DNA of 64,000 bases. Source: Flavobacterium taihuense. Lineage in GTDB: Bacteria > Bacteroidota > Bacteroidia > Flavobacteriales > Flavobacteriaceae. Within the stretch, counting starts at the first letter, position 1. Every line of letters begins with the position of its first letter. Below the pieces are notes generated by a model that did no database searches, was not told where the DNA came from, and was given only the letters and a program-made list of their open reading frames with translations. Positions 1 to 64,000 of the stretch are shown piece after piece. The translations under genes were made by a program, and so were the position numbers. The stretch spans positions 1 through 64,000 of the forward strand of contig NZ_JAHWYN010000006.1 of NCBI RefSeq assembly GCF_019351435.1, given 5' to 3'.

Positions 1-11
1 TGTTGCGGGTG

Positions 12-41
12 CAAAAGTAGCGCCTTTATTCGTGTAAACAA
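12..41 (-). promoter_or_regulatory. Strong leftward flavobacterial promoter
   Basis: On the minus strand TTG (39-41) is followed by 19 bases and then TACTTTTG (12-19), an exact match to the flavobacterial -33/-7 pattern. The downstream bases are GC-rich. The transcribed gene lies outside the window to the left. A stable RNA operon is one possibility, from the GC-rich start region, but this is inference. Confidence 0.7.
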
Positions 42-330
42 TGACTTTTTACATTTATTTTACTTTAATTTTACACTTATTTTTTAAAACATTGATATAT
101 TGAAATTTACGAGGCATGCTTTTTGCAGATTTATAAATTTAAGCAGGGTGAATTTGGGAATCTGATCGGTTTTGCTCAGTTTTGAGGTTTGGCTTGGCGT
201 TTTACTGCGCCCACATCACCCACAGATCTCACGGGTACGACCGATTTAAGCGGATTTTTCTTTTGGTGATTTCTCACCTATATATTAAGGTGTGGTTTTA
301 TTGTCCCGCTTCTTATGGAAACTCAAGCCC

Positions 331-410
331 TAGCCCTGATAGAAGCGGAAATCCTTGTGAGCCGGCGTTCGGCTAACAAGATTGTAGCAGATAGCAGGAA
401 AAGCTCCTGA
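331..410 (+). repeat. Palindromic intergenic repeat, copy 1
   Basis: This copy begins TAGCCCTGATAGAAGCGG, passes through a hairpin (AATCCTTGT pairing with ACAAGATT, with an inner GCCG/CGGC stem), and ends AGCAGATAGCAGGAAAAGCTCCTGA-like (second half at 385-410). The outer blocks recur on the other strand at 41357-41434 and 46837-46937, while the hairpin arms differ. It lies outside genes. Confidence 0.75.
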
Positions 411-427
411 GTATTGTCATTAGCTTG

Positions 428-471
428 AAAAAAAAAAAAGAGGTAACCACCTTAGTAATTACCTCTTTTTT
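428..471. terminator. Bidirectional intrinsic terminator
   Basis: A GAGGTAA/TTACCTC stem is flanked by an A-run on one side and a T-run on the other. It lies just beyond the stop of the minus-strand DUF4294 gene, so it most likely ends that transcript. It would work in either direction. Confidence 0.8.
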
Positions 472-497
472 GTTATGATGTAGAATGCGAAAGTTTA

Positions 498-1163
498 TTA
501 ATTTGCTTTTTCACTCCATGTATCTACCAATTTATCAAAATCTATTGGTTGTGCTGGCGCTTGTTTTCTTAAACGACCCGACTCAAACCCTCTTACCAAT
601 ATAGTCTCTATTAAATAATCCTCGTTGACTTCGAAAGGCTGGTACTTTAATTTTAAATCAATATTAAACATACTGGCCGCAGTATTGGACCAAAATGCTT
701 TCCAACCACTTTTGAGATTCCTTATCAAGTCATAGGTTGTCGTTCCTGTTTGTCTATCAATTAATTTGACTAAGATTTGGCCTTGCTTTTTGGAAAGCTT
801 TTTTAATCTAGCTTCAAACTCATTGGTTAAATAATCTTCAACGATTTTGAAATATCTTTTTTTGTCCTTGTTATTGGTAAACTTCCCCATTCCTCTATTT
901 AATGCCGTTAACCTTTCGGCAGCAATTCTAGCATAAGGGTAAGTTGCGTAAACTCTTTTTTGAAGTAACAAAAATTGTTTTCGGTCATCATCGCTCATTT
1001 TATGCCTTTCGATTACTATTTCCGGCAACACAATGGTGTCTCCAAAAATGCTATCTGCTTCAGACAATACATAACCCATCGGAGTATTATTATTTTTGGT
1101 GTCTTGTGCATAACCTGAGAGTGATACAAAAAAAGCGAAAACTAAAATTTTATAAAGATTCAT
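498..1163 (-). CDS. DUF4294 domain-containing secreted protein
   Basis: This 221-residue protein has a signal peptide (about residues 1-19, ending near YAQ). The mature part is basic and helical, with a conserved-looking block around YPYARIAAERL and a later RQTGTTTYDLI segment. I recognise it as the DUF4294 family, common in Flavobacteriia and of unknown function. It is divergent from the M42 peptidase gene at 1248 with an 84-base gap. The product is probably periplasmic. The family call rests on recalled sequence pattern only. Confidence 0.7.
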   Translation of the reverse strand: MNLYKILVFAFFVSLSGYAQDTKNNNTPMGYVLSEADSIFGDTIVLPEIVIERHKMSDDDRKQFLLLQKRVYATYPYARIAAERLTALNRGMGKFTNNKDKKRYFKIVEDYLTNEFEARLKKLSKKQGQILVKLIDRQTGTTTYDLIRNLKSGWKAFWSNTAASMFNIDLKLKYQPFEVNEDYLIETILVRGFESGRLRKQAPAQPIDFDKLVDTWSEKAN

Positions 1164-1247
1164 GAAGGGATATTTTTAACACAAAATTATACATTAAATA
1201 TAGAACTATAAAGACAAATTTCTAATTTAGCGAAAAAATAATTTATT

Positions 1248-2336
1248 ATGAGTACTGAATCAATATTGAAAGCATCATCAATAGCTTTTTTAGAGAAATA
1301 TTTGAATAACGCCTCTCCTACGGGCTTTGAAAGTGAAGGACAAAAAATATGGATGGATTATTTAAAACCATACGTAGATACTTTTATTACCGACACCTAC
1401 GGAACTGCGGTTGGTGTTATTAACCCTGATGCTCCCTACAAAGTTGTTATTGAAGGTCATGCCGATGAAATTGCTTGGTATGTGAATTACATTACAGATG
1501 AAGGAATGGTTTATGTAATTCGAAACGGAGGTTCTGATCATCAAATTGCACCATCGAAACGAGTAAATATTCACACTAAAAATGGTATTGTTAAGGGAGT
1601 TTTTGGATGGCCAGCAATTCACACCCGAAACAGAGATAAGGAGGAGAATCCTAAAATCAGTAACATTTTTATCGATTTGGGTTGTGAAACCAAAGAGGAA
1701 GTTGAAAAAAGGGGAGTTCATGTAGGCTGTGTGATTACCTATCCTGATGAATTTATGATTATGAACGAAAACAAATTTGTTTGTCGTGCCATAGATAATC
1801 GAATGGGAGGATTTATGATTGCCGAAGTAGCCCGTTTATTGCACGAGAACAACATCAAACTACCTTTTGGTTTATATATTACCAATGCCGTTCAAGAGGA
1901 AGTTGGTTTAAGAGGTGCGGAAATGATTACCCAAACCATCAAACCAAATGTGGCTATTATTACAGATGTTTGCCATGATTCTACTACCCCAATGATTGAC
2001 AAAAAAATTGAAGGAGATACTAAAATAGGCAAAGGACCTGTGGTTACGTATGCGCCTGCTGTTCAAAATAATTTGAGAGAATTAATTCTGGATACAGCAG
2101 TAGAGAAAAATATTCCATTTCAGCGTTTGGCTTCTTCAAGAGTCACAGGTACGGATACCGATGCATTTGCCTATAGTAATGGCGGTGTGGCTTCGGCTTT
2201 GATTTCACTACCGTTGCGATACATGCATACTACCGTCGAAATGGTCCACCGTGAGGATGTTGAAAACGTAATCAAATTGATATATGAAACATTACTGAAG
2301 ATTGAGAATAACGAAACCTTCTCTTATTTTAAATAA
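1248..2336 (+). CDS. M42 family metallopeptidase (aminopeptidase)
   Basis: This 362-residue cytosolic protein belongs to peptidase family M42 (glutamyl aminopeptidase / deblocking aminopeptidase type), which releases N-terminal residues from peptides with two metal ions. Expected metal and catalytic residues are visible: His71 in EGHADE, Asp183 in AIDNRMGG, Glu217-Glu218 in QEEVGLRGA, Asp240 in ITDVCHD and His327 in YMHTTVE. Its length is normal for the family. It is a single-gene unit closed by the terminator at 2345-2374. Substrate preference cannot be read from the sequence. Confidence 0.88.
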   Translation: MSTESILKASSIAFLEKYLNNASPTGFESEGQKIWMDYLKPYVDTFITDTYGTAVGVINPDAPYKVVIEGHADEIAWYVNYITDEGMVYVIRNGGSDHQIAPSKRVNIHTKNGIVKGVFGWPAIHTRNRDKEENPKISNIFIDLGCETKEEVEKRGVHVGCVITYPDEFMIMNENKFVCRAIDNRMGGFMIAEVARLLHENNIKLPFGLYITNAVQEEVGLRGAEMITQTIKPNVAIITDVCHDSTTPMIDKKIEGDTKIGKGPVVTYAPAVQNNLRELILDTAVEKNIPFQRLASSRVTGTDTDAFAYSNGGVASALISLPLRYMHTTVEMVHREDVENVIKLIYETLLKIENNETFSYFK

Positions 2337-2344
2337 AAAAAATT

Positions 2345-2374
2345 AAAGCATCATTATTTAATGGTGCTTTTTTT
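2345..2374 (+). terminator. Intrinsic terminator after the M42 peptidase
   Basis: AAGCATCATT and AATGGTGCTT pair around an ATTT loop and are followed by a T-run. Almost the same stem sequence recurs at 5501-5540, after the cytochrome bd operon. Confidence 0.85.
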
Positions 2375-2460
2375 ATAAAATTCTCTTCAGTTTTAAATCA
2401 AATAGATTTAGCTTAGACAAACCATAAATTTACAGATACTTTCAAATAAATACTTCTATC

Positions 2461-3813
2461 ATGGATGTTGAAATACTAGCCCGCATACAATTTGCCTTCA
2501 CAATTGCCTTTCATTATATCTATCCCCCATTAAGCATTGGTATTGGATTGATAATGGTAATTATGGAAGGGCTTTACCTTAAAACAGGAAATAAAGATTA
2601 CGAAATTCTGACCCGCTTTTGGATTAAAATATTTGCACTAACCTTTGGTATTGGTGTAGCCACAGGAATTATAATGGAATTTGAATTTGGAACCAATTGG
2701 GCTGTGTATTCAAGATATGTTGGTGATATATTTGGTAGTGCATTAGCAGCTGAAGGATTATTTGCATTTGGTTTAGAGAGTACTTTTCTTGGAGTATTGC
2801 TTTTTGGATGGAATCGTGTAAAACCTTGGGTGCATTTTGTATCTACTTTAGGTGTTTTTTTAGGTTCTATGTTCTCTGCTGTTTGGATTGTTGTTGCAAA
2901 TTCTTGGCAACAAACTCCTGCCGGTTATCATATCGTTGGCACAGGATTACATGCCCGTGCAGAAGTGACCGATTTTTGGGCAATGGTTTTCAATCCTTCA
3001 AGTGTAGACAGAATCATTCACACTTGGCAAGGTGCAATTTTAGCAGGAGCCTTTTTGGTTTTAAGCGTACATGCTTACTACATTAGAAAAGGGCGTTATG
3101 TTGAAATATCTAAAAAAGCGTTCAAAATAGGCTTAGTAGTTGCTACTGTTTTTTCACTTACCCAATTGATTTCCGGTCACAGTACCGCAGATGGAGTTGC
3201 TGTTAATCAACCTGCAAAACTGGCCACAATGGAAGGCCATTTCGAAAAAGACAAACCTGCCGATTTATATCTTCTGGGCTGGGTCGATAAAGAAAATCAA
3301 AAAGTAACTGGTATTGGAATTCCAGGCGGATTATCATTCTTGGTACATCAGGATTTTAATGCACCCATAAAAGGATTAAATAATTTTCCGGTTGAAGACA
3401 GACCTAGTCAAATAAATGCCGTTTTTCAATTTTACCACATCATGGTTGCCATTGGAATGGCATTAATAGGGCTTACATTATATGCCAGTTTTTTATGGTG
3501 GCGAGGAAGATTATTTGAAACAAAATGGCTTTTATGGATTTTTTCCTTTGCTGTAATTTTACCCCAAATAGCCAATCAGGTTGGATGGTTTACAGCTGAA
3601 ATGGGTAGACAGCCATGGGTAGTTTATGGGCAATTGCGTACTAGTCATGCATTCTCTCAAGAGGTTACCTCCAACCAAATCGTATTCTCATTGGTTATGT
3701 TTACAGTGGTGTATTCTCTATTATTAGCCTTGTTTTTATATACCGTCAACAAAAAAATCAAACATGGCCCCTATGACGAATCAAAAACCCCTGTAACGTT
3801 CAAATCCTTTTAA
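2461..3813 (+). CDS. cydA: Cytochrome bd ubiquinol oxidase subunit I
   Basis: This is the quinol-oxidising, haem-carrying subunit of cytochrome bd oxidase, which reduces oxygen to water in the cytoplasmic membrane and works well at low oxygen. The 450-residue chain has about nine membrane helices. Visible landmarks are His18 in the first helix (haem ligand), a Q-loop region with KLATMEGHF, and GWFTAEMGRQPW near residues 376-387 containing the haem-ligand methionine. The length indicates a short Q-loop form. cydB follows after 10 bases, so the two are cotranscribed. Confidence 0.95.
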   Translation: MDVEILARIQFAFTIAFHYIYPPLSIGIGLIMVIMEGLYLKTGNKDYEILTRFWIKIFALTFGIGVATGIIMEFEFGTNWAVYSRYVGDIFGSALAAEGLFAFGLESTFLGVLLFGWNRVKPWVHFVSTLGVFLGSMFSAVWIVVANSWQQTPAGYHIVGTGLHARAEVTDFWAMVFNPSSVDRIIHTWQGAILAGAFLVLSVHAYYIRKGRYVEISKKAFKIGLVVATVFSLTQLISGHSTADGVAVNQPAKLATMEGHFEKDKPADLYLLGWVDKENQKVTGIGIPGGLSFLVHQDFNAPIKGLNNFPVEDRPSQINAVFQFYHIMVAIGMALIGLTLYASFLWWRGRLFETKWLLWIFSFAVILPQIANQVGWFTAEMGRQPWVVYGQLRTSHAFSQEVTSNQIVFSLVMFTVVYSLLLALFLYTVNKKIKHGPYDESKTPVTFKSF

Positions 3814-3823
3814 TCTTTATAGT

Positions 3824-4861
3824 ATGGAAACTTTTTTAGGAATTGATTATCCTACATTGTGGTATTTAGTAATCGGATTATTGTTTTCGGGTTATGCAAT
3901 ATTAGAAGGTTTTGATTTTGGAGCAGGTGCTTGGCATTTATTTTTTAGAAAAGATTTAAGTCGAAGAATTGCAATAAACGCAATTGCTCCCGTTTGGGAT
4001 GCCAATCAGGTATGGCTAATTATTGGCGGTGGGGCATTATTTGCAGGATTCCCTGTTATGTATGCTACCATGTTATCGGCAATGTACGTCCCGTTTATGC
4101 TCTTTTTAATGCTAAATGTACTTCGTGCCGCTGCTATTAAATTTAGAAGTGTCGAAGAAATGAAATGGTGGAGAAACAGTTGGGACATCATTTATAGTGT
4201 TTCAAGCATCCTGATTGCATTTTTGTTGGGAGTTGTTTTAGGTAATATTTTGCAAGGTTTCGCTTTAGGTCCCAATTTTAGTTATCAAGGTGGTGTGTTT
4301 TTCTCTTTTTTAAATCCTTATGCCATAATGGTTGGATTTACTACTCTTTCAATTTTCATGACACAAGGTGCAATCTATCTTTTATTAAAAACAGAAGGAA
4401 GATTACACGCCAGACTCACATTTTTACTCAAAAAAGGAATGATATTCTTTATCATCAGCTTTGGAATTACAACACTTTATACATTAGTTTTTATTCCGGA
4501 AGTTACTGCCAATTTTAGGGCTAATCCGGTTTATTTCATTGTTCCTGTTATTTCATTTTTGGCTGTGGCCAATGTTCCTAGATTGGTTTCAAAAAAACAA
4601 TACATGCTGGCATTGATATTTTCGTCATTAACAATGGCTTTTTTGCTGATTCTTGTTGCCTTGCAATTATATCCAACCTTACTAATCTCTACAATTGACC
4701 CAAAATTTAGCGTAACAATTTACAATGCGGCTTCTTCTCAAAAATCATTGGGAATTATGTTGACTATTGTTGCCATTGGTGCTCCTTTATTAGCCGCTTA
4801 TTTTTTCTTTTTGTACAGAACGTTCAATGGAAAAGTAAAACTTGATGATACAAGTTACTAA
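3824..4861 (+). CDS. cydB: Cytochrome bd ubiquinol oxidase subunit II
   Basis: This 345-residue polytopic membrane protein is the second subunit of cytochrome bd oxidase. It carries the early family pattern GFDFGAG and the signature VWDANQVWLIIGGGALFAGFP near residues 57-77 (quoted in part). About eight to nine hydrophobic helices are evident. It follows cydA by 10 bases and is followed after 26 bases by a DUF2238-like gene. No cydX-like small subunit or cydCD transporter is nearby. Confidence 0.93.
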   Translation: METFLGIDYPTLWYLVIGLLFSGYAILEGFDFGAGAWHLFFRKDLSRRIAINAIAPVWDANQVWLIIGGGALFAGFPVMYATMLSAMYVPFMLFLMLNVLRAAAIKFRSVEEMKWWRNSWDIIYSVSSILIAFLLGVVLGNILQGFALGPNFSYQGGVFFSFLNPYAIMVGFTTLSIFMTQGAIYLLLKTEGRLHARLTFLLKKGMIFFIISFGITTLYTLVFIPEVTANFRANPVYFIVPVISFLAVANVPRLVSKKQYMLALIFSSLTMAFLLILVALQLYPTLLISTIDPKFSVTIYNAASSQKSLGIMLTIVAIGAPLLAAYFFFLYRTFNGKVKLDDTSY

Positions 4862-4887
4862 ATTAACCAGTTTTTAAAAATCAACAA

Positions 4888-5484
4888 ATGAAATACATCT
4901 ACCTACTACTAACCATATTTGGAGTTACTTTACTTTGGTCAATTATCAATCCGAAAGAAAATTTTACCTGTTTCTTAGAAATTATTCCAGCAATAATTGG
5001 ATTAGTGATTTTGGTTTTGACCTTCAAAAAATTTCGATTCAGCAATTTTACTTATACTTTGATTTTAATTCATTGTATGATTCTCTTTATCGGTGGACAT
5101 TACACCTATGCCGAAGTTCCCTTTTTTGATTACATCAAAGAGATCTTTCATCAAAGTCGGAATAATTATGACAAGGTTGGTCATTTTGCACAAGGTTTTG
5201 TACCTGCAATGATTATTCGAGAATTATTTATTCGAAAAAAGGTAGTTGCCAACCAAAGCTTTTTCAACTTTATAATTGTTTGCATTTGCTTGGCAATTAG
5301 TGCTGCTTACGAGTGGATTGAATGGTTTGTTTCTATTGCTACAGGAGGTGGTGGAGATGCTTTTTTAGGAACACAAGGATATGTTTGGGACACACAATCG
5401 GATATGCTGTTCGCTACTATTGGAGCTATCGTCGCTTTATTACTATTTTCAAAAATGCAAGACAAGCAACTTATAAAAATATAA
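4888..5484 (+). CDS. DUF2238 (YjdF-like) membrane protein
   Basis: This 198-residue protein has about six membrane helices. Motifs resembling the DUF2238/YjdF family include GGHYTYAEVP, YDKVGHFAQGFVPA and a final WDTQSDM segment with conserved charged residues among helices. The molecular function is unknown. It sits 26 bases after cydB and before a shared terminator, so it is probably expressed with the oxidase. Whether it helps oxidase assembly is speculation from that position. Confidence 0.75.
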   Translation: MKYIYLLLTIFGVTLLWSIINPKENFTCFLEIIPAIIGLVILVLTFKKFRFSNFTYTLILIHCMILFIGGHYTYAEVPFFDYIKEIFHQSRNNYDKVGHFAQGFVPAMIIRELFIRKKVVANQSFFNFIIVCICLAISAAYEWIEWFVSIATGGGGDAFLGTQGYVWDTQSDMLFATIGAIVALLLFSKMQDKQLIKI

Positions 5485-5500
5485 CATATTTATAGCGCAT

Positions 5501-5540
5501 AAAAAAAGCATCATTATACTCTTTATAATGGTGCTTTTTT
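5501..5540. terminator. Bidirectional terminator after the cyd operon
   Basis: AAAGCATCATTAT pairs with ATAATGGTGCTTT around a short loop, with an A-run before and a T-run after. It separates the plus-strand cyd operon from the convergent minus-strand gene at 5584. The stem nearly duplicates that at 2345-2374. Confidence 0.85.
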
Positions 5541-5583
5541 AAAGTCCCTAAATAAGCTCTTGCTTATTTCACCAAGTTTTTAC

Positions 5584-6123
5584 TTAATTCATTCCAATAA
5601 ATCTTTTAGAATTAAATGTATTATTCAACAAAGAATTACTATTTATTTTTTTGAAATTCAATGGTCTTACTTCGTTACTTTCAGAACTTTCAATGATCAA
5701 TTCAAGTTCTGTTATTTCATCTTCTAATGTTTTTTCTCCATAAAGAGGACAAGTTTCATTTGAAACAGTATTCTCAATAATTAAATCAGATTGAGCGATT
5801 ATTTCTTTCATTGATTCTTCATAAGCCATGAATTCCAAATCATCTGAAGTTGCATTCTCAATGATTTTGTCTCCTTCAGCTATAGTTTCTTTAACTGTTT
5901 TGCGATTATATGCAATAACTTTTTCTGGATTGAACACTTCTGCATCAGTGCTTAAAGAAGGCTTAACTATTTTTACTTTCTCAGTTAAAAATACCCCTCC
6001 ATTATCATCAGCAAATATCCCGTCTTTAAGTGAACTAACTGGTCTGCCAACACTATTTGTTGCATTACAAAAATTAGTTAATGACACTAATGTTATTCCT
6101 AAAATAAAAAGTGAATTTTTCAT
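5584..6123 (-). CDS. Secreted hypothetical protein with three 28-residue repeats
   Basis: I do not recognise a named family. The 179-residue protein has a signal peptide (about residues 1-21). Its middle is built from three degenerate repeats of about 28 residues (about 75-102, 103-130 and 131-158), each with the core pattern T-x-x-E-x-I-x-E-x-D-x-I-I-E-N/S. These acidic segments are probably helical. The tail is basic and Asn/Ser-rich. The leader and signal peptide resemble those of the ankyrin gene just upstream (6216-6596), although a terminator lies between them. Confidence 0.65.
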   Translation of the reverse strand: MKNSLFILGITLVSLTNFCNATNSVGRPVSSLKDGIFADDNGGVFLTEKVKIVKPSLSTDAEVFNPEKVIAYNRKTVKETIAEGDKIIENATSDDLEFMAYEESMKEIIAQSDLIIENTVSNETCPLYGEKTLEDEITELELIIESSESNEVRPLNFKKINSNSLLNNTFNSKRFIGMN

Positions 6124-6172
6124 GATTATTTTGATTTGATTGATTGTTTGATTGATTGATTTTTTTTTTTTT
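6124..6172 (-). repeat. TGAT-type simple repeats in the 5' leader
   Basis: Repeated TGAT/TTGAT units (6131-6160) and a 12-base T-run precede the start of the secreted repeat protein. On the coding strand this reads as AATC repeats. A similar block precedes the start of the neighbouring ankyrin gene at 6599-6631. Such tracts can vary in length. Confidence 0.65.
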
Positions 6173-6204
6173 AAAATGGGACATCACATTTGATAATGTC
6201 CCAT
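6161..6204 (-). terminator. Intrinsic terminator after the ankyrin gene
   Basis: ATGGGACAT pairs with ATGTCCCAT around an 11-base loop and is followed on the minus strand by a 12-base T-run. It lies just past the stop of the 6216-6596 gene and so separates it from the 5584-6123 gene. Confidence 0.8.
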
Positions 6205-6215
6205 TGTACTTTTTT

Positions 6216-6596
6216 TTAGTTTTGTTTCAAAAGTTGAATAGCTTCATTTGCATTTGATAACTCAGCATATTTTAAAGCAGTAAATCCATTTTCGTCTTTT
6301 TCATTTAAACGAGCTCCTTTTGAAAGCAAAAATTTAATTATCTCAGTTTTGTTATAACGAGCAGCAATCATTAATGGACTCATACCATTTGATTTCTCAT
6401 TTATATCAGCACCATATTCAATAAACTTTTTTACGGACTCTATATCTCCTTTGCTAATAGCAACACTCAAAGGTGTTATTGTTTCATTGAATACTACTTT
6501 GTGCGTAACTTTAGAAAATGAATTTCCATTTGAAGCTAAAGAAACATTTGCAAAAGCGACTAAAGCTACTCCTAAATAAACGATTGATTTTTTCAT
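6216..6596 (-). CDS. Small secreted ankyrin-repeat protein
   Basis: This 126-residue protein has a signal peptide (about residues 1-22) followed by two to three ankyrin repeats. Ankyrin landmarks are TPLSVAISKGDIESVKKFIE, then GADINEKSNGMSPLMIAARY and a closing GFTALKYAE segment. Ankyrin repeats bind other proteins and have no catalytic role. The partner is unknown. The signal peptide resembles that of the 5584-6123 product. Confidence 0.8.
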   Translation of the reverse strand: MKKSIVYLGVALVAFANVSLASNGNSFSKVTHKVVFNETITPLSVAISKGDIESVKKFIEYGADINEKSNGMSPLMIAARYNKTEIIKFLLSKGARLNEKDENGFTALKYAELSNANEAIQLLKQN

Positions 6597-6598
6597 AA

Positions 6599-6631
6599 TA
6601 ATTGATTTTTGATTGATGATTGATTAATTAA
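6599..6631 (-). repeat. TGAT-type repeats upstream of the ankyrin gene
   Basis: Four TTGATT/TGAT units lie directly before the start codon of the ankyrin gene. They resemble the block before the 5584-6123 gene, which suggests that the two genes share a duplicated leader. Confidence 0.55.
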
Positions 6632-6784
6632 ACTAGAAACATATAATAATATCCTATGCAAATATATGTCTTAAAAAAGGTATTATGCATCACACAGTAC
6701 TTAAATTTAGCATTTTTTTAACGTTTTAGATGGATTTACTAGAGAAATTAAAGTACACTATCTATTTGCTCCATACATTTGAAC

Positions 6785-6904
6785 ATGAAACATATCAATT
6801 CTAAAAAGTTACTATTCAATAGACTTAATATCAAAAGCAATGTTACTCCTATTAGTAAAGAATTAACATTTCATGCTAAAAATTTAGTTTTGAATTTGGC
6901 ATAA
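6785..6904 (+). CDS. Possible 39-residue basic peptide ORF
   Basis: An ATG frame encodes a 39-residue basic peptide (starting MKHINSKKLL) that ends where the hairpin terminator at 6902-6934 begins. A TACATTTG element (6774-6781) lies immediately upstream but is very close to the ATG, implying a nearly leaderless message if used. There is no cysteine and no recognisable family. The AT-rich setting makes a chance ORF quite likely. Confidence 0.25.
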   Translation: MKHINSKKLLFNRLNIKSNVTPISKELTFHAKNLVLNLA

Positions 6905-6934
6905 AAAAAACTGCTTCAAAATTTGAAGCAGTTT
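6902..6934. terminator. Terminator of acs
   Basis: AACTGCTTCAAA and TTTGAAGCAGTT form a near-perfect hairpin, with a T-run on the minus strand just past the acs stop. An A-run on the other side makes it potentially bidirectional. Confidence 0.85.
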
Positions 6935-6960
6935 ATATAGCATTTAAGAGGAAATTAATG

Positions 6961-8871
6961 TTACACTATCTTTCCTTTAACAATTTCCTCAACAATTTCA
7001 GGATTTAATAAAGTTGTAATATCCCCAAAGTTTGAATAATCACCTTCGGCAATCTTGCGCAAAATTCGACGCATAATTTTTCCAGATCTTGTTTTTGGTA
7101 AACCAGTAACGTATTGGATTTTGTCTAGTTTGGCTATTGGTCCAATGTGATCTGACACATGTTGATTAATCTCTTTGGTTAAGTTTTCTCTATCTCTGTA
7201 CTCTCCCGACTCTTTTAATATAACATAACCATACAAAGCATTTCCTTTGACATCATGAGGAAAACCAACAATTGCAGACTCTGCAACAGCTGGATGCTCA
7301 TTAATAGCATCTTCAATAGGAGCTGTTCCAAGATTATGTCCAGAAACAATCACCACATCATCTACACGTCCTGTAATTCTATAATAACCAACTTCGTCAC
7401 GCAAAGCTCCATCACCCGTAAAATATTTACCAGGAAAAGCAGAGAAATATGTGTCTTTATATCTTTGATGATCTCCCCAAATAGTCCTTGCTATACCTGG
7501 CCAAGGAAATTTGATACACAAACTTCCATCTACTTGATTTCCTTCTATCTCATTGCGCTTATCATCCATTAAAACAGGTTGAATTCCAGGCAATGGCAAT
7601 GTAGCATATGTCGGTTTTGTTGGTGTAATAAAGGCCATAGGTGCAATCATAATACCACCCGTTTCCGTTTGCCACCAAGTATCTACAACTGGGCACCTCT
7701 TCCCCCCTACGTGGTCATTGTACCAGTGCCAAGCTTCTTCATTGATAGGCTCACCAACTGAACCAATAACTTTCAATGATTTTAATGGAAATTTTTGAAC
7801 GTAAGATAAATTTTCTTTAGCCAAAGCACGAATGGCTGTAGGTGCTGTATAGAATTGAGTAACTTTATGCTTCTCGATTGTTTCCCAAAAACGGCTAAAA
7901 TCAGGATAGGAAGGAATTCCTTCAAATATTACAGTAGTAGCTCCATTTAATAATGGCCCATAAAGAATATAAGAGTGACCTGTAATCCAGCCGATATCAG
8001 CAGTACACCAAAAAACGTCATTCTCTTCATAATTAAATACATTTTTAAAAGTATAGGCTGTATAAACCATATAACCAGCCGTTGTATGAACCATACCTTT
8101 AGGCTTACCCGTCGAACCTGAAGTATATAATATAAACAACGGATCTTCGGCATCCATAATCTCGGCAACACTATTGTTGATTGCTTTGTCAAGAAGTGGT
8201 GCCAACCATTGGTCACGACCCGCTTTCATACTGATTGCAGCATTTGTTCTTTTGGTTACCAAAACAGAAGTAACAGATGGGCAATTTTCTAAAGCATCAT
8301 CAATAATTCCTTTTAAATCAATAGTTTTATTTCCACGAAATCCACCATCAGATGTAATTACCATTTTACATTCACTGTCATTAATTCTTGAAGCTACTGC
8401 CGTTGCTGAAAACCCTGCAAATATAACAGAATGTATCGCTCCAATTCGGGCACAAGCCAAAACTGACACAGCCAATTCAGGTATCATTGGCAGGTAAATA
8501 CAAACACGATCCCCTTTTGTTATACCTTGCTCGCGCAAAACATTTGCCATTTTTGAAACACGCTCGTATAATTCGTTATAACTTATATGCAATGCTTCTT
8601 CAGAAGGATCATTAGGTTCAAAAATGATTGCTGTTTTTTCTCCTTTTTTAGCCAAATGTCTATCAATACAGTTCTTAGTAATATTAACTTTTGCATCAAC
8701 AAACCATTTAACTTCGGCATCAGCCATATTAAAATCGACAACTTTGTCCCAGTATTGATACCATGTGAAGTTCTCCTCTGCAATTTTTCCCCAAAATTTT
8801 CGAGGTTCACGTATCGATTTATTATAATGTTTAAAGTATTGTTCTAAACTATCAATTTTAAAATAACTCAT
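6961..8871 (-). CDS. acs: Acetyl-CoA synthetase
   Basis: This 636-residue cytosolic AMP-forming enzyme makes acetyl-CoA from acetate, ATP and CoA. It shows the P-loop-like YTSGSTGKPKG motif, the DTWWQTETGG segment, YFTGDGA and GRVDDVVIVSGHN typical of the family, and the C-terminal PKTRSGKIMRR motif with the catalytic lysine that is controlled by acetylation in known homologues. The length is standard. It is a single-gene unit with its own terminator. A near-consensus -7 element (TACTTTTA, 8888-8895) lies just upstream. Confidence 0.95.
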   Translation of the reverse strand: MSYFKIDSLEQYFKHYNKSIREPRKFWGKIAEENFTWYQYWDKVVDFNMADAEVKWFVDAKVNITKNCIDRHLAKKGEKTAIIFEPNDPSEEALHISYNELYERVSKMANVLREQGITKGDRVCIYLPMIPELAVSVLACARIGAIHSVIFAGFSATAVASRINDSECKMVITSDGGFRGNKTIDLKGIIDDALENCPSVTSVLVTKRTNAAISMKAGRDQWLAPLLDKAINNSVAEIMDAEDPLFILYTSGSTGKPKGMVHTTAGYMVYTAYTFKNVFNYEENDVFWCTADIGWITGHSYILYGPLLNGATTVIFEGIPSYPDFSRFWETIEKHKVTQFYTAPTAIRALAKENLSYVQKFPLKSLKVIGSVGEPINEEAWHWYNDHVGGKRCPVVDTWWQTETGGIMIAPMAFITPTKPTYATLPLPGIQPVLMDDKRNEIEGNQVDGSLCIKFPWPGIARTIWGDHQRYKDTYFSAFPGKYFTGDGALRDEVGYYRITGRVDDVVIVSGHNLGTAPIEDAINEHPAVAESAIVGFPHDVKGNALYGYVILKESGEYRDRENLTKEINQHVSDHIGPIAKLDKIQYVTGLPKTRSGKIMRRILRKIAEGDYSNFGDITTLLNPEIVEEIVKGKIV

Positions 8872-9024
8872 CTTTTTTAATTTTTTATAAAAGTATTAAA
8901 TCTCTGCGGTTTTCAAAACTATTAATTTATAAAATATTTAGATTAAATAATAAAAAATGGCACTTCTTCAAAATTTATTGATTTTTTAATAACCTTTTAT
9001 ATTTTTTAGGGTATTTAAAACAAG

Positions 9025-9060
9025 AAAAAAGGCATAATAGAAAACTAAAATGCCCTTTTA
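9025..9060 (-). terminator. Probable terminator of the ilv operon
   Basis: On the minus strand AAAAGGGCAT pairs with ATGCCTTTT with one bulged base, followed by a T-run. It is about 220 bases past the ilvC stop and is the first T-tailed hairpin downstream of it. Confidence 0.6.
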
Positions 9061-9116
9061 TTAACAATATTTAACAACAATTTTATTCTTCTTTTGAAAT
9101 TTCAGAATAACTAGGG

Positions 9117-9163
9117 ATTACTTCACTTAACTTACAGCTCGTTTGAAGTTAAGTGAATGTAAT
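9117..9163. repeat. Long inverted repeat in the ilvC 3' region
   Basis: ATTAC-TTCACTTAACTT pairs with AAGTTAAGTGAA-GTAAT with one bulged base and a 12-base loop. No T-run follows on either strand, so it is not a standard terminator. It may be an mRNA-stabilising structure, a protein-binding palindrome or a remnant of a small mobile repeat. Confidence 0.7.
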
Positions 9164-9282
9164 ATGCATAAATATCTTTCAATTATCCTATAAGTGCTTA
9201 CTAATTCAAAATATTTAAACCTATTTGATATTATGCAAATCCCAGCACACCCTCATGTGTGGTAATCCTAAAATTATTTTTA

Positions 9283-10752
9283 TTATCCTATTTTCTTCAT
9301 TGCAGTCATTGATTCTCTCAACCAAGCACCAACTTCTTCAATTGGATGTTGACGAATACTTTTATTCACAGCGATAAGTACTGCATTGTCTACACCATTC
9401 GAAGTAGAAAAAGGTTTCCCGATAATATTGGTTTCAACCGTTTTCATGAATTCAGTCAATAATGGTTTACAAGCATGATCAAATAAATAACAACCGTACT
9501 CTGCTGTATCCGAAATAACACGGTTCATTTCAAACAATTTTTTTCTTGCAATTGTGTTTGCAATCAAAGGTAATTCGTGTAATGATTCATAATACGCTGA
9601 TTCTTCAATAATACCAGCTTCTGTCATCGTTTCAAAAGCCAATTCTACACCTGCTTTTACCATGGCAATCATTAAAACTCCATTATCAAAATATTCTTGC
9701 TCTGAAATTGCAGCAGTTGTTGGAGCCGTTTTTTCAAAATTAGTCTCTCCAGTTGCTGCTCTCCATGTTAATAAATTAACATCATCATTTGCCCAGTCAA
9801 TCATCATGTTTCTAGAAAACTCTCCAGACATAATATCATCCTGATGTTTTTGAAATAAAGGACGCATAATGTCTTTTAATTCATCTGCTAATTCATAAGC
9901 TTCAATTTTTGAAGGATTAGAAAGACGATCCATCATATTAGTGATTCCTCCATGTTTCAAAGCTTCCGTGATAGTTTCCCATCCGTATTGAATTAATTTT
10001 GAAGCATAACCCGATTCAATTCCTTTTTCAACCATTTTATCAAAACATAAAATAGATCCAGTTTGCAATAATCCACAAAGGATAGTTTGCTCACCCATTA
10101 AATCTGATTTTACTTCAGCTACAAATGAAGAACGTAAAACACCTGCTCTATTACCTCCAGTAGCAACTGCATACGCTTTTGCTTGCTCTAATCCTTCTCC
10201 ATTTGGATCATTTTCAGGGTGAACAGCGATAAGAGTTGGTACACCAAAACCTCTTTTGTATTCTTCACGTACTTCAGAGCCAGGACATTTTGGAGCGCAC
10301 ATAATAACAGTTAAGTCTTTACGAATTTGCATTCCTTCTTCAACGATATTAAATCCATGAGAATAAGCCAAAGTAGCTCCTTGTTTCATCAATGGCATAA
10401 TTGCAGTAACTACAGCGGTGTGTTGTTTATCTGGCGTAAGATTACAAACCAAATCAGCTGTTGGGATTAATTCTTCATAAGTTCCCACTTTGAAACCATT
10501 ATCAGTAGCATTTTTAAAAGAAGCTCTTTTTTCAGCGATAGCGTCAGCGCGTAAAGCATAAGAAATATCCAAACCTGAATCTCTCATGTTCAAACCTTGG
10601 TTCAAACCTTGAGCTCCACAACCTACAATGACTACTTTTTTTCCTGCCAATGCAGTTATTCCATTTGCAAATTCTGATTGATCCATGAATTCGCAAACTC
10701 CTAATTGTTCTAATTGTAATCTAAGTGGTAATGAATTGAAATAATTTGCCAT
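9283..10752 (-). CDS. ilvC: Ketol-acid reductoisomerase, class II
   Basis: This NADPH- and Mg-dependent enzyme converts acetolactate or acetohydroxybutyrate to the dihydroxy acid in Val/Ile/Leu synthesis. At 489 residues it is the long class II form, with a duplicated C-terminal KARI domain, as in E. coli and plants. The nucleotide-binding [10 protein letters not shown] motif and the [14 protein letters not shown] segment are visible. It is the last gene of ilvD-ilvB-ilvN-ilvC, 69 bases after ilvN. No ilvA follows in this window. Confidence 0.95.
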
Positions 10753-10821
10753 TTTTTTTAATATTTAATGAATGTAAAATTTTAATAATTAATTTATAAA
10801 ATCGAAAGCTGCTTTTTTTTA

Positions 10822-11340
10822 CTAAAGTGCTTCCAATAATGTTGATATTTCCATTTTTTCTTTCGAAATCGATATTCTTCCCGAACGAACAAACTGCATA
10901 ATTCCAAAAGGCTTAAGTTTTGCGTATAATTCTTCAATTTCAGAACGTTTACCTGATTTTGAAATCACAAAAAACTCTCTTGATACCGTAACAATTTCAG
11001 ATTTACTGTCTTTAATGATGTTCTGAATTTGTCTTTCGTCAAAAAGCAAGCTTGATTCAATTTTGAAAATTGCACTTTCCAAAAAGATAGTCTCTTCATC
11101 GATGTGGTAAAATGCTTTAATAACTTCAATTTGTTTTTCTATCTGGCCAACTATGTTTTGAACCCATTTTTCAGTGGTGTTTACAACAATTACAAATCGT
11201 GAAACATTTTCAATTTCAGATTCCGAAACATTTAGACTCAATATGTTGATGTGGCGTTTCAAGAATATACCTGATATTCTGTTTAATAAGCCAACGTTAT
11301 TTTCTGAATAAACAGAAATGGTGAACATTTTATTTTCCAT
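10822..11340 (-). CDS. ilvN: Acetolactate synthase small (regulatory) subunit
   Basis: This 172-residue protein has an N-terminal ACT domain (FTISVYSENNVGLLNRISGIF) and a second regulatory half. Small subunits of this type bind valine and activate and feedback-regulate the large subunit. It lies 52 bases after ilvB and before ilvC in the same operon. The start at residue M1 (MENKMF) is used; M5 is an alternative. Confidence 0.9.
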   Translation of the reverse strand: MENKMFTISVYSENNVGLLNRISGIFLKRHINILSLNVSESEIENVSRFVIVVNTTEKWVQNIVGQIEKQIEVIKAFYHIDEETIFLESAIFKIESSLLFDERQIQNIIKDSKSEIVTVSREFFVISKSGKRSEIEELYAKLKPFGIMQFVRSGRISISKEKMEISTLLEAL

Positions 11341-11392
11341 ACTATTTTATGTTTAGTGGGCTAATCGATTAACGCTTAACCTCAATAACGTT

Positions 11393-13090
11393 TTAATTCA
11401 ATCTTATATCTGAAACCGAAGCTCCTGTTGGTATCATCGGGAATACGTTATTCTCTTTCTCTACCATTACTTCCAGGAAGTAAGAATCTTTAGAAGCCAT
11501 CATTTCGGCAACGGCAGCATCTAGATCTTCACGTTTCGTTACTTTTTTTGATTTGATATAATACCCTTCAGCAATTGCAATAAAATTAGGGTTTATCATT
11601 TTCGTTGAAGCATATCTATTGTCGAAAAAAAGCTCCTGCCATTGACGTACCATTCCCAAAAATTCATTGTTCAATACCACTATTTTAACTGGAACTTGAG
11701 TTTGAAAAATAGTGCCCAATTCTTGAATTGTCATTTGAAAACCACCGTCACCAATAATAGCTACCACTTCTCTTTCTGGCATTCCCATTTTGGCACCAAT
11801 AGCAGCCGGCAAAGCAAATCCCATTGTTCCTAAACCTCCAGAAGTAATATTACTTTTGGATTTATTGAATTTAGAATAGCGACAAGTAAACATTTGGTGT
11901 TGTCCCACATCCGACACCATGATAGCATCACCATTAGAGTGTTTATTGATCATTTCTATAGTTTCTCCCATAGAAATTCCGCGATCGTTGGTTGGAGCTA
12001 ACTCTTCATTGATAACAGCTTCCAATTCGATTTTATACTTTTCTTTGAACTCGTTGTGCCATGATTCATGCGATTTTTTATCGATTAATGGAATCAAAGC
12101 GGTTAATGCTTCTTTAACATCTGCTAACACCGCAACTGTGGTTTTAACGTTTTTATCGACTTCGGCAGGATCAATTTCAAAGTGTATCACTTTGGCTTGC
12201 TTCGCATATGTTGCCAAATTTCCTGTCACACGGTCATCAAAACGCATTCCCAATGCAATCAATACGTCGCATTCATTCGTTAAGATGTTTGGACCATAGT
12301 TTCCATGCATTCCTAACATTCCAACATTCAACGGATGATCTGTCGGTAAAGCTGAAAGTCCTAAAATTGTCCAAGCAGCGGGAATACCTGATTTTTCAAC
12401 CAATTCTTTTAATTGCTCTTCGGCTTCGCCAAGAATAATTCCTTGACCAAAAACGATATAAGGCTTTTTGGCATTATTTATTAAATCCGCCGCTTCCTTT
12501 ACTTTTTCAAGATTTAAAGTTGGTTTCGGAGTATAACTTCTGATGCTGGTACATTTTTCATAACTAAAATCAAGTTCGTCAAATTGAGCATTTTTGGTAA
12601 TATCTATTAATACTGGCCCAGGACGTCCTGAGCGCGCTATAAAAAAAGCTTTTGCAATAATCTCAGGAATTTCACGTGCTTCAGTCACTTGATAGTTCCA
12701 TTTGGTAACTGGTGTCGATATTCCTATAATATCTGTTTCTTGAAAAGCGTCCGATCCCAATAAATGTTTTCCTACTTGACCAGTGATACATACTATAGGA
12801 GTGGAATCAATTTGAGCATCTGCTATCCCAGTGACCAAATTAGTGGCACCTGGTCCCGAAGTAGCTATTGCAACTCCAACTTTTCCTGTCGCTCTTGCAT
12901 ACCCTTGTGCGGCATGAGTAGCACCTTGTTCGTGACGAACCAAAACGTGATGCAATTGATCTTGAAATTTATATAATTCGTCATAAACAGGCATTATCGC
13001 TCCTCCGGGATAACCATAAACGAGGTCAACTCCTTCAGCCAATAAGCATCTGATAACGGCTTCTGCTCCTGATATTCTATTATTTTCCAT
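11393..13090 (-). CDS. ilvB: Acetolactate synthase large (catalytic) subunit
   Basis: This 565-residue thiamine-diphosphate enzyme condenses pyruvate with pyruvate or 2-oxobutyrate. The TPP-activating Glu lies in VRHEQGATHAAQGYARA, with SGPGATN after it. The TPP/Mg-binding GDGGFQMTIQELGT and NNEFLGMVRQWQ segments are intact. Length is typical. It is the second gene of the ilv operon, 80 bases after ilvD and before its regulatory subunit ilvN. Confidence 0.95.
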   Translation of the reverse strand: MENNRISGAEAVIRCLLAEGVDLVYGYPGGAIMPVYDELYKFQDQLHHVLVRHEQGATHAAQGYARATGKVGVAIATSGPGATNLVTGIADAQIDSTPIVCITGQVGKHLLGSDAFQETDIIGISTPVTKWNYQVTEAREIPEIIAKAFFIARSGRPGPVLIDITKNAQFDELDFSYEKCTSIRSYTPKPTLNLEKVKEAADLINNAKKPYIVFGQGIILGEAEEQLKELVEKSGIPAAWTILGLSALPTDHPLNVGMLGMHGNYGPNILTNECDVLIALGMRFDDRVTGNLATYAKQAKVIHFEIDPAEVDKNVKTTVAVLADVKEALTALIPLIDKKSHESWHNEFKEKYKIELEAVINEELAPTNDRGISMGETIEMINKHSNGDAIMVSDVGQHQMFTCRYSKFNKSKSNITSGGLGTMGFALPAAIGAKMGMPEREVVAIIGDGGFQMTIQELGTIFQTQVPVKIVVLNNEFLGMVRQWQELFFDNRYASTKMINPNFIAIAEGYYIKSKKVTKREDLDAAVAEMMASKDSYFLEVMVEKENNVFPMIPTGASVSDIRLN

Positions 13091-13170
13091 TTTTTATTTT
13101 TTTAGCTTTTTGCAAATTTCTATTTTGCCATAGCTTTATAACTTTTTTATGACCTACTTATAGGTTTAGA

Positions 13171-14844
13171 CTATTTATCGGTAACACATCCTGTCGATGC
13201 GCTTGACACAGATCTTGCGTATTTCAAAAGAACCCCTTTTGTTGCTTTTAAAGGCGGTTGTACCCAATTGGCACGTCTTCTTGCAAATTCTTCTTCACTT
13301 ATTTTCAAGTTTATGGTATTTTTTACAGCATCAATAGCGATTAAATCACCATCCTTAACTAATGCAATACCTCCACCATCATATGCCTCTGGTGTTATGT
13401 GACCGACCACAAATCCATGTGAACCTCCAGAGAATCTACCATCAGTAATCAAAGCAACACTGCTTCCTAATCCAGCTCCCATAATGGCGGATGTTGGCTT
13501 TAGCATTTCAGGCATCCCTGGACCACCTTTTGGCCCACAATATCTTATGACGACTACATCGCCTGGTTTTACCTTCCCATTTTGAATACCTGGAATAACC
13601 GTAAATTCACTCTCAAAAACAACTGCAGTACCTTCAAAATATTCTCCTTCTTTTCCGCTTATTTTAGCAACGCAACCTTCTGATGCCAAGTTCCCGTATA
13701 ATATTTGGATGTTTCCTGTCGATTTTAAAGCTTTTTGAATCTCAAAAATAACTTCTTGACCATCTTGTAAATCAGGAATACTTGCTAAATTTTCAGCTAC
13801 TGTTTTCCCCGTTACTGTCAAACAATCACCGTGAATAAATCCTTCTTTCAATAAATATTTCATTACTGCAGGAATACCTCCAACAGCATGTAAATCTTCC
13901 ATCATGTATTTTCCGCTTGGCTTCAAATCTGCAAGTACCGGTGTTTTATCACTGATTGCTTGAAAATCTGCTAAAGTAATTTCGATATCTACCGAATGTG
14001 CCATAGCTATTAAGTGCATTACCGCATTTGTTGAACCTCCCAAAACAGCAACAATGGTGATTGCGTTTTCAAAAGCTTTACGAGTCATAATGTCCCTAGG
14101 CTTAATATCTTTCTCCAACAATATTCTGATAGCTTTTCCCGCATCAAGACATTCTTGTTTTTTTTCATCGCTTAAAGCTGGATTTGACGAACTGTATGGC
14201 AAACTCATCCCTAAAGCTTCAATAGCAGAAGACATAGTATTAGCAGTGTACATACCACCACAAGCCCCAGGACCAGGACAAGAATTTTGAATCACTCCTT
14301 TAAAGTCTTCATCAGAAATTGTGTTTTGGAACTTTTTGCCTAATGCTTCAAAAGCCGAAACGATATTGAGACTTTCGCCTTTCCATTTTCCAGAATGAAT
14401 CGTACCACCGTAAACCATAAGAGCTGGGCGATTTACTCTTCCCATAGCAATTAAGGCACCCGGCATATTTTTATCACAACCCGGAATAGCAATCAAACTA
14501 TCATACCATTGCGCTCCCATAACCGTTTCAATAGAATCGGCAATTACATCACGGGAAACCAATGAAAAACGCATACCGTCAGTACCGTTTGAAATTCCAT
14601 CACTAACACCAATAGTATTAAATATCAGCCCAACAAGATCGGCATCCCAGACACCTTGCTTGACATCTTTGGCTAGATCGTTCAAGTGCATATTACAAGT
14701 ATTTCCTTCATACCCCATACTTACAATACCAACCTGAGCTTTTTTTAGATCTTCCTCTGTCAAACCAATTCCGTACAACATCGCTTGTGCTGCTGGTTGT
14801 GTAACATCTTGTGTAATCGTCTTGCTGTATTTATTTAATTCCAT
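13171..14844 (-). CDS. ilvD: Dihydroxy-acid dehydratase
   Basis: This 557-residue iron-sulfur enzyme forms the 2-oxo acid precursors of valine and isoleucine. Cluster cysteines are visible in PGCDKNMPG and in [16 protein letters not shown]. It is the first structural gene after the ilv leader/attenuator: a terminator hairpin ends about 34 bases before its start codon, so its expression should depend on readthrough. Confidence 0.95.
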
Positions 14845-14877
14845 TCTATGTTAATTTGTGTATTTAAATTTTTATCT

Positions 14878-14910
14878 AAAAAAAAACCTCCCAAAATTAT
14901 GGGAGGTTTT
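14878..14910 (-). terminator. ilv attenuator terminator hairpin
   Basis: On the minus strand AAAACCTCCC pairs with GGGAGGTTTT around an 8-base loop and runs into a T-tract. It begins 20 bases after the stop of a branched-chain-rich leader peptide and precedes ilvD. An alternative pairing exists: GGGATTGG (14936-14943), in the tail of the leader ORF, can pair with CCTCCC of the terminator with a 2-base bulge. It would act as an antiterminator when a ribosome stalls upstream. Confidence 0.85.
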
Positions 14911-14930
14911 AAATATGTTTTCACTTATAT

Positions 14931-15005
14931 TTATACCAATCCCTTTTCATATGTGATAATCACAATGACACTTAGAACTACAAGGATGTTGGTAATGCGT
15001 TTCAT
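14931..15005 (-). CDS. ilv operon leader peptide
   Basis: This 24-codon ORF reads MKRITNILVV, then LSVIVIITYE and KGLV. Thirteen residues are Ile, Leu or Val, with nine in the 11-residue run 7-17. It starts about 20 bases after a TACTTTTG promoter element, ends 20 bases before an intrinsic terminator and precedes ilvD. This is the layout of a ribosome-mediated transcription attenuator: shortage of charged Ile/Leu/Val tRNA stalls translation and allows readthrough into ilvDBNC. The function is inferred from architecture. Confidence 0.85.
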   Translation of the reverse strand: MKRITNILVVLSVIVIITYEKGLV

Positions 15006-15024
15006 TTTTTTATTTTTAACTCTG

Positions 15025-15032
15025 CAAAAGTA
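15025..15032 (-). promoter_or_regulatory. Promoter -7 element of the ilv leader
   Basis: TACTTTTG matches the flavobacterial -7 pattern. No TTG lies at the ideal distance upstream (nearest spacing 13), so the -33 element is weak or absent. It places the transcript start shortly before the leader peptide ATG and after leuB, giving ilvDBNC its own attenuated promoter. Confidence 0.6.
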
Positions 15033-15118
15033 TTAAAAACAAATTCAATAAAAAAACATTTTATCAACAAACTACGAGTCTTTAGTGATATAATGCAATG
15101 TTTTATGATTTTTATTAA

Positions 15119-16234
15119 CTAAACAATAGTTGATTGCCCAATTTGAACATTATCGTTTTTAAAATACAAATCATCTTTACTTAATATGACGTTTGAAATA
15201 AAATCTCCAACATCATTAGTTCCAAATCTTGAACCTGGGTTTAAATCAATAGTAACCACTTTATATTCAATAGCTTTTTCTACAGCTTCATAAACTTTTT
15301 TCGCTTCTTTTTCTAAACCAAAATGTTGCAATAACATAGCAGCCGATAAAATAGAAGCAATAGGGTTGGCTATATTCTTCCCTTTAGCTTGAGGATACGA
15401 CCCATGAATAGGTTCAAAAAGGGCATTTTTATCGCCAATTGAAGCTGATGCCATTAAACCAATAGATCCCATAATTGCACAAGCTTCATCCGACAGAATA
15501 TCACCAAATAAATTTTCGGTTAATATGACGTCATATTGTTTCGGATCTGTGATTATTTGCATCGCCACATTGTCAATATATTGGCATTCCAATTTCACAT
15601 CTGGATATTGTGTTGCAATTTTTTTGACAATTTTTCTCCACAATCTAGAAGTCTCCAGTACATTCGCTTTATCCACTAATGTTACTTTTTTTCTTCTGCT
15701 TTGTGCCGCTTTGAAGGCTTGGTGCGTAATACGATTGATTTCATTTTCAGAATACTCACATATATCTGATGCGAAAGTCCCTTCTTCATTAATTACTTTT
15801 TCACCATAATAGGATCCTCCCGTCAATTCTCTGAAAATAACAAAATCCACATTTTCAATAACTTCTTTTTTAATAGGAGAAGCATCCAATAGATTTTTAA
15901 AAGGTTTTATAGGTCTAATATTTGCATAAAGTCCTAATTCTTTTCTAAGTCTTAACAATCCTTGTTCTGGACGAATTTTAGCGTCGGGATTGTTATCGTA
16001 TTTTGGATTTCCAATAGCTCCAAACAAAACAGCATCTGTATTTAAACAAAGATTTAATGTTTGTTCTGGCAATGGACTTCTTGTTTTTTCAATGGCAGTT
16101 GCTCCTATTAAAGCATCCTCAAAAATAAATTCATGATCATAGGCAACACTAATAGCATACAATGCTTTTTTAGCCTGCAAAATAACCTCCGGTCCAATTC
16201 CATCTCCTGCAAGTACAGCTATTTTTAAGTTCAT
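15119..16234 (-). CDS. leuB: 3-isopropylmalate dehydrogenase
   Basis: This 371-residue NAD-dependent enzyme oxidatively decarboxylates 3-isopropylmalate in leucine synthesis. The family shows in GDGIGPEV, the substrate-specific RELTGGSYYGEK segment, and NLFGDILSDEACAIMGSIG, with FEPIHGSYPQAKG near the cofactor site. It follows leuA by 31 bases. leuC and leuD, which supply its substrate, are not in this window. Confidence 0.93.
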   Translation of the reverse strand: MNLKIAVLAGDGIGPEVILQAKKALYAISVAYDHEFIFEDALIGATAIEKTRSPLPEQTLNLCLNTDAVLFGAIGNPKYDNNPDAKIRPEQGLLRLRKELGLYANIRPIKPFKNLLDASPIKKEVIENVDFVIFRELTGGSYYGEKVINEEGTFASDICEYSENEINRITHQAFKAAQSRRKKVTLVDKANVLETSRLWRKIVKKIATQYPDVKLECQYIDNVAMQIITDPKQYDVILTENLFGDILSDEACAIMGSIGLMASASIGDKNALFEPIHGSYPQAKGKNIANPIASILSAAMLLQHFGLEKEAKKVYEAVEKAIEYKVVTIDLNPGSRFGTNDVGDFISNVILSKDDLYFKNDNVQIGQSTIV

Positions 16235-16265
16235 AATATTTATTTTTTAGAAGTAATTTTTACTA

Positions 16266-17435
16266 TTAATAGTTATTTACGTATATCTTACTAACTTCAA
16301 TAATTTGATGAATATCATGATCCAAAACTTCTTTCTTGATATCGGCAAATTTTAAAAACTCAATATACACTATATCCAATTGCACTTTAGTAAGTTCGTA
16401 ACCTACTTTTTTGGCTCTGTAAGCCAAAGCTGCTCTACCGCTTCTTGCTGTAAGAATAATAGACGACTCATTGACACCAACATCTAAAGGATCCATAATC
16501 TCATAAGTAGCTCTATTCTTAATCACACCGTCTTGGTGAATTCCAGAACTGTGTGCAAAAGCATTAGCTCCAACAATTGCTTTATTTGGCTGTACTATCA
16601 TTCCCATACTTTCAGAAACCAATCGGCTCATTTCGTTCAATTGCTTACTATCAATATCAGTATATAAATTCAAATAAGGATGTTGTTTAAAAATCATAAC
16701 CACTTCTTCAAGTGCTGTATTTCCAGCTCTCTCCCCTATTCCATTAATCGTACATTCTATTTGACGTGCGCCATTAACTGCACCAGCAATTGAATTGGCA
16801 GTTGCCATTCCTAAATCATTATGACAGTGACAAGAAAGGATTACATTTTCAATACCTTTTACATTTTCTCTAAGGTATTTAATTTTTGCACCGTATTCTT
16901 CTGGCAAACAATATCCAGTTGTATCAGGTATATTTAGAACTGTGGCACCCGATTTGATTACTTCTTCACAAACTTTTGCCAAGAAAGCATTTTCGGTTCT
17001 ACCGGCATCTTCTGCATAAAACTCAACATCCTCTACATATTTCTTTGCGTGAGCAACTGCATGCTTTGCTCTTGCAATGACATCATCACGAGTAGTTTGT
17101 AATTTGTGGATAATGTGTGAATCAGAAGTTCCGATTCCTGTATGTATTCTAGGTTTAACTGCATGTTTCAAAGCAGCTGCAGCTACATCAATATCATTCT
17201 CCACTGCTCTTGTAAGACCACAAACTGTAGCATTTTTAACAATTTTACAAATCTCTGAAACAGATAAAAAATCACCGGGACTAGAAACAGGGAAACCAGC
17301 TTCAATAATATCTACACCCATTTCGTCAAGACGATTTGCAATAACGAGTTTTTGGTTGGTGTCTAATTTACATCCTGGGACTTGTTCTCCGTCTCTTAAA
17401 GTGGTATCAAAAATTTGGACTTTCTCTCTATTCAT
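16266..17435 (-). CDS. leuA: 2-isopropylmalate synthase, short form without regulatory domain
   Basis: This 389-residue enzyme condenses acetyl-CoA with 2-oxoisovalerate, the first committed step to leucine. The HMGL-like barrel is marked by [25 protein letters not shown] and [14 protein letters not shown], followed by the subdomain [12 protein letters not shown]. The chain stops where longer homologues (about 500 residues) carry the C-terminal leucine-binding domain, so feedback inhibition may be absent. Homocitrate or citramalate synthases are related alternatives, but leuB downstream supports leuA. Confidence 0.88.
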
Positions 17436-17485
17436 TTTAATATATTTAATGTAATTTCACATCTTAAAACAAAAATAGTTTTCAT
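17432..17485 (-). CDS. Possible 17-codon leader ORF before leuA
   Basis: A frame encoding [10 protein letters not shown] and ITLNILK ends with a TGA that overlaps the leuA ATG (ATGA). Seven of 17 residues are Ile, Leu or Val. A promoter-like TATTTTTG lies inside the frame, which would argue against it, and no terminator hairpin is present. Such a frame can arise by chance in AT-rich DNA. Confidence 0.25.
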
Positions 17486-17589
17486 TTACTTAGAACTAAA
17501 CCTGCTTTTAAATAAATATACTACTTATAAAGTAAAAAATAACAGCATAAATATCTATAAATCAATATATTAAATACTTTTATAATACA

Positions 17590-19134
17590 ATGGCTAACCA
17601 TCAAAAAGATTTTTTATTTGTATTAATAAAATCCCTTTCCAAATCTGAAAAAAGACAATTTAAGATATTTGCAAGTCGATTAGAGACGAGTTCTAATACC
17701 AAGTTTATCGAGTTATTTAATATTTTGGATAAATCCGAAGTATATGATGAAAAACTAATATTAAAGAATGGCTTAATTAAAAAAGTACAATTATCGAATC
17801 TTAAATCATACTTGTATAAACAGATTCTGGTGAGTATTCGCTTGAATATTCCGAGTCAGAACATTCGATATCAATTGAGGGAACAAATTGACTTTGCCGC
17901 AATCCTTTATAATAAAGGGCTTTACAAACAAAGTTTAAAAATATTGGATAAAACAAAACAACAAGCCATCGAAAATGATGAGAAATACATGGCATTTGAA
18001 ATTGTTGAATTTGAAAAACTAATTGAGTCACAATACATCACCAGAAGTATTCAAGGACGGGCTGATGAACTAGTCATTCAAGCCAAAGAATTGAATTATC
18101 GCAATACCATTTCGAGCAAATTATCTAATTTATCGCTTCAATTGTATGGTATCATGCTGAAAACCGGATTTGTAAAAAGCGATGAGGAATACAAATACAT
18201 TGATGATTATTTTAATAAACACATTGCTCATTTAGATCAATCCAAATTTGAGTTTAGAGAGAAATATTGGTTTTATAATGCCAATTTGTGGCGAAGCTTC
18301 TTGGTACAAGACTTTCTTTCGTGTTATAAATATGCTTATAAATGGGTAAACTTATTTTATGACAATAAAAATATGATTTTCTTAAATCCTGTTTTCTTCC
18401 TAAAAGGAAATCATTATTTATTAGAGTCATTATTCATGCTCAAATACAAATCGAATTTCAAAAAGTATTTAGAATTGTTGGAAGAAACGATTAATGATCC
18501 CCGTTTTCCGGTAAACGACAATATTGCTTCACTGTCATTCCTTTATTTGTATAACAATAAATTGAACTATCATATACTAGAAGGCACTTTTGCGGAAAGC
18601 GAATATTTGGTACCAGTTATTTTGAATAAAATGAAAATTCACAGTGAGCACTTAGATGAGCACCACGAAATGATGTTCTATTACAAAATTGCCTGTATTT
18701 ATTTTGGGAATGAGAAGTATCAAGAGTGTATTGTTTATTTAGAAAAAATCATCAACAACAAGAATCTCACCATGCGTGAAGATTTAATGTGTTTTGCGAG
18801 AATTTTATGTTTGATTGCACATTATGAACTAGGCAAAGATTACTATCTTGAAAACCAACTTAAAAATACATACAAGTTTTTACTTAAGATGAATGATCTT
18901 CACGAGGTACAAAAAGAGATTATTCGTTTCCTTAAAAACTTAAGTAATTTGTATCCTAGTGATATTAAGAAAGAGTTCATCAAAATGAGAGAACGCTTTA
19001 TTGAATTAGAGAAAAACACATATGAAAAAAGGGCTTTTCTATATCTTGATATCATTTCTTGGCTAGAAAGTAAAATTGAGAATCGAAAAATAAGTGATAT
19101 TATTAAAGAAAAAGCAAAGTTGATTAATAGGTAA
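17590..19134 (+). CDS. TPR-like hypothetical protein
   Basis: I recognise no named family. This 514-residue protein is soluble, charged and almost entirely helical, with helix pairs resembling tetratricopeptide repeats, for example ILYNKGLYKQSLKILDKTKQ near residues 117-136 and YFGNEKYQECIVYLEKI near 376-392. It lacks a signal peptide and membrane segments. The N-terminal LIKSLSKSEKRQFKIFASR block looks conserved in similar Bacteroidota proteins. It is divergent from leuA, sharing a 154-base promoter region. Confidence 0.7.
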   Translation: MANHQKDFLFVLIKSLSKSEKRQFKIFASRLETSSNTKFIELFNILDKSEVYDEKLILKNGLIKKVQLSNLKSYLYKQILVSIRLNIPSQNIRYQLREQIDFAAILYNKGLYKQSLKILDKTKQQAIENDEKYMAFEIVEFEKLIESQYITRSIQGRADELVIQAKELNYRNTISSKLSNLSLQLYGIMLKTGFVKSDEEYKYIDDYFNKHIAHLDQSKFEFREKYWFYNANLWRSFLVQDFLSCYKYAYKWVNLFYDNKNMIFLNPVFFLKGNHYLLESLFMLKYKSNFKKYLELLEETINDPRFPVNDNIASLSFLYLYNNKLNYHILEGTFAESEYLVPVILNKMKIHSEHLDEHHEMMFYYKIACIYFGNEKYQECIVYLEKIINNKNLTMREDLMCFARILCLIAHYELGKDYYLENQLKNTYKFLLKMNDLHEVQKEIIRFLKNLSNLYPSDIKKEFIKMRERFIELEKNTYEKRAFLYLDIISWLESKIENRKISDIIKEKAKLINR

Positions 19135-19157
19135 TCATTTAACTAATTAAAACAAAT

Positions 19158-19194
19158 AAGAAAGGCTGTTTGAAGAATTCAAACAGCCTTTCTT
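19158..19194. terminator. Bidirectional terminator
   Basis: A 17-bp perfect stem (AAGAAAGGCTGTTTGAA and its complement) closes on a GAA loop. It separates the converging TPR-like gene and amylase gene. Confidence 0.9.
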
Positions 19195-19216
19195 TCTTTA
19201 ACTAACTAACTATTTT

Positions 19217-21307
19217 TTATTTTTTAATTATTTTCAAAGTAAAATTCGAACCATTTTCATCCTTTGCTGTTATAAAATAGATTCCTTTACCTAGTTCGCT
19301 TATATCAATTGCGGTATTTGATTCTAATGATTTCGATTGTTGTTTTACAATTCTCCCATTTAAATCATAAATATAAAGGTTTGAAACCATACCATTTATT
19401 TTAAATGAATCTATCACTGGATTTGGATATAGACTAATTTTATTTTCCCCAATCAATGGTGTGTCCAAACCTAAATTCCCACATGTTTCCTCAACTAATG
19501 TACCAGTAGACATATTGTAACAAGTATTTTTATTTACTCCATTGATATCAGCTGTCTGAGGAGAGCCCTTACCACTATCGAAAAGTAAATTTGTACTTGC
19601 TATATTGCTAAAGGTATAAGAATAATATCCACCAGTATCCGGACCCGTCATTGCTTTTCCAGGCCAAGAAGAATCTGCTAAATTTGCCAATGGGGTAGCA
19701 CTCCAGTGATGCACATTGATTGGTTTTGCCCAAGATGAAGGCGGTAAAAAACGCACAGTAATGTTCCCAACAGCTGTAAACGTATATGTTTGTGAAGTAA
19801 CACCAGAGAACAATCCATCAACATCTTTTGCGATAGCTTTTATCGTTGTATTTACTGATACATTGATCGGAGTCGAATAGACCGAAGAAGTTGCCGTTGG
19901 AGTTGTTCCATCTGTTGTATAATAAATAATTGACCCAACTTTATCGTCTGTAGCAGCAATCGTAACTGATTGAGTTGTTCCTGCCACAAACGAACCTCCT
20001 ACTGGAGAAATAGCTACTGTTGGAGCTACATTAACAGCAACTTTTGACCAAACCTTATACCCTGTCCCTGATGCGTTTTCAATCCAACCGGTACCTGTCG
20101 GCAATGTAGTTGTACTACCAAGTCTTACTGCCACTTTACCATCTATAATTGCTAGATATTCAGTCGTTGTAGCCGTTTGAATACTTACCGTACTTAAAGC
20201 ATTTATTGCATTAGCTTTTCGAACAGCCATTAAAACATTTATATCATTTTGATGGGAGGTATACGTTCTAGTCACACCATCTTTGGTATAAGTTCCTCCA
20301 TAATAATGCGAAAAAAATACGCAAGGAATTCCTGGGTGTGTCAAGATATATGCATATCCTTTCATAACATTTGCTTCTGCAATCCACTCTGTTTTAACAA
20401 AAGTATCATGATTATCAATAAAAGTTACAGCTAAATCCTTATATCCTGTTTGGCTTGACAAACCCGGTGTGCCCGCAAGTTTTGAATAATTACCTAAAAG
20501 TGCACTACTCAAATTATAGTACAATGGAAAATCAAAAGCAGTCGATTTTTTAGTTGTGCCATCAACCCAATTTTTCACATTAGTAACATTTCCATCCCAA
20601 TATTCACCTACTGAACCATGTGGTGCAGAATCGGTATTGTATGTTCCAACGTAACTAGCTGAAAAACCTTTTACCATATCCCATCTCCAACTATCAAAAC
20701 CTAATGCTTTTAGTCTAGTTAAATATTCTTTAACTCCATTTTGAACTTGAATGTCGCGGTGATCCAAATCTCTAGCACCACCAAAATCATCTCCTGTATC
20801 TGCAGTACCGCAAGGTCTAACTCCTGTAATTACACCTGTATTGGCTTCATCTGTACTTGTTATGGATTTACAATCCCATGCTGGATTAGTAAAATCCGTC
20901 CAATTTGTAGATCCGCCTCTATGATTCACAACCACATCCGCCATTGCGTGTATCTTTGGGCTACTCGAATTTAAGTTGGTTAATAATGTAGTCAATTGGC
21001 TTTCTTTACCGTATACTGTTTGCGAAAAATTATATAATTCCGTTGGAATATAACCCACCCCACCAGAAGATTTACTTGGTGGTGGCATCCATAGCACTGT
21101 AATACCTGCTGCTGCATAACTACCTGCTCTGTTATTAAGAAAATTATATAATCCACCTTCCGCAATCACTGATGCTTGATTGTGAACATCCCAACTGAAT
21201 GCCTGCAACATAATATCATCTTTGAAAGTTTGAGCATTAGCTCCTAGAATTGAAAACACAAACAAGCACATAAAAAGTGCTTTTCTAAAAAGTAATCTTT
21301 TATTCAT
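19217..21307 (-). CDS. Secreted alpha-amylase (GH13) with type IX sorting domain
   Basis: This 696-residue enzyme hydrolyses starch outside the cell. In order it has a signal peptide (1-25), a GH13 barrel (about 30-400) with the nucleophile Asp in SWRWDMVKGF, the acid Glu in VGEYWDGN and the transition-state Asp in FIDNHDTF. A chitobiase-type fibronectin-like domain follows (about 425-510), then a CBM26-like starch-binding module (about 515-600). A type A C-terminal sorting domain ends the chain, marked by SLYPNPV and LGKGIYFITA. The sorting domain predicts export by the type IX system and surface attachment or release. Confidence 0.92.
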   Translation of the reverse strand: MNKRLLFRKALFMCLFVFSILGANAQTFKDDIMLQAFSWDVHNQASVIAEGGLYNFLNNRAGSYAAAGITVLWMPPPSKSSGGVGYIPTELYNFSQTVYGKESQLTTLLTNLNSSSPKIHAMADVVVNHRGGSTNWTDFTNPAWDCKSITSTDEANTGVITGVRPCGTADTGDDFGGARDLDHRDIQVQNGVKEYLTRLKALGFDSWRWDMVKGFSASYVGTYNTDSAPHGSVGEYWDGNVTNVKNWVDGTTKKSTAFDFPLYYNLSSALLGNYSKLAGTPGLSSQTGYKDLAVTFIDNHDTFVKTEWIAEANVMKGYAYILTHPGIPCVFFSHYYGGTYTKDGVTRTYTSHQNDINVLMAVRKANAINALSTVSIQTATTTEYLAIIDGKVAVRLGSTTTLPTGTGWIENASGTGYKVWSKVAVNVAPTVAISPVGGSFVAGTTQSVTIAATDDKVGSIIYYTTDGTTPTATSSVYSTPINVSVNTTIKAIAKDVDGLFSGVTSQTYTFTAVGNITVRFLPPSSWAKPINVHHWSATPLANLADSSWPGKAMTGPDTGGYYSYTFSNIASTNLLFDSGKGSPQTADINGVNKNTCYNMSTGTLVEETCGNLGLDTPLIGENKISLYPNPVIDSFKINGMVSNLYIYDLNGRIVKQQSKSLESNTAIDISELGKGIYFITAKDENGSNFTLKIIKK

Positions 21308-21665
21308 AATTTGGGGTTGTTAATTATCAATGAAATAATTTAAGAAATTAGTAAATGCAATAAAACAGTTAAATTTTAATCAAAAATCATTTTAAATGCA
21401 ATTAAATTAATTTATTATTAAGTACAGCGACCTAAATTATGCATTTTTATGCAATAAAATCACAAACAGAAAACTCACTTCTTTACGACAACGTAATAGT
21501 ATGCATAACTTTTTCATTTTTAACATTTAGCCAAAAATAAACGCCTAATAATATGACAAAGTGAATTATTTATTCAATTCAAAATTATTACATAAAAAAA
21601 GCGACCCAATTGACCGCTTCATAATAAAATGATTGTTCTTCTCAACACTTCAAATATTAAAAAAA
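21308..21665. other. Gene-free region upstream of the amylase
   Basis: This AT-rich stretch contains the amylase promoter region and the terminator-like hairpin of the cytochrome operon (21594-21620). No coding frame, RNA gene or clear operator was found. Confidence 0.55.
21594..21620 (-). terminator. Probable terminator of the cytochrome operon
   Basis: On the minus strand AAGCG pairs with CGCTT, followed by a seven-base T-run, 45 bases past the cytochrome stop. The stem is short but well placed. Confidence 0.6.
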
Positions 21666-22562
21666 TCAATCGTCATTTTCTTCATTTTCATTATTTAATT
21701 CCTTGCTAATATAGCTCCTAACTTTACCCTCATTAGATTCAACTTCATCTCCACTACCATTTTTATGGCATTTTACACAATTAGTAAAATTAGTTATCCC
21801 TTCTTCCGAATGTTCTTCACGTATATTACCAATAGAATGTTCATGACATCCAAAACAAGTATATTCCCTAAAATTATTGGTTGTATGACACACTTTACAA
21901 TCTATTTTGTGGTTTTCATCTAATTGGAAAGACAAATCATGGCTAAAAGTCGAAGGATTCCATTTATTAAAACCATGACATAAAGCACAATTACTGGTAG
22001 TGCTACTATGAAAATTATCCATTGGAATTTTATGACAGTTTATACATTTGCCTCTAGCAGTTTTTTGAATCAAATTATGATTAAACTCGATTTTTGATGT
22101 CCAATTAATAGTTGAATGGCAACCAACACATGAATTAGAAACACTACTATGAAGATTATTATTGGGTTTAGAATGACAACTTATACAATTATTTTTATAA
22201 ATTTCAGGCAATAATGAATGTTCGAATTTAACTGATGATCTTCCCATTACTGACTCTTTATGATCTGTATGACAAGATATACAAGATTGATGTCCTACCT
22301 TTTCATGAAACAAACTTTTATTTTTCTCTCTAACAAAATTACCTTTTTTATCTTTTTTTAATCCAATTTCAGAAGGTTTATGGCAAGAAATACAATTTTC
22401 ATTTGGGGTTCCAGAAATTACTTTATGGCAAGCAAAACAATTATTTTCTATATCCGAATGAGCTTGATATAAATTACCAGGCGATAACATTTCATGAGGA
22501 AACATAATCACAAATGCAACAATAATTAATGTTATAATTACAAATAATATTCTTTGTTTCAT
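21666..22562 (-). CDS. Decaheme c-type cytochrome (cytochrome c3/c7-like)
   Basis: This 298-residue protein has one N-terminal membrane or signal segment (about 5-21) and then ten CxxCH haem sites: CFACH, CISCH three times, CVGCH, CINCH, CALCH, CKVCH, CFGCH and CVKCH. Extra histidines between the sites suit bis-His haem ligation. Such proteins carry electrons through the periplasm. It follows the b-type membrane protein gene by 20 bases, suggesting that membrane quinol electrons pass to it. The final partner is unknown. The C-terminal tail is acidic (NENEENDD). Confidence 0.88.
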   Translation of the reverse strand: MKQRILFVIITLIIVAFVIMFPHEMLSPGNLYQAHSDIENNCFACHKVISGTPNENCISCHKPSEIGLKKDKKGNFVREKNKSLFHEKVGHQSCISCHTDHKESVMGRSSVKFEHSLLPEIYKNNCISCHSKPNNNLHSSVSNSCVGCHSTINWTSKIEFNHNLIQKTARGKCINCHKIPMDNFHSSTTSNCALCHGFNKWNPSTFSHDLSFQLDENHKIDCKVCHTTNNFREYTCFGCHEHSIGNIREEHSEEGITNFTNCVKCHKNGSGDEVESNEGKVRSYISKELNNENEENDD

Positions 22563-22582
22563 ATCCCTATTTTTTGTTTTAA

Positions 22583-23152
22583 CTAATTAAAAAGAAGTAC
22601 AGAAACAATATGTATCAAGGATAACAAACCTAAGAAATAAGTAATGGGCAAGTGCGTTTTTCTCCATTTTTTCATTCTGTCCACAGCTGTGGCGTCCCAA
22701 AAAATGGCTTTAGAAATTTCATCTTCTGTCTTTCCTGAATTTTCGAAATTTAATTTTCTTTCTTTCAATGTTTTGTTTGCTTGTGACAAAAGATATTTCC
22801 CTACCAAACCACTAGAGACATTAATCAATAACATCAATATCGCTAGCCAAGGTAAAATAGAATGAATGTGAATCCCGGCATGAACGAGAATCATTACTGA
22901 GCCAGAAATGGCAAGATATTCATGTAAATCCAATAACACTTTTGGAGAGCTAAACTGTATAATTTTTCTTTTTTTTAATGAATATAAGAATGAAATCAAA
23001 ATAGTCAAAGTGCCCAAAAATCCTAAATATCTGCCAATAAAAACAATATCAAAATAGTGAAGGATAACATCAATTAGAATTGCAATAAAAATCATTGCTG
23101 AAAACCAAATTACAAAAGGTATAATATCCCTTAAAACGACACTCTTTCTCAT
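22583..23152 (-). CDS. Four-helix membrane protein, probably b-type cytochrome
   Basis: This 189-residue protein has about four to five membrane helices with histidines placed as possible haem b ligands: His77 in DLHEYL, His91, His95 and His97 in VHAGIHIHS, and further ones near the C terminus in KTHLP and LIHIVS. I recognise no exact family; a ferric-reductase-like or cytochrome b561-like fold is plausible. It is the first gene of a two-gene unit with the decaheme cytochrome and could feed it electrons from the quinone pool. Confidence 0.65.
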   Translation of the reverse strand: MRKSVVLRDIIPFVIWFSAMIFIAILIDVILHYFDIVFIGRYLGFLGTLTILISFLYSLKKRKIIQFSSPKVLLDLHEYLAISGSVMILVHAGIHIHSILPWLAILMLLINVSSGLVGKYLLSQANKTLKERKLNFENSGKTEDEISKAIFWDATAVDRMKKWRKTHLPITYFLGLLSLIHIVSVLLFN

Positions 23153-23168
23153 AATCAGTTAATTTTTA

Positions 23169-23218
23169 CAAAAAAACCCAAAATTGATATTTATTATAAC
23201 ATCTAATTTTGGGCTTTT
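23169..23218 (-). terminator. Terminator after the DUF2231-like gene
   Basis: On the minus strand AAGCCCAAAATT pairs with AATTTTGGGTTTT and a T-run follows. The loop is about 25 bases. It separates this gene from the cytochrome pair downstream. Confidence 0.75.
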
Positions 23219-23239
23219 ATAATTGTTTTAAAAATTAAA

Positions 23240-23752
23240 TCAATCGTTATCTTCTTTATCTTCTTCAACTGTAGTTGTTTTTTCAGCTCCTTTACTGTTT
23301 AGAGTAGAAGCATTCGCTCTAATTTCGGTATGACGAATTTCTCCACCAGAAGTACCCACTTTTTGCACTAAAAACAATCCAGCTGTTGCAATACCAAGTA
23401 TCAAGAAAGAAAGTAGTTTTGCTTTAGCATAATTTTTAAAATTCAAATACAAACCTACTAGGGATAAAGCACCCAAAACATAAAGTAGTATAGCTAGTTT
23501 TTCGGCCAATTCTTCGTGTTCATGAATAATTTGCTTTCCAATATTTGGCATATCCTCAACCAATTCCTCAGCACCTTCTCCAGTTCCCATACTAAATGCA
23601 GCAAAAATAGCGGCAACTATAAATAGGATATATGAAGTATTTTGCAGTGTTTTATTTTTTAAAACTAAACCCGCAATCAAAATTCCAAATCCAAAAATGG
23701 TTCCAATAATTGGAAAATGGTTTACTACCATGTGTAAGTGAGCATCATTCAT
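23240..23752 (-). CDS. DUF2231-like four-helix membrane protein
   Basis: This 170-residue protein starts with HLHMVVNHFPIIG, a pattern seen in DUF2231-like membrane proteins, and has four hydrophobic helices with a HEHEELAEK segment between helices two and three. The tail is charged and ends acidic. Histidines near the helix ends could bind haem or metal, but this is not shown. It lies between the cytochrome pair and the VIT1-type gene and is closed by its own terminator. Confidence 0.55.
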   Translation of the reverse strand: MNDAHLHMVVNHFPIIGTIFGFGILIAGLVLKNKTLQNTSYILFIVAAIFAAFSMGTGEGAEELVEDMPNIGKQIIHEHEELAEKLAILLYVLGALSLVGLYLNFKNYAKAKLLSFLILGIATAGLFLVQKVGTSGGEIRHTEIRANASTLNSKGAEKTTTVEEDKEDND

Positions 23753-23841
23753 AATACTAATATTTAAAGTTTTTAATTAATTTCATCAGTTAAAAATACA
23801 ACAGTTATTTGCCTTTCGAGTTACATCATTGACACCTGATG

Positions 23842-24960
23842 TTAACCTGCCAAAGAAACACCAATTAAAGAGCCTATTCCATAGGTGATTGCTGCTGCTA
23901 CCAATCCAAAAGCCACTTGTCGAGTACCTGAGAACAGTATACTCTTTCCTGTTAGCAATGTAATGGCTGCACCAATTCCAAAAAGACCAATAACACTACT
24001 GGCAATGCTCAGTAAAATAGCATTATTCCCATCCAAAATCATAAACGGATAAAGAGGAATAATTGCTCCAATAGCAAACAAAATAAAGGATGCAATCGCC
24101 GCTTCCCAAGCAGAACCTCCCAATTCTTCTTTGTCAATCCCTAACTCTTCGGTAATAATTGCATCAATGGCAGTTTGAGGATTTTCGAATGCTTTATCGG
24201 CTAATTTTTGAGCTTCTAATGCATTCATTCCTTTGGCTTGATACAGCAAAACAAGTTCTTTTTTTTCTTCTTCGGGAGAAGCTTCCAGTTCTTCGGTTTC
24301 CAATTCTATCTGACGCTGATTCAATTCTCTTGAACTTTGAACAGACAACCATTCGCCCAAAGCCATCGAAATTGCTCCCGCCAATAAACCTGCAATACCT
24401 GTTAATAAAATCGTATTATTCGAAACTGCAGCACCAGCAACTCCCATCACCAAACTCATATTGGAAACTAATCCATCATTTGAACCCAAAACTGCAGCTC
24501 TCAATGCATTTCCTCCAACCGATTTATGTCGGCTTTCAAATTTGGACAATAAACCTCCCGACACATTCAATGCCGAATTATTGTTTACTGCTTCTATGAT
24601 GTTAAGATGGTTGTGTTCAAAACCGGTTAACTTCTCCCCTCTCTCAATTTTATTTTTTAAGGTATTGATTGCAAATTGTTTTTCAATATTTGATAAACTA
24701 CTGATAATCGAACTATATCCAAACAGTTTACCCAATTTTAGTTGGAACTTTGCTTTGGAAGAAGGCAATGGCATTTTGTAAGTTGAATCAAAAGTTAAAA
24801 CTTTATCCAACATATGCTTGGCGTGTCCTTTTTCAATAGAAGCCAAACTTTGTAGCACTTTAGTTAAATTTTCATCTTCCTGAATAAACGCAATACTTTC
24901 ATATAAAAAAGCGGTATCAACTTCAACTTGCAATTGCTCTTTGAGTTTTTTTAAATCCAT
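23842..24960 (-). CDS. Ferritin-like/VIT1 fusion iron-manganese transporter
   Basis: This 372-residue protein joins an N-terminal rubrerythrin/ferritin-like helical domain (about 1-130; Glu21 and Glu43-x-x-His46 as metal ligands) to a CCC1/VIT1 transporter domain (about 155-372) with around five helices. The AAVLGSNDGLVSNMSLVMGVAGA entry segment (residues about 153-175, quoted in part) is typical. Homologues move Fe(II) or Mn(II) out of the cytosol. The fusion is a known bacterial arrangement. It sits next to redox genes, in keeping with metal handling. Confidence 0.85.
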   Translation of the reverse strand: MDLKKLKEQLQVEVDTAFLYESIAFIQEDENLTKVLQSLASIEKGHAKHMLDKVLTFDSTYKMPLPSSKAKFQLKLGKLFGYSSIISSLSNIEKQFAINTLKNKIERGEKLTGFEHNHLNIIEAVNNNSALNVSGGLLSKFESRHKSVGGNALRAAVLGSNDGLVSNMSLVMGVAGAAVSNNTILLTGIAGLLAGAISMALGEWLSVQSSRELNQRQIELETEELEASPEEEKKELVLLYQAKGMNALEAQKLADKAFENPQTAIDAIITEELGIDKEELGGSAWEAAIASFILFAIGAIIPLYPFMILDGNNAILLSIASSVIGLFGIGAAITLLTGKSILFSGTRQVAFGLVAAAITYGIGSLIGVSLAG

Positions 24961-25087
24961 AATTCTTAATTAAAATAGAATAATTTATTAATTTCTCCAC
25001 TAAAGTAAAGATACTTAATCTATAGGCACTTAAAAAAAATAAACAATTAAAATTCGCTTAATTATCTCTTTGGAAACGTTTTGTAGT

Positions 25088-26464
25088 TTAAAAAACAAAA
25101 AAGACTTCTGTGCCTTTATTTAATTTACTTTTAATTTTAAATTCAATATCAAGTAATTGTGTGATTCGCTCCACAATAGAAAGCCCCAAGCCAGAACCTT
25201 TAATTTCAGGATGAAGCGTAGGATTTGATCTGTAAAAAGGGTTTTGAATTTTATCCAAATCGGTTGCTGGGATTCCAATTCCATTATCGGATATGAAACA
25301 AATAGTCTTCGCACTTTTTTTGGAGAGATTTATAGAAATTTTGCCGTTTTGGTTGGAATATTTTATCGCATTTGAAATCACATTACTAATAATTGTACTG
25401 ACTAAATAATTATCGGAATTAATGTAATAATCTTTAGCAAAATTATTGACAATTTCTAAGTTTTTTTCTTTTATTTTGCTCGAATATAAAGTAAGTGCAT
25501 CAAGAATTATAGCATTCAAATAAATCTTCTCTATTCGCAAACTTTGTTTCTGGTTTTCAAATCTGGCCAACAAAAGCAATTGGTCTACTAAATTATTCAA
25601 CCTATTAACTTCAGAAATACTGAAATTAATTTTCTCTTCATATTCGGCTTGGCTTCTTGGTTTTCGTACCAAAACTTCCAAAGTTCCTTTTAAAACAGTC
25701 AAAGGAGTCCTTAATTCATGGGAAGCGTCGGAAGTGAATTGTTTTTCTCTTTCGACTGCATTTTCTATTCGATCCAGTAAATCATTTATTGTTTTGGAAA
25801 GTACAAATAATTCATCTTTATTTTGAGGTAAAATAATTCTGTCTTTCAGATTATCTTTAGTAATTCTGCTTGATGTTTCAGTAATTAGAGTTACTGGTTT
25901 AATACTTCGTCCAGCTATGAGCCTGGCTATAAAAAACAAGAGCACTAAAATTAAGGGGAAAGCTATAAAAAGTGTATTTCTAAGATTGGTCAATATTAAT
26001 GTGGCTTCATCCAATGACATCGCCACAAAAAGATAACCTACTTTTTTGTCTTTATCAAAAAGTGGAATTTGGATTTGCCGGATTGGTTTTTTATTCAAAT
26101 AGGAATCCACGAATAGATTGTCTTTTTGGTCTTTGTACAATTGAAGTTGCAATCCTTTAAGATTAGGAGATTTATCAATTAATTTATTGTTATTATCCAA
26201 AAACTGAACAAAAACAGGATTTACATTTACTCTATTATTGTCACTCTCTCTCCATTGATCAACTTGAATCAGATAGGCATTATTACTATCGATTTTAATC
26301 TGTTCCAAATATTCACTAGATTCTTCCAGTATATCATCATTGATATGTTTGTTGATACTATACAAAGTGATTGCATAAATAGTACAAAACACTACCGAAA
26401 TCAATAGTCCCGTGCTGAGAATGTAATTAAAGGCAATTCTGTTTTTATAAGAGAATAAAAGCAT
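25088..26464 (-). CDS. Sensor histidine kinase (HAMP type)
   Basis: This 458-residue inner-membrane kinase has two membrane segments (about 13-34 and 164-186) around a periplasmic sensor of about 130 residues, then HAMP, a dimerisation domain with the phospho-acceptor His249 in DASHELRTPL, and an ATPase domain with the N-box NVISNAIKYS, DNGIGIP and GSGLGLSIVE. Its start lies 4 bases after the response regulator stop, so the two form one unit. The signal is unknown; neighbours suggest metal or redox stress. Confidence 0.9.
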   Translation of the reverse strand: MLLFSYKNRIAFNYILSTGLLISVVFCTIYAITLYSINKHINDDILEESSEYLEQIKIDSNNAYLIQVDQWRESDNNRVNVNPVFVQFLDNNNKLIDKSPNLKGLQLQLYKDQKDNLFVDSYLNKKPIRQIQIPLFDKDKKVGYLFVAMSLDEATLILTNLRNTLFIAFPLILVLLFFIARLIAGRSIKPVTLITETSSRITKDNLKDRIILPQNKDELFVLSKTINDLLDRIENAVEREKQFTSDASHELRTPLTVLKGTLEVLVRKPRSQAEYEEKINFSISEVNRLNNLVDQLLLLARFENQKQSLRIEKIYLNAIILDALTLYSSKIKEKNLEIVNNFAKDYYINSDNYLVSTIISNVISNAIKYSNQNGKISINLSKKSAKTICFISDNGIGIPATDLDKIQNPFYRSNPTLHPEIKGSGLGLSIVERITQLLDIEFKIKSKLNKGTEVFFVF

Positions 26465-26468
26465 TAAT

Positions 26469-27137
26469 CTAATTTATATCGTTTGCAATATATCCAACGC
26501 CACGAATGGTTTTTATCAAATCTTCTTCTTTATTCAAATTGAGTTTTTTTCGGATAGCATTCATAAAAACATCAATAACACCAGTATCATATTCAAAATG
26601 AATATCCCAAACATCGGTAATGATTTGGTTTCTTGAACAAACTTTCCCTTTATTTTTTATTAAATAATTAAGCAACTCGTATTCCCTTTGCGTAAGTGAA
26701 ACCTCTTGATTATTAGTTGTCACTTGATGTTTGGAAGGAACAATTTTAATTTTACCAAGTGTAAGCACATCATTTTGGTTTTCATTTCTAAAATGGATTT
26801 TGATACGCTCTACCAATTCATCAAAGCTAAACGGCTTTTTGATATAATCATTTGCACCAGCCTTCAAACCTTCAATCGTTTCCTGAATAGTATCTTTGGC
26901 AGTTAAGAACAAAATAGGCGTTTTTGAATCTGTTTTTCGAATTTCCCTACATACATCGATTCCTAACATTTTAGGCAAAATCCAATCCAGCAAAATAATA
27001 TCCATTTTTTGACTTTGGGCCTTTTCGAGCCCTGTTTTACCATCATTGGCAACCACAACATCATAGCCTTCTTCTTCTAAACCTTGTTTTAGAAAATTGG
27101 CAATCCCTACTTCGTCTTCAATAATTAGAATTTTCAT
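26469..27137 (-). CDS. OmpR-family response regulator
   Basis: I take the start at MKILIIEDE (27137) rather than an upstream in-frame start at 27179, because this fits the receiver domain exactly. The 222-residue protein has a receiver with acidic residues near the start and phospho-acceptor Asp51 in LLDWILP, then a winged-helix DNA-binding domain (about 128-222) with LTQREYELLNYL and TIRGVGY. It is the partner of the adjacent kinase and resembles copper/heavy-metal regulators of the CusR type. Target genes are not known. Confidence 0.9.
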   Translation of the reverse strand: MKILIIEDEVGIANFLKQGLEEEGYDVVVANDGKTGLEKAQSQKMDIILLDWILPKMLGIDVCREIRKTDSKTPILFLTAKDTIQETIEGLKAGANDYIKKPFSFDELVERIKIHFRNENQNDVLTLGKIKIVPSKHQVTTNNQEVSLTQREYELLNYLIKNKGKVCSRNQIITDVWDIHFEYDTGVIDVFMNAIRKKLNLNKEEDLIKTIRGVGYIANDIN

Positions 27138-27227
27138 ATGTAGACAATACTTTTTTTTATTGGAATATATAATTCGCATATGTTCAATGGTGCTTGAAAC
27201 CTATTTACGGCCATGCCATTTCACATT

Positions 27228-28685
27228 TTATTGAAATACAAATTTAAAACCAATAGTACCAATATTTGCTGTCAAACCATCACTTCTGACGTAATGATTA
27301 TACCTAAAATCAATATTTTTCATCCCAAAAGAAAAAATTTGGGCTTTTGTAAAAAGATCGGTATAAGAAACTCCAAAACCATACTGATTGGCAGAAAAAG
27401 TCGATAAATCAAAATCCGAAGTATAGAATTGCTCTGTTGACAAATGCGTTTGATATGGTGCAAAATATTTAGCTTGCGTTTGAGAATAATAGCGATACAT
27501 AGGATAAGCCGTTAATTTGTCCGAAAGTTTTACCGGAACTTCTATGTTGAACGTATGGGCTTTTAAATCCCAATCATCGGTGTAATATCTGTAATAAGTT
27601 CTTACAATAAAATGTTCGTTAATATAATAATTGAAACGAGCTCCAATAGGCAGCTTAAAACGATTGTCGGGAAGTCTTTCAATATCATCAGCGAGTTCGT
27701 AAACCCCAATATTACTTGAGCTTGTATAGTTATCAATATATTGTGGCTGTCCAATGTAATAATGCGGTTTATCCGCAAAATACGTTCGGTGATAAGGTGA
27801 TGATAATAATCCTTGCTGTTGCAAAACATCAAAAAATACAGAAAATTGGAAGTTTTTAGTCAATACTTGAGAAAAAGCAAATGAAGCCGAATACGAATTT
27901 CTATTAACTGAAGTCACAGGTGCAAATTTGGATGGCAAATAATCAGTAGAAGCCACTCCATTTTGATCCAGAATTGTTATCCCACTAAAATATCCTTGGT
28001 TTTGAAAATTAGAACCATAAATGGAATATTCGTGAAGTTCTGTTGGATAAATCGGTCTCCATTGATCGATATAAGCATTGGCTTTTATACTAACCTCTGT
28101 ATTTTTTTCATTAAAAAGCTTGGCAACTCCACCACCAAAACCCACTGATGTATAATCGTATTCATTAGAAAAGGAAACATCTGCATTCCAAATAAAATTT
28201 CTGTCGTCACTACTGTGTGCATAAGTAGCTACTGCCGACAATAATTCATCATTTCCAGAAGCTCCAGATGAAGCTTGCCAAGGCGTAGGCCCAGCATTAT
28301 TTGCGGCAGCGTTTCCATCATCATCATCATCATCATCATCACCGCCTCCGCCTCCCGATGCACCAGATGCAGAATTGAAAGGATTGATATTACTTGATGA
28401 AGCGGATGAATAGGCTGACAAACCTAAATCTACAGTCAATACATCATCATCATTTAATGGCATAGCCACGATGATATTGGTTGCAAAATCATTTAATTTT
28501 TCAGATCCTATTCCTCCCGAAACAGCAGAATGTGTTCCGTCCTGATCATAATAACTGGCCATAAAATCAACTTCTGTACTTTCTAAAACTCTCTTTTTAA
28601 ATACAACGGTTGTGTCCTTCTCTTGACCATACGAAATCATACTTAATAAAAAGAAAAAAAGAAATAATGTTTTTATAATTTTCAT
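27228..28685 (-). CDS. DUF3570 family protein, probable outer-membrane beta-barrel
   Basis: This 485-residue protein has a signal peptide (1-20) and many alternating aromatic/polar strands ending in IGFKFVFQ, like an outer-membrane barrel. Near residues 100-145 lies a low-complexity loop with five glycines followed by eight aspartates, encoded by a trinucleotide repeat (28316-28342). The early YYDQDGTHSAVSGG segment looks conserved in DUF3570. The family occurs beside ApbE, DUF4266 and thioredoxin genes, as here. Its exact role is unknown. Confidence 0.8.
   Translation of the reverse strand: MKIIKTLFLFFFLLSMISYGQEKDTTVVFKKRVLESTEVDFMASYYDQDGTHSAVSGGIGSEKLNDFATNIIVAMPLNDDDVLTVDLGLSAYSSASSSNINPFNSASGASGGGGGDDDDDDDDGNAAANNAGPTPWQASSGASGNDELLSAVATYAHSSDDRNFIWNADVSFSNEYDYTSVGFGGGVAKLFNEKNTEVSIKANAYIDQWRPIYPTELHEYSIYGSNFQNQGYFSGITILDQNGVASTDYLPSKFAPVTSVNRNSYSASFAFSQVLTKNFQFSVFFDVLQQQGLLSSPYHRTYFADKPHYYIGQPQYIDNYTSSSNIGVYELADDIERLPDNRFKLPIGARFNYYINEHFIVRTYYRYYTDDWDLKAHTFNIEVPVKLSDKLTAYPMYRYYSQTQAKYFAPYQTHLSTEQFYTSDFDLSTFSANQYGFGVSYTDLFTKAQIFSFGMKNIDFRYNHYVRSDGLTANIGTIGFKFVFQ
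28316..28342 (-). repeat. Trinucleotide repeat encoding poly-Asp
   Basis: A run of ATC/GAT units codes for eight consecutive aspartates within the DUF3570 gene, next to GGC/GGA-type codons for glycines. Length change by slippage would keep frame and vary an acidic, probably surface-exposed loop. Confidence 0.8.
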
Positions 28686-28833
28686 TTTGGGTCTTTTATT
28701 TGGTAAAAAAGTTACTAAGATTCTGAGTTAATCAGACTCTGAGTTAATAACTATGACTTTTATTTTATTTTATTTTCTCTCTAATTAGATACTCGATTCT
28801 TAGCATGTCAGCCTCTTTCCAGTTGTAACAAAA

Positions 28834-29040
28834 CTAATTACAACCGCAACCTCCACCCGACTTACCTCCATTGGCTCCAGCCGCCGCTTCTCTATATACT
28901 TGAAAAGTAGTTTCATACCGTTCTGTAGTTTTGGCTCCCAATTTCATTTCTGGATCATTGATATTCACTTTTTGATATTCTTTTACCGAATTACAGGACT
29001 GTAAAACAATTACGATTACTACTAATGCAACTTTTTTCAT
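28834..29040 (-). CDS. DUF4266 small lipoprotein
   Basis: This 68-residue protein has a lipoprotein signal with the lipobox Cys16 in LQSCNS. The mature chain is about 50 residues and ends GGKSGGGCGCN, a glycine-rich tail with two cysteines. This matches DUF4266, a family found next to ApbE and DUF3570. Its function is unknown; the cysteines could bind metal or form redox pairs. It is 8 bases from apbE and within the same transcription unit. Confidence 0.85.
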   Translation of the reverse strand: MKKVALVVIVIVLQSCNSVKEYQKVNINDPEMKLGAKTTERYETTFQVYREAAAGANGGKSGGGCGCN

Positions 29041-29047
29041 ACTGTTA

Positions 29048-30034
29048 CTATTTACTGTATTTCTTTATATCTATACCTTTTGACGTGAAGATTTTCCCTT
29101 TATCATCAACAATAATGCACTCAACTCCTTTGAGCTGATTGACTAAATCCAAACCAACTTCTACCCCTAAAACAAAAATTCCGGTTGCCAAAGCGTCTGC
29201 AATTTCCGTTTGTTTCGCAAATACGGAGACACTTACTACGCCCATAGCAGGATACCCCGTTCTTGGATCTATAATATGCGAATACCTTTTTCCATCAAAA
29301 ATAACAAACTTCTCATAGCTTCCAGATGTTTCTACTGCGCTGTTTTCTAAAGGAAAAGTGGCAAAAACTTTATTTTTATTCATCGGATTTACAATTCCCA
29401 CAGTCCAGGGTTTCCCATTAGGCTGATTACCCCATGCAAAAATATCACCCGATACATTTACTAATCCTGAGTTGCATCCTTTAGACAACAACAAAGCGTG
29501 AATTTTATCGGCAATATAACCTTGACCTATTCCTCCAAGCCCCAATTTCATTCCCTCCATTTTAAGAAAAATGGTATGTTCTTTTTTGTCTAAAATAATA
29601 TTCTTGTAGCCAATTTTTTCAACCGATTTTTTTATGGCTTCCGGAGTTGGCATTTCTTTCATAGAGCCATCAAACTTCCAAATTTTATCCATGGACGCAT
29701 ACGATATATCAAATGCTCCAGAAGTAATTTCCGAAACTTTAATCGCTCTTTCAACCAATTCAAACACTTCAACAGGGACTTTTACTGGTTTTATTCCAGC
29801 ATTTCTGCTCACTTCAGAAATAGGTGTAGTCGGAATCCAGTCAGAAATTTCATTTTCGATTCTCTTTACTTCTCCCACTGCCATATCAATGTAAATATCA
29901 GCTTCAGTAGTATCTTTGGCAACAACGGTCATTTCAAAAGGACTACCCAACATGTATAATTTTCGCTTATGCATTATCTGCGCAAAGGATGAGAATGCAA
30001 AGAATAGAACCCCTATGGACACAATTTTTTTCAT
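29048..30034 (-). CDS. apbE: FAD:protein FMN transferase
   Basis: This 328-residue exported enzyme transfers FMN from FAD onto threonine or serine of target proteins. It has a signal peptide (1-18) and ApbE hallmarks: GGIGQGYIADKI, NVSGDIFAWG, the catalytic-region HIIDPRTGYPA and ADALATGIFVLG. The start overlaps the thioredoxin stop by one base. No protein with a classical S/T-G-A-T flavinylation site was recognised in the window, so the target is open. Confidence 0.92.
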   Translation of the reverse strand: MKKIVSIGVLFFAFSSFAQIMHKRKLYMLGSPFEMTVVAKDTTEADIYIDMAVGEVKRIENEISDWIPTTPISEVSRNAGIKPVKVPVEVFELVERAIKVSEITSGAFDISYASMDKIWKFDGSMKEMPTPEAIKKSVEKIGYKNIILDKKEHTIFLKMEGMKLGLGGIGQGYIADKIHALLLSKGCNSGLVNVSGDIFAWGNQPNGKPWTVGIVNPMNKNKVFATFPLENSAVETSGSYEKFVIFDGKRYSHIIDPRTGYPAMGVVSVSVFAKQTEIADALATGIFVLGVEVGLDLVNQLKGVECIIVDDKGKIFTSKGIDIKKYSK

Positions 30035-30468
30035 TATTTTTCGAATGAATGAATAAGTTTAATATAGTCTTGTGCTGACACGTTTTTGAAACCTGTGACT
30101 CCAATTATCTTTCCTTTTTTATCTAAAAGCAGGACTAATGGAAAACTACCATTCTTATTGTATTTTTCAGCTAACTTATTATTGCTTTCTGTCAATTCTG
30201 CTGAAAGCTTATTGGCTTTTTTCTTGGGAAAATCTGCTTTATAAATCACCCAACTTTTATCGGCTTCGGCTTGAAACTCCGGTGATTTCCAAACTACATT
30301 ATCCAATTTGATACAAGGCCCACACCAATCTGAGCCGGAAAAAACCAATAAAATGTTTTTATTTTCTTTTTCGGCTTTTACTTTTACATCTTCAAAGTTG
30401 GTATTCCAGTTTTGAGAATATCCAAAGGTTGCTGTCAGTAAAAACAAGATGGAAATTAAATATTTCAT
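30034..30468 (-). CDS. Periplasmic thioredoxin-like protein
   Basis: This 144-residue protein has a signal peptide (about 1-18) and a thioredoxin fold with the active site WCGPC in FSGSDWCGPCIKLD, followed by a cis-proline region near FPLVLLLDKKG. It probably reduces disulfides or keeps cysteines reduced in the envelope, perhaps those of DUF4266 or a cytochrome maturation partner. It lies between the Rieske and apbE genes and overlaps apbE by one base. Confidence 0.88.
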   Translation of the reverse strand: MKYLISILFLLTATFGYSQNWNTNFEDVKVKAEKENKNILLVFSGSDWCGPCIKLDNVVWKSPEFQAEADKSWVIYKADFPKKKANKLSAELTESNNKLAEKYNKNGSFPLVLLLDKKGKIIGVTGFKNVSAQDYIKLIHSFEK

Positions 30469-30493
30469 ATTTATAGTAATTTATAATTTTTGA

Positions 30494-30937
30494 CTAAGAA
30501 AAAACTCTAAGCGTATTTCCGTTTAATGTAGTATTATATTCTTTTAAATTTGCCGTTGCTGGCCCTTGCGTTACAATTCCTTTATTTGTGAATTGCGAAT
30601 TATGATTAGGGCAAACAAAATTATTTCCAGATGAACTGTATTTCACATTAGTACCTTCGTGTGTGCAAGAAGCCGATACTGCCAGAAAATCTCCTGCAAG
30701 AGTCCTTGCAATTACAATACCTTTGGTAACTAAATAACCGCCATTGGCAGCCAATGCTCCCGTGCTTATATCCATATTAAAATCAACTCCAGTGGGAGGA
30801 GGCACTACCGATGTTGACCCGCCAGAATCAGGAGAACCATCACTGCTACAGCTTGTTGCTACTCCAGCAATACATGCAGGCATAAGTACTGCCGCTGCTC
30901 CAAAGCCTACTCTTGAAAAGAATTCTTTTCTATTCAT
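30494..30937 (-). CDS. Rieske 2Fe-2S lipoprotein
   Basis: This 147-residue protein has an N-terminal export signal with RKEFFSRVG, which has Tat-like features, and a likely lipobox at about Cys30 (VATSCSS). The mature part is a Rieske domain with the cluster ligands in SCTHEG and CPNHNSQF. It should carry electrons at the periplasmic face or outer envelope. As the first gene of the thioredoxin-ApbE-DUF4266-DUF3570 unit, it points to an electron-transfer role for the group. Confidence 0.88.
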   Translation of the reverse strand: MNRKEFFSRVGFGAAAVLMPACIAGVATSCSSDGSPDSGGSTSVVPPPTGVDFNMDISTGALAANGGYLVTKGIVIARTLAGDFLAVSASCTHEGTNVKYSSSGNNFVCPNHNSQFTNKGIVTQGPATANLKEYNTTLNGNTLRVFS

Positions 30938-30979
30938 ATATCAATATTTTATTTTTTTAAAAATACAATTAATATTCCA

Positions 30980-30987
30980 CAAATTTA
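30980..30987 (-). promoter_or_regulatory. -7 promoter element upstream of the Rieske gene
   Basis: TAAATTTG lies 43 bases before the Rieske start codon and fits the flavobacterial -7 pattern. No TTG is found at the preferred distance. It would drive the Rieske-to-DUF3570 unit. Confidence 0.45.
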
Positions 30988-31025
30988 ACTCAAAAAAAAC
31001 TGTTTAATTGTATGAACAAATGGGT

Positions 31026-31045
31026 CTTAAGTCAAATTTAAGAAT
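31026..31045. repeat. 20-bp direct repeat, copy A
   Basis: CTTAAGTCAAATTTAAGAAT recurs with one mismatch at 32424-32443. The two copies flank the GH5 gene and its terminator. Copy A is about 90 bases upstream of the Rieske start. Confidence 0.6.
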
Positions 31046-31073
31046 GTAATCTTAAGGTTGGATGTACTATTTC

Positions 31074-31120
31074 AAAAAAAAAAAAAAAAACAGTCTAAAG
31101 TTTTTAAAAACTTTGGACCG
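31074..31120 (-). terminator. Terminator of the GH5 gene
   Basis: On the minus strand GTCCAAAGTTTTT pairs with AAAAACTTTAGAC and is followed by a 16-base T-run just past the GH5 stop. Confidence 0.85.
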
Positions 31121-31150
31121 TTCTAATTAATAAAAAAAAAGTATTGACTG

Positions 31151-32149
31151 TTACAACTTATTGTAAATCGTATTAAAGTAACTAGTTTTTGTATATGTTT
31201 TAGGACTTCCGCTAACATAGGACTGGAACTGAGGTGTAATCATATTCATGCCAATACCATCTCCTGCCCATGCCCAACCAATAATAGTCCAACCTTTGTT
31301 TTTTGCATAATCAACAATACCAGACCAGTCAGCACCTGAGCCGCCAATACTACCAAACTCACCCAAAATACAAGCTCTTCCCGATGAAGCCAAATCATCT
31401 ATATCAGATGTGTTCATATATCTCCCTTTAGCTTGATTATAAGCGCCAGGGTAAATGTGTGCAGAAAGAATAATTTTCGTATCTGTTATTTTAGTTTGTC
31501 CAGAAGAACATCCTTTTACAGCACAAGCTGCAGTGGCTGTTTCTTGCCCCCAACCTGGAATATCAATTATAATGCTACCACTATATACTGCACGAACTTG
31601 AGCAATTGCAGCATTATAAGCAGACGCATAAGCAGATGGCGTTATGTTATGACTACCCCATTCATTCATCAGATTAACGATAAAACCTCCACCAAGTGAA
31701 CTGTAGTTATTTTTCCACCAAGTTCCTGCTGCTAATAATTCTGAAGCACTGTCTGATCCCAAAACTGATGATTTATGATATGTCACAATAACTTGAAATC
31801 CATTTGATTTTGCTTCGGAAATCCAACGTTTTGCATTTGTTTCTTGTCCTGGCTCTACTTCAATACGCACCGATTTAATCTTTGTATTTTGTTTCATCAA
31901 AGTCCATCCTAAATCACAATTCCCACTATTATAATAGGAAGGTTGCAAGTTTACTCCATTCCCAATATCTCCAGCGGTAGAAGCTGTTTTTGCTGTTAAA
32001 CCTTTAGTAGCCGTTGAAACTTCTGTTGCAGCTACTGCTCCTTCATTTGTGTCCGTTTTTTCACAACCTGTCATAAATAATAATCCAATTAACACTAAAA
32101 ATGCAATGCTTACTTTTGCCTTTTTAAAATTTAAATTCATTTTTTTCAT
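31151..32149 (-). CDS. GH5-type glycoside hydrolase lipoprotein
   Basis: This 332-residue protein has a lipoprotein signal (LLFMTGCEK, lipobox Cys29) and a low-complexity Thr/Ala linker. It continues with a clan A (beta/alpha)8 hydrolase domain. The acid/base Glu163 in NLMNEWGS and the nucleophile Glu264 in CILGEFGS fit GH5 cellulases or mannanases, and GIGMNMI lies near the end. It probably cleaves a beta-linked plant or algal polysaccharide at the cell surface. The exact substrate cannot be stated. It is a single-gene unit. Confidence 0.82.
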   Translation of the reverse strand: MKKMNLNFKKAKVSIAFLVLIGLLFMTGCEKTDTNEGAVAATEVSTATKGLTAKTASTAGDIGNGVNLQPSYYNSGNCDLGWTLMKQNTKIKSVRIEVEPGQETNAKRWISEAKSNGFQVIVTYHKSSVLGSDSASELLAAGTWWKNNYSSLGGGFIVNLMNEWGSHNITPSAYASAYNAAIAQVRAVYSGSIIIDIPGWGQETATAACAVKGCSSGQTKITDTKIILSAHIYPGAYNQAKGRYMNTSDIDDLASSGRACILGEFGSIGGSGADWSGIVDYAKNKGWTIIGWAWAGDGIGMNMITPQFQSYVSGSPKTYTKTSYFNTIYNKL

Positions 32150-32423
32150 AATGCTATAGATTTGTTTTTTTTAATTTCTTGAATATCAAGAGACTTTCAC
32201 TACAAATTTTAATATTTTATAAGAAAATATATAACAATAAATCATCAATATATAATACTATTTTATAATGATATGAATTAAAAAAAATGATTATGTTTTT
32301 TTATGGTTAAAATTTTAAACTTTATGCTTTATTAATACTAATTAATTAAGAATATAACCAAAAAACACTCTGCATAGTTTTTTAATACGCTTAGAAATCC
32401 AAAAAAATAGAATAGACATCGAC

Positions 32424-32443
32424 CTTAAGTCAAATTTGAGAAT
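32424..32443. repeat. 20-bp direct repeat, copy B
   Basis: CTTAAGTCAAATTTGAGAAT matches copy A (31026-31045) with one mismatch. It lies about 70 bases upstream of the LTA-synthase-like gene. Confidence 0.6.
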
Positions 32444-32484
32444 CAAAGAATTGTTAAATAAATATCATTTTAGATTCATTTCTT

Positions 32485-32492
32485 TACTTTTG
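32485..32492 (+). promoter_or_regulatory. -7 promoter element
   Basis: TACTTTTG lies 18 bases before the start codon of the sulfatase/LTA-synthase-like gene. A TTG exists upstream (32451-32453) but 31 bases away, too far for the consensus spacing. Confidence 0.5.
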
Positions 32493-32510
32493 CAAAAAAA
32501 ATAATACTTT

Positions 32511-34610
32511 ATGAATTTTTTAAAAAAGTTTTCTCCTTTTTATAACCTCGCTCTTTTTTATATCCTTGTAAGCTTTGTTTTAAGAATCGTTTTGGTTTTC
32601 CATCCCATTACACAAACCTCTTTTTCTTTTGTCGATAGTTTAAAAATTTTTCTGTTAGGACTGCTTTCGGATGCCTTTGTATTTATAATAGCAACTGGTT
32701 TCTTGTGGTTGTATCTAATTTTTATATCCAATTCCAAATATTACAAACCATATGGCTACATTATTTTTGGATTTTTGGTAGCATTTTTCCTCTATATTGC
32801 CTCTGGGAAAACCGTTCTGAACGAATACGGTGGAGCCTTACCCAAAATCGGAATGATTTTCGTCGGTATTAAAACTTTGCTTTTCGGTCTTTTGCTTTTT
32901 TTACCCAAATATAGAAGCCAAATCAGATTTTGGTTATTCACTTTTGTGATGTTTATATATGTTGTCTTAATATTGCAAAACGGAATTAGCGAATACTTCT
33001 TTTGGAACGAATTTGGTGTTAAATACAATTTTATAGCTGTAAATTATTTGGTTTACACCAATGAGGTAATTGGAAACATTATGGAGTCTTACCCTGTAAT
33101 TCCCTTATTTTCAGGATTGTTTTTAATTGCAGGGACAGTGACTTATTTCATTATTAAAAAAACAAGACACTATATTGATGTAATTCCAACTTTTGGCGAT
33201 AAATTAAAACTGTCCGGAGTATATCTTTCATTATTTGGGCTTTCCTTTTTGGCTATTCCTTCTTTAGCTAAAAAAGAAAACTCTCAAAATGTTTTCACCA
33301 ATGAATTGCAGGCTAACGGAATGTATCGTTTCTATTTGGCTTTTATGAACAGTGAATTGGATTATTTTAAGTTTTATAAAACGCTACCCGAAAAAGAAGC
33401 TTTTGCTTTGTTAGGAAAAGAGATTCCTTCTATTTCTGGGGTATCAAGTTTAAGGTCAATTACAAGTAATACTGCCGAAACTCCAAAAAATGTGGTATTA
33501 ATTACTATAGAAAGTTACAGCGCCGATTTCATGAAAATGTATGGAAATGATCAAAACATCACTCCATTTTTAGACAATCTTGCCCAAAAAAGTTTATTAT
33601 TTACCAATTTGTACGCCGTAGGAAACAGAACTGTTCGCGGTCTTGAAGCGGTAACTTTGTGCTTCCCTCCTACAGCTGGAGAAAGTGTCGTAAAACGAAA
33701 AGACAATAAAAACAAATTTTCTACAGGAGCACTTTTTAAACAAAGGGGATACAATGTTAAATTCCTTTACGGTGGAGATGCTTTTTTTGACAATATGGAA
33801 GACTTTTTTACAGGAAATGGGTATGATATAGTCGATAAAAAATCTTTCACTCCCGAAGAAGTTACATTTGCCAATATTTGGGGTGTTTGCGATGAAGACA
33901 TGGCCAATAAAGCCATAAAAGTGATGAATGATGAAGCAAAATCAGGCAAGCCCTTTTTTAATCATTGGATGACCGTAAGTAATCACAGACCTTTTACTTA
34001 TCCAAACAATAAAATCGATATTCCAGGTGATGTAAAATCTCGTGATGGTGGTGTAAAATATACAGATTATGCTTTGAGAAAATTCTTTGAAATGGCCAGT
34101 AAACAGCCTTGGTACAAAAACACTGTATTTGTTATTCTTGCTGACCATTGTGCTTCGAGCGCTGGTAAAACTGAACTTCCTGTAGACAAATACAGAATTC
34201 CTGCTATGATTTATAGCCCCGGGTTTATTCAGCCTCAAAAGTATACGAATGTAATGTCTCAAATAGATGTTATGCCAACGCTTTTTGGATTGTTGCATTT
34301 TGATTATAAAAGTAAATTTTACGGGCAGGATGTTTTGAAACCGGATTACAAACCAAGAGCATTAATTGCAACTTATCAGGATTTGGGATTAATAAAAGAC
34401 AATGTCTTGACTATCCTTTCGCCAAAACAAACTGTAAAACAGTTTCAATTGTCTTTAAAACCGGATCAAAAACCGATGTCGGATTTTCAAATCTATTATG
34501 ATCAAGTTCCTTTAATCAAAGAAAGAACTGATCTTGTTAATGAAACCATTGCGTTTTATCAAACAGCCTCCGATATATTGAAGAAGAAAAACTACCAGCT
34601 ACTGAAATAA
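32511..34610 (+). CDS. LTA-synthase-family membrane sulfatase-like protein
   Basis: This 699-residue protein has about five N-terminal membrane helices (1-240) and a periplasmic alkaline-phosphatase/sulfatase-fold domain (about 325-620). Metal and catalytic features are seen in ITIESYSADFMKMYG, the likely nucleophile Thr in NRTVRGLEA, and LADHCASSAGK. Homologues transfer phosphoglycerol or similar groups to envelope polymers. Gram-negative members probably modify lipids or glycans; the acceptor here is unknown. A terminator at 34645-34678 ends the gene. Confidence 0.85.
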   Translation: MNFLKKFSPFYNLALFYILVSFVLRIVLVFHPITQTSFSFVDSLKIFLLGLLSDAFVFIIATGFLWLYLIFISNSKYYKPYGYIIFGFLVAFFLYIASGKTVLNEYGGALPKIGMIFVGIKTLLFGLLLFLPKYRSQIRFWLFTFVMFIYVVLILQNGISEYFFWNEFGVKYNFIAVNYLVYTNEVIGNIMESYPVIPLFSGLFLIAGTVTYFIIKKTRHYIDVIPTFGDKLKLSGVYLSLFGLSFLAIPSLAKKENSQNVFTNELQANGMYRFYLAFMNSELDYFKFYKTLPEKEAFALLGKEIPSISGVSSLRSITSNTAETPKNVVLITIESYSADFMKMYGNDQNITPFLDNLAQKSLLFTNLYAVGNRTVRGLEAVTLCFPPTAGESVVKRKDNKNKFSTGALFKQRGYNVKFLYGGDAFFDNMEDFFTGNGYDIVDKKSFTPEEVTFANIWGVCDEDMANKAIKVMNDEAKSGKPFFNHWMTVSNHRPFTYPNNKIDIPGDVKSRDGGVKYTDYALRKFFEMASKQPWYKNTVFVILADHCASSAGKTELPVDKYRIPAMIYSPGFIQPQKYTNVMSQIDVMPTLFGLLHFDYKSKFYGQDVLKPDYKPRALIATYQDLGLIKDNVLTILSPKQTVKQFQLSLKPDQKPMSDFQIYYDQVPLIKERTDLVNETIAFYQTASDILKKKNYQLLK

Positions 34611-34644
34611 ATTTCATAGTTCAATTTTCAATTCTTAGAAACAC

Positions 34645-34678
34645 AAAAAAAGCCTGTAAAACTTAATTTACAGGCTTT
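34645..34678. terminator. Bidirectional terminator
   Basis: AAAGCCTGTAAA pairs with TTTACAGGCTTT around an ACTTAA loop, between two converging genes, with an A-run on the left that gives a T-run on the minus strand. Confidence 0.9.
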
Positions 34679-34700
34679 ACTATTTATTCTAAATTGCAGA

Positions 34701-35705
34701 CTAATTAAAATCATTTTCACTTTCCAAACCAAAAAGCTTTCCCGTTTTCCAAAGTTTCAAATCGTTTTTTAAATTCTTCTTATTGCGATTGGTCAACTCT
34801 TTGGAATCCATATTATCCAAATTTGGTTTTCCTGCATTTACCCAAGCAGTATACCAAAAATTAGTGGTCGCAACAATTGCTTTTCGCATTTGGCTTTCCA
34901 CCATTCCGTTCAAGGCAGCGTGAAGTTGGGTTGCATATTCTTTGGAATAAATCAAATCACCGAACTTGTTTTTGGCAATATTTCCTTTCTCATCCTTTTC
35001 ATACATAGTCTCTGCAGTAAAAGTTTCACGCAATTTTCTATCAATTAATAAAAGTGGCTCAACTTGACTATGTGTGTCTTTGATCATAGCCCAAGTCGCT
35101 TTTTCAACATTGTCAACATATTTAGCTTCTCCGGTATAAAAACTATAGGTTTTACCAAACATTTCAGGAAGACGAGATTCCCACAAAGAATGAATCCCTT
35201 TTTGATTGGTAAGCTGTCCGTCATGATTGACAGCGGTATGCAAAGGCATGTTTGCATCACCTATATAATGTGCCAAATCGGCCGCTAGAAACAAAATTTC
35301 GGTTTTTCTTTTATCTTTGAAAGCTTTTGTCAATTTAGCCATTACTTCCTGAATATACCAAGGCAAAATTCCATTATCAGATAAAAATTTCTCATCGTAC
35401 TTTTTCTTTACCTCATCAAAAGGCAAAGGAATAGATTCTACCTCCCCAAAATTCTCCATATCCATAAAATGACGAGGATTTTCTGCTTTATCACGTAAAG
35501 TATATTTCCGTAAATCAGGAACCGTTGATTCTTGGGTTATAAAATCAACATGATTGTAAAAGAAAGTTTGCAAAGGCTTTGGCAATGCCATCACAGCAGC
35601 ATTATTAATGTGCTCGTGACCAAAAATCCCCCAAGACAAAGTAACGAAAGCAATACTAATTACCGAAAAAGTAATGAATGTAGGTTTAAATTTAAAATTT
35701 TTCAT
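34701..35705 (-). CDS. Zinc-dependent phospholipase C / S1-P1 nuclease-like exported protein
   Basis: This 334-residue protein has a signal peptide (about 1-24). The mature start WGIFGHEHIN and the later ADLAHYIGDANMPLHTA segment supply the N-terminal Trp, His and Asp ligands of a trinuclear zinc site, as in phospholipase C and S1/P1 nucleases. The substrate, phospholipid or nucleic acid, cannot be chosen from sequence alone. It is a single-gene unit in the periplasm or outside the cell. Confidence 0.78.
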   Translation of the reverse strand: MKNFKFKPTFITFSVISIAFVTLSWGIFGHEHINNAAVMALPKPLQTFFYNHVDFITQESTVPDLRKYTLRDKAENPRHFMDMENFGEVESIPLPFDEVKKKYDEKFLSDNGILPWYIQEVMAKLTKAFKDKRKTEILFLAADLAHYIGDANMPLHTAVNHDGQLTNQKGIHSLWESRLPEMFGKTYSFYTGEAKYVDNVEKATWAMIKDTHSQVEPLLLIDRKLRETFTAETMYEKDEKGNIAKNKFGDLIYSKEYATQLHAALNGMVESQMRKAIVATTNFWYTAWVNAGKPNLDNMDSKELTNRNKKNLKNDLKLWKTGKLFGLESENDFN

Positions 35706-35801
35706 TATATTTATTTAATTGAAGTACAAAAGTATTTTTTTTAAAGATAATTTACCAGATTTGAGTTTAAATTTATGTTAATCCAAAGAAAATAAATTAA
35801 A

Positions 35802-36533
35802 ATGTTTAGACATCAAGGCAAAAGCAGAACTTCTAAACATAATCTACGTCTTGCTACATTATTATCATTTGTGGCAGGTATCGTAAATATAACAGGCGTT
35901 TTGTCGGTAAAGACATTGACTACAAATGTTACAGGTCATTTTGCTTTTTTTGCCGAAGAGGTAACCAAACACGATTATCAAGCCGCCATTATTTTTTTAA
36001 TCTACACCCTATTCTTTTTGGCTGGAGCTTTTACATCTAATTTTTTAGCAGAATTGGTTTCCGAAAGGAAACAAGACCTTTCTCATCTGCCGGCAATAGC
36101 AATAGAATTTCTAATTTTGATTACTCTGGGTCTTTTCGGTATGCAAGGCGATTTCAATTTATTGGATGGAAAATGGATTGCCTTTGGTCTACTTTTTGCC
36201 ATGGGAATCCAAAACGCATTGGTAACCAAAATTTCTCAATCAACCGTTCGAACAACACACTTAACAGGACTCTTTACCGATTTAGGAATTGAATTGTCCC
36301 AATTGTTTTTCTATAAAAAACCCGAGGAACGAAAAGCCTTAAAAACCAGTATTTACCTGAGACTTTCCATCATATCTTTCTTCTTTCTGGGTTGTTTTGT
36401 TGGTGGATTGATGTACGGGTATTTGGATTTAAAAACATTATTTGTTGCCGCTTCTTTTCTATTGATTGCACTTTACTATGATTACATCCGATTGCATTTT
36501 ATTGCCATTAAACGCAAGAAAAAACCTTTTTAA
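35802..36533 (+). CDS. YoaK family (DUF1275) membrane protein
   Basis: This 243-residue protein has about six to seven membrane helices and the DUF1275 pattern FVAGIVNITGVL followed by TTNVTGHFAFFAEE. The LLFAMGIQNALVTKIS and TTHLTGLFTDLG segments are also typical. The function of the family is unknown. Its 3' end overlaps the convergent yeiH-like gene by 4 bases, so there is no room for a terminator between them. Confidence 0.85.
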   Translation: MFRHQGKSRTSKHNLRLATLLSFVAGIVNITGVLSVKTLTTNVTGHFAFFAEEVTKHDYQAAIIFLIYTLFFLAGAFTSNFLAELVSERKQDLSHLPAIAIEFLILITLGLFGMQGDFNLLDGKWIAFGLLFAMGIQNALVTKISQSTVRTTHLTGLFTDLGIELSQLFFYKKPEERKALKTSIYLRLSIISFFFLGCFVGGLMYGYLDLKTLFVAASFLLIALYYDYIRLHFIAIKRKKKPF

Positions 36534-37492
36534 AAATATAAAATTGCCACTAAACTACCAATCGCAATTGTTACCCAAAGCAATACCCCTTGCAATAAAG
36601 GCATTAACCCCACCGATTTCAAAACAGAACGGTTCAGCCCTGCTCCTATCAAAAATAAAGTAACCGTAAGCCCCGTTTTCGCGAAAGAAACCAAATGAGG
36701 AGCTACACTGGCAACAGGAGAAAAATAAGTATTGCAAATCATAGCCAAAATAAACAATCCAATAAAATAAGGAATCTTCAGTTTGCTAGTTTTATTCTTA
36801 AAAACCACTGCTGTAATCAAAGCAACAGGAATAATCCACAAAGCTCTGGCTAATTTTACCGTTGTGGCTACTTGCAAGGCTTCTGTACCATATTTATTGG
36901 CAGCTCCAACCACTGAACTAGTATCGTGAATTGCAATAGCACACCACAAACCAAAATCGTTTTGCGACATATTCAACCAGTGTCCAATCAAAGGAAATGC
37001 AAACAGAGCAATTGAATTAAGAATAAATATAACTCCCAATGCAATAGAAGTCTGCTTTTCATCCGATTGTATCACAGGAGCAATTGCAGCAATGGCACTT
37101 CCTCCACAAATAGCAGTTCCGCAAGAAATAAGATGGGATGTTTTCCTTTGAATTTTAAACCATTTCCCGAATAAAGTACCCAAAGTTATGGTTGCTATAA
37201 TGGAACCAATCGTAAAAACAAAACCTTCCTTTCCTGCAGCAACAGCACTATTGACATTCATACCAAACCCCAATCCCACAACTGAAACCTGCAGCAATAT
37301 ATTGGTTGCTTTATGATTTAAATGTAAAAATGGATGCCCAGATACATTGGCTATAACCAAACCTAATACTAAAGCAACAGGCGCAGAAATAATAGGAAAT
37401 AAACAAAGAAGCAGTATTAAAATGAAAATGACTTGCTGTACTACAGCATTCATTCTCAATAAGTGTTGGATATTAACTATAGCCGTTTTCAT
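36530..37492 (-). CDS. YeiH family putative sulfate/sulfite exporter (UPF0324)
   Basis: This 320-residue protein has about ten membrane helices. Family motifs include SCGTAICGGSAIAAIAPVI near residues 122-140 and WCAIAIHDTSSVVGAA. Homologues are annotated as sulfate exporters, and some YeiH-like proteins are linked with sulfite or taurine metabolism. The gene lies 73 bases after a LysR-family regulator on the same strand, a pairing common for this family and suggesting that the regulator controls it. Confidence 0.83.
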   Translation of the reverse strand: MKTAIVNIQHLLRMNAVVQQVIFILILLLCLFPIISAPVALVLGLVIANVSGHPFLHLNHKATNILLQVSVVGLGFGMNVNSAVAAGKEGFVFTIGSIIATITLGTLFGKWFKIQRKTSHLISCGTAICGGSAIAAIAPVIQSDEKQTSIALGVIFILNSIALFAFPLIGHWLNMSQNDFGLWCAIAIHDTSSVVGAANKYGTEALQVATTVKLARALWIIPVALITAVVFKNKTSKLKIPYFIGLFILAMICNTYFSPVASVAPHLVSFAKTGLTVTLFLIGAGLNRSVLKSVGLMPLLQGVLLWVTIAIGSLVAILYF

Positions 37493-37565
37493 TTGTATTG
37501 TTCATTTATAACACTACAAAGGTCACCATAAATCTACAGCATTGCCAATCGAAAATAATAATCTA

Positions 37566-38462
37566 CTATAACTTTAGATTATAATAACTCGAAATGTTTT
37601 TTATGAATAATTCGGAAAGAGAATCTGATTTTCCTTGCAAAGTAATGATATAAAAATAACGCTCAATTTTCAAATTATCGACATCAATAATTTGTAATTC
37701 TTTATTTTTCAACTCCTTACCAACTGCATGTATCGACATAAATGCTACGCAATTCGAATTCATCAAATACGACTTGATACTTTCGGTGCTTCCCAATTGC
37801 ATTTCAATCTGCAATTGGTCTATTTTAATATGGAAAGGTTTTAAAGCATATTCAATAACTTCAAGTGTTCCAGAACCTTGTTCCCGCACAAGAAATCGCA
37901 ACGATTTAAGATCGACTGGATCGATTTCTTTTTTTTTGACCAATGGATTATTGGAATTACAAACCAAAACCAGTTCATCTCTAATAAATTGAGTGTATTT
38001 TATAGATTGATTTTTGGATTGTCCTTCGACAATTCCAATTTCAATTTCTTTGTTTAATAGAGCATTTTCGATTTGCTCTGTATTTCCGTTAAGCAAATTC
38101 ACTTTAACAGATTCCAGTTTTTGATGAAAACGAGCCAAAAGTGGCGGAATAATATACTGAGAAATCGTAGTACTCGCTCCCAATCGCAACAAACCTTTCC
38201 GTTCATTGATAAACGTGCTCATATCAAAGTCGATTTCCCTATAAATCTCAAAGATGCCTTTGGTATGTTTCAATAACACTTCCCCTGCGTTAGTGAGTGC
38301 TATTTTCGAACCGTTTCTTTCAAAAAGTTTTATTTTATATTCTTCTTCCAATTCCTGAATGTGCTTAGAAATTGCGGGTTGTGTAATGAATAATTCGGCA
38401 GCGGCTTTTGTAAAGCTCAATCGCGTAGCGACGGTGTAAAATACTTTTAGTCTAAAATCCAT
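37566..38462 (-). CDS. LysR-family transcriptional regulator
   Basis: This 298-residue protein has an N-terminal winged helix-turn-helix (residues 1-60; LSFTKAAAELFITQPAISKHI) and a periplasmic-binding-protein-like effector domain (about 90-295). It precedes the yeiH-like gene on the same strand and resembles CysB/YeiE-type members in arrangement. It probably senses a sulfur compound or similar small anion; this is inference from context. It begins 27 bases after the VWA protein stop. Confidence 0.88.
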   Translation of the reverse strand: MDFRLKVFYTVATRLSFTKAAAELFITQPAISKHIQELEEEYKIKLFERNGSKIALTNAGEVLLKHTKGIFEIYREIDFDMSTFINERKGLLRLGASTTISQYIIPPLLARFHQKLESVKVNLLNGNTEQIENALLNKEIEIGIVEGQSKNQSIKYTQFIRDELVLVCNSNNPLVKKKEIDPVDLKSLRFLVREQGSGTLEVIEYALKPFHIKIDQLQIEMQLGSTESIKSYLMNSNCVAFMSIHAVGKELKNKELQIIDVDNLKIERYFYIITLQGKSDSLSELFIKNISSYYNLKL

Positions 38463-38488
38463 AATCGTATTTTTGTCAAAATTAATAA

Positions 38489-40516
38489 TTACAACATACC
38501 ATTATACTTCCGAACAAACCATTCGGTAGAAAGAAAAACAGCGATCAAAACCAGCAACCATTTCCAATCAATCAAAGGAGATTTGGTCACAACCTTTTTT
38601 TGAACGGCTTTGTATTCATCGTTATCCAACAATGTTTTTATCAGCGCATCGATTTCATTTGGGTAAAAAGCTGTCCCTTTAGTTTGTGCTGCCAATTCTT
38701 TCAATTTTTGAACATCTGAATTTACAAACTGTTTTTCAATATCAAAATCCAGAATTTCAAAATGACCAGAATAGGATGTTTTAGAATTCAATTCTTTTAC
38801 CGAGAAATTATAGCTTCCCGCTACAAGTCCGTCAAGATTTACTTTATAGGTATTATTTCCCTTTAAAAGATCGAAGTTTTTGGTTTGTTTTGTTTTGACG
38901 TTGGTCACAGCAATTGTCAAACGTGCTTTTTCGTCAAAATCATAATTCTTATTGAAATATTGAGCGGTAATTTCTATAGCTTCCCCAGAGTTGTAAAAGC
39001 TTTCGTGATTAACAACCAATGATTTTTTGGCATTATTGGAAGCTAAATATTGTATAATCTTATTGATGAAAATATCATATTTCTCAAAGGATTGATTGTT
39101 GATATGACTTTGCAGACTCCATTTCCAACTGTTTTCCCCAAACAAATAAGCCGCTCTTTTCCCTTGATTCTCCGTAAAAGACAATAAAGGTGCCTTGGTA
39201 TCAATATTTCTAATTTTGGAAGAAAGTAACACATTCACTTCACCATTAGTAGTAATTGTTCCAAAACTATTTTGCAAAGGCGGTAATTTTTCAAATCCTA
39301 AATTATCCACTGCAAAAAGATTAAACTGCGAATCAAAATCAGCTAAATAATCTTCTTCCTGACCACTCATTTTAAAAATGAAATTATTTTGTTGTTGATT
39401 CAAAAATGAAAAATCAGTACTCGTTCCCGTTATGATAAACGTATTCAGATTGGCTTTTTGGTTCGCTTCAAAAACTGATTTGAAAGCAGTTGTTGGTTGA
39501 TACAAAATAAGCACATTGTAATCCTGCAATGATTTCACTTCATTCGGTTTCAACAATATCACTTTATGTTGCAAATTGGACTCAATTGCTCTTTTTAAAA
39601 CAGCAATATCGGGATGATTTATAGCCGAAATGATAGCAACCGTTGTTTTTTGATCAATAACTTCAACAGCAAAATTCTTGATATTGTTGAAGGTGTTTTT
39701 TTCGCTTTCTTTCGATTCAATTTTAGCTTTATAAATCTGCAATCCCACTTTATTGGCAGGCAAAAGCACATTTACAACAGCCGTTTTCTTTGATGGTGAA
39801 AAAGAAATGCTTTCTTTATGCAACACATCATTTCCTTGTACAATACTAAAATTGGTCGTTACAATTTTATCTCCAGAATATTGTAAAAACACTTCAACTG
39901 GGAACTTATTTTTTAGAAATGCGTATTTATTAACATTCAGCTGATTGATCTTCAGATCCAACACTTTGGTGGTATCGCCTAAAACCAAAGGATAGACTTT
40001 ATTGTTTTCATCAAAACTATACACATAATCATTCCCCGAAGTTTGATTTCCGTCGGTTATTAGTACCGTTGGATAAAATGCATTTTTATAAATACTCTTC
40101 AAATTTTTAGCAACCAAATCCAAATTGGTCTGAGTTCCCGTAAAAGTCAAACTATCCGATTGTTGAAAATCAGCATCAAAAAGATACGATTGCACATCAA
40201 ATTTTTCTTGAAGAGCTTTATTCGAAGTTAATTTTTGAGCCAATTCCAAAGTTTTTTCTTTAGAATTCAAAAAAGATATTGAGCTTGAATTATCAACGAC
40301 AATAGGCAATGGCGTTTTTATAATTTCCAGCTTACTCGTCGTGATAATAGGGTTTATCAAAAGCAGCAATATCAAAAATAGGCTTAGAAAACGCAAAAAA
40401 GTCAAAAACAAACCTACTTTCGATTTGTTCTTGACTTTATATAAATATTGAAAAAACGACAAACCACCTGCTATTAATAAAGAAAGTAGTAGTAATAGAA
40501 TCGTGTTTATTGTCAT
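38489..40516 (-). CDS. Membrane-anchored VWA-domain protein
   Basis: This 675-residue protein has two N-terminal membrane helices (about 5-24 and 35-57) and one near the C terminus (about 650-668). Between them is a von Willebrand A-like domain with MIDAS residues: Asp75-x-Ser-x-Ser79 (VVDNSSSIS), a Thr in GTQTNLD and Asp in LITDGNQTSG. It is followed by Ig-like and class I glutamine-amidotransferase-like regions. Such proteins occur widely in Bacteroidota with unknown roles, perhaps scaffolding envelope complexes. It follows fabG by 66 bases. Confidence 0.7.
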   Translation of the reverse strand: MTINTILLLLLSLLIAGGLSFFQYLYKVKNKSKVGLFLTFLRFLSLFLILLLLINPIITTSKLEIIKTPLPIVVDNSSSISFLNSKEKTLELAQKLTSNKALQEKFDVQSYLFDADFQQSDSLTFTGTQTNLDLVAKNLKSIYKNAFYPTVLITDGNQTSGNDYVYSFDENNKVYPLVLGDTTKVLDLKINQLNVNKYAFLKNKFPVEVFLQYSGDKIVTTNFSIVQGNDVLHKESISFSPSKKTAVVNVLLPANKVGLQIYKAKIESKESEKNTFNNIKNFAVEVIDQKTTVAIISAINHPDIAVLKRAIESNLQHKVILLKPNEVKSLQDYNVLILYQPTTAFKSVFEANQKANLNTFIITGTSTDFSFLNQQQNNFIFKMSGQEEDYLADFDSQFNLFAVDNLGFEKLPPLQNSFGTITTNGEVNVLLSSKIRNIDTKAPLLSFTENQGKRAAYLFGENSWKWSLQSHINNQSFEKYDIFINKIIQYLASNNAKKSLVVNHESFYNSGEAIEITAQYFNKNYDFDEKARLTIAVTNVKTKQTKNFDLLKGNNTYKVNLDGLVAGSYNFSVKELNSKTSYSGHFEILDFDIEKQFVNSDVQKLKELAAQTKGTAFYPNEIDALIKTLLDNDEYKAVQKKVVTKSPLIDWKWLLVLIAVFLSTEWFVRKYNGML

Positions 40517-40529
40517 TATTTTTTATTTT

Positions 40530-40566
40530 AAATGATGAATTTTGAATTATTTCTCATTCATCATTT
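40530..40566. repeat. Inverted repeat between fabG and the VWA gene
   Basis: AAATGATGAA and TTCATCATTT are separated by 17 bases. No T-run follows immediately, so this may be a weak terminator or an RNA processing site. Confidence 0.5.
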
Positions 40567-40582
40567 ATAATTTATAATTATT

Positions 40583-41329
40583 TTAGGTAAGCATTCCTCC
40601 ACAAACATTCAACACTTGACCTGTTACATACGCACTCATATCCGATGCGAAGAATAAACAAGCATTGGCAACATCTTCGGTAGAACCACCACGTTTCAAC
40701 GGAATTCCTTCTCTCCAACCTTTTACAACATCATCACTTAATTTGGCTGTCATTTCAGTTTCAATAAAACCAGGCGCAATAACATTACAACGAATGTTAC
40801 GAGAACCCAATTCTAAAGCTACTGATTTTGAAAAACCAATCACCCCCGCTTTGGAAGCCGCATAATTCGTTTGACCAGCATTTCCTTTTACTCCAACCAC
40901 AGAACTCATATTGATAATTGAACCCGAACGTTGTTTCAAAAATGTTTTTTGAATTGCTTTTGTCATATTAAAAACGGACTTCAAATTTACATCAATAACT
41001 TGATCAAAATCAGCCTCAGACATACGCATCAATAAATTATCTTTGGTAATTCCTGCATTATTTATCAAGATATCAACTGTACCAAAATCAGCCAAAACAG
41101 CATCTACAAATTTTTGTGCTTCATTAAAATCGGCTGCATTAGATTGGTAACCTTTAGCTTTTATTCCCAAAGCGTTCAATTCATTTTCTAAAGCCAGTGC
41201 AGACTCAACAGATGAGCTATACGTAAAAGCAACATTTGCTCCGTTTTTTGCAAAAATTTCGGCTATACCTTTTCCAATTCCACGACTTGCGCCAGTAATG
41301 ATGGCAACTTTTCCTTCTAGTAATTTCAT
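40583..41329 (-). CDS. fabG: 3-oxoacyl-[acyl-carrier-protein] reductase
   Basis: This 248-residue short-chain dehydrogenase reduces 3-oxoacyl-ACP with NADPH in fatty acid synthesis. It has the nucleotide-binding TGASRGIGKGIA, NNAGITKD, the catalytic Ser near IINMSSVVG and Tyr-x-x-x-Lys in YAASKAGV. The close match to FabG motifs supports this over other short-chain dehydrogenases. The length is typical. It is separated from other fatty-acid genes. Confidence 0.93.
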   Translation of the reverse strand: MKLLEGKVAIITGASRGIGKGIAEIFAKNGANVAFTYSSSVESALALENELNALGIKAKGYQSNAADFNEAQKFVDAVLADFGTVDILINNAGITKDNLLMRMSEADFDQVIDVNLKSVFNMTKAIQKTFLKQRSGSIINMSSVVGVKGNAGQTNYAASKAGVIGFSKSVALELGSRNIRCNVIAPGFIETEMTAKLSDDVVKGWREGIPLKRGGSTEDVANACLFFASDMSAYVTGQVLNVCGGMLT

Positions 41330-41356
41330 GTTCTAAAATTAGTTTATTTTTTATTA

Positions 41357-41434
41357 GGAGCTATTCCTGCTATCCGTTACAATCTTTTGTGTTTGAAAAA
41401 AAACACAAAAGGATTTTCACTGCTATCAGGGCTA
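41357..41434 (-). repeat. Palindromic intergenic repeat, copy 2
   Basis: Read on the minus strand it begins TAGCCCTGATAGCAGTGAAA, has an AATCCTTTTGTGTTT / AAACACAAAAGATT hairpin, and ends AACGGATAGCAGGAATAGCTCC. It is the same family as the copies at 331-410 and 46837-46937. It sits between fabG and an EamA transporter. Confidence 0.75.
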
Positions 41435-41510
41435 GTTTACAAAGGTCAAATATAATAATAAAATACGGATACAAAAAAATTACAAATTCAATTGCATTTT
41501 TACCTCTGGT

Positions 41511-42380
41511 TTACTGTGAAGCTACAATAAAAACGATTGCAACCAAAGCCAAACAGAGACCTATTACATTATACTTATTCACTTTTTCTTTGAAAATATA
41601 AATTCCAACAAGGCTACCAATAACGATAACGCCCATATTCATCCCAGCAAAAACAGTAGAAGGATTCTTGGCAAATGCCTGATGTGCTTTGAGGTAAAAA
41701 AGTATATTCCCGAAATTAAAGACTCCAACCAAACCTCCAAAAATCATACTTTTATAATCCATTTTGACTTTCTTTAAAAGCAGCTCATAACTATTAAAAA
41801 GGATCATTATTATCAGTGAAATAGTAAATAGTACAAATAACGAAGTCGTAAAAGGCAGGCCTGATATCAGTGCAATTTGCTTAAAAAGTATATCTATAAC
41901 ACCAAAACCAATCAATACCAGAGCAGGATAAATCCATTTGTTTTCCTTATTTTCAGTAGGTTTGTTCAGAATAAGCAGTATGGCTGGAAATGCTAACAAA
42001 AGAGCGGTTAACTTAAGTGTATTAAATTGCTCCGCAAAAAAAAACCAAGCTCCTAAAACAGAAATAATGAGTGATAATCGTTGAGCGGCATCGGTTTTAA
42101 CAATTCCCATATATTTAATGGAAGTCGCCAGAAAAAGAAAAACAACGGGCAATAAAATCCCTAGTGGAATAAGAATTCCCCAAGGTGAAGAAGTGTCCAA
42201 AACTGTTAAATCAGGGCTAAAGAACAAATAACACAACGCCAAGGCAAATACATAATTACACGCCACAATTTGTGTAGCAGACGCTTGATACCTCCGCGAA
42301 ATTTTAAAAATCACGCCAACAGTTACACTGCAAATAACACTTAGAATAAGAAATAACATAGTTCTATATTTATCCCGCAA
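41511..42380 (-). CDS. EamA/DMT-type transporter
   Basis: This 289-residue protein has about ten membrane helices with charged residues between them, matching drug/metabolite transporters of the EamA type. The final VNKYNVIGLCLALVAIV segment is typical. The substrate is unknown. It faces away from porX, with 148 bases of shared promoter region. Confidence 0.8.
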   Translation of the reverse strand: MRDKYRTMLFLILSVICSVTVGVIFKISRRYQASATQIVACNYVFALALCYLFFSPDLTVLDTSSPWGILIPLGILLPVVFLFLATSIKYMGIVKTDAAQRLSLIISVLGAWFFFAEQFNTLKLTALLLAFPAILLILNKPTENKENKWIYPALVLIGFGVIDILFKQIALISGLPFTTSLFVLFTISLIIMILFNSYELLLKKVKMDYKSMIFGGLVGVFNFGNILFYLKAHQAFAKNPSTVFAGMNMGVIVIGSLVGIYIFKEKVNKYNVIGLCLALVAIVFIVASQ

Positions 42381-42528
42381 AAATACTATTTAAACCTAGA
42401 TTTTACAGCAGAAATATACAAACCGCAATTACAAATAAATTTTGCACTTTTTATTTTTAATCAATTTTATACTATTTTTAATATTATTTAAGTTCTATAC
42501 AACTAAATTGCACTAAAATAAATTGAAT

Positions 42529-44082
42529 ATGGACAAAATAAAAATACTTTGGGTCGATGACGAAATCGATTTGCTCAAACCACATATATTATTTCTGGAG
42601 AAAAAAAATTACAGTGTTACCACTTGTAACAATGGTCGAGACGCTATCGATATTTTTGACGAAAACAATTTTGATATTGTATTTCTGGATGAAAATATGC
42701 CCGGAATGAGTGGCTTGGAAACATTATCAGAGATGAAAGAGAAAAAATCTTCGATTCCGATGATTATGATTACCAAAAGCGAGGAAGAGTATATAATGGA
42801 AGAAGCGATTGGTTCTAAAATCGCCGATTATCTTATCAAACCTGTAAATCCAAATCAGATATTATTGAGTTTGAAGAAAAACTTGGATCATTCCCGATTG
42901 ATTTCCCAGAAAACAACTTTGGATTACCAAAAAGAGTTTCGAAAAATTACGATGGAAATGGCAATGGTTAACTCCTATGAAGATTGGGTGGAATTGTATA
43001 AAAAACTGATTTTTTGGGAATTAGAATTGGAGAATATTGACGACCAAGGGATGATTGAAATTCTGGAATCCCAAAAAGTGGAAGCCAATTCCCAATTTGG
43101 TAAATTTATCGAGCGAAATTATGAAGATTGGTTTGCGCCAAAAGCGGACAAACCAGTACAATCGCATGATTTATTCAAAGAATTGGTTGTTCCGGAGATT
43201 CTAAAGAAAGACAAACCCGTACTTTTTGTCGTAATTGACAATTTACGTTATGATCAATGGAAAGCATTTGAAAGTGTTGTAGGCAACTATTACAAACTCG
43301 AAAAAGAAGTCCCTTATTTCTCTATACTTCCCACGGCAACACAATATGCAAGAAATGCCATTTTCTCTGGATTAACACCACTTGAAATGGAAAAACAATT
43401 TCCACAATATTGGAAAAATGACCCAGAAGAAGGCGGTAAAAATTTATTTGAAGCCGAGTTTCTAACAGCTCAAATCAAGCGCTTACGACTAGATTTAAAA
43501 GAAGATTACTTCAAAATCACCAATCTAGCCGGAGGAAAAAAACTAGCAGAAAGTTTTAAATCATTAAAAGACAATGATCTTGTAACTGTCGTATATAATT
43601 TTGTCGATATGCTTTCGCATGCCAAAACCGAAATGGATGTGGTAAAAGAACTGGCTTCTGACGATAAAGCGTATCGTTCGTTGACTTTGAGTTGGTTCAA
43701 AAATTCTCCATTATTAGAAATCATTCAACAAGCACAAAAATTAGGATTCAAATTAATTTTGACTACAGATCATGGAACCATTAATGTTAAAAACCCATCA
43801 AAAGTAGTAGGTGACAAAAATACCAGTTTGAATTTACGTTACAAAACGGGACGCAGCTTGACTTATGAGCATAAGGATGTATATGCGGTAAAAGAACCTA
43901 AAAACATTGGTTTACCTGCCATAAATATGAGTAGTTCCTACATTTTTGCTAAAAATGATTTGTTCTTGGCTTATGTAAACAACTACAATCATTATGTTAG
44001 TTATTATAAAAACACCTATCAACACGGTGGAATCTCATTAGAAGAAATGATTATTCCTTTTCTGGTTTTTAACCCAAAATAA
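42529..44082 (+). CDS. porX: Type IX secretion regulator PorX (receiver plus PglZ phosphatase domain)
   Basis: This 517-residue protein has an N-terminal response-regulator receiver with Asp54 in VFLDENMPG, a helical linker and a C-terminal PglZ alkaline-phosphatase-fold domain (about 205-517). The latter carries VVIDNLRYDQW, the likely catalytic Thr in ILPTATQYARN and TTDHGT. PorX, paired with the kinase PorY, regulates type IX secretion in this phylum. I prefer the ATG at 42529 over an upstream TTG. The amylase here is a plausible cargo of that system. Confidence 0.92.
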   Translation: MDKIKILWVDDEIDLLKPHILFLEKKNYSVTTCNNGRDAIDIFDENNFDIVFLDENMPGMSGLETLSEMKEKKSSIPMIMITKSEEEYIMEEAIGSKIADYLIKPVNPNQILLSLKKNLDHSRLISQKTTLDYQKEFRKITMEMAMVNSYEDWVELYKKLIFWELELENIDDQGMIEILESQKVEANSQFGKFIERNYEDWFAPKADKPVQSHDLFKELVVPEILKKDKPVLFVVIDNLRYDQWKAFESVVGNYYKLEKEVPYFSILPTATQYARNAIFSGLTPLEMEKQFPQYWKNDPEEGGKNLFEAEFLTAQIKRLRLDLKEDYFKITNLAGGKKLAESFKSLKDNDLVTVVYNFVDMLSHAKTEMDVVKELASDDKAYRSLTLSWFKNSPLLEIIQQAQKLGFKLILTTDHGTINVKNPSKVVGDKNTSLNLRYKTGRSLTYEHKDVYAVKEPKNIGLPAINMSSSYIFAKNDLFLAYVNNYNHYVSYYKNTYQHGGISLEEMIIPFLVFNPK

Positions 44083-44155
44083 AAAAAAGTAGACAGTAAT
44101 CAGTTTTTAGTAAAAAGTTAAATTTGCAAGCTTATAATAACTATTTAAAAACTGA

Positions 44156-44189
44156 TAACTGTAAACGCATAACTAAAAACGCATAACTG
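44156..44189. repeat. 14-bp tandem repeat between porX and tsaE
   Basis: The unit TAACTRWAAACGCA is present about 2.4 times. It lies beside a wider inverted repeat (TCAGTTTTTA at about 44100 and TAAAAACTGA at about 44146). It is non-coding. Confidence 0.65.
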
Positions 44190-44197
44190 AATAAAAA

Positions 44198-44605
44198 ATG
44201 ACGATTACATTTTCGATCGAGCAACTCGCAGATGTTGCTCAACAAATTCTAGACCAAAACCCTAAGAAAGTAATCCTTTTTAATGGGGAAATGGGTGTTG
44301 GAAAAACAACATTAATCAAACAACTTTGTAAAACATTGGGTGTAAGAGATGCTACTAGCAGCCCTACATTTTCATTGGTGAATGAATATCAAACCGACAC
44401 GAATCAAATTGTGTATCATTTTGATTTTTATCGATTAAACAAAGAAACGGAAGCCCTTGATATGGGTATCGATGATTATTTGTATTCTGAAAATTGGTGT
44501 TTTATAGAATGGTCTGAAAAAATTGAAAATTTGATTCCTGAACAACATACCATAATTACAATCGAATTACTGCCAAACGGTGATCGTTTATTGGAATTAA
44601 AGTAA
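44198..44605 (+). CDS. tsaE: tRNA N6-adenosine threonylcarbamoyl ATPase subunit TsaE
   Basis: This 135-residue ATPase works with TsaD and TsaB in making t6A at position 37 of ANN-decoding tRNAs. The Walker A motif is GEMGVGKTTLIKQL, followed by TSSPTFSLVNEY and HFDFYRL, which are typical of TsaE. The length matches the family. A TAAATTTG element (44119-44126) lies upstream. It begins 115 bases after porX. Confidence 0.93.
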   Translation: MTITFSIEQLADVAQQILDQNPKKVILFNGEMGVGKTTLIKQLCKTLGVRDATSSPTFSLVNEYQTDTNQIVYHFDFYRLNKETEALDMGIDDYLYSENWCFIEWSEKIENLIPEQHTIITIELLPNGDRLLELK

Positions 44606-44613
44606 TTAAAATT

Positions 44614-45099
44614 ATGAACTTAGATACCAATAAAGTCGAAATCATTCCTTTTTCAATCGAATTAAAGGAATCTATCAAAATTTTAAATTTAGAATGGCTT
44701 CATAAATATTTTAAGGTAGAACCCAAAGATGAAAGGGTCTTATCCGACCCTCAGGGCGAAATAATAGACAAAGGAGGATTGATTTTTTATGCTCGATACA
44801 ACGATCAAATTGTAGGCACGGTCTCTTTACAAAAAATTGACGATACTACATTTGAATTAACAAAAATGGCAGTATCTGATGGAAATCAGGGATTAGGCAT
44901 TGGCAAAAAACTAATGGAACATTGCTTTAATCAGGCAAAAAACAAAGGGATTAAAAAATTAATATTGTATTCCAACAGAAAATTATTGCCTGCTATCCAT
45001 CTTTATCAGAGTTTTGGTTTTATTGAAATTCCTGTCGAAGAAGGCGTTTATGAAAGAGCTGATATCAAAATGGAAAAAATACTATCCCAATCCAAATAA
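44614..45099 (+). CDS. GNAT-family N-acetyltransferase
   Basis: This 161-residue protein has a GNAT acyl-CoA-binding fold. The key motif is MAVSDGNQGLGIGKKLMEHC with the Q/R-x-x-G-x-G/A pattern, then ILYSNRKLLPAIHLYQSFGF. The acceptor is unknown. It lies 8 bases after tsaE and is probably cotranscribed with it. Confidence 0.85.
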   Translation: MNLDTNKVEIIPFSIELKESIKILNLEWLHKYFKVEPKDERVLSDPQGEIIDKGGLIFYARYNDQIVGTVSLQKIDDTTFELTKMAVSDGNQGLGIGKKLMEHCFNQAKNKGIKKLILYSNRKLLPAIHLYQSFGFIEIPVEEGVYERADIKMEKILSQSK

Positions 45100-45173
45100 T
45101 TTAGTCAATCCCATTCGGAACCATTTAAATAAAAATACTTTAAATCTTTTTTGTAAATTGTACCACTAATTTC

Positions 45174-46376
45174 ATGAAATCAATGTCTATAAGTCCATTC
45201 ACAAAAGAACAATTACTGCCTCAAGAAGAAAAACTAGAAATAGCTAGACATAAAAGCCAACTCTTTATAGGGATTCCAAAAGAGACTAGTTTTCAAGAAC
45301 GACGCATTTGTCTTACACCAGATGCAGTGAATTCGCTTACCTATCAAGGACATAGAGTAATGATTGAAGCTGGAGCTGGAGTGAGTTCCAGTTATACCGA
45401 TAAAGAATATAGTGAAGCAGGTGCCGAAATCACTCAAGATACCAAGAAAGTTTTTAGTTGTCCAATGCTTTTAAAAGTGGAACCGCCAACTGTTGCCGAA
45501 ATAGAAATGATGCATACAAAAACAATTGTATTATCGGCAATTCAATTAAAGACTAGAAAAAAATCCTATTTTGAAGCCTTATCTCGAAAAAAAATAACAG
45601 CACTTGCCTTCGAATATTTGAAAGATGAGGACGGCTCCTACCCTGCTGTAAAATCATTGAGTGAAATTGCAGGGACAGCTTCCATATTGATCGCAGCCGA
45701 ATTGATGATTACTAATGAATTTGGAAAAGGCCTCTTATTCGGCAATATTACTGGAGTTCCGCCAACCGAAGTAGTAATTTTAGGTGCTGGAACTGCTGGA
45801 GAATTTGCAGCCAAAACGGCTATTGGACTTGGAGCCAGTGTGAAAGTTTTTGACAATTCAATTACCAAACTGCGTCGTTTACAGAACAATTTAAACCAAC
45901 GTATTTTCACTTCAACTATACAACAAAAATCATTACTTAAAGCACTAAGGCGTTGTGATGTTGCCATTGGTGCCATGCGAGGAATAGAACGTTGCCCTGT
46001 TATAGTAAGCGAAACCATGGTAGAGCACATGAAAAAAGGCGCCGTCATCGTTGATATTAGTATTGATACTGGAGGATGCTTTGAAACATCGGAAGTTACA
46101 ACTCACGAAAAACCAACTTTTATCAAGAGTAATGTTTTGCACTATTGTGTTCCTAATATTCCTTCCCGATATTCCAAAACGGCATCCCTCTCTATAAGTA
46201 ATATAATCACTCCCTATTTATTACAAATCGCAGAAGATGGCGGTATTGAAAGTGCAATCCGCTGCAATGCAGGCCTAAAAAACGGTGTTTATTTGTATCA
46301 TGGCATTCTTACCAACAAAGCCATTGGTGATTGGTTTGATTTACCGGATAACGACATTAATTTAATTGTTTTTTAA
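45174..46376 (+). CDS. ald: Alanine dehydrogenase
   Basis: This 400-residue NAD-dependent enzyme interconverts alanine and pyruvate plus ammonia. The AlaDh/PNT N-terminal domain is marked by GIPKETSFQERRICLTPDAV, and the NAD domain by VVILGAGTAGEFAAKTA. AKTAIGLGASVKVFD and IVDISIDTGGCFETS are also in place. The related transhydrogenase alpha subunit is an alternative, but there is no partner gene. It ends 36 bases before the next gene. Confidence 0.88.
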   Translation: MKSMSISPFTKEQLLPQEEKLEIARHKSQLFIGIPKETSFQERRICLTPDAVNSLTYQGHRVMIEAGAGVSSSYTDKEYSEAGAEITQDTKKVFSCPMLLKVEPPTVAEIEMMHTKTIVLSAIQLKTRKKSYFEALSRKKITALAFEYLKDEDGSYPAVKSLSEIAGTASILIAAELMITNEFGKGLLFGNITGVPPTEVVILGAGTAGEFAAKTAIGLGASVKVFDNSITKLRRLQNNLNQRIFTSTIQQKSLLKALRRCDVAIGAMRGIERCPVIVSETMVEHMKKGAVIVDISIDTGGCFETSEVTTHEKPTFIKSNVLHYCVPNIPSRYSKTASLSISNIITPYLLQIAEDGGIESAIRCNAGLKNGVYLYHGILTNKAIGDWFDLPDNDINLIVF

Positions 46377-46397
46377 CTAAACTTTCCCATACCTTTG
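46365..46397 (+). promoter_or_regulatory. Promoter of the 46413 gene
   Basis: TTG (46365-46367), a 22-base spacer and TACCTTTG (46390-46397) resemble the flavobacterial pattern. It overlaps the end of the alanine dehydrogenase gene. Confidence 0.5.
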
Positions 46398-46412
46398 CCG
46401 AAAAATTAAGAT

Positions 46413-46787
46413 ATGAATTTTATACAACGTTTTGCTTACTATCTGGTAGGTTTGATAATGGGTTTATTTGTGGTAGCAGCTATATTTAGCGGAAAAGACA
46501 CCCGTTGTAATTATTTTCCAAATGCCCGAGTTTTAAATGATTTAAGCACTAAACCTTTCTTTTATTCCGATAAAGCCTCCCTTATTTTATCCCAAAAATG
46601 GATAGACACTACCGATATTAAAAATACACTTAAACTGGGAGACGTCGATTTTGACCAAAGTAATGTTCCCTACAAAAAAGGAAAATTATATGTTATTGAA
46701 GGCAAAACAAGAAAAAATCAGCAAATCATAATCAAAGTGATTAATTACGAGAACAAAGCAGTCTTAGAAGACATTAATAAAAAATAA
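46413..46787 (+). CDS. Small membrane-anchored protein, possibly DUF4258
   Basis: This 124-residue protein has one N-terminal membrane helix (about 7-27) and a mature periplasmic region with CNYFPNARVLNDLSTKPF. A final strand-rich segment, KGKLYVIEGKTRKNQQI, resembles DUF4258. The function is unknown. It ends at the terminator at 46795-46823. Confidence 0.6.
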   Translation: MNFIQRFAYYLVGLIMGLFVVAAIFSGKDTRCNYFPNARVLNDLSTKPFFYSDKASLILSQKWIDTTDIKNTLKLGDVDFDQSNVPYKKGKLYVIEGKTRKNQQIIIKVINYENKAVLEDINKK

Positions 46788-46794
46788 GAACACC

Positions 46795-46823
46795 AAACTC
46801 TTCCTTTCGAAGAGTTTTTTTTT
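46795..46823 (+). terminator. Intrinsic terminator
   Basis: AAACTCTTC pairs with GAAGAGTTT around a CTTTC loop with a long T-run after it. Confidence 0.9.
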
Positions 46824-46836
46824 ATCCAAAAAATAG

Positions 46837-46937
46837 TCAGGAGCGAATCAATAGGCTTTATCAAGAAACATCGTTCCTTCTGTCCGCTATATTCTATCCC
46901 GTAAAAACGGGATAGAATGGCACTCCCATCAGGGCTA
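46837..46937 (-). repeat. Palindromic intergenic repeat, copy 3
   Basis: On the minus strand it begins TAGCCCTGATGGGAGTG, has a perfect ATTCTATCCCG / CGGGATAGAAT hairpin and ends ATAGCGGACAGAAGGAAC. A GCTCCTGA block follows about 30 bases later, so this copy appears to carry extra sequence between its last two conserved blocks. Confidence 0.75.
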
Positions 46938-46991
46938 AAGAGCGGTCATTGGGATTTTTTGGAGAATAACTCCAACAAAACTATAATCCAT

Positions 46992-47028
46992 AAAAAAAAC
47001 CATAACTCAAATCAATGAATTATGGTTT
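46992..47028 (-). terminator. Terminator of purC
   Basis: AAACCATAA pairs with TTATGGTTT across a 14-base loop, with a T-run on the minus strand. It lies just past the purC stop. Confidence 0.85.
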
Positions 47029-47061
47029 TATATTTATCGCTATTTAGCGATTTGACTCTAA

Positions 47062-48015
47062 TTATCTTTGTGCCAAATATGCCAAAACGTTTTTCTCAAT
47101 TCTTTCATTAATATTCGTGATGTCAGCTTTTACAAACTTTTCGCCAAGAATATTTTCATACAACTCAATATATCTATCAGAAACAGTTTCGATATATTCA
47201 TCAGTCATATTTGGAATTTGTTGTCCTTCCAAACCTTGGAATCCATTCTGGATCAACCAGCGTCTTACGAATTCTTTTGACAATTGTTTTTGTTCTTCCC
47301 CTTTATCTTGTCTTTCTTGATATCCTTCAGAATAGAAATAACGAGAAGAATCTGGAGTGTGAATTTCATCAATCAATACAATAACACCGTCTTTGGTTTT
47401 TCCAAATTCGTATTTTGTATCCACCAAAATCAAACCACGGCTGGCAGCAATCTCAGTTCCTCTTTGAAACAATGCACGAGTATATTTTTCTAACACCAAA
47501 TAATCTTCTTCGGTTACAATTCCTTTTTCAAGAATTGCTTCTCTTGAAATATCGGCATCATGTTCTCCATTATCCGCTTTCGTGGTTGGCGTAATAATTG
47601 GTTCTGGGAATTTGTCGTTTTCTTTTAAACCTTCAGCCATTGTCACTCCGCAAATTTGCCTTTTACCAAGAGCATATTCACGAGCAGCATGACCCGAAAG
47701 GTAACCGCGAATCACCATTTCCACTTTAAAAGGCTCACACAAATGCCCAACAGCAACACTTGGATCTGGAGTAGCAATTAACCAGTTTGGTACAATATCC
47801 TGAGTCAATTCCATAAATTTTGTAGCAATTTGATTCAAAATTTGTCCCTTGTATGGAATTCCTTTTGGCAAAACTACATCAAATGCAGATAGTCTGTCAG
47901 TAGCTATCATCACAAGTAAATCGTCATTGATATTATAAACTTCCCTTACTTTTCCGCGATACACTGATTTTTGATTCGGAAAATTAAAATTGGTTGTGGT
48001 AATTGTATTGCTCAT
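47062..48015 (-). CDS. purC: Phosphoribosylaminoimidazole-succinocarboxamide synthase
   Basis: This 317-residue ATP-dependent enzyme joins CAIR and aspartate in de novo purine synthesis. SAICAR synthetase motifs are seen: [42 protein letters not shown] and [15 protein letters not shown]. The length is that of the longer, yeast-like form. It is a single-gene unit with a clear promoter (48047-48077). Confidence 0.94.
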
Positions 48016-48046
48016 TAGTAGTGTGTTGTTGTTATTTTTATGGATG

Positions 48047-48077
48047 CAAATTTAAAACTAATTAATAGAGAACGCAA
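48047..48077 (-). promoter_or_regulatory. purC promoter
   Basis: On the minus strand TTG (48075-48077), a 20-base spacer and TAAATTTG (48047-48054) match the flavobacterial consensus, about 32 bases before the purC start. Confidence 0.7.
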
Positions 48078-48092
48078 GGAAAACCAAAAGTT

Positions 48093-48668
48093 CTATTTAC
48101 AAGCCAAAAGTCCTTTCCCTGATATTTTAATAGAAGCTCTTAGTTCGCTTATTGTAGTCTCTTTTAATATTTTCAACTTTTGAATCGGAACAATATAAAT
48201 CTCGCTCCCATCAGAATTGGGTATGTTTACTACCGCATTTTCATCATCATTCTGTTCTATCAAAAAACCGGGTTGCCAATAATCCCCAAATTGTATTAAA
48301 GCGGGTAAGTCAGTCTCTATTTTGGGTTCATCCACTAATTGATTTTAGCTATTTCTTTATGCTTCTCATAACCTGGAATTACTTCTTTAAGTTTGGCATC
48401 TATACCATCGCTTATTCTTTGAAAAAAAGCCAATCGTAACAAATAGCCACATACATATACAAATGCAAGCAAAATGAGAGCTCCAATAAAATTGACCGCA
48501 TTCGGTCCCATTATTTTATCAAATCCAATCATTTTAGCAATTCCACCTCCAAACTTGGCAAAATAACCAAATACTTTTTTAATTAAAATTAATTAAGATA
48601 AAAACAGGTAATAAAAACAATATTCCCGAGATACAATTTTGCTTAACTCTTTCTAAATAACTGTTCAT
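48093..48668 (-). pseudogene. DUF502-like membrane protein gene broken by two frameshifts
   Basis: Three consecutive minus-strand frames together look like one protein of about 190 residues. Frame A (48668-48579) begins MNSYLERVKQ and includes GILFLLPVFILI. Frame B (open from 48592 to 48335) includes KVFGYFAKFGGGIAK, GPNAVNFIGALILLAF and IPGYEKHKEIAK. Frame C (48335-48093) has ALIQFGDYWQPGFLIEQ and GSEIYIVPIQKLKIL. The order and length suit a DUF502-type protein. The A-to-B shift lies in the AT-rich run at about 48580-48596, and the B-to-C shift near 48335-48345. Either a true pseudogene or sequencing errors would explain it. Confidence 0.7.
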
Positions 48669-48679
48669 AACAACATATA

Positions 48680-49504
48680 TTAAAATGAAACACTAAATCC
48701 TTCTAAAATTTCAGTTAAATATCTCGCTACACCATCTTCATTATTCGTTGAAATTACTTCTAGATGAGACAATTTACTTTTCAAATTTTCGGGTGCATTG
48801 CCCATTATCAATCCAATTCCAGCTGCATCTAACATCTTTTCATCATTAAAACCATCACCAAAAGAAATCGATTCCTCAAAAGAATAGCCTTCTTTTTCAA
48901 GAATCTTGGCAATCGCGACACTTTTATCCACCGATTTATCCATAAACTCTAAACAAATAGGCAAACTAAAAGCATGACTAAATACATCTGAATGGTCTTC
49001 AAGAATTTTGTCTCTCAAATCCACTAATTTCTGGTGGTCATCATGAGTAAAAAATATTTTTATAGCACTATAATCATCCAATACTGCAAAATCTACCACT
49101 TCGGGTGGGTACGCTAAATCTTTTTGAAAAGCATTTAGTTTTTTATTTGTTTTTGAAGTTTGCCAAACTTTCTCCTTGAATAAAACCGTTGTAATCTCTG
49201 GATCTATATCCAATGATAAAATAGATTTGACAGCATCTCCTTCTAAATTAAAAGAATATAAAAGTTCTTTTTCTGGCGAATGAATTCTTGCTCCGTTGGA
49301 AGTAACTAAATAGACTGGAAGTTCCAAACTGCTAATTATTGCCATAGCATCCATGTGATGACGACCTGTCGCCACAATAATTAGATAGTTTTGTTCATGC
49401 AGTTTTTGAAAAACAGATTTAGTATAGGCAGAAATGGTGTGGTCTGAGTTGAGCAATGTACCGTCTAAATCGCTTATTACTACTTTAATTTTTTGTTTCG
49501 ACAT
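48680..49504 (-). CDS. Cof-type HAD-superfamily phosphatase
   Basis: This 274-residue hydrolase has HAD motif I in ISDLDGTLL (Asp nucleophile), motif II near VATGRH, and motifs III/IV in SVAIAKILE and SFGDGFNDEKML. The cap is of the Cof/IIB type, which acts on sugar phosphates or flavin phosphates. The ATG at 49504 (MSKQKIK) is preferred; an upstream TTG in the same frame is less likely. The substrate is unknown. Confidence 0.88.
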   Translation of the reverse strand: MSKQKIKVVISDLDGTLLNSDHTISAYTKSVFQKLHEQNYLIIVATGRHHMDAMAIISSLELPVYLVTSNGARIHSPEKELLYSFNLEGDAVKSILSLDIDPEITTVLFKEKVWQTSKTNKKLNAFQKDLAYPPEVVDFAVLDDYSAIKIFFTHDDHQKLVDLRDKILEDHSDVFSHAFSLPICLEFMDKSVDKSVAIAKILEKEGYSFEESISFGDGFNDEKMLDAAGIGLIMGNAPENLKSKLSHLEVISTNNEDGVARYLTEILEGFSVSF

Positions 49505-49816
49505 TTTGTATTTCAATTTCTTCAGAAAAGTTATTTAAATTTAATCTCCAACAACACCTTGTTTTATAAATTAAGTAAAACAATTAAATTGCAAGTGGGT
49601 TCAATTTTAAGATATTCAAATTTATTGCATTTAAACAAGATACCCAAAAAGTTAAACGCTTATAAGACGCTTTTAACTTAATTATACCGATATGTTAACT
49701 TTAATTGGGAAATCAATTGCAGAGCTGATCATCTTTCTTTTTTTTACATAAAAAAAGGAGAAACGCCATAACTCGTTTTCTCCTTTTATAATTTTTATCA
49801 CTTTTAATTATTACAA
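49505..49816. other. Gene-free region between the HAD gene and phoH
   Basis: This is AT-rich sequence with an imperfect palindrome (AAGTTAAA near 49649 and TTTAACTT near 49678, centred on CTTATAAG) and the phoH terminator (49751-49788). No gene was recognised. Confidence 0.5.
49751..49788 (-). terminator. Terminator of phoH
   Basis: AAAAGGAGAAA pairs with TTTCTCCTTTT across a short loop, with a T-run on the minus strand, 29 bases past the phoH stop. Confidence 0.85.
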
Positions 49817-50770
49817 TTAATAATCATTATTTTCAATTTGTTTGTAAGCATCAATCACTTTTTTTACCAATCGATGGCGTACAATGTCTTTATCATCCAG
49901 ATATATAATACCAATTCCTTCAACATCTTTTAAAACTAATATCGCTTCTTTCAGTCCAGAAATAGTTCTTCGCGGCAAATCTACTTGACCAGGGTCACCA
50001 GTAATCATGAACTTGGCACTTTTCCCCATACGCGTCAAAAACATTTTCATTTGCGAATGTGTCGTATTTTGAGCTTCATCCAAAATTACAAAAGCATGAT
50101 CTAAAGTTCGTCCACGCATGAAAGCCAGAGGTGCAATTTGGATAATTCCCTTTAAGATATAATCTTCTAATTTTTCATTGGGCAACATATCTCGTAGCGC
50201 ATCATACAAGGGTTGCATGTATGGGTCTAGTTTCTCTTTCATATCACCAGGAAGAAAACCTAAATTTTCACCTGCCTCAACGGCTGGACGAGTCAAAATA
50301 ATTCGCTTAACTTGTTTTTCTTTCAAAGCTTTTACAGCCATAGCAACACCTGTATAGGTTTTCCCTGTCCCAGCTGGTCCGACAGCAAAGACCATGTCAT
50401 TTTTTTCCATTGTATCCACCAACAATTGTTGATTGGGCGTCATGGGTTTAATGATTTTTCCGCCTACACCATGAACCAAAATTTTGTCATGACCAAGAAC
50501 TTTGTTCTCCTCTCTGGAATCGCTTAGAATCACCCGTTCAATTACATTATCATCAATAGTATTGTATCGGGTGAAATGCAACATCAACCGCTGAAACCGC
50601 TTTTCAAATTCGTCAAGAACGTCTTTATCTCCAAATGCTTTTAGAGTTGTTCCTCTTGCGACAATTTTTAATTTTGGATAATATTTTTTGATTGACTCTA
50701 GGTGTGAGTCCTGAGTACCCCAAAAGTCTTTTGGAGCAATGTCGATGAGCTCGATGATTCTTTCGTTCAA
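49817..50770 (-). CDS. PhoH-family ATPase
   Basis: This 317-residue cytosolic ATPase has the Walker A motif VGPAGTGKTYTG, Walker B in AFVILDEAQNTT and the downstream ITGDPGQVDLP. An N-terminal small domain (residues 1-110) is of the usual PhoL type. Family members are linked to RNA metabolism and ribosome-related functions. It is a single-gene unit. Confidence 0.9.
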   Translation of the reverse strand: MNERIIELIDIAPKDFWGTQDSHLESIKKYYPKLKIVARGTTLKAFGDKDVLDEFEKRFQRLMLHFTRYNTIDDNVIERVILSDSREENKVLGHDKILVHGVGGKIIKPMTPNQQLLVDTMEKNDMVFAVGPAGTGKTYTGVAMAVKALKEKQVKRIILTRPAVEAGENLGFLPGDMKEKLDPYMQPLYDALRDMLPNEKLEDYILKGIIQIAPLAFMRGRTLDHAFVILDEAQNTTHSQMKMFLTRMGKSAKFMITGDPGQVDLPRRTISGLKEAILVLKDVEGIGIIYLDDKDIVRHRLVKKVIDAYKQIENNDY

Positions 50771-50914
50771 AATAAGAAGTTTTTAAGTTAATTAATTGAG
50801 TTAAATCAATCTACTATTTACGCTGCAACACTATATATCACAGTTTTTAATTTCTAAATCGGTAAATAACACTAAAAAACATCTTTCTAGAATTTGGGTC
50901 GTTCTAGTTCTAAA

Positions 50915-51187
50915 TTACACGTTAGCTTTTAATTTTTTCAACATAGATTCATTCAAGAAATCAGAAACTTTAATAGATAAAATTTCACAAAGATTGTCTT
51001 TAAAAAGTAAATCAATGTCAGTTTCCTTTATACCACTTACTACTACGGCTTCTATTTTTTCTTTTTCGATTTCGCCTGATTTACCTGAAAAATTCGATTT
51101 ATCTATTGTGGTATTTGACAAACCGTTCTGGCTAAAACAATGCAGGCTACAAAAGAAAAGAAATAAAATAACAATAAACTTAGGCAT
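50915..51187 (-). CDS. Small secreted hypothetical protein
   Basis: I recognise no family. This 90-residue protein has a signal peptide (about 1-19, ending near CFS). The mature part has charged, helical character with VVVSGIKETDIDLLFKDNL. It faces away from the SAM hydrolase gene with 129 bases between them. It could be a real small periplasmic protein or a fast-evolving ORF. Confidence 0.55.
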   Translation of the reverse strand: MPKFIVILFLFFCSLHCFSQNGLSNTTIDKSNFSGKSGEIEKEKIEAVVVSGIKETDIDLLFKDNLCEILSIKVSDFLNESMLKKLKANV

Positions 51188-51316
51188 AAATTTTTGTTTT
51201 TAATTCTAATTAAATTCTGTTCAAATAAATTATAAAATACTTTAGCTTTGCATTTCTCAAATTTAATAAAAAATTAGTTTCAGTCGCTACAAAACTCAAT
51301 AGTTATAAACAATTTT

Positions 51317-52147
51317 ATGTCAATAATTACCCTTACTACTGATTACGGCTTGAAAGACCACTTTGTAGGTGCGTTAAAAGGGAAATTATTATCTGAGTAT
51401 TCTGACGCTACAATTATTGATATCTCTCATTACATAGACCCATTTAACACTGTTGAAGCCAGTTACATCATTTCTGCTTCCTACAACAGTTTTCCAAAAG
51501 GGACCGTTCATATCATTGGAGTCGATTTAGAATCCAATAAAGAGAATCAACATGTTGTTATGCAATGGAACGATCATTTCTTTATTGCAGCCGATAATGG
51601 CATATTAAGCATGCTTTCTCAAAAAATTATTCCACAAAAAATAGTTGCGATAACCATTCATGACCGACTGCATACTGACGCTACCGATTTGGATGTTTTC
51701 GTAAAAGTGGCTTGCCATATTGCCAAAGGTGGTGTGTTAAGTGTCATAGGTAAAGAAATCAATAATCTAAAACAAGTAACCGACTTACAAGTAGTTTTAT
51801 CAGACGATGGAAGTCAGCTAAAAGGAAACGTGATTTACATCGATCATTTTGGAAATGTGGTCACCAACATTTCTAAAAAGCAATTTTTGGAATGCGCCAA
51901 AGGCAGAGATTATGAAGTTGTGTATAGAAACCAATCTATTAAAACCATTTTGCCTTATTATTCTGCCATAGCCAATTCGGATAAATATCCTATAAAATAT
52001 TATGAAGGTCAAAGACTGGCGATTTTCAACGAAGCAGGTTTTCTGGAAATTGCCTTATTTAGAAGTAATCCTTTAACCGTAGGTTCAGCTAGTACACTAT
52101 TGGGACTAAATTACAGAGATGTGATTACGATACGATTTAAGAACTAA
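51317..52147 (+). CDS. SAM hydrolase (adenosyl-chloride synthase/fluorinase-like, DUF62)
   Basis: This 276-residue protein belongs to the SAM hydroxide adenosyltransferase family, which cleaves S-adenosylmethionine with water to adenosine and methionine. The opening TLTTDYGLKDHFVGALKG, the VDLESNKENQHV segment, AADNGILSML and DHFGNVVTNI are typical. The related fluorinase carries an additional loop that I do not see. A 14-bp tandem array starts at its stop codon. Confidence 0.85.
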   Translation: MSIITLTTDYGLKDHFVGALKGKLLSEYSDATIIDISHYIDPFNTVEASYIISASYNSFPKGTVHIIGVDLESNKENQHVVMQWNDHFFIAADNGILSMLSQKIIPQKIVAITIHDRLHTDATDLDVFVKVACHIAKGGVLSVIGKEINNLKQVTDLQVVLSDDGSQLKGNVIYIDHFGNVVTNISKKQFLECAKGRDYEVVYRNQSIKTILPYYSAIANSDKYPIKYYEGQRLAIFNEAGFLEIALFRSNPLTVGSASTLLGLNYRDVITIRFKN

Positions 52148-52202
52148 GATAGCAGATTTAAGATAGCAGATTTAAGATAGCAGAATTAAGATAGCAGAAT
52201 TA
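52147..52202. repeat. 14-bp tandem repeat, four units
   Basis: The unit AGATAGCAGAWTTA occurs four times head to tail, beginning with the last base of the SAM hydrolase stop codon. Units 1-2 have ATTTA and units 3-4 AATTA. It is non-coding and may vary in copy number. Confidence 0.85.
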
Positions 52203-52306
52203 TGTAGAGAAGAGAATATAGATTTTAGAAAACAAGTTTTTTTTGCCATTGAAATTGATATTGCAATTGAATTTATTATTGCTTTTACGTTAAAAAAAAT
52301 ATAAAA

Positions 52307-52603
52307 ATGTTTGTACGAATAGTAAAACTGAGATTTCATGAGGAAAATATTCCTGCTTTTCTTGAAAACTTCGAATTAATGAAAGATAAAATACGAAATG
52401 CTCCCGGAAATCGTTTTTTGGAACTGTATCAGGATAAAGACAACAAAAGCATTTTCTTTACCTATAGCTATTGGGAAACCGAAGCAGATTTGGAAAACTA
52501 TCGAAATTCGGAGCTTTTTAATACCGTTTGGACATTTACCAAACAATTATTCAATGCAAAACCCGAGGCTTGGAGTGTCGATAAATTGGTAAGTTTACAG
52601 TAA
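52307..52603 (+). CDS. ABM-domain putative quinol monooxygenase
   Basis: This 98-residue protein has the antibiotic-biosynthesis-monooxygenase (ABM) fold, marked by MFVRIVKLRFHEENIPAF, FLELYQDKD and FTYSYWETEADLENYRNSE. Homologues are small dimeric proteins that act on quinones or haem, or have unknown activity. It stands alone upstream of gldF. Confidence 0.78.
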   Translation: MFVRIVKLRFHEENIPAFLENFELMKDKIRNAPGNRFLELYQDKDNKSIFFTYSYWETEADLENYRNSELFNTVWTFTKQLFNAKPEAWSVDKLVSLQ

Positions 52604-52642
52604 GCAGTTTTCAGACCGCAAATTCCAAGCTAAAAAACTTAG

Positions 52643-52650
52643 TATATTTG
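52643..52650 (+). promoter_or_regulatory. -7 element upstream of gldF
   Basis: TATATTTG lies 39 bases before gldF and matches TAnnTTTG. No TTG is found at the preferred spacing. Confidence 0.45.
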
Positions 52651-52688
52651 CACCTTTGTAATAAATAAACGATTAAACAAAAAAATAA

Positions 52689-53414
52689 ATGAAGTCAATC
52701 GTATTTCGCGAAATAAAATCCTTTTTTGGTTCACCAATCGGATATTTAGTAATTGCCCTTTTTTTAATTGGAAACGGTTTATTCCTTTGGGTTTTCGAAG
52801 GTGATTATAATATTTTGAATACCGGTTTTGCCGATTTAACTCCTTTTTTTACTTTGGCTCCGTGGATTTTAATCTTTTTGATTCCAGCTGTGACCATGCG
52901 CAGTTTCTCAGATGAGAAGAAACAAGGCACACTCGAATTATTGCTTACAAAACCCATTAGTCTTTGGGAAATCGTAAACGGAAAATTCTTGGGTGCCTTT
53001 CTGCTAATCGTAATGGCTATCATTCCTACTTTTATTTATGTGGAAGTGGTTTGGAATCTGGGTTCACCCGAAGGAAACCTTGACTTAGGAAGTACTTTAG
53101 GTTCGTATTTCGGTTTATTGTTTTTAATAGCCGCTTATTCTGCAATTGGGATTTTTACTTCATCTATTTCAGAAAATCAGATTGTATCCTTTATTATTGC
53201 TGTTTTTCTATGCTTCTTTTTCTATTTTGGATTTCAAGGACTGGCATCTGTTTTACCTAGTTTTTCTTCTTTTATTTCTTATTTCGGAATGCAAGATCAC
53301 TACAAGAGTATGAGCCGAGGCGTTATAGACACAAGAGACGTAATCTATTTTGTTAGCATTGCTGTTCTTTTCCTCTCTTTCACAGTCTTTAATTTAAAAT
53401 CTATTAAATCGTAA
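52689..53414 (+). CDS. gldF: Gliding motility ABC transporter permease GldF
   Basis: This 241-residue membrane protein with six helices is the ABC-2-type permease of the GldA-GldF-GldG transporter linked to flavobacterial gliding. Typical segments are FREIKSFFGSPIGYLV, the FSDEKKQGTLELLLTKP motif common to ABC-2 permeases, and a final helix. The stop overlaps the gldG start by one base (TAATG). gldA is not in this window. Confidence 0.92.
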   Translation: MKSIVFREIKSFFGSPIGYLVIALFLIGNGLFLWVFEGDYNILNTGFADLTPFFTLAPWILIFLIPAVTMRSFSDEKKQGTLELLLTKPISLWEIVNGKFLGAFLLIVMAIIPTFIYVEVVWNLGSPEGNLDLGSTLGSYFGLLFLIAAYSAIGIFTSSISENQIVSFIIAVFLCFFFYFGFQGLASVLPSFSSFISYFGMQDHYKSMSRGVIDTRDVIYFVSIAVLFLSFTVFNLKSIKS

Positions 53415-55099
53415 TGAAAGCATTCAATATAAAAAACGCCAAATCCTTATTGATTACTGTTGCGATAGTATTTCTTTTAAATATCATTAGTAATTTCTTT
53501 TTTCATCGTTTTGATTTAACCCAAGACCATCGCTATACCCTATCCCCTACTACTTTAAAGATACTTAAAGACGTTAAAAATCCACTATCCATAAAAGTGT
53601 ACCTCCAAGGAGAATTACCAGCAGAATTCAAACGACTGCAATTGGAATCCAAACAGCTGTTGGAAGAATTTCAAGCCTATAATTCTAATATTATCATCGA
53701 ATTTGTAGATCCATTGGAGAACAAAGACGAAAGTATGGATAAAATCAAAGAGTTGTATCGAAAAGGCTTAACACCAATAAACATCACTGTTGACGACAAA
53801 GGAAAACAATCACAATCGATGGTTTTTCCTTGGGCAATTGCAGTTTACAACAATAAAGAAGTAAATATTCCGCTGTTGAAAAACATTATGGGAGCTTCTA
53901 CCACCCAAAAAGTAATTGGATCGGTTCAGCATCTTGAATATTCCATTTCGGATGGAATCAATAAAATTTCCAAAGACAAACAAAAGAAAGTTGCCATCAT
54001 CAAAGGAAATGGAGAACTTCAGGAACGACATATTGCCAAATTCCTGATGCAAGTTCGCGAAAGCTATTTTATCGGACCCTTTACCTTAGATTCCGTTGCC
54101 AAAAATCCGGAAGGAACTTTAAAATCATTGCAAAATTATGATTTGGCTGTCATTGCCAAACCAACCGAAGCTTTTACTGATGATGAAAAACTGGTTCTGG
54201 ATCAATTCATCATTCATGGAGGAAAGACCCTGTGGCTAATCGATCAAGTCAATGCCGAAATGGACAGTCTGTACAATCCTTCAGGTACAACATTAGCATT
54301 TCCAAAAGACCTTAATCTAAACGATATGTTTTTCAAATACGGGGTACGTATCAATCCCGATTTGGTCAAAGACGAACAAGGAAGCCCAATAAAACTGGCC
54401 AGTGGAGAACAAGGAAGTGGAACACAATACCAGGATTTTAACTGGAAATTTGCACCTCAAGTATATCCTATCAGTAAACATCCGATTGTAAAAAATCTAG
54501 GCGGCATCAAATTTGATTTTGCCAATGCAATGGACACTTTGAAAAACGGCATTAAGAAAACAGTATTATTACAATCTTCTCCTTATTCCAAAAAAATAGG
54601 AACTCCAGTAGAAATCAACTTGAATATGGTTTCCGAGCAGACTTCTCCTGATGATTACCTCAATAAAGGAAATATTCCAATGGCCGTTTTGTTGGAAGGT
54701 ACTTTTCATTCCGTGTTTGAAAATCGTGTTTTACCTTTTGAGGAGAAATCATTTGCAACCAAAGGAAAAGAGAGCAAAATGATTGTGATTGCGGATGGGG
54801 ACATTATAAAAAACCAGTTAGACAAAGCAGGTCAGCCAGTAGAATTGGGCTACGACCAACGTTCTGGCAATTTATATGACAACAAAGATTTTATGATGAA
54901 CTGCGTCAATTACCTGCTGGATGATACCGGACTTATTAACATTCGAAGCAAGGATCTTGATTTACCACTGTTGGATAAAGAAAAAGTATATGAAAACTAT
55001 ACCTTTACTCAGTTCCTAACTATCGGGCTTCCAATTCTAATTTTGTTCTTGTTTGGCCTCGGATTTACAATCCTTCGAAAAAGAAAATACAGTAAATAG
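53414..55099 (+). CDS. gldG: Gliding motility protein GldG
   Basis: This 561-residue protein has an N-terminal membrane helix (about 10-30), a large periplasmic ABC-type-uncharacterised-transport domain with FFHRFDLTQDHRYTLSP, and a C-terminal helix (about 535-553). It is the GldG subunit partnering GldF, with translational coupling through a 1-base overlap. Confidence 0.92.
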   Translation: MKAFNIKNAKSLLITVAIVFLLNIISNFFFHRFDLTQDHRYTLSPTTLKILKDVKNPLSIKVYLQGELPAEFKRLQLESKQLLEEFQAYNSNIIIEFVDPLENKDESMDKIKELYRKGLTPINITVDDKGKQSQSMVFPWAIAVYNNKEVNIPLLKNIMGASTTQKVIGSVQHLEYSISDGINKISKDKQKKVAIIKGNGELQERHIAKFLMQVRESYFIGPFTLDSVAKNPEGTLKSLQNYDLAVIAKPTEAFTDDEKLVLDQFIIHGGKTLWLIDQVNAEMDSLYNPSGTTLAFPKDLNLNDMFFKYGVRINPDLVKDEQGSPIKLASGEQGSGTQYQDFNWKFAPQVYPISKHPIVKNLGGIKFDFANAMDTLKNGIKKTVLLQSSPYSKKIGTPVEINLNMVSEQTSPDDYLNKGNIPMAVLLEGTFHSVFENRVLPFEEKSFATKGKESKMIVIADGDIIKNQLDKAGQPVELGYDQRSGNLYDNKDFMMNCVNYLLDDTGLINIRSKDLDLPLLDKEKVYENYTFTQFLTIGLPILILFLFGLGFTILRKRKYSK

Positions 55100-55114
55100 A
55101 TGTTAATAAAAAAG

Positions 55115-55146
55115 TTGGTTTTCTAGAATAGTTTACAATATATTTG
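55115..55146 (+). promoter_or_regulatory. dnaN promoter
   Basis: TTG (55115-55117), a 21-base spacer and TATATTTG (55139-55146) match the flavobacterial pattern. The dnaN start is 60 bases downstream. Confidence 0.6.
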
Positions 55147-55206
55147 TAAAGTGTATTCTAAATTTTAATTCGGAAAAAGCACACCATTAAAAACAAAATA
55201 ATAGAG

Positions 55207-56325
55207 ATGAAATTTATAGTATCGAGTTCGTACTTATTAAAACAATTGCAAGTTTTAGGTAGCGTTATCAACAGTAACAATACATTACCAATTCTGGATA
55301 ACTTCTTGTTTGAATTAAATAATAACGAATTGACTGTTTCGGCATCCGATTTGGAGACTACAATGTCTGCCACATTGGCTATCGACTCCAAAAGTAAAGG
55401 AAGTGTTGCAGTACCTGCAAAATTATTGTTGGAAATCCTTAAAACCTTTCCAGAGCAACCTCTAACTTTTACAGTTGAAGAAAATAGTACTATAGAAATT
55501 AGTTCCAACTCAGGAAAATATGCTTTGGCATATGCTCCAGGAGAAGAATTTCCAAAATCAGTAAACTTAGACGAGCCATCGGTAACTCTAGTACCAGCAG
55601 ATGTTTTGGCAACTGCTATCAGTAAAACTATTTTCGCAGCAGGAAACGATGATTTACGTCCCGTAATGTCTGGAGTTTTCTTCCAGTTTTCACCAGAAGG
55701 TTTAATTTTTGTGGCAACAGATGCCCACAAATTGGTAAAATATGCTCGCACTGATGTAAAAGCATCGCAAGTGGCTGAATTTATCATGCCAAAGAAACCT
55801 TTGAATATTTTGAAAAGTATACTAAATACCTCAGATGCTGAAGTAAAAATAGAATATAACGATTCGAATGCTACTTTCTCTTTTGACAACTACATTTTAT
55901 TATGTCGTTTAATTGATGGAAAATACCCGAATTACGAAGCGGTTATTCCAAAAGAAAATCCAAACAAATTGATGATGGATCGTTCTCAATTCTTGAGTTC
56001 AGTGCGTCGTGTTGCGATTTTCTCCAACAAAACAACTCACCAAATTCGTTTGAAAGTGGCCGGAGCCGAATTGAACATTTCTGCTGAAGATATCGACTAC
56101 TCCAACAAGGCGGAAGAAAGATTGACTTGTGATTACCAAGGAGACGATATGCAAATAGGTTTCAACTCCCGTTTCTTGACAGAAATGTTGAACAACTTGC
56201 AATCTGATATGATTATGCTTGAAATGTCATTACCCAACAGAGCCGGGATTCTAACTCCAATAGATGGTTTAGAAGAAGGCGAAACCGTAACCATGCTTGT
56301 GATGCCAGTAATGCTAAACAGCTAG
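55207..56325 (+). CDS. dnaN: DNA polymerase III beta subunit (sliding clamp)
   Basis: This 372-residue protein forms the ring clamp that tethers DNA polymerase III to DNA. The three-domain layout and motifs such as NTLPILDNFLFEL, LRPVMSGVFFQFSPEGL and VATDAHKLVKY match DnaN, ending in a VMPVMLNS tail that contributes to the binding pocket. It is not near dnaA in this window, and gldFG lies upstream. Confidence 0.96.
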   Translation: MKFIVSSSYLLKQLQVLGSVINSNNTLPILDNFLFELNNNELTVSASDLETTMSATLAIDSKSKGSVAVPAKLLLEILKTFPEQPLTFTVEENSTIEISSNSGKYALAYAPGEEFPKSVNLDEPSVTLVPADVLATAISKTIFAAGNDDLRPVMSGVFFQFSPEGLIFVATDAHKLVKYARTDVKASQVAEFIMPKKPLNILKSILNTSDAEVKIEYNDSNATFSFDNYILLCRLIDGKYPNYEAVIPKENPNKLMMDRSQFLSSVRRVAIFSNKTTHQIRLKVAGAELNISAEDIDYSNKAEERLTCDYQGDDMQIGFNSRFLTEMLNNLQSDMIMLEMSLPNRAGILTPIDGLEEGETVTMLVMPVMLNS

Positions 56326-56370
56326 TTACCTCAAAATACTAAACTAACCAAAACCATTTTTTATATTTAA

Positions 56371-56410
56371 AAGACCGAAATTCCTAACCAGAGTTTTGGT
56401 TTTTTTTTGA
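56371..56410 (+). terminator. Probable dnaN terminator
   Basis: ACCGAAA pairs with TTTTGGT (one G-T pair) and is followed by a long T-run. A longer alternative uses AACCAAAAC from about 56346. Confidence 0.6.
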
Positions 56411-56502
56411 ATACATACCAACTTTTTTCTCACAAAGACGCAAATTTTAGGACAGCTTCCTTTGCGCCTTTTCCAGAATTTACCCCCCTATACTGAACAC
56501 TA

Positions 56503-58275
56503 TTAAATAACACCCATTTTCTTCATCAAGAAAGTGGCGCTTTTGTTTTTACAAATACCGTCACGAAGTGTGTAATCAAAATGCAATTCGTTGTTACTGA
56601 TTTCAACTTCAAAGCATTTGTTGGTTAGAATATCTGGATATTCATTGGTCGTTAAGCAAACCTCAATATCATGAGTAGCAATGGCACCAATGGCTTTTTT
56701 AGCAATTACTTTTTTGACTACTTCAATCGTTCCGTTTCGTTTGTCATCGGAGTTGGTACCTCTCAGAATTTCATCCAAAAGCACAAAAGCAGGATTCGCT
56801 TCCAATTCATCCATAATTTGCTTTAATCTCTTGATTTCGGCGAAGAAATAGGATTCACTATCGGATAATGAGTCGGAAAGTCGCATAGAAACCAAAACTG
56901 GTAGTGGATGTACATTGGCCTGACTCGCGCAAACAGGAGCCCCCATCCCTGAAAGTACCATATTTACTCCCAAACTACGCAAGAAAGTACTCTTCCCCGA
57001 CATATTCGAACCAGTCAAAATCATAAACGATTGCGGATGAAACTGCACCTCATTCCCTACTCTAGTTGCGGGATTTAATAATGGATGACTTAAATTAGAG
57101 AAATTAATTTCAAAATTTGTATTCAATGTTGGATATACAAATTCGGGATTGTTATAAGAGAAATTTGCTAAACTGTTGAGCATTTCAAATTCGCCTATAA
57201 CTTCTAACCATTCTTCTAAAACTCCAGCATGTTCTTTTTTCCAAGCTATCATAGATTTCAAAACATGCACATTAAAAAGAAAAGTTCCGTTAAATAATAA
57301 AGCAGTCACAAAATTCCCAATTGTTTCCATATTAGAAAACAACTCAGCTAATTTTTGAAGATGTGCGCTAGCCTTTTGGTTTTTAAAGTTTAATTTCTGT
57401 TGTAAATCTTTTAGTTTCTCTGACTTAAAGTTTACGTTTTCAATTTTTTGAACTAATAAGCTGTATTGACTGATTATTGTATTGATGTTTTCGGATTGAG
57501 CAATTTCCATTTGAATTCGCTTTGTGAAATTGCCCAAAACTCCTAAATTAACGACAAACAAAAACGATGAGTACTTCAGGAAAACCATGTTTGAAGTCAA
57601 CAAATAAGCTATAAGACAACTAGCAAAAAGTGCTGGAAATAAATATGAAATTATAACAGCTCCTTTAGACAATGGTTTACTGTTATATAACCTCCATTGC
57701 AACAAAATTTTATAAAATGTTTCATTGTCCTGTCCAACTTTGGCGCAAGCCAAAAAATCCTGACGCCAATTTAATTTATCTTTTAATTCCTGTACCGCCT
57801 GATGATTTTTTAAAATCTCTTCATTTGGCAAAAGTGTTAATAACTGTTTGGCTAAGGTTTTTTTTCCAATAAAAGTGGCGGTTCTATTTAGATTTTGGAA
57901 CAACGAATGCGCTCCGAAAATATCTAAATCATAGGCATACGGATGATGAAAATCATTGAATTCAGCACCATTTTCAAAAGGGATTGATTTTCGGTCCAAA
58001 TAATTAATTTCATTTTCGTTGATTTCAACCAGTGCGGTTTTAATCTTTTTTTGAAATGATAATTTTGAATGGATTCGCATCAAAAAAAGAAAACTAGCGA
58101 AGAGTATAATTGCCGCTATGACAAATACTGATTCGCTAGTTTTTATGTAATAAAATAAACTTCCTAAAAAAAGTAAAATACTAATAAACCTCAGAAAACT
58201 AATGCTATTATATTTTGTATTGATTGCCTTTAACTCCTGTGAATAGTTTTGGCTATTGCTTTTGTATATTTCCAT
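56503..58275 (-). CDS. Membrane-anchored MutS-like ATPase
   Basis: This 590-residue protein has the MutS C-terminal ATPase domain with Walker A LTGSNMSGKSTF (Lys428), FVLLDEILRGTNSDD and ATHDIEVC. It lacks the N-terminal mismatch-recognition domain of MutS1. Instead it has two membrane helices near residues 27-65 and further hydrophobic segments around 205-250. Such proteins are common in Bacteroidota but their role is unknown; ordinary mismatch repair is unlikely. Confidence 0.8.
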   Translation of the reverse strand: MEIYKSNSQNYSQELKAINTKYNSISFLRFISILLFLGSLFYYIKTSESVFVIAAIILFASFLFLMRIHSKLSFQKKIKTALVEINENEINYLDRKSIPFENGAEFNDFHHPYAYDLDIFGAHSLFQNLNRTATFIGKKTLAKQLLTLLPNEEILKNHQAVQELKDKLNWRQDFLACAKVGQDNETFYKILLQWRLYNSKPLSKGAVIISYLFPALFASCLIAYLLTSNMVFLKYSSFLFVVNLGVLGNFTKRIQMEIAQSENINTIISQYSLLVQKIENVNFKSEKLKDLQQKLNFKNQKASAHLQKLAELFSNMETIGNFVTALLFNGTFLFNVHVLKSMIAWKKEHAGVLEEWLEVIGEFEMLNSLANFSYNNPEFVYPTLNTNFEINFSNLSHPLLNPATRVGNEVQFHPQSFMILTGSNMSGKSTFLRSLGVNMVLSGMGAPVCASQANVHPLPVLVSMRLSDSLSDSESYFFAEIKRLKQIMDELEANPAFVLLDEILRGTNSDDKRNGTIEVVKKVIAKKAIGAIATHDIEVCLTTNEYPDILTNKCFEVEISNNELHFDYTLRDGICKNKSATFLMKKMGVI

Positions 58276-58385
58276 TTTTTGTTTTAATGATGAACAAATG
58301 TATACAATATCAATTTCAATGGCAATTACAATACTGAAAAGTTAAAAATCCAAACAAATGAAATCTGAAATCCAAAATCTGAAAT

Positions 58386-59219
58386 CTATTCCTCGTGCAT
58401 TGCCAAGACGGGAACTATTGAAATATTGGATAATTTTTGTGTCAAGCTTGGGTTGAATAGTTCGGAGAAAAAATTACGTTTATGGGTAATCATCGCTAAA
58501 ATATCAATATTTTTGTAAGAGACAAAATCCAAAATAGTTTCTTTGACAAGATCGCTGTTAATAGTTGAAAATTGAACAGGTTCATTTTCGAACTCAGTTT
58601 TCCATTGCTCTATTGTTGCTTCAGGTACATCAGAATTACCAGTTTTTACATACAAACATTTTACAGTGGCATGTGTTTTTTTGGCTATTTTGATTATTTG
58701 TCTTAATGGAGCTTTGTCTTTTTCTCTAAAACGAGTTGTAAAACCAATGTTTTCTATTTTAGTAAATTTAGCCTCTTTTGGTACGCTAAGTACAGGAACC
58801 CCCACAGTTGTAACTATTTCTCCAGTATTGGAACCTATGAAAAAAGATTCCCATCCTGTGGCTCCTGAAGTTCCCATAACTATAAAGTCAATTTTTTCCT
58901 CTTCGACTGCTTTTTTTATAGCATAAATCAAGTCACCATCAACCAGTTTGTGGCTTAATTTTATGTCATCTAGATGATTTTCTTTGGCTAGCTCACGAAG
59001 TTTTGGAATTTCCTCTTTGAACATATCAAATTGTGCCAATTGTAAAGAATCAAAAATATTATAATACGTATCTGGAATAAATTGATTGTCAATAATAGGC
59101 AATTCAAAAGTGTGCAATAATACTAGTTCGGCATTCACCACTTTTGCAAAATGCAATGCATGGATGAAGGCATTGTTGGCGACTTCTGAAAAATCGGTGG
59201 GAAATAAAATCTTTTTCAT
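58386..59219 (-). CDS. Universal stress protein, two UspA domains
   Basis: This 277-residue protein has two tandem UspA domains. The first starts MKKILFPTDFSEVANNAF and carries the nucleotide-binding-like VMGTSGATGWESFFIGSNTGEIV pattern (residues about 118-140, partly quoted). The second domain is more degenerate, ending in SIVPVLAMHEE. It is a paralogue of the 59460-60287 protein. Such proteins respond to stress by binding ATP or signalling. Confidence 0.87.
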   Translation of the reverse strand: MKKILFPTDFSEVANNAFIHALHFAKVVNAELVLLHTFELPIIDNQFIPDTYYNIFDSLQLAQFDMFKEEIPKLRELAKENHLDDIKLSHKLVDGDLIYAIKKAVEEEKIDFIVMGTSGATGWESFFIGSNTGEIVTTVGVPVLSVPKEAKFTKIENIGFTTRFREKDKAPLRQIIKIAKKTHATVKCLYVKTGNSDVPEATIEQWKTEFENEPVQFSTINSDLVKETILDFVSYKNIDILAMITHKRNFFSELFNPSLTQKLSNISIVPVLAMHEE

Positions 59220-59322
59220 TACTCTGAAATTTAAAGGTTTAATTGATGAGAATGTATTAGTAACAATTTTAAATTGGTAGTGAACTATCTTTTAGGCAAT
59301 AAACAACTTGTTTTACGGTTTT

Positions 59323-59436
59323 GCGTGAGGGATAGAAGCAAGCTACCAAAGTAGCGCGGATAGCCCGACCGCGTGGAGCAAAGGGGGCGAAATATAAGTC
59401 TCAAAAGTACCCCCCCTTTGCTCAACGGGGTCACGC
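59323..59436. repeat. Large palindromic intergenic repeat, possibly related to the 80-bp family
   Basis: GCGTGA (59323-59328) and TCACGC (59431-59436) form an outer pair, and GAGCAAAGGGGG (59376-59387) pairs with CCCCCTTTGCTC (inside 59410-59423). The left part GATAGAAGC... GCGGATAGC resembles blocks of the shorter repeat. It lies between two paralogous UspA genes. Confidence 0.6.
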
Positions 59437-59459
59437 CCAACTATTTTCGATTATACAGA

Positions 59460-60287
59460 TTACGGTATTGATAAAATTGGAATATTGCTGTGAAATGCGA
59501 GTTTTTTCGAAAGACTAACATCAAATAGTTTTTGAAAAAAACTTCTGTGTTTAACGTGAATGGCAATCATATTAATGTTGTTTTGTTCTATAAAATTCAA
59601 GATTACTCCCTCGACATCATTGCTCAAAATAGAATGAAAATCGACATTTTGGTCTTTGAAAACATTTTTAAAATCGACAACAAAATCGTCTTTATAAACG
59701 GTATGTGGTGGTTTTACGTTCAGGCAATCAATATGGGAGTGAAAAACACGGGCTAGAGCCTGCACTTTTTGCAATGCTTCAATGTCAATTATGTTGTATT
59801 TTGTGGTGAATAGGATTTTTTCGATAGGTTTATATTCACATTTTTCTGGTATGGCAAGAACGATGGCCTTAGATTCATTCATTATCTTGGTCGCTATCGT
59901 ACCCAAAAATATTTCTCGTAAATGAGTCACTCCTTTGGTTCCCAGTACAATGAAATCAATATTTTCTTTTTTGGAAATCTTAATAACTTCATCCACCAAA
60001 TTACCTTGTAAGAGCACATTACTGATTTTGATATGTGAAAGGTTATTGGCTTCAGCCATCTTGCGTAAAACAGGCACCTCATCTTTGTAATTTTCAAAAT
60101 TCGTTAATTCTTCATACTCATAAATCTCCTGCAAATAGATAGAAACGTCCAAATAAGCGGGCGAATCCAATTGATATACATGCAAAGTGATTATTTCGGC
60201 ATCGATGGCATCGGCTAGCTTTAAAGCATAAATAAAAGCGTTTTTTGAAACATCTGAGAAATCAGTTGGAAACAATATTTTCTTCAT
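59460..60287 (-). CDS. Universal stress protein, two UspA domains (paralogue)
   Basis: This 275-residue protein has two UspA domains and starts MKKILFPTDFSDVSKNAF, nearly identical to the neighbouring UspA. The first domain has VLGTKGVTHLREIFLGTIA. The tandem pair indicates an old duplication. Binding details cannot be settled from sequence. Confidence 0.87.
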   Translation of the reverse strand: MKKILFPTDFSDVSKNAFIYALKLADAIDAEIITLHVYQLDSPAYLDVSIYLQEIYEYEELTNFENYKDEVPVLRKMAEANNLSHIKISNVLLQGNLVDEVIKISKKENIDFIVLGTKGVTHLREIFLGTIATKIMNESKAIVLAIPEKCEYKPIEKILFTTKYNIIDIEALQKVQALARVFHSHIDCLNVKPPHTVYKDDFVVDFKNVFKDQNVDFHSILSNDVEGVILNFIEQNNINMIAIHVKHRSFFQKLFDVSLSKKLAFHSNIPILSIP

Positions 60288-60417
60288 AGCTGTTTTAATT
60301 TATTGTAAATCAATATTTTATCTAAAGTTACGAAACTTCTTAAAATAAAGTATGACAATTGTCATTTTGATTCCATTTTAATAAAAAAATAACATAAAAT
60401 GCATTGATCGCGACGAC

Positions 60418-60447
60418 TTGCAAGGTGGTAAGTTTTGTTTACTTTTG
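60418..60447 (+). promoter_or_regulatory. mnmE promoter
   Basis: TTG (60418-60420), a 19-base spacer and TACTTTTG (60440-60447) match the flavobacterial consensus exactly. It ends 16 bases before the mnmE ATG and rules out the longer ORF start at 60418. Confidence 0.8.
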
Positions 60448-60462
60448 CATAAATTTTTTGTT

Positions 60463-61851
60463 ATGATTCAAAACGATTCTATTGTTGCCTTAGCGACTCC
60501 TTCAGGAGCGGGTGCCATTGCCATAATTCGAATTTCGGGCGAAGATGCCATAACTATTGGGCATACAGTTTTTCGATCTATAAAAAACAAAGATTTAAGA
60601 CTGCAAAAAACGCATACGTTGCATTTGGGACATATTATAGATGGACAAAAAACGCTGGACGAGGTTTTGGTTTCTGTTTTCAAAGGGCCAAATTCATACA
60701 CAGGAGAAAATACGATTGAGATTTCGTGTCACGGCTCTACTTATATTCAGCAGCAAATTATTCAGTTATTGTTGCGAAAAGGCTGCCGAATGGCGGATGC
60801 TGGAGAATTTACCCTGAGAGCTTTCCTGAACGGAAAACTAGATTTATCACAAGCCGAAGCCGTAGCTGATTTGATTTCCTCCGATAATGAAGCTTCGCAC
60901 CAAATTGCGATGCAGCAAATGCGTGGTGGTTTCTCCAATGAAATTGCCAAACTGCGTGAGGAACTCTTGAATTTTGCCTCGCTAATTGAACTCGAGCTAG
61001 ACTTTGCAGAAGAAGATGTAGAATTTGCAGACAGAACCCAATTTCACGAATTATTGAACCGAATTGAGTTTGTCCTCAAGCGCTTAATCGATTCGTTTGC
61101 TGTTGGTAATGTTATTAAAAACGGAATTCCTGTAGCAATTGTCGGCGAGCCTAATGTTGGAAAATCAACGCTCTTGAATGCTTTACTAAATGAAGAGCGT
61201 GCAATTGTTTCTGAAATTGCAGGGACAACTCGTGATACGATTGAAGATGAATTGGTAATAGGCGGTATCGGTTTTAGGTTCATTGATACAGCTGGAATAC
61301 GCGAAACGGCTGATGTGGTTGAAAGTATTGGGATTAAAAAAACGTTCGAAAAAATAGAACAAGCTCAGGTTGTTGTTTTTCTTTTTGATAGTTCCGAGTT
61401 TAAAGTTTCAGGACTGAAACTTAAAGTGGAATTAGAGAAAATAAAAAATCAGTTTCCGCTGAAACCATTAATCATTATTGGCAATAAAGCTGATAAACTA
61501 ACTGAAATTGAAATTAAAAATATCAAAGCGGAAATTCCAGAAATTTTGCTTATTTCTGCCAAAGAAAAACTAGGCGTTGATGAACTTAAAAATCAACTCC
61601 TATCTTTTGTAAATACAGGCGCTTTACGAAACAACGAAACCATTGTTACCAACACCAGACATTACGATTCACTACTCAAAGCACTGGACGAAATTCAGAA
61701 AGTGAAATTCGGATTGGAAACCAATCTTTCCAGTGACCTTATGGCGCTTGACATTAAAGAAGCATTGTATCAATTTGGAATGATTACTGGCCAAGTCACG
61801 AATGACGAGTTGCTGGGTAATATCTTTGCTAATTTCTGCATCGGAAAATAG
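60463..61851 (+). CDS. mnmE: tRNA modification GTPase MnmE
   Basis: This 462-residue GTPase works with MnmG to make cmnm5U34 in tRNAs. It has an N-terminal formyl-THF-binding domain, a helical region and an inserted G domain (G1 GEPNVGKSTL near residues 228-237, AGTTRDT, DTAGI, GNKAD). It ends with the conserved FCIGK. The last 18 bases form a possible integration target. The 60463 start fits the promoter at 60418-60447. Confidence 0.96.
   Translation: MIQNDSIVALATPSGAGAIAIIRISGEDAITIGHTVFRSIKNKDLRLQKTHTLHLGHIIDGQKTLDEVLVSVFKGPNSYTGENTIEISCHGSTYIQQQIIQLLLRKGCRMADAGEFTLRAFLNGKLDLSQAEAVADLISSDNEASHQIAMQQMRGGFSNEIAKLREELLNFASLIELELDFAEEDVEFADRTQFHELLNRIEFVLKRLIDSFAVGNVIKNGIPVAIVGEPNVGKSTLLNALLNEERAIVSEIAGTTRDTIEDELVIGGIGFRFIDTAGIRETADVVESIGIKKTFEKIEQAQVVVFLFDSSEFKVSGLKLKVELEKIKNQFPLKPLIIIGNKADKLTEIEIKNIKAEIPEILLISAKEKLGVDELKNQLLSFVNTGALRNNETIVTNTRHYDSLLKALDEIQKVKFGLETNLSSDLMALDIKEALYQFGMITGQVTNDELLGNIFANFCIGK
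61834..61851 (+). other. Candidate integration site at the mnmE 3' end
   Basis: The bases TTCTGCATCGGAAAATAG encode the invariant FCIGK and stop. The equivalent 3' end of trmE/mnmE is the known target of SGI1-type islands. Here an excisionase-like gene and a tyrosine integrase follow immediately. No second copy was found within the window, so the far end must lie outside if the idea is right. Confidence 0.4.
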
Positions 61852-61879
61852 GTTTCACAAAACATCACAAAATAAAACA

Positions 61880-61928
61880 AAGAATCCCAGTTAAAATGTC
61901 ATAAAACGGCATTTTAACTGGGATTCTT
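61880..61928 (+). terminator. Perfect 19-bp hairpin after mnmE
   Basis: AAGAATCCCAGTTAAAATG and its exact complement are separated by 11 bases. The T-content after the stem is moderate (TTCTTCTTTCTG). It probably terminates mnmE, though its position at a suspected integration junction leaves open that it belongs to the element. Confidence 0.8.
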
Positions 61929-61971
61929 CTTTCTGTTTAAATATTTTTATTTACAGATAGTTTGTTCTTTT

Positions 61972-61990
61972 TTGTACCATTATTGTACCA
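61972..61990. repeat. Two TTGTACCA direct repeats, 11-bp period
   Basis: TTGTACCA occurs at 61972-61979 and 61983-61990, three bases apart, so on the same helix face. Such spacing suits a DNA-binding protein site, for instance an integrase arm or excisionase site. Confidence 0.55.
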
Positions 61991-61992
61991 CG

Positions 61993-62022
61993 AAAAAAAA
62001 AATCCCGATGTGGATTTTTTTT
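61993..62022. terminator. A/T-rich hairpin upstream of the excisionase-like gene
   Basis: AAAAAAAATCC pairs with GGATTTTTTTT around a 6-base loop. It could terminate in either direction and insulates mnmE from the mobile-element genes. Confidence 0.7.
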
Positions 62023-62033
62023 GGTGAGATTAT

Positions 62034-62069
62034 GACACATAGAGAGACACATAGACACAATGGGACACA
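62034..62069. repeat. Four GACACA motifs before the excisionase-like gene
   Basis: GACACA occurs at 62034, 62046, 62054 and 62064. The motifs lie around or over the upstream part of the gene starting at 62084 and could be operator or recombination-directionality-factor sites. Confidence 0.45.
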
Positions 62070-62083
62070 AAATTAGTCACATT

Positions 62084-62647
62084 ATGAGTTCTAACATTGA
62101 GGTCATCAGAATTTGTGAACACTGCAAAAAACAGTTCACAGCCAGAACAACGCGAACGCGATATTGTTCACCCATTTGCAACAGTCGGGGTTATAAAGCA
62201 TTGGTACGGAACGGAAAAGTAGAAAAAAGCAATAACGAGACTCTCCAGCTTTTAAACACAGATTTGGAAAAAATAAAGCCGCTTGAGTTTTTAAAAATTA
62301 CTCAGGCAACCCTGCTTTTTGGAATTAGCAGAAGTACGCTTTACAGGTTAGTTAACAATGGACAGCTAGACATTGCAAAGTTTGGCAAACGAACTGTTAT
62401 CCGCAGATGTGACCTTGAAGCTTTTTTTGCTATTCCCATACAGGATGTTACTTTGAAGACTGGACAGCAATTTCCTGGTTTTGACAATTGCTATACTATC
62501 ACGCAAATTCAGCAGAAGTACAATATTTCTTCAGGAGCACTCTATCTATTGATTCAACGGCAGGGTATAGTAAAATATTCCGTTGGAAAATTTACCTGTG
62601 TAGCCAAACAGGATATTGATATAATTTTTAATGCTGCGGGAAGATGA
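62084..62647 (+). CDS. Excisionase-like protein with zinc-finger and two HTH domains
   Basis: This 187-residue protein has an N-terminal four-cysteine region (CEHC ... RYCSPIC) that looks like a zinc finger. Two helix-turn-helix segments of the MerR/excisionase type follow: ATLLFGISRSTLYRLVNNG with FGKRTVIRRCDLEAFF, then ITQIQQKYNISSGALYLLI. An upstream in-frame ATG at 62060 is possible but runs through the GACACA repeats. It overlaps the integrase by 4 bases (ATGA), so the two are cotranscribed and probably act together in element excision or integration. Confidence 0.75.
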   Translation: MSSNIEVIRICEHCKKQFTARTTRTRYCSPICNSRGYKALVRNGKVEKSNNETLQLLNTDLEKIKPLEFLKITQATLLFGISRSTLYRLVNNGQLDIAKFGKRTVIRRCDLEAFFAIPIQDVTLKTGQQFPGFDNCYTITQIQQKYNISSGALYLLIQRQGIVKYSVGKFTCVAKQDIDIIFNAAGR

Positions 62648-63786
62648 AAAATATAAATGTTACGCTAAGAAAAAGGACGCTGCCAAGTGGAAAGATTACA
62701 TTATACCTTGATTTTTTTCCTCCAATCTATAACGCTAAAACTCGTGAATTTTCGCGCAGAGAATATTTAGGTTTATATCTGGTTTCAAAACCAAAAAACA
62801 ATATTGATAAAACACTGAATTCAGAAAATTTACACAAAGCCGAGATGATTTGTGCAAATAGGCTTAATGAACTGAACAAGCTACAAATCTATACACCATT
62901 TGAACAAGAGCGGCTTCGTCTACAGGAAATAGGAGAAAAATCATTTCTACAGTATTTAAAACAGACAGCAGAAACCAGAACAGGCATTAACGCGGAAATT
63001 TGGAAATATGCAATTATCCACTTTGAAAAGTTTCTTAAGAACGAAGACATATTAATGCAGGAAATTGATGTAACAATTATTGAGGATTTCAGGGAATTCA
63101 TTTTGAAGGCAAAATGTTTAAAGAAAAAAGACCAGTTTTTGGCTCAAAATACTGCCCTATCCTATTTTAACAAGATCAAGGCCACCCTACGAAAAGCTTA
63201 CAAAAAAGGATTACTGCAAACTGATGTTAATGCTGCGGTCGAAAGCATCAAGGAAAAAGAGTCACAAAGGAATTTCCTTACTATGGAAGAAGCTTCCAGA
63301 CTGTTTAGAACACCTTGCAAAAAAGAAATTGTCAAACGTGTCTCCATGTTTTCTCTGCTAACAGGAATACGCTATTCTGACATTGCAAAACTTACATGGG
63401 ACGAAGTGCAGCATAGTAAAAGTGAAGGATATTACATTAGATTTAAACAACAAAAAACTGACAGACCGGTAACTCTTCCTATTTCTCAGGAAGCGTTCGA
63501 GTGTTTAGGAGAAAAAGTGGAACAATATAAGAGAGTCTTTTATAATTTAAAAAAATGGGACGTAGACCGTTTGTTGCCTATTTGGGTTAAAGACGCATCA
63601 ATTGAAAAACATATTACGTTTCACTGCTTTCGTCATACATATGCAACATTGCAAATGGCGGCAGGTACCGACATTTTTACGGTATCGAAAATGTTAGGTC
63701 ACAAAAACATAAAGACAACGCAGATATATACAAAAATCATCGACGAGAAAAAAAGGGAAACAACTAATAAAATTTCATTTAAATAA
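62644..63786 (+). CDS. Tyrosine-type site-specific integrase
   Basis: This 380-residue protein has an N-terminal arm-binding domain (1-95), a SAM-like core-binding domain (100-205) and a catalytic domain with all expected residues: Arg243 in TGIRYSDI, His327-x-x-Arg330 in FHCFRHTYA, His353 in LGHKN and the nucleophile Tyr362 in QIYTKI. It resembles Bacteroidota element integrases. The position next to mnmE suggests site-specific insertion there. No cargo gene is visible before the window ends. Confidence 0.92.
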   Translation: MKNINVTLRKRTLPSGKITLYLDFFPPIYNAKTREFSRREYLGLYLVSKPKNNIDKTLNSENLHKAEMICANRLNELNKLQIYTPFEQERLRLQEIGEKSFLQYLKQTAETRTGINAEIWKYAIIHFEKFLKNEDILMQEIDVTIIEDFREFILKAKCLKKKDQFLAQNTALSYFNKIKATLRKAYKKGLLQTDVNAAVESIKEKESQRNFLTMEEASRLFRTPCKKEIVKRVSMFSLLTGIRYSDIAKLTWDEVQHSKSEGYYIRFKQQKTDRPVTLPISQEAFECLGEKVEQYKRVFYNLKKWDVDRLLPIWVKDASIEKHITFHCFRHTYATLQMAAGTDIFTVSKMLGHKNIKTTQIYTKIIDEKKRETTNKISFK

Positions 63787-64000
63787 AGTTTTTTTTTAAT
63801 TTGTTATAAAAGAAAAAATAGTACTTGACTTTTGCTTTAAGGTAACTTTCTCAGCCACTTTAAAGTTGAAAGTGGATTTTATTTTTGATGCATTCAATTC
63901 AAAGAGATCTTTAAGGAAATAGCCGATCTATGTGGGTTACTTGCGAATTGAAAATACATTAAATCAGATGTACTTTTGGTAGCACTACAGAACAAACAAT
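63787..64000. other. Right edge, no gene recognised
   Basis: After the integrase lies AT-rich sequence with a short hairpin (CCACTTT and AAAGTGG near 63855-63873) that could act as a terminator. No start-led ORF of note is seen. The window ends here, so what follows in the element is unknown. Confidence 0.5.

Follow-up and report, generated by a model that had tools for sequence, protein, structure and literature searches.

The genes ilvDBNC of Flavobacterium taihuense follow a short open reading frame rich in Ile, Leu and Val codons and a terminator-like hairpin, which raises the question of whether this operon is controlled by attenuation of its own transcription. The locus lies in a window of 64,000 nucleotides, the whole stretch of DNA that was analysed (positions 1 to 64,000 of contig NZ_JAHWYN010000006.1, assembly GCF_019351435.1). 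In our assessment, the leader is very probably a classical ribosome-mediated transcription attenuator, with a switch that is a computed one. The putative parts of the attenuator, their conservation and the covariation of the terminator and the inner hairpin were derived from sequence and comparison, while translation of the leader, pausing and regulation by Ile, Leu and Val are what we infer.

The features of the locus are collected in Table 1. The initial annotation had described a leader of 24 codons with 13 Ile/Leu/Val codons, preceded by a promoter element and followed 20 bases later by an intrinsic terminator and then ilvD. The leader was confirmed on the minus strand, the terminator and its place before ilvD were confirmed from sequence and fold, and the promoter element was matched by its motif. 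The number of Ile/Leu/Val codons given for residues 7-17, nine, had to be corrected to ten. The promoter of the ilv leader was assigned by motif only; the consensus TAnnTTTG and its spacing of 4-5 nt to the transcription start are described in the available text of two papers (PMC9723704, PMC6847099). Of 13 aligned loci, 12 have the motif in this position, and L006 has TACTTTTA instead. The leader ORF has an A-rich start context and no Shine-Dalgarno sequence was seen. The genes after the terminator, in the order ilvD-ilvB-ilvN-ilvC with fitting Pfam domains, are cognate amino-acid synthesis genes. No leucine leader was seen by eye ahead of leuA (17436-17620). The window also holds three matches to the Flavo-1 RNA (RF01705), whose function is unknown, at 328-405 on the plus strand and at 41359-41437 and 46869-46940 on the minus strand.

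Table 1 Features of the ilv leader and operon in the Flavobacterium taihuense window
Feature	Position	Strand	Remarks
-7 promoter element TACTTTTG	15025..15032	-	fits TAnnTTTG; start expected about 4-5 nt downstream, near 15020
Leader ORF MKRITNILVVLSVIVIITYEKGLV with stop codon	14931..15005	-	24 codons, 13 of them Ile/Leu/Val
Possible protector ACCAACATCCTT	14982..14993	-	can pair with AAGGGATTGGT (minimum-energy fold of whole leader)
Hairpin UGUG-AUUAU-CACA inside leader coding region	14952..14964	-	aligned leaders, paired columns
Antiterminator 5' segment GGGATTGG in last leader codons	14936..14943	-	truncated-RNA fold
Inner AU helix TATAAATATAA...TATTTA closing the antiterminator hairpin	14911..14935	-	truncated-RNA fold; conserved columns
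Intrinsic terminator AAAACCTCCCA-TAATTT-TGGGAGGTTTT	14883..14910	-	-16.7 kcal/mol; starts 20 nt after leader stop
T run after terminator	14878..14886	-	sequence
ilvD, dihydroxy-acid dehydratase	13171..14844	-	Pfam PF00920, PF24877; ATG at 14844
ilvB, acetolactate synthase large subunit	11393..13090	-	Pfam TPP enzyme domains; adjoins ilvN; exact name from context
ilvN, acetolactate synthase small subunit	10822..11340	-	Pfam PF10369, PF22629
ilvC, ketol-acid reductoisomerase	9283..10752	-	Pfam PF07991, PF01450

The predicted switch was calculated by folding the RNA for each position of the ribosome. The front edge of the ribosome was set 13 nt past the first base of the A-site codon, the free RNA up to the end of the terminator 5' arm was folded, and the score was how often the last eight bases of the arm pair with anything upstream, which is a thermodynamic and not a kinetic measure. 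In the window, the antiterminator probability stayed at 0.84-0.85 as long as the A site held any of codons 2-17, dropped to 0.36 for codons 18-19 and was 0.00-0.02 from codon 20 onward, with 0.00 at the stop codon itself. The proposal that a stalled ribosome leaves GGGATTGG free was thus upheld by computation, and the switch point fell just past the last control codons. The score for all 13 Ile/Leu/Val codons exceeded that for the stop codon by 0.72, compared with 0.16 on average in shuffled sequences (p=0.013). The mean over 42 aligned leaders was 0.01 at the stop codon and, when codons near the element are disregarded, 0.75 at Ile/Leu/Val codons; both values were calculated without shuffles. 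All but one of these leaders, the window's included, were predicted to switch (41/42; at least 0.5 at the control codons and at most 0.2 at the stop), and the value for L101 was 0.49. In RNA free of ribosomes, the antiterminator probability was below 0.3 in 32 of the 42 leaders and 0.77-0.81 in the window. Since the ribosome-free RNA of the window is predicted to antiterminate, the textbook protector should be weak here. Because these values differ among leaders, loss of the start codon is predicted to have different effects from one species to another, with readthrough for this leader and termination for most of its relatives.

The alignment used for these comparisons contained 42 leaders, namely the window's, 34 of 40 distinct named ones and seven from the genus search, with two rows (L018 and L124) being one identical leader. 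The terminator helix was paired in 94.2% of cells, and one of its pairs was C-G in 20 sequences and U-A in 19, while another changed from C-G to A-U. The UGUG/CACA helix was paired in 96.7% of cells and 17 cells were changed on both sides, compared with 4.0 in shuffles; none of 500 shuffles reached its percentage paired, its number of double-change cells or its covariation score. The other two of the five covariation measures, the number of pairs with double changes and the number of pair types, stood out less and were as high in 27 and 77 of 500 shuffles, respectively, and in 94 and 174 of 500 when the terminator was added. Since the shuffles keep relatedness, the covariation of the terminator and the inner hairpin is to be taken as support and not as proof.

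The antiterminator hairpin consists of GGGA-bulge-GG paired with CCTCCC, or GGAA-bulge-GG paired with CCTTCC, and is closed by the inner AU helix. With RNA that stops right after the terminator 5' arm, it was the minimum-energy fold in 42 of 42 leaders, L161 being the weakest. In the window, CCTCCC (14906-14901) is common to terminator and antiterminator, and GGGATTGG pairs with it in RNA cut before the terminator 3' arm. The antiterminator proposed earlier between these two segments forms in the truncated RNA, but as a bare duplex of GGGATTGG with the terminator arm it was no better than shuffles (p=0.14). Covariation, which had been looked for in both pairings, could be shown for the terminator but not for the antiterminator, where 494 of 5000 permutations of partners across the 42 leaders were as good as the real combination. 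That matched segments were not significantly better is probably due to the ability of GGGAA to pair with both types of arm.

Whether such an arrangement could occur by chance was estimated by scanning both strands of the window for ATG ORFs of 12-40 codons with a terminator within 60 nt. The scan gave 12 rows, with alternative starts counted apart, and only the ilv leader had an Ile/Leu/Val share of at least 50%. In twenty Markov-resampled windows taken together there were two such cases, so about 0.1 chance cases are expected per window. As a feature of the sequence the leader is real, and its conservation takes away the remaining doubt of chance. The IlvD N-terminus was matched in 36 of 61 genus genomes; the best 30 loci were fetched and one was cut at a contig end. 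An Ile/Leu/Val-rich ORF with a terminator was found directly before ilvD in 21 of the 29 evaluable loci, the window's included, and was absent from this place in eight. Among 80 named loci, two of which had too little upstream sequence, the leader was directly before ilvD in 49 of 78 evaluable ones and absent from there in 29: in eight it was about 1.0-1.3 kb upstream, ahead of a class IV aminotransferase-like gene (Pfam on L158), and in 21 no leader was found in the upstream stretch examined. These 49 loci belong to Flavobacterium, three 'Flavobacteriaceae bacterium' records and two Myroides; the nearest named IlvD matches are from Flavobacterium, with up to 98% identity over the first 172 residues. 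In Myroides pelagicus, a divergent gene of 1408 aa (L162:1925-6148, minus strand) that lies about 640 nt from the ilv leader carries RuvC_III and HNH_4 domains and is Cas9-like.

Beyond the genus, a covariance model (R1) was built from the 21 genus leaders; at E<=0.001 it hit 81 of 299 family genomes, among them the own genome and one other genus genome. Twenty-nine of its loci were fetched (L041-L069; L041 is the same place as L021), and 28 of them have an Ile/Leu/Val-rich ORF and a terminator, for example MKKQILNIVSIIVIVIISQD. The remaining locus (L056) has a Phe/Tyr leader, MNHAFNWNAFYFFYFYFRDRNGNAM, before a gene that was named pheA-like by eye. A wider search of the class found IlvD in 39 of 149 genomes, at 46 places, of which 29 were fetched (the own genome, G059 and 15 places of at most 37% identity were left out). 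The leader is present in the one fetched place that belongs to a genus member; among the 28 others, seven have an Ile/Leu/Val-rich ORF with a terminator, five of which (L215, L216, L218, L220 and L221) were judged convincing. ORF, terminator and antiterminator potential thus recur in Flavobacterium and beyond, as the alignment suggested in the initial annotation was meant to reveal. For the peptide itself, synonymous changes gave no sign of conservation. In a crude test that lumps sequence pairs, 26 distinct 24-residue leaders were compared with one another, and 181 codon differences were synonymous and 1574 non-synonymous. At Ile/Leu/Val codons, 358 non-synonymous differences remain in this class of codons and 296 leave it.

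Comparable leaders were found before other amino-acid operons of the same genome, in a survey limited to operons chosen as classical targets or from the R1 search. A leader ORF and a terminator are present upstream of hisG (MLSIQLHHHHSHNCSQAMC), of pheA (MSNNRFYFSNSFYFFFRK) and of a gene regarded as trpE (MKTITNNTWWWNNLRQSS), which is among three chorismate-binding genes; L189, L190 and L192 make up this His, Phe/Tyr and Trp set. The ilvA operon has tandem Ile/Val leaders, MKNLISIIVVIIIIIIR and MKNLVAIISIVIIIIRFT, with terminators (L194, G000:C23:336000-341500), followed by a gene of 146 aa, which had no Pfam match at E 1e-5, and then by ilvA (threonine dehydratase). Each of two metY-like genes is preceded by a pair of leaders, and the first ORF of the second pair has only four Met/Cys codons. 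Before one of two thrA-like genes there is a Thr-rich ORF, MKNFSSTYHPSITTQIWVALAVTTTSTTTTTP (L187:1793-1891), with a promoter-like TACTTTTG box and a CCCCTTAGGGG hairpin across the stop codon of the ORF. A clear terminator was not seen at this locus, and an attenuator-type leader perhaps precedes thrA as well. Ten leaders of the genome, that of ilvD among them, have terminators; the difference between stalled and released states had p values of 0.003 to 0.07 each, and combined they gave a Fisher p=2e-9, in which the leaders were treated as independent although some are probably related. Seven of the nine besides the ilvD leader serve other amino acids. With bare duplexes, six of the ten reached p<0.05. 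Two overlapping Thr_leader matches on opposite strands of this genome, below the cut-off, were rejected; they surround a terminator-like hairpin after a long ORF.

Other explanations of the ilv locus have to be weighed against these results. The hairpin could merely be the 3' terminator of an upstream leuA-leuB transcript, with the ORF incidental. It is true that leuB is the co-directional upstream gene in the window and that, in 47 of the 49 named loci with a near leader, the closest gene end upstream is a leuB-like C-terminus. This explanation is nevertheless highly improbable, since the promoter box and the ORF sit between leuB and the hairpin and the composition and position of the leader ORF are conserved. 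Furthermore, the upstream neighbour was divergent in 16 of 21 family R1 loci examined, and the leader and terminator still stood before the ilv genes; there the terminator cannot belong to that neighbour. The divergent neighbour has the same N-terminus in 15 of the 21 loci (among L042-L068), and in L044, the one of the 15 that was tested, it is S-adenosylmethionine synthetase by Pfam.

Attenuation could also use the same antiterminator with a different sensor, such as a riboswitch, a T-box or an RNA-binding protein, and the conservation of the inner hairpin as a structure, beyond codons, would fit such a sensor. We give this very little weight: no Rfam family reached its gathering threshold on the ilv leader (the best was Phe_leader, with 27.8 bits against 55), the switch point lies right after the last control codons, and codon content tracks the pathway in ten leaders of one genome. 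Since a translated small peptide is expected, it might instead be the peptide itself that acts, by nascent-chain arrest or in trans, and not codon-specific stalling; the leader peptide peTrpL is reported to act in trans in the available text of PMC7298713. Action of the peptide seems most unlikely here, because the peptides keep their richness in Ile/Leu/Val although they differ in residues and in length (20-29 aa across the 42 aligned leaders). Classical attenuation by a ribosome that stalls at particular codons thus remains the preferred reading.

A further group of leaders precedes metY-like genes, which have the Pfam domain Cys_Met_Meta_PP and which we take to be metY. By rule, a Met/Cys-rich ORF and a terminator were found before metY in 27 of 30 genus loci (L070-L099). 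Of the remaining three, L071 has a pair of leaders, and by eye one leader each was seen at L098 (weak, three Met/Cys) and L099. In the own genome, such a locus is L188 (G000:C8). There are two types, which occur together in 11 of the 30 loci. The first has a MCNMCCMMW-like peptide and a CCTCTGC terminator; the second has a MMCCMM..CQK-like peptide, whose last codons (GCCAAAAG) are complementary to CTTTTGG, and a CCCTTTTGG terminator. A model built for this second type (R2) matched 31 of 249 family genomes at E<=0.001, the own genome and one genus genome counted. Among 24 of its loci that were inspected, six from other genera (L226, L228, L229, L230, L231 and L238) have a Met/Cys-rich ORF and a terminator before a metY-like gene, three of them with both types, and 12 of the 13 loci with E above 1e-5 look unrelated. 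A SAM-II riboswitch match was found on the strand opposite metY, not far from the Met/Cys leaders, in five of ten loci scanned (L070, L072, L084, L096 and L097). Two R1 matches, L035 and L036, were rejected as ilv leaders: they overlap on opposite strands around one terminator, the first in the pair of leaders ahead of the second metY-like gene. The Met/Cys leaders in tandem are possibly a new variant.

From these data the following course of events is proposed for the ilv operon. Transcription would begin near 15020 and a ribosome would start on the leader ORF, where the UGUG/CACA hairpin, possibly an RNA polymerase pause or a 1:2-type hairpin, may hold RNA polymerase so that the ribosome catches up. 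When too little tRNA is charged with Ile, Val or Leu, the ribosome would stall in control codons 7-17 and free the region from GGGATTGG onward, which could then form the long antiterminator hairpin with CCTCCC. As this hairpin would fold before the terminator 3' arm is made, RNA polymerase would read into ilvD. When the tRNAs are charged, the ribosome would reach the stop codon and cover GGGATTGG, CCTCCC would pair with GGGAGG, and transcription would end in the T run. Synthesis of Ile, Leu and Val thus appears to be turned on only in a shortage of these amino acids. In the literature searched, we found neither mapped transcript ends for the ilv leader nor a measured response to Ile, Leu and Val.

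It is moderately probable that ribosome-mediated attenuators control much of the amino-acid biosynthesis of Flavobacteriaceae, whose phylum lacks Shine-Dalgarno sequences, and that they include tandem ones before ilvA and metY and a dual-codon Met/Cys class before metY that extends to at least six other genera. If this is true, transcription and translation would be coupled closely enough in Bacteroidota for control at the level of codons. The ilv leader makes the coupling of ribosome and RNA polymerase in this phylum testable in a tractable laboratory species (for F. johnsoniae, ribo-seq and RNA-seq have been published, PMC6847099), and also the use of one mechanism with varied codons for the branched-chain, His, Trp, Phe, Met/Cys and perhaps Thr pathways. 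The tandem Met/Cys leaders would be a sensor of sulfur amino acids, of which no description was found in the literature searched.

The well-known leaders of ilvGMEDA and ilvBN in Escherichia coli have a short ORF rich in Ile, Leu and Val, a terminator, an alternative antiterminator and a branched-chain operon downstream. The Flavobacterium leader is like them in its ORF, its terminator, its downstream operon and its predicted alternative antiterminator, and differs in that this antiterminator is AU-rich with an inner helix, in the lack of a Shine-Dalgarno sequence and in having ilvD as the first gene. A comparative study of attenuation from 2004 reportedly names Bacteroidetes/Chlorobi in its abstract among the groups with candidate attenuators. 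A 2010 paper added Firmicutes and stated in its available text that, apart from one atypical case, the leader peptides known up to that time came only from Proteobacteria and Actinobacteria (PMC2965389). In flavobacteria, leader-peptide attenuation has been pointed to before: the 2021 transcriptome of F. psychrophilum gave strong clues for it before amino-acid biosynthesis operons, with structured 5' elements before pheA and hisG that are conserved in the family and have no Rfam hits (PMC9723704). That species bears the same genus name, but ilv does not occur in the main text of that paper and a stall/release model is absent from the part of its text that was available. In Bacteroides thetaiotaomicron, of the same phylum, short ORFs in long 5' UTRs have been described as reminiscent of attenuating leader peptides (PMC7366714); the example in the available text is a hypothetical gene, with neither an amino-acid operon nor codon content given.

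Further parallels come from other bacteria. The ilvB-II motif of Corynebacterium, the ilvB-OMG motif and the ilvB motif of Leptospira have an upstream ORF rich in branched-chain codons before ilv genes (PMC10272879), and ilvB-II, like the Flavobacterium leader, has a terminator. By their description these motifs differ in standing before ilvB and in their hosts, which are Corynebacterium, Leptospira and, for ilvB-OMG, various phyla; the available text of that paper does not contain 'Bacteroid-'. For the Met/Cys leaders, the nearest printed parallel found is the uORFC-8-2 motif before cysS of Rhodobacterales, in which Cys codons lie in an attenuator ORF (PMC8632094). As described in the text at hand, that motif has two Cys codons and serves cysS, whereas the metY leaders mix Met and Cys codons and are often arranged in tandem.
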